A stretch of 11,497 bases of DNA. Source: Solirubrobacteraceae bacterium (GTDB taxonomy: Bacteria > Actinomycetota > Thermoleophilia > Solirubrobacterales > Solirubrobacteraceae). Positions 1 through 11,497 of this stretch are shown here, piece by piece (position 1 is the first letter of the stretch; each line of letters begins with the position of its first letter). The position numbers and the translations under genes were made by a program. Below the pieces are notes generated by a model. The model saw only the letters and a program-made list of their open reading frames with translations, was not told the origin of the DNA and made no database searches. The DNA lies in the NCBI GenBank assembly GCA_030043235.1, contig JASHYF010000423.1, positions 1 to 11,497 on the forward strand, read 5' to 3'.

Positions 1-1798
1 TCCAGCCGCTACCGGGCGCTACGCCGCTGACGGTTGGCGGCGTGGCGTCGAAGAGCTCATCCACGCCATAGTTGCTCCCGTCGCGGTTGCTGGCGACCAG
101 CCGGTAGTGATAGAGCCCTGGGGGAACGCCCGTGAGCGCGTCGCTCACGCTCACGGCGCCGGTGCCAGAGCCAGCGGACGCTTCGCCCGCCGGGACGCAC
201 GTCCCGTAGGAGATGGTGGTCCCGTATTCGAAGCAGTAGGTGGTCGCCAGGCCGTTCGGGTCCACCACGCCCCTCAGCGTCTCGCCGCCGGCGGGCGGTT
301 CGCTTCGCACCGACGGCGCCTCGCCCGCTACCGCTACCGGCCCGTTGGCGGGCGTGCCGTTGCCCGCCGGCCCATCGTAGCCGTGCGTCTGCGCTTCAGC
401 GTCACAGAGATACTTGGGCTTGCAGATCCCGTTGCTCCCCTTCGCGACGTCGTACAGCGAGCTTTTGTCCTCATAGAACGCGTCGGCGGTCGGCACGGCG
501 GTGCCCTGCCCTTCACCTGCGTGCGCCTCGATCCCCGCCACCAGTGGCGAGCTCACGCTCGTGCCGCACACGTTCACCCATCCGCTGTAGTACGTGCTGT
601 AGACGGAGACGGGCGTTTCGCACGACCCCACAGCGGCCACGTCGTTGTCGGTCCTGCCCGCGCAGCCGGTGTCGCTCTGCCAGACCGGCTTCGGCTCCGA
701 GCCGCTGCAGCCGCTGCCGGTCCCCACCCCCGATTCCCCTTCCCACCACACCGCTTCAGACCATTTGCGCCCTTTTGTTGCTTCGACCCTGTGCAGGCTC
801 GTGCCACCGACGGCGATCACGTACGGCGAGGACGCCGGGAAGGAGGGCGAATCCGCTCCCTCCAGGTAGTTGTCATAGCCGTAGTCCCCGGCCGACACAG
901 CGACCACCACCCCCGGGTGATCGTAGTCGGCGTCATACTGCCGGCAGGCGTCTTCGCAGTCTTCTTCGGGCTGCCCATAGCTGTTCGAGATCTCGCTCGC
1001 GCCGAGCCTCGCAGCGGTATTGGCCGATGCCGCGAGGTCGCCGATGGATTCTTCGCTGGCCTCTGCAAGCAGGATGTGGCAGTGCGGGCACGCGGCCGAG
1101 ACCATGTCCAGATCGAGCGAGGTCTCGAGCTCCCATCCTTCATCAGGAAGCGGAGGCTCGTCTTCTTCGCCCACTTCGTTGACCTTCCGGAAGCAGCCGC
1201 TGGCCGCGGTGCACGGGCCCAACTCATATTGCTTGCGGTATTCCTCGAGATCGGCTTCGGCCGTCGGGTCGTCGCCCGCCTCCACCACGGCGACAGTCTG
1301 TCCTTCTTCGTAGCGTTCCTGTCGTTCACCACCGCTGGTGTGGATGTCATACGCCGACTGGAGGTCCTTCGGGTCATAGCCGCCGTTCACGCCGCCGCCT
1401 TCGAGCGCCCGTGCACCGTCCGGCAGCGCCCAGTGACCCGCGACCCTGACGGCCGGCGGATCGACGATCGCTTCACATACGCCTTCCGGACACGCCCAAT
1501 AGGGCTCGCTCTTGGACGGCGTCAGCGAAACCCCCGTGCTCAGCGCGCGGCGACCAGCGCGATGACCCTGAAGCCCCACGAGCGGCATCGCTTCTCCCAG
1601 GCCACCAAGCGGCATCGCTTCTCCCAGGCCACCAAGCGCTTCTCCCAGGCCACCAAGCGGCATCGGCCCAAACACGGGAGCGCCCATCGCGCTCTCCGAC
1701 CACGCCGAGCCCGGCAAGACGACCGTCAGCGCGCCGACGAGCACGACCGCCCCGCAACGCCTCAACACCTTGGCGCGACTCAGCGGCATGCCCAACAT
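1..1798 (-). CDS. Secreted sedolisin-family (S53) serine-carboxyl peptidase, C-terminus cut by window edge
   Basis: One uninterrupted leftward frame of 599 codons reaches the window edge without a stop, so it is partial. The ATG at 1798 is chosen because a GGAGG lies about 11 bases upstream; an in-frame ATG at 1789 lies further from it. Residues 1-35 form a Sec-type signal peptide (arginines, hydrophobic stretch, then PGSAWS). Residues 46-72 are a LGGLGEA(MP) repeat. The catalytic domain starts near residue 141 (YDPKDLQSAYDI). It carries the S53 Glu/Asp pair in ELETSLDLD (E225, D229), the oxyanion Asp in VSAGDYG (D305), the nucleophile in CGTSVSSPLVAG (S414), and the calcium site at D450 and GYDGPAG (D475). 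An Fn3-like segment (about 495-585) and the start of a TIG-like segment (PPTVSGVAPGSG) follow. Many paired cysteines suggest disulfides. I see no typical long S53 pro-domain. Family knowledge predicts extracellular protein degradation, often at acidic pH; the actual substrate is unknown. Confidence 0.9.
   Translation of the reverse strand, partial: MLGMPLSRAKVLRRCGAVVLVGALTVVLPGSAWSESAMGAPVFGPMPLGGLGEALGGLGEAMPLGGLGEAMPLVGLQGHRAGRRALSTGVSLTPSKSEPYWACPEGVCEAIVDPPAVRVAGHWALPDGARALEGGGVNGGYDPKDLQSAYDIHTSGGERQERYEEGQTVAVVEAGDDPTAEADLEEYRKQYELGPCTAASGCFRKVNEVGEEDEPPLPDEGWELETSLDLDMVSAACPHCHILLAEASEESIGDLAASANTAARLGASEISNSYGQPEEDCEDACRQYDADYDHPGVVVAVSAGDYGYDNYLEGADSPSFPASSPYVIAVGGTSLHRVEATKGRKWSEAVWWEGESGVGTGSGCSGSEPKPVWQSDTGCAGRTDNDVAAVGSCETPVSVYSTYYSGWVNVCGTSVSSPLVAGIEAHAGEGQGTAVPTADAFYEDKSSLYDVAKGSNGICKPKYLCDAEAQTHGYDGPAGNGTPANGPVAVAGEAPSVRSEPPAGGETLRGVVDPNGLATTYCFEYGTTISYGTCVPAGEASAGSGTGAVSVSDALTGVPPGLYHYRLVASNRDGSNYGVDELFDATPPTVSGVAPGSGW
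1583..1657. repeat. In-frame tandem repeat inside the S53 peptidase gene
   Basis: Two exact 27-bp units (1583-1609 and 1610-1636) are followed by a 21-bp unit (1637-1657) that lacks the six bases CGGCAT. The next bases, 1658-1664, restart the unit. On the coding strand this gives repeated LGGLGEA(MP) at residues 48-72. All unit lengths are multiples of three, so changes in copy number keep the frame. It lies just after the signal peptide. Confidence 0.9.
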
Positions 1799-1933
1799 TC
1801 GTCCCGGCCCCTCCGCACGACAGTCCACCCTGACCCGAGGAGACAATACCTTACTTCCACTGCGCCGGACGCACGAGACACAACGGCTGCCAACAGCCAT
1901 ACGTCCCCGTCACCTCGGTCCATCTCGGCGAAA

Positions 1934-1961
1934 GAAATTAGCGAAACGTTATGCTAATTTC
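1934..1961. promoter_or_regulatory. Palindrome upstream of the two-ATPase operon (left copy)
   Basis: Perfect 9-bp arms GAAATTAGC (1934-1942) and GCTAATTTC (1953-1961) are separated by 10 bases. The site ends 8 bp before the ATG at 1970. It sits in an AT-rich patch of an otherwise GC-rich region. TATGCT at 1950-1955 could act as a -10 box. That would put transcription start close to the ATG, with a leaderless or very short leader; this is inference. Aligned without gaps, 1935-1961 matches 4210-4236 at 20 of 27 positions. It may be an operator, an end of a mobile cassette, or both. Confidence 0.7.
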
Positions 1962-1969
1962 GATAGGAA

Positions 1970-3160
1970 ATGGTGCTGACGAACGCCCCGCTGCTCGGTA
2001 CCCGACACGACGCGCAGCTCTTCGTGGATCGCACGGCAGAGCTCGGAGAGCTGCTGCGCAACGTCGATAAGGGTTGGAACACGCTCGTGCTCGGAGCGGC
2101 CGGCATCGGCAAGACATCGCTGCTGAATCGTTTCGCCGCCAACCTAGAGAACCGTGCCGAAGCCGAGACTGCGCCTCGGCTGCTCCCGTTCCTGGTCGCC
2201 GGCCAGCCCGTAAGCGCTGTCGACTTCTTCCAGACGCTTGCCGGCCAGATGGTCGATCGCCTCGAAGGGGAGGGGGTCGTGGCGAAGGTCATGCAGACTG
2301 CGCAGCAGGCTCTCGAGAAGCTGCGGTCAGCCGGCTTGTCGGGGTTCATCTCCACGCCCAACGATCAGAACGACACCACGGCGGAGCTCTTGCGGACGCT
2401 GAGACTCGTTGGTTCGGTGCTGGACGACCTCCGTGGAGCTGGCCTCGACGCTGTAATCCTGGTGGACGAACTCGCAAGCAGTGAGATCGCGCAGACGATC
2501 TTTGGACGCATGCGCGATGAGCTGTGGACATTGCGAGCAACGTGGATCGTGGCCGGCCGCTCGAGCGATTCGGAGATCTTGCTGATGCCACCGGCGGACA
2601 CCTTCTTCGAGCGCAGGCTCGACCTGGGGCCGTTGATGCACGCCGACGCGATGGCGCTGTTGCAAGCCCGGCTTGAGCGCGACGCCGTGGTCGACCTCTC
2701 CGATGAGGAGATCGACCAGCTGGCGCGACTTGGCCGTGGACATCCGCTGGCCCTCATCACAGCGCTCCGAGCCGTCGCCAGCGGGACACCGACACGAGAG
2801 CTGATCGAACGCAGCCAACAAGTTGCGGCTTCGCTGGAGAGGTTGAGCCCACCCGCACAGCGCCTGGCACGCGCGATCCTCAACCAGGCGCAACCAGCGC
2901 GCGCGACCGATCAGACCCTGCTGAGGCAAATGGGTTGGACGTCGAGTCGCCTGCGCCAAGTGCTTCACGAGCTGGCAAGAGCAGGAGTCGTCGATGTCGT
3001 GGATGCCGAGACGGACGGGCCCGGTCGCCCAAGCAAGGCCTACGTACCGTCCATCACACGGCTCGGCGGCTTCGGCGATGCACCAGCGGCCACCACGATG
3101 CCGCCTGGGGAGAGCGACCATGCTGGCGAGGGCGCCGACGACGCGACCGATGGTTCGTGA
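1970..3160 (+). CDS. STAND/AAA-like ATPase with C-terminal winged-helix domain
   Basis: This 396-residue protein has no signal peptide and is probably cytoplasmic. Walker A is GAAGIGKTS (42-50, K48). Walker B is AVILVDEL (161-168, D166 and E167). A sensor-1-like strand WIVAGRSS lies at 192-199. GHPLAL (257-262) resembles the GxP motif of STAND/NACHT-type and Orc-type ATPases. Residues about 311-360 look like a winged helix (LLRQMGWTSSRLRQVLHEL, then a beta wing with GPGRPSKAY). The last 30 residues are a low-complexity acidic tail. The ATG at 1970 has no properly spaced Shine-Dalgarno sequence, since AGGA touches the start, so a leaderless message is possible. The stop overlaps the next gene's ATG by one base, so the two are an operon. 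The family role is ATP-dependent switching or DNA binding. The specific function is unknown; replication initiation, transposition support, regulation and phage defence all remain possible. Confidence 0.85.
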   Translation: MVLTNAPLLGTRHDAQLFVDRTAELGELLRNVDKGWNTLVLGAAGIGKTSLLNRFAANLENRAEAETAPRLLPFLVAGQPVSAVDFFQTLAGQMVDRLEGEGVVAKVMQTAQQALEKLRSAGLSGFISTPNDQNDTTAELLRTLRLVGSVLDDLRGAGLDAVILVDELASSEIAQTIFGRMRDELWTLRATWIVAGRSSDSEILLMPPADTFFERRLDLGPLMHADAMALLQARLERDAVVDLSDEEIDQLARLGRGHPLALITALRAVASGTPTRELIERSQQVAASLERLSPPAQRLARAILNQAQPARATDQTLLRQMGWTSSRLRQVLHELARAGVVDVVDAETDGPGRPSKAYVPSITRLGGFGDAPAATTMPPGESDHAGEGADDATDGS

Positions 3161-4212
3161 TGAGCCGCCAACTCGTCCAAAAGATGTGGGAACAGCATGT
3201 CTTCGACTCGGTCCTCCTGGAGGAGGACATGAGCGAGTACCACGTACCGTTCGACCGCATCACTGGGAAGACCCAGACCGAGGCGCGGCTGCGAGACGCG
3301 GTCGCCAAGTTCGAGCGCGTCTCACTCACCGGCGTCCCAGGCTGCGGCAAGACCAGCGTCGCGCGATACTCGCTCGAACCCGCCCCAGCGCGGATCGCGC
3401 CCATCTGGGTGCCGGTGGCGTACAAGGACGAGGGCGTCACGACGAGCCCCAAGGCGTTTGCCCAGTATCTCGTGGATGTCATCAGCGCCGACGCCGCCGC
3501 CGCGCAACGTATCCCCAAAAAGGATCGCGAAGCGATTCTCGCCCATGCGACGAGCGACATCAACCTGCCGACGGTCGCCCGGAGGAATGCGGGCGGGCTG
3601 AAGCTCATGCGGTGGTTGATCGAGGCAGACGTGGCACGGGACGTGACGCGGACGATCGAAGGAGGCAAGCTCCCGCGCTCGGAGCAGGAGATCTTCGGCT
3701 TGGCTGATGGCGTGCTCGGGGCGATTCGCGCATACAACCTCAACCCTGTGCTCGTTATGGACGACACCGATCGCTTTGTCGGCCGCGGCAACCCGGATCG
3801 CGTGATCCCCGCCTTCTTCGGCGAGGTACTCCGAGCGGTGGTCGAGAGGCTGCACGCGGGCATCGTGGTGGCCGCGCATCCGTTGTATCTCGAACGGAAG
3901 GACTACAGACGGCTCAGCTCTGGGCTGATAGAGCAGCACATTCGTATTCCCAAGATCCCGCACCTCGATGGCCTGGCCGCGATCCTCACCGCGCGGGTGC
4001 GGTTTGCCAGCACACGACGGACGGCGAATGACGCCTTCGCCGAGGGCGCCCTGGAGGAGCTATTCGACATATACAGCGGTCTGAATGAGAAGTCGATCCG
4101 CGCCGTTCTGGCAACCGCCCACGCTGCACTGGCGCGGGCCCAAGAAGCGCTGGCCCCGGCGATCTCTGCCGATCACGTCAAGGCGGGCGCGGACGATGCG
4201 CTCTTGACGTAA
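3160..4212 (+). CDS. Orc/Cdc6-like AAA+ ATPase, second gene of the pair
   Basis: The protein has 350 residues if it starts at the ATG at 3160, which overlaps the upstream stop in TGATG and suggests translational coupling. A second ATG at 3229 has a strong GGAGGAGG just upstream and would give 327 residues; both are plausible. Walker A is GVPGCGKTS (58-66, K64). Walker B is VLVMDDTDRF (197-206), a DDxDR form also seen in KAP-type NTPases. A sensor-1-like strand IVVAAHPLYLE lies at 235-245. The C-terminal lid (GLNEKSIRAVLATAHAALAR, then ISADHVKAGADDAL) resembles the helical lid of Orc/Cdc6-like AAA+ proteins. No nuclease, protease or membrane segment is visible. The partner ATPase upstream suggests a hetero-complex or a two-step ATP switch. 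A longer in-frame reading from 2935 would run through the upstream gene and is not credible. Function unknown. Confidence 0.85.
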   Translation: MSRQLVQKMWEQHVFDSVLLEEDMSEYHVPFDRITGKTQTEARLRDAVAKFERVSLTGVPGCGKTSVARYSLEPAPARIAPIWVPVAYKDEGVTTSPKAFAQYLVDVISADAAAAQRIPKKDREAILAHATSDINLPTVARRNAGGLKLMRWLIEADVARDVTRTIEGGKLPRSEQEIFGLADGVLGAIRAYNLNPVLVMDDTDRFVGRGNPDRVIPAFFGEVLRAVVERLHAGIVVAAHPLYLERKDYRRLSSGLIEQHIRIPKIPHLDGLAAILTARVRFASTRRTANDAFAEGALEELFDIYSGLNEKSIRAVLATAHAALARAQEALAPAISADHVKAGADDALLT

Positions 4213-4235
4213 TTCGCGAAACATTTCGCAAATTA
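4210..4235. repeat. Palindrome at the end of the two-ATPase operon (right copy)
   Basis: Twelve-base arms TAATTCGCGAAA (4210-4221) and TTTCGCAAATTA (4224-4235) pair with one mismatch around a 2-base centre. The first three bases are the stop codon of the second ATPase gene. Positions 4210-4236 match 1935-1961 at 20 of 27 positions in the same orientation, sharing GCGAAACRTT and flanking AATT blocks. It could form an RNA hairpin, but it lacks a run of T after the stem, so it is not a clear terminator. With the left copy it brackets the pair as a direct repeat of a palindrome. Confidence 0.75.
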
Positions 4236-4322
4236 CCCGAGACAGCCGGACGAGCCCGCGATGAGATCCGGTCGTTCTGCGGGAGAGAGCCCAGAGACAA
4301 CAAGCTTCAGTCAGTCGAACAG

Positions 4323-4396
4323 TCGGGGCGGCGGGATTTGAACCCACGACCTTTCGCTCCCAAAGCGAATGCGCTACCAGGCTGCGCCACGCCCCG
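4323..4396 (-). tRNA. tRNA-Pro(TGG)
   Basis: A full cloverleaf of 74 bases reads leftward. The acceptor stem CGGGGCG pairs with CGCCCCG and the discriminator is A. The D arm is GCGC/GCGC. The anticodon stem TTCGC/GCGAA holds loop TTTGGGA, so the anticodon is TGG followed by G37. The T arm is GTGGG-TTCAAAT-CCCGC. The C1-G72 pair and A73 fit bacterial tRNA-Pro. No CCA is encoded. The 3' end faces the two-ATPase cassette, an orientation in which islands often insert. I found no repeated tRNA 3' end within the window to prove it. Confidence 0.96.
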
Positions 4397-4525
4397 CGGT
4401 GCGTTCAGTCTAATGCCACTCCGAACGCAGGCCGTCCATCTATCCACGCCCGGAGCCGTGCCCGAAACCGCGCCTCGCATACGCCGACGGCGAGCGGAGC
4501 TGCACAGTGATGCCTCGTCTCGGTC

Positions 4526-4560
4526 GCGCTCGAGCCCGCGGAAGAGGCCGCGGGGAGCGC
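4526..4560 (+). other. GC-rich hairpin in front of the DUF1015 gene
   Basis: CCCGCGG (4535-4541) pairs perfectly with CCGCGGG (4548-4554) around AAGAGG. Outside this, GCGCTC (4526-4531) pairs with GAGCGC (4555-4560), with GAG as a 3-base bulge on the left side. That makes 13 base pairs in all. It ends 22 bases before the ATG at 4583. No T run follows, so an intrinsic terminator is unlikely. It could be leader structure, a protein site, or chance in GC-rich DNA. The rest of 4397-4582 holds no gene that I can support. Confidence 0.4.
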
Positions 4561-4582
4561 CCTGCTAGCGTCCGCCACCGCC

Positions 4583-5887
4583 ATGGCCGACGTCCAACCC
4601 CTGCGCGCCCTGCGCTACGACCCCGCGGTGGTTGGCCCGCTCGCGAACGTCGTCGCGCCGCCGTACGACGTGATCGACGCCGCCCAGCGCGCGGAGCTGC
4701 TCGCGCGCTCTCCCTTCAACGTGGTGGCCGTGGACCTCCCCCGGGCCGAGCCCGGCGGGACCGGCGGCCAAGGTGCGCAGGACCCCTACGCGGCGGCGGG
4801 TGAGCTGTTCGACAGCTGGCAGGCGCAGGGCGCGCTCGTGCGCGACGACGCTCCCGCCGTGTGGGCGCACACCCAGGACTACACCGGCCCGGACGGACGG
4901 GCGCGCACGCGCCGCGGCTTCTTCTGCCGCGTGCGCATCGAGGACTACGGCCCGGGACGCGTGCGCCCGCACGAGCGAACGCACCCCGGCCCCAAGGAGG
5001 ACCGGCTGCGCCTCACTCGCGCCACGCGCGCCAACACCTCGCCGATCTTCTCCCTGTACTCGGACCCCCGGCAGGCCGCGTGGCAGGCGCTCGCGCCTGC
5101 CACCGGGCGGCCGCCGTGGGCGGAGATCACCGACTCCGACGGCACCGTGCACCGGCTGTGGCGCGTGGGCGACGCCGGCGCGATCGCCGCCGTGCACGCG
5201 GCCGCGCGCGACGCGGAGCTGCTGATCGCAGACGGCCACCACCGCTACGAGACGATGCACGCATACGCGCAGGAGATCGGCGGAGATGGCGATCACCGCT
5301 ACATCCTCATGTGCCTCGTCGCGCTCGAGGACCCCGGCCTCACGGTGTTCCCCACGCACCGCCTGATCGGCGGCCTCGACGACGCGCGCCGCCAAGCGCT
5401 CGCGCAGGCGCTCGAGCGCGACTTCGACGTCGTGGAGGTGCCGGTCGGGGAGATCGCGCCCCCACCAGGCCGGGGGCGGCTGCAGCTCGGCTACATCGAC
5501 GGGCGCGAGCAGCGCCCGCTGCGCCTGACGCTGAAGGACCAGGCGATCGCGGACGCCGCGCTGCCCGGGCACTCGGCGGCCTACCGGCAGCTGGACACCG
5601 GCGTGCTGGAGACACTGCTCCTGAAGAACGCCCTCGGCTACAGCGACGAGGACGTCGCGCACTTCAACGGCCTGTTCTACGCGCGCGACACGGCGGAGGC
5701 GCTCGCGATGGTGCGCTCGGGCGAGTACGACGCGGCCTTCCTGATGCGGCCCACCCCCGTCGAGCAGGTGCGCGACGTGGCGGCCGCGGGCGAGAACATG
5801 CCGCCAAAGTCGACGTTTTTCTACCCCAAGCTGCTCACCGGGCTGCTGTTCAACCCGCTTGGCGATCCGGGGCGGTCGGTATCATGA
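4583..5887 (+). CDS. DUF1015 family protein
   Basis: The protein has 434 residues, within the usual range of this family. Conserved DUF1015 blocks appear in order: VVAPPYDVI (23-31), HERTHPGPKEDRL (130-142), NTSPIFSLY (151-159), IADGHHRYETMHAY (215-228), PTHRLIGG (257-264), and the C-terminal block ENMPPKSTFFYPKL (404-417). The His, Arg, Lys and Asp-rich motifs suggest an enzyme active site or a phosphate-binding site, but I know of no assigned reaction. There is no signal peptide or membrane helix. The ATG at 4583 has no clear Shine-Dalgarno sequence; it is chosen because the family N-terminus (VQPLRALRYDP) follows it directly. The OsmC-like gene begins 37 bases downstream on the same strand, so the two may be co-transcribed. 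Confidence 0.92.
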   Translation: MADVQPLRALRYDPAVVGPLANVVAPPYDVIDAAQRAELLARSPFNVVAVDLPRAEPGGTGGQGAQDPYAAAGELFDSWQAQGALVRDDAPAVWAHTQDYTGPDGRARTRRGFFCRVRIEDYGPGRVRPHERTHPGPKEDRLRLTRATRANTSPIFSLYSDPRQAAWQALAPATGRPPWAEITDSDGTVHRLWRVGDAGAIAAVHAAARDAELLIADGHHRYETMHAYAQEIGGDGDHRYILMCLVALEDPGLTVFPTHRLIGGLDDARRQALAQALERDFDVVEVPVGEIAPPPGRGRLQLGYIDGREQRPLRLTLKDQAIADAALPGHSAAYRQLDTGVLETLLLKNALGYSDEDVAHFNGLFYARDTAEALAMVRSGEYDAAFLMRPTPVEQVRDVAAAGENMPPKSTFFYPKLLTGLLFNPLGDPGRSVS

Positions 5888-5924
5888 CGGTTGCATCACA
5901 CACAGCCGATTCGAGGGGATCGAG

Positions 5925-6359
5925 ATGACATACACGCCTGGGCTCACAAGGATGAAGGCCTCCGTGCGACGCGACGGCGCCACGTTCAGGCACACGGTGC
6001 AGGTTCGCGACCACCAGCTCACGGTGGACGAGCCGGTGGAGGCGGGTGGCGATGACGTAGGACCGGATCCACAGGAGCTGCTGGCCGTGAGCCTCGCTTC
6101 GTGCACGGCGATCACGATGGAGATGTACGCCGCGCGCAAGGGCTGGGACATCGGCCACGTGGAGGTGGACGCCGAGTACAGCCCGGCCGAGCGGGGCTGT
6201 CCGACGAAGTTCCAGCTCGTGTTGCGCCTGCCTGACGACCTCCCCGAGGAGCAGGTGGAGCGACTGCGTGTGATCGCCGCCAAGTGCCCCGTTCACCGCG
6301 CCCTGGATGGCGAGGTCATGTTCCAGGAGCGCATTGAGCGCGTTCACCTGGCCGCCTGA
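5925..6359 (+). CDS. OsmC/Ohr family peroxidase
   Basis: The ATG at 5925 is chosen because GAGGGG lies about 7 bases upstream; the longer in-frame start at 5859 would overlap the DUF1015 gene. The product has 144 residues, typical of the family. The two redox cysteines are in SLASCTAITMEMYAARKG (C60) and AAKCPVHRAL (C121). They sit in the positions used by OsmC/Ohr proteins to reduce organic hydroperoxides. PQELLAVSLASC carries the conserved Glu near the first Cys, and R21 in ATFRH is a candidate active-site Arg. A third cysteine (C92) is probably not catalytic. The family acts in the cytoplasm with thiol reductants (lipoyl or thioredoxin-type). It sits between DUF1015 and NUDIX genes on the same strand. 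OsmC and Ohr subtypes cannot be separated reliably here, so no symbol is given. Confidence 0.92.
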   Translation: MTYTPGLTRMKASVRRDGATFRHTVQVRDHQLTVDEPVEAGGDDVGPDPQELLAVSLASCTAITMEMYAARKGWDIGHVEVDAEYSPAERGCPTKFQLVLRLPDDLPEEQVERLRVIAAKCPVHRALDGEVMFQERIERVHLAA

Positions 6360-7107
6360 GTCCCCCCCACCCGCCGGCGTAGATCGGCCCGGCGCGAGCA
6401 CGTGCGAGCCGGGCACGCACGAGCGAGTCCCGGGCACGCACGAGCGAGTCCCGGGCACGCACGAGCGAGTCCCGGGCACGCGGGAGGAGATCCCGGACGC
6501 GGCCCACGAGCAGGTCGCGAGCGAGCGCGATCGCCTCGCGAGCGCGGGCGAGCAGATTCCCGCGGCGGTGCTCGTCCCCCTGTTCATCGCCAGCGGGCGC
6601 AGCGCATCCTCCCCGCAGGGGGAGCCCCACGTGGTCCTCACCCGGCGACGCGCCGGCCTGCGCCGCCACGCCGGCGAGATCTCCTTCCCGGGCGGTCGCC
6701 GGGACGCCGAGGACGCCGACCTGATGGAGACCGCGCTGCGCGAGGCCGAAGAGGAGATCGGCCTTTCGCGCGCCCAGGTCACCCTGCTGGGCGAGCTGCC
6801 CGCGACGTCCACGTTCGCCACCCGCTACACGATCCACCCCTACGTAGCCGAAATCCCCGCCGGCGTGGCCTGGCGCCTATCACCCAAGGAGGTAGACGCC
6901 GTCCTGGAGCTGCCCCTCGGTGAGGTCCGCGCGAGCGCCACGAAAGCGCCGATCGAACGCCGCGGCATCACCTTCCAGACCGACGCGTACGTGCTCGGCG
7001 AGCACGTCATCTGGGGCGCCACCGCCCGCATCCTCGCACACCTCTTCGAGCGCCTCCGGGCGCCCACCGCGGACGCCCAGCTGGCGTTGGGCAGCGGCCC
7101 GCCCTGA
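6307..7107 (+). CDS. NUDIX hydrolase, CoA pyrophosphatase-like
   Basis: The Nudix box is complete: HAGEISFPGGRRDAED (121-136) leads to ALREAEEEIGL (143-153) with the metal-binding glutamates E149 and E150. The LLTxRSxxLRxHxGxxxFPGG-like stretch, here VVLTRRRAGLRRHAGEISF, is the CoA-pyrophosphatase (UPF0035/NudL-like) signature. The predicted reaction is cleavage of CoA and related nucleotides at the diphosphate, giving 3',5'-ADP and phosphopantetheine. The domain begins near AAVLVPLF (86-93). The start is uncertain. The ATG at 6307 overlaps the OsmC gene by 53 bases and lacks a ribosome site. A TTG at 6334 has AGGAG four bases upstream and would give 257 residues. No other usable start lies before the domain. 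The N-terminus carries three PGTHERV repeats. The stop abuts the stop of the opposing peroxiredoxin gene. Confidence 0.88.
   Translation: MARSCSRSALSAFTWPPESPPPAGVDRPGASTCEPGTHERVPGTHERVPGTHERVPGTREEIPDAAHEQVASERDRLASAGEQIPAAVLVPLFIASGRSASSPQGEPHVVLTRRRAGLRRHAGEISFPGGRRDAEDADLMETALREAEEEIGLSRAQVTLLGELPATSTFATRYTIHPYVAEIPAGVAWRLSPKEVDAVLELPLGEVRASATKAPIERRGITFQTDAYVLGEHVIWGATARILAHLFERLRAPTADAQLALGSGPP
6409..6480. repeat. Perfect 21-bp tandem repeat at the NUDIX N-terminus
   Basis: Three identical 21-bp units (6409-6429, 6430-6450, 6451-6471) are followed by the first 9 bases of a fourth (6472-6480). In the NUDIX frame they encode PGTHERV three times. The region lies after the OsmC stop and before the conserved NUDIX domain. 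It is either a variable N-terminal extension or an untranslated spacer if translation starts elsewhere. Perfect identity suggests recent slipped-strand expansion. Confidence 0.92.
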
Positions 7108-7767
7108 TCAGCTCGGCTGCGGCACGATGCGGATGTAGGGCCGCGGCTCTTCCCACCCCTCCGGGTAGATCTCCCTGGCCTGGTCGTTGGACACGGAGCC
7201 GGCGATGATCACCTTCTCGCCCTGGTGCCAGTTGACGGGCGTGGCCACCTTGTGCTTGGCGGTGAGCTGCAGCGAGTCGATCACCCGCAGCACCTCGTCG
7301 AAGTTGCGCCCGGTGGTCATCGGATAGACGAGGATCAGCCTGATCGTCTTGTCCGGGCCGATCACGAACACGTTGCGCACCGTCTGGTTGTCGGCGGGCG
7401 TACGCGCGGAGGGATCGCCGGAGGTGTCCGCCGGGAGCATGCCGTAGAGCTTCGACACGTGGAAGTCCGCGTCGCTGATGATCGGGTAGTTGGGCGCCGC
7501 GCCCTGGGTGTCCTCGATGTCCTTCGCCCATCGCTCGTGCTTGTCCAGCGGGTCCACGGACAGGCCGATGATCTTCACGCCGCGCGAGTCGAACTCGGGC
7601 TTGGCTTTCGCCATGTACCCCAGCTCGGTCGTGCAAACCGGGGTGAAGTCCTTGGGGTGCGAGAACAGCACCGCCCACGAGTCGCCGATCCAGTCGTGAA
7701 ATTTGACGTGGCCCTGCGTGGTGTCGGCCTCGAAGTCCGGTGCTACCTCGCCAAGCTGAAGCGCCAT
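7108..7767 (-). CDS. 1-Cys peroxiredoxin (Prx6-like)
   Basis: The product has 219 residues from the ATG at 7767, which has AAAGGA about 7 bases upstream. A longer in-frame ATG at 7842 adds residues unlike the family. The AhpC/TSA thioredoxin-like fold starts with LGEVAPDFEADT. The active site is HPKDFTPVCTTE, with peroxidatic C45, T42 and P43 in the PxxxT/SxxC pattern. DNQTVRNVFVIGPD is the conserved Arg region. The Prx6-type C-terminal domain (TPVNWHQGEKVII, YPEGWEEPRPYIR) is complete. C45 is the only cysteine, so this is a one-cysteine enzyme that needs an external reductant. It reduces hydrogen peroxide and organic peroxides in the cytoplasm. The gene is convergent with the NUDIX gene with no intervening base, and probably has its own promoter in the 93-base gap upstream. 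Confidence 0.95.
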   Translation of the reverse strand: MALQLGEVAPDFEADTTQGHVKFHDWIGDSWAVLFSHPKDFTPVCTTELGYMAKAKPEFDSRGVKIIGLSVDPLDKHERWAKDIEDTQGAAPNYPIISDADFHVSKLYGMLPADTSGDPSARTPADNQTVRNVFVIGPDKTIRLILVYPMTTGRNFDEVLRVIDSLQLTAKHKVATPVNWHQGEKVIIAGSVSNDQAREIYPEGWEEPRPYIRIVPQPS

Positions 7768-7860
7768 CGGTGTTCCTTTCTGCACATGTAGCCGCTCGTG
7801 AGCTGCCCGAGGAGGGAAGAGCCGCCCCTCGGGGACCCGCATAGGGAATCCCGATCGGCT

Positions 7861-8391
7861 TTAGGGGGATTGGTTCCAGGATAGCGCGCCGGGCGAGCGC
7901 GTCCCGGCTTGTGCGTGTGCGCCGGGGCTCACGGGCCGGAGCTCGCTGGAGGCGACACGCGGCCACATCCCGCCGAGCGCGATCGTCACCGATCCGAGCA
8001 GCGCGAGCCACGCGCCCTCGCGCAGCGCCGTCGCTAGCTGGCCCGCGCCGAGCGCCGGAGGGTCGATCATGCGGAACAGCACACACGCCGCCGCCACGCT
8101 TCCCAGCAGCACGACCGAGCCGCCCGCCGCGCCGGGCACCGGCCCGCGGCCTCGCGCAAGCGGTGCCAGCACGTCGAGCATCGCCAGCGCGCCGAGCGCC
8201 AGCAGGAGCGCCGTGAGGTCTGGCAGGGCGTGGTAGGCGTCCACCGCCGCGAGGTGACGGAGCGCGGGCGCGCCGGCGGCGGCATGGCCGGCCAGGAGCG
8301 GGGCGTACCAGGGCGCGAACAGCGACCCCGCGAGCACGATCGCGCCGAGCGCCGACACGCACAGCCCGTATCGGGAGCGATCGCCAACCAT
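7861..8391 (-). CDS. Hypothetical four-helix membrane protein
   Basis: Starting from the ATG at 8391, the product has 176 residues. I do not recognise a family. Four hydrophobic segments are visible at about 8-29 (ending FAPWY), 56-78, 88-108 and 125-143, joined by short loops. A hydrophilic tail of about 30 residues (SPGAHAQAGTRSPG) follows. One cysteine lies in helix 1 and one in helix 3. No catalytic motif is seen. The alternative start at 8484 would add a Cys/Arg-rich stretch overlapping the upstream gene and is less likely. The gene lies 37 bases downstream of the Rossmann-fold gene on the same strand, so they may share a transcript. Confidence 0.7.
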   Translation of the reverse strand: MVGDRSRYGLCVSALGAIVLAGSLFAPWYAPLLAGHAAAGAPALRHLAAVDAYHALPDLTALLLALGALAMLDVLAPLARGRGPVPGAAGGSVVLLGSVAAACVLFRMIDPPALGAGQLATALREGAWLALLGSVTIALGGMWPRVASSELRPVSPGAHAQAGTRSPGALSWNQSP

Positions 8392-8428
8392 CTCTACGCA
8401 GCATCGGCCGCCGCGCCTCGGAGCTTGA

Positions 8429-8917
8429 TCACAGCAGCGAGGCGATCGCTGCGCGGGCGGCGGCGAGCCAAGCGCGAAGGTCACGCGGATCGGCGGTCAG
8501 AAACGCGGTTGGGATGGCGTTGCGCCGCGCGAGTGCGCCCACCACGCGCTCGCCCTCGGCGAGCAGCGCCGCCGGCGTGCTCGTCCCGCGCGACTCGTAC
8601 ACGAAGCCGCGCACGGTCGTGTCGATCGCCTGCGTCAGGAACAGCTCCAGCCGTGCGCTGTGCAGTTCGCGCAGCTGCCGCTCGCTGCCGGTGCACGAGC
8701 CGAGCAGCCAGCACGCCACGGCGACCCCGTCGAGCGACCCGCGCAGCGTGGCCAGCCGGTCGGGCGTGCCGATCCAGCACTCCGCGCCGGCGGCCTCGAT
8801 CGCGGCGCGGCCGTCCTGGGTGCGCGTGCTCACGCGCACCGCGTGCCCTTCCGCGACCATCGCCGCGGCGAGCGCCCTTCCCCTGCACCCCCCCGCGACG
8901 ATCATGATCCGCGCCAC
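8429..8917 (-). CDS. Small NAD(P)-binding Rossmann-fold protein, hypothetical
   Basis: Starting from the GTG at 8917, the product has 162 residues beginning (V/M)ARIMIVAGGCRGRALAAAM, a dinucleotide-binding beta-alpha-beta start with a GGxxGR loop. An ATG at 8905 is an alternative start. VRVSTR (28-33) could contact a cofactor phosphate. RGFVYESRGT (103-112) resembles the later strand of NAD-dependent epimerase-like proteins. It is short for that superfamily: I see no YxxxK catalytic pair and no substrate domain. It may therefore only bind nucleotide or act as a regulator. The ORF has strong coding character and ends with TGA at 8431-8429. It is divergent from glyS with 40 bases between starts, so the promoters must be compact. 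Confidence 0.75.
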   Translation of the reverse strand: MARIMIVAGGCRGRALAAAMVAEGHAVRVSTRTQDGRAAIEAAGAECWIGTPDRLATLRGSLDGVAVACWLLGSCTGSERQLRELHSARLELFLTQAIDTTVRGFVYESRGTSTPAALLAEGERVVGALARRNAIPTAFLTADPRDLRAWLAAARAAIASLL

Positions 8918-8957
8918 GGCCGCGCATGCTAGGGGGCTCGAATAGCATCCTCTGCCC

Positions 8958-10361
8958 ATGGCCGACGCCACCCCCACGCACGAGGACGTGGTGACGATGG
9001 ACAAGATCGTGGCGCTGTGCAAGCGCCGCGGCTTCATCTTCCCCTCCTCGGAGATCTACGGCGGCGTGGGCTCCACCTACGACTACGGCCACTACGGCGT
9101 GCTGCTGAAGAACAACGTGAAGGGCGAGTGGTGGCGCGCGATGCTGCAGGAGCGCGACGACATCGTGGCGATCGACTCCGCGATCCTGCAGCATCCGAAG
9201 GTGTGGGAGGCCTCGGGCCACCTGGCGGGCTTCACCGACCCGCTGGTGGACTGCCGCACGTGCAAGCAGCGCTTCCGCGCGGACCACCTGGCGGAGCTGC
9301 AGTGCGGTCGCAAACCGTCCAGGCACCCGGGCGAGACGGACGAGTGCGATCTGACACAGGCGAGAGACTTCAACCTGATGTTCGAGACGACGATCGGCCC
9401 GGTGAAGGAGTCGGGAGCGACGGCGTACCTGCGCCCGGAGACCGCGCAGGGGATCTTCATCAACTTCAAGAACGTGCTGCAGTTCTCGCGCAAGAGACCG
9501 CCGTTCGGGATCGCGCAGGTGGGCAAGTCCTTCCGCAACGAGATCACCCCCGGAAACTTCATCTTCCGCACGCGCGAGTTCGAGCAGATGGAGATGGAGT
9601 ACTTCGTGCCGCCGGCCGAGGCGCCCAAGTGGTTCGAGCACTGGCTCGCCGAGCGCGAGCGCTGGTATGTGGACCTCGGCATCCGCCCCGGCCACCTGCG
9701 CCTGCGCGCGCACGAGCCGGAGGAGCTGTCCCACTACTCGTCGCGCACGAGCGACGTGGAGTACCTGTTCCCCATCGGCTGGCAGGAGCTGGAGGGGATC
9801 GCCAACCGCGGCGACTTCGATCTGTCTCAGCACGCCGAGCACTCGGGGGAGAAGCTCGAGTACTTCGACCAGGGCTCAGGCGAGCGCTACGTGCCCCACG
9901 TGATCGAGCCGGCCGCCGGCGCCGACCGCGCGACGCTCGCGTTCCTCGTGGACGCCTACGACGAGGAAACGGTCGAGCGCGAGGGCGCGGGCGCGGGCGA
10001 GACGCGCACCGTTCTGAGGCTGCACCCCCGCCTCGCCCCGGTGAAGGCGGCGGTGCTGCCGCTCGTGAACAAGGACCGACAGCCGGAGCTCGCGCGCGAG
10101 GTGCACGACGCACTGCGAGCGACGGTCCAGTCCGAGTACGACGACGGCGGCGCGATCGGCCGCCGCTACCGCCGCCAGGACGAGATCGGCACTCCGTTCT
10201 GCCTGACGATCGACCACCAGAGCCTGCAGGACGGCACGCTCACGTTGCGCGACCGCGACTCGCTCGCCCAGGAGCGGCAGCCGATCGAGGGGATAGCCGA
10301 AGAGATCGAGCGGCGCGTGCTCGCGCCCTGGCGGACGCCGAAGCTGTCCGAGCGGCCATAG
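8958..10361 (+). CDS. glyS: Glycyl-tRNA synthetase, single-chain (alpha2, eukaryote/archaea-like type)
   Basis: This class II aminoacyl-tRNA synthetase attaches glycine to tRNA-Gly using ATP in the cytoplasm. It has 467 residues, close to the bacterial single-chain form and distinct from the two-subunit GlyQ/GlyS enzyme. The N-terminus has the GlyRS block FIFPSSEIYGGVGSTYDYG (27-45). DCRTCKQRF (98-106) with C116 and C130 looks like a zinc-binding insertion. RPETAQGIF (159-167) is a family marker. Motif 2 is FRNEITPGNFIFRTREFEQ (192-210). Motif 3 is GTLTLRDRD (426-434). The anticodon-binding domain (LAPVKAAVLPL, GTPFCLTIDHQ) is present. The ATG at 8958 has no clear Shine-Dalgarno sequence, and an in-frame ATG lies at 8997. 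The 40-base leader is too short for a T-box. Confidence 0.97.
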   Translation: MADATPTHEDVVTMDKIVALCKRRGFIFPSSEIYGGVGSTYDYGHYGVLLKNNVKGEWWRAMLQERDDIVAIDSAILQHPKVWEASGHLAGFTDPLVDCRTCKQRFRADHLAELQCGRKPSRHPGETDECDLTQARDFNLMFETTIGPVKESGATAYLRPETAQGIFINFKNVLQFSRKRPPFGIAQVGKSFRNEITPGNFIFRTREFEQMEMEYFVPPAEAPKWFEHWLAERERWYVDLGIRPGHLRLRAHEPEELSHYSSRTSDVEYLFPIGWQELEGIANRGDFDLSQHAEHSGEKLEYFDQGSGERYVPHVIEPAAGADRATLAFLVDAYDEETVEREGAGAGETRTVLRLHPRLAPVKAAVLPLVNKDRQPELAREVHDALRATVQSEYDDGGAIGRRYRRQDEIGTPFCLTIDHQSLQDGTLTLRDRDSLAQERQPIEGIAEEIERRVLAPWRTPKLSERP

Positions 10362-10424
10362 CCCCATCCGAACGCGACCGATCCCCGACCACCGACCCGT
10401 CCTCTCTCATCATAAAACAAAGTC

Positions 10425-10444
10425 GGATAGCGATGGTTATACAG
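10425..10444. promoter_or_regulatory. Putative operator, copy 1, upstream of the acyl-CoA dehydrogenase
   Basis: The imperfect palindrome GGATAGC-GATG-GTTATAC is followed by AG. It matches the second copy at 18 of 20 positions and lies in an AT-richer patch of the 240-bp gap between glyS and the acyl-CoA dehydrogenase gene. Its spacing and symmetry suggest binding by a dimeric repressor such as a TetR-type regulator. The regulator itself is not in the window. Confidence 0.6.
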
Positions 10445-10499
10445 AGTTTGCAGGAAGACATGCCCGCCGCCCCACAGTTTCACAGCTCATCACCGCTCC

Positions 10500-10519
10500 G
10501 TATAGCGATGGCTATACAG
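10500..10519. promoter_or_regulatory. Putative operator, copy 2, upstream of the acyl-CoA dehydrogenase
   Basis: A perfect 7-bp inverted repeat, GTATAGC (10500-10506) and GCTATAC (10511-10517), surrounds GATG and is followed by AG. It starts exactly 75 bases after copy 1. The four-base centre is also conserved between copies, which suggests the whole site is recognised. TATACA at 10513-10518 could double as a -10 box, about 85 bases before the ATG at 10602. No intrinsic terminator for glyS is visible in the rest of the gap. Confidence 0.65.
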
Positions 10520-10601
10520 CAGTGCGGCGCAGACGACGCCACACCCAGCCCACACGTTCACAATCCGGGCACAAACCCGACCCGATAGGAGCGCACACAC
10601 G

Positions 10602-11497
10602 ATGGACTTCGACCTGACGGACGAGCAGCGCCTGATCAAGGAGACCGCGCGCGAGTTCGCGGACAAGGAGATAGTGCTGCAGTCGCGCGAAAACGCGCGC
10701 AACCACCACTTCGACCTGGAGATGGTGGGGAAGGTCGCCAAGCAGGGGTACCTCGGCGCGATCGTGCCCGAGGAGTACGGCGGCGCGGGCCTGGACTATC
10801 TGTCTTACGGCCTGGTCGTCGAGGAGATCGGCCGCGCGGACTCCTCCATCCGCACGGTGATCTCCGTGCAGACCTCGCTCGTGTGCTCCGGGATCCTCAA
10901 GTTCGGCACGGAGGAGCAGAAGCACCACTACCTGCCGAAGCTGTGCTCGGGCGAGTGGCTCGGGTGCTTCGGGCTGACCGAGCCCGACGTGGGCTCGGAC
11001 GCCGCCAACCAGAAAACGCGCGCGCGCAAGACGGGCGACGGGTGGGTGATCAACGGCTCGAAGATGTGGATCTCGATGGGCGACTACGCGAAGGTCGCGC
11101 TGATCTTCGCGCAGACCGATCCCGAGCTCGGCCACAAGGGAATCGCGTGCTTCCTCGTGGACGCCGAGCAGCCCGGCTACCATGCGCAGCCGATCGAGCA
11201 CAAGATGGGCCTGCACGCCTCCGACACGGCCTCGATGTCCCTGGAAGACGTGGAGGCCTCGGACGAGCAGATGCTCGGCGGCGTGGGCGACGGGTTCAAA
11301 ATCGCGATGTCCAACCTCGACTCCGGGCGCTACTCGGTGGCGTGCGGCGCGGTCGGCATCTGCCAGGGCTGCGTGGACGAGTCGGTGAAGTACGCGCAGG
11401 AGCGCGAACAGTTCGGGCGCCCGATCGCGAGCTTCCAGCTGGTGCAGGCGATGATCGCGGACATGGCGCTCAAAACGGACGCCTCGCGCATGCTCGC
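10602..11497 (+). CDS. Acyl-CoA dehydrogenase, C-terminus cut by window edge
   Basis: The frame is open for 298 codons to the right edge, so the gene is partial; family members have about 380 residues. The ATG at 10602 has GGAG 10 bases upstream. The N-terminal helical domain begins MDFDLTDEQRLIKETAREFA. VPEEYGGAGLDYL (55-67) is typical. The FAD-binding signature CFGLTEPDVGSD (122-133) and NGSKMWIS (151-158) are complete. EREQFGRPIASFQ (267-279) marks the C-terminal helical domain. The catalytic glutamate, normally near residue 370, lies beyond the window. The enzyme is an FAD-dependent alpha,beta-dehydrogenase of acyl-CoA in fatty-acid or amino-acid degradation, passing electrons to ETF. Glutaryl-CoA-type or short-chain specificity cannot be decided from this part. 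The duplicated palindrome upstream suggests specific repression. Confidence 0.94.
   Translation, partial: MDFDLTDEQRLIKETAREFADKEIVLQSRENARNHHFDLEMVGKVAKQGYLGAIVPEEYGGAGLDYLSYGLVVEEIGRADSSIRTVISVQTSLVCSGILKFGTEEQKHHYLPKLCSGEWLGCFGLTEPDVGSDAANQKTRARKTGDGWVINGSKMWISMGDYAKVALIFAQTDPELGHKGIACFLVDAEQPGYHAQPIEHKMGLHASDTASMSLEDVEASDEQMLGGVGDGFKIAMSNLDSGRYSVACGAVGICQGCVDESVKYAQEREQFGRPIASFQLVQAMIADMALKTDASRML

Follow-up and report, generated by a model that had tools for sequence, protein, structure and literature searches.

Two adjoining ATPase genes of a Solirubrobacteraceae bacterium are bracketed by two copies of a palindromic sequence, and the question raised by this locus is what the paired sites do. 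A sequence-only reading of the window (the whole stretch of DNA analysed, 11,497 nucleotides) took the bracketing as the sign of a self-contained cassette, in which the palindromes would serve either as recombination or transposition ends or as sites bound by the cassette's own protein. The features of the window that bear on this question are as follows.

1934–1961, no strand assigned: copy 1, the upstream palindrome, 12 of 14 pairs; putative primary operator over the promoter of the A–B operon
1955–1960, plus strand: −10-like element TAATTT, inside the right arm of copy 1
1970–3160, plus strand: gene A, an ORC/Cdc6-like AAA+ ATPase with a C-terminal winged helix; Pfam AAA_22 above cut-off
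2837–3049, plus strand: winged helix of A, about residues 290–360; putative reader of the palindrome
3160–4212, plus strand: gene B, an ORC-like AAA+ ATPase without a winged helix
4209–4236, no strand assigned: copy 2, the downstream palindrome, 12 of 14 pairs; putative auxiliary operator without the −10-like hexamer
4322–4396, minus strand: tRNA-Pro (TGG), called by ARAGORN, oriented with its 3' end towards the operon; candidate junction of an acquired island

The layout described by the sequence-only reading was confirmed. The sequence at 1935–1961 recurs at 4210–4236 in the same orientation with 20 of 27 identical bases (21 of 28 in the 28-bp frame used here), and both copies are palindromic. 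Copy 1 ends 8 bp before the ATG of gene A (1970), copy 2 overlaps the TAA stop of gene B (4210–4212), and only the two ATPase genes, which overlap by one base (TGATG), lie between them. In copy 2, the TAATTT of copy 1 is replaced by AAATTA, and one pair is altered on both sides with retention of pairing.

The palindrome score of copy 1 was reached by none of 300 shuffles, and the score of the right site was reached with shuffled left-site queries in 0 of 100 trials over the whole window and in 0 of 300 around the end of B. When up to two mismatches were allowed, a degenerate consensus of both sites gave four strand-matches in the window, all of them at these sites (shuffles, 0/200). We discounted a chance origin of the paired palindromes because shuffles failed to reproduce these matches. 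With up to three mismatches, no third place was found in the 2.67 Mb analysed from the window's genome (completeness about 59%); that the palindrome is not scattered over it speaks for the sequence-only reading. An exact search of the genome-contig collection with the palindrome consensus returned one match, in Candidatus Uabimicrobium amorphum, which we took as chance.

Gene A and gene B are a conserved gene pair, and both products are ORC/Cdc6-like AAA+ proteins. The structural model of A has archaeal Orc1/Cdc6 as its nearest fold, with helices at residues 315–321 and 325–337 and a two-strand wing in the winged helix, and the model of B aligns with the AAA+ and lid part of Orc1/Cdc6. The nearest folds of both include an archaeal Orc1/Cdc6 heterodimer on origin DNA. 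An AAA+ domain followed by a winged helix, as in Orc1/Cdc6 initiators, is found in A, but the orc1/cdc6 NCBIfam model TIGR02928 gave only 10.6 bits for A and 12.1 bits for B, far below its cut-off of 181.3. With E up to 1e-3, the ORC-CDC6-like family PF24389 matched 8 of 23 A relatives, the best of them at 3.9e-7, and it did not match the window's own A even at E up to 1. The Walker A motif GK[ST] of B is kept in 29 of 29 rows, and the Walker A lysine of A is lost in 8 of 26. The cut-off of the STAND NTPase model was not reached; nor did we find the TniB match above cut-off and adjoining transposase gene by which a TniB/TnsC-type transposition ATPase would be recognised. PADLOC models, scanned against the pair's own proteins, gave weak matches only, with mad8 in 16 of 23 A rows (best 2.3e-7) and five families with one row each among 26 B rows. 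As to the cellular role of the ATPases, our guess is conflict (defence) or element maintenance.

The pair is patchily distributed. At an E cut-off of 1e-3, B was matched in 16 of 232 genomes of the order, and at one of 1e-6 in 15 of 399 sampled genomes of the class and 8 of 396 of the phylum, counts that include several short or weak matches. Named relatives are a Baekduia MAG protein and a Solirubrobacteraceae MAG protein. The linear plasmid pFiD188 of Rhodococcus fascians also carries a pair (two of 72,556 records, both of this plasmid). Carriage by phages or viruses was rejected: neither the window's B nor the plasmid-borne B matched any of 50,697 phage records, and searches of viral contigs with alignments A1 and A4 yielded no confirmed relative. 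A profile scan of genome contigs with A1 likewise yielded none, although pairs were found by direct genome search, so we regard that scan as insensitive. A gene pair of this kind was not named in the literature searched, an absence that is weakly tested since most subscription papers were outside the scope.

For comparisons between loci, we left out the closest protein relatives, such as P0001, P0002, P0003, P0030, and P0031, which are 75–94% identical in A or B. The counts also drop L102, in which A has no in-frame start and no operator was counted, together with the fragments or weak matches L013, L017/L132, L018, and L019. Loci L010, L011, and L012 cover parts of L108, L107, and L109, respectively, and each of these loci entered the counts a single time. 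The 20 rows used upstream of A take in L103, whose B is broken, L106, where no B turned up, and L107, whose contig stops at B; the 17 used downstream of B do not.

Inspection by eye indicated that the neighbouring genes change from locus to locus, as the sequence-only reading had anticipated for the DNA outside the pair. The exception is L022 and L023, which have on one side a large gene in common, read by eye as an Lhr-like helicase. No recurring methyltransferase, PglZ, helicase, or nuclease was recognised by eye among the neighbours, most of which were not library-scanned. The divergent gene at 2–1900 of the window encodes a subtilase, and IetAS consists of an AAA ATPase plus a subtilase. 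A link of this type to the pair was dropped, as no subtilase recurs in the gene lists (by eye; most were not Pfam-scanned).

The upstream palindrome is a trait of the family. We assigned start codons mainly from N-terminal conservation and compared the resulting 20 A starts with 176 control genes predicted by a simple gene caller on the same loci. The motif TAnnnT was present at −17 to −11, a range picked after inspecting the sequences, in all 20 A starts and in 17 of the 176 controls, while shuffles predict 3.6. A palindrome centred at −22 to −12.5 beat 95% of shuffles at 16 A starts and was not significant at the other four (L004, L023, L103, and L109). Palindrome scores of at least 7 were obtained for 15/20 A starts versus 10/176 controls (Fisher 4e-12). 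A symmetric site lies over the putative promoter at a position conserved across the family, as would be expected of an autoregulated operon. The palindrome before A is best read as an operator for autoregulation, on a promoter that is probably leaderless; a leaderless transcript is suggested by the −10 standing so near the start codon. The AGGA found one base before the ATG of gene A in the window is, judging from its spacing, too close to serve as a usual ribosome-binding site. A two-hexamer sigma-70 scan found no promoter in 1850–4450.

The palindrome sequence changes between lineages and appears to track the winged helix of A. Operator similarity correlated with winged-helix identity after removal of AAA identity (partial Mantel r 0.25, p 0.0065), and the converse test with AAA identity was weaker (r 0.12, p 0.09); these p values are guides, because the loci share ancestry. 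Among eight loci with the recognition helix SRQR, the operator contained GCTA/TAGC in 8/8 and GTAAG/CTTAC in 0/8. Where this helix reads [ST]R(not Q)R, GTAAG/CTTAC was present in 6/8 and GCTA/TAGC in 2/8. The remaining four loci, including the window, belong to neither class. The classes were chosen after viewing the alignment, and the p of 0.007 for the half-site association is likewise a guide. From these correspondences, we infer that the winged helix of A reads the palindrome. The part of the sequence-only reading that concerned binding by the cassette's own protein thereby gains indirect support, both from this covariation and from the operator-like palindrome over a −10-like element at most related operon starts.

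The downstream copy is much rarer. Of the 17 loci where B is intact and followed by further DNA, two, the window and L029, have a copy of the locus's own operator at the end of B, and 15 do not. L029 lies in G056, a genome from another genus of the same family (A identity 27%), and its palindrome differs in sequence from that of the window but is duplicated at the same places, with the downstream copy beginning 6 bp past B. The bracketing therefore extends beyond the window to a second lineage, with a different palindrome. The two-copy consensus of L029, with up to three mismatches, matched no further place in G056 (about 88% complete) and none in seven other genomes. At L103, L107, and L108, a second copy lies upstream instead, and own-operator second copies are present altogether in 5 of the 20 loci. 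When the second copies of the window, L029, L103, and L108 were aligned without gaps, the −10-like hexamer was absent in 4/4. The L029 copy, like that of the window, has one pair altered on both sides that still pairs. The preservation of symmetry together with the loss of the −10 in the downstream copies suggests that they act as auxiliary operators, perhaps for looping. Their absence from 15 of 17 loci implies that the downstream copy is dispensable for the system in general.

Copy 2 might alternatively be an RNA hairpin that acts as a two-way terminator between B and the convergent tRNA-Pro gene, its likeness to the operator being a coincidence or by-product. It does lie between convergent genes and folds well as RNA on the plus strand (−14.3 kcal/mol, z −4.6) and on the minus strand (−16.5, z −3.6), with 0/200 shuffles as good in either case. 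However, no T run follows it, the terminator scan does not list it, and a terminator would not require the 21/28 match to the operator. The equivalent site of L029, moreover, makes a poor hairpin (z −1.3; 19/200 shuffles as good), and we give the terminator a small chance of being the correct explanation. A remnant operator of a deleted second, tandem A–B copy is a faint prospect. More than one pair can occur in a genome, since that of the window (G000) has a second pair on contig C58 besides the one on C130 and G076 has two A genes on one contig, and broken or partial copies are known (L103, L106, and L132). Nevertheless, the sequence after copy 2 is unlike the start of A (by eye), and the retention of 12 of 14 pairs despite seven differences, including the two-sided pair change, is unexpected under decay.

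The folds of A and B raise the further alternative that the palindromes are initiator sites, with the ORC-like pair working at a small replication origin or maintenance site of its own. The nearest folds are those of archaeal Orc1/Cdc6, including the heterodimer on origin DNA, and orc1/cdc6 genes adjoin origins in archaea. In 16 of 20 loci, the GC content of the 46 bp preceding A does not exceed 50%, but promoters are AT-rich too. A single site rather than an array is the common state, no helicase or primase gene recurring beside the pair was seen in the gene lists (by eye), and the orc1/cdc6 NCBIfam scores given above are far below the cut-off; this explanation is very unlikely. A two-subunit ORC-like ATPase that joins its own palindromes at both edges, and so forms a self-marking DNA unit, would be an initiator-like or partition-like module and not a plain repressed operon. 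This we consider unlikely; it is based on the bracketing in two lineages with different palindromes. Finally, the palindromes could bound a mobile cassette and be used as its ends by a recombinase, either its own or borrowed. The exact bracketing in the window and L029 is consistent with such ends, as are the patchy distribution (16/232 order genomes with some match, for example) and the different neighbours between loci. Against this, the downstream copy is present in only 2/17 loci, just two ATPase genes lie inside, and the homology between L022 and L023 continues past the upstream palindrome into the next gene. We rejected mobile ends as the main reading, and assign them a minimal probability, because the downstream copy is rare and the upstream copy lies over a −10-like element at constant spacing to the start codon. 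The self-contained cassette with recombination or transposition ends proposed by the sequence-only reading is not supported: most homologous pairs (15/17) lack the downstream palindrome at their edge, and nothing but the two ATPase genes is enclosed.

The gene pair does move, though the palindromes mark no ends in its relatives. Its carriers are likelier to be tRNA-linked islands than a palindrome-bounded cassette. The tRNA-Pro gene of the window lies 110 bp past B, and a tRNA-Thr gene lies 151 bp past the pair at L024; such a tRNA was found within 250 bp of 2/20 pairs versus 1/190 neighbouring genes (p 0.024). Third-position GC on the operon side of the tRNA versus beyond it was 0.77–0.79 versus 0.84–0.96 in the window and 0.73–0.82 versus 0.83–0.93 at L024. 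At L102, the 3' half of a tRNA was seen by eye some 230 bp from A; this locus was kept out of the comparison because ARAGORN calls no tRNA there. A DUF1015 gene was found in 22 of 24 genomes of the genus, and the tRNA-Pro gene adjoins it in 20 of 23 genus loci including the window, the other three being partial gene matches. The DNA 3' of tRNA-Pro, on the side away from the DUF1015 gene, differs among these loci (by eye) and does not align with that of the window, and in G091 it encodes a phage-type integrase just above the Pfam cut-off. Beside the helicase gene of L022, four of five relatives without the pair there align with the upstream side of L022 over only 39–118 bp, and no match was obtained for the fifth, L161. 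Neither the genus tRNA-Pro/DUF1015 loci nor the relatives of the L022 helicase gene yielded a clean empty site. Compared with the palindromes, islands inserted at tRNA genes would better account for the patchiness, yet a tRNA lies beside only a minority of the pairs.

Among known systems, archaeal Orc1/Cdc6 (PDB 2V1U, 2QBY, 1W5S) resembles the pair in the AAA+ domain and winged helix of A, the AAA+ and lid part of B, the presence of two subunits, and the palindromic or symmetric DNA sites beside the genes. It differs in that the sequence match of the pair is far below the family model, B has no winged helix, A lacks the Walker A lysine in 8/26 rows, and no origin array was seen. An autoregulated operon may also have two operators: in lac, a primary operator lies over the promoter and a second, promoter-less one lies downstream. 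The arrangement proposed here is similar, except that about 2.3 kb separate the first site from the second, which is placed precisely where the operon ends, and the presumed repressor is an AAA+ ATPase, with looping putative. An auxiliary operator at the far end of the operon would be unusual. BrxC and BrxD of BREX are described as bacterial ORC/Cdc6-like ATPases of conflict systems, some with winged helices (PMC12839542), and share with A and B the ORC/Cdc6-like AAA+ type; unlike them, A and B are two short proteins standing alone.

Taken together, the locus is probably an autoregulated operon of ORC/Cdc6-like ATPases, with a primary operator over a leaderless promoter and an auxiliary one at the end of B. 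The upstream palindrome would be an operator laid over the −10 element, from which transcription would start at or just before the ATG, giving a probably leaderless transcript. A would bind this site through its winged helix, as a symmetric dimer or a larger assembly, and repress its own promoter, with B as its probable partner ATPase in a putative A–B complex. The downstream palindrome, in which the −10 is lost and the symmetry kept, would serve as the auxiliary operator. With A, or A with B, bound at both sites, the operon could be enclosed in a loop of about 2.3 kb, and repression could thereby be tightened.

The pair is patchy in the genomes searched from the order, class, and phylum, and is also carried by one Rhodococcus plasmid. 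Its operators are directly readable and change with the winged helix, so that the loci may form a compact natural set for studying how ORC-type winged helices choose DNA. The pair would also allow a direct check of whether two sites that flank the genes of an ORC-like AAA+ assembly can be bridged by that assembly.

The tRNA-Pro gene adjoining a DUF1015 gene (window 4322-5887) was kept across the genus, as seen at the compared loci L032-L050 and L086-L101. At the same loci, the DNA lying 3' of the tRNA-Pro varied from one locus to the next, and at locus L100 of genome G091 it contained the following feature:

3112-4293, minus strand, phage-type integrase

The tRNA-Pro/DUF1015 locus looks like an integration hot spot. 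Elsewhere, at locus L102, we noted by eye an apparent tRNA 3' half without a 5' half (around position 1500, minus strand). This half, as read by eye, is separated from the A gene by approximately 230 bp and is possibly a leftover attachment site.

Other repeats were present in the window. Short direct repeats occurred at 1589-1665, within the subtilase gene, and at 6388-6471, around the 5' portion of the 6307-7107 gene. Inspection by eye also revealed two similar sites, 10425-10444 and 10501-10516, ahead of an acyl-CoA dehydrogenase-like gene at 10602, the latter being a perfect inverted repeat in which 4 bases separate TATAGC from GCTATA. These two sites are possible operators of an unrelated regulator.

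Further copies of the A-B pair, which encodes ORC/Cdc6-like AAA+ ATPases, were observed. On pFiD188, the linear plasmid of Rhodococcus fascians (L158, 4223-9020), the pair directly follows a toxin-antitoxin pair of the Phd/RelE type, together with a RES-domain gene and the small partner gene that accompanies it. The window's own genome carries a second, diverged pair (L025, G000:C58, 1568-3609), whose A gene has a palindrome of its own at its start; a search for a downstream palindrome copy at this pair found none. Incomplete copies occurred at L103 (G110:C57), L106 (G076:C232), and L132 (G226:C15), where B was interrupted, not found, or present only in part. These broken or partial copies suggest a high turnover of the A-B pair.
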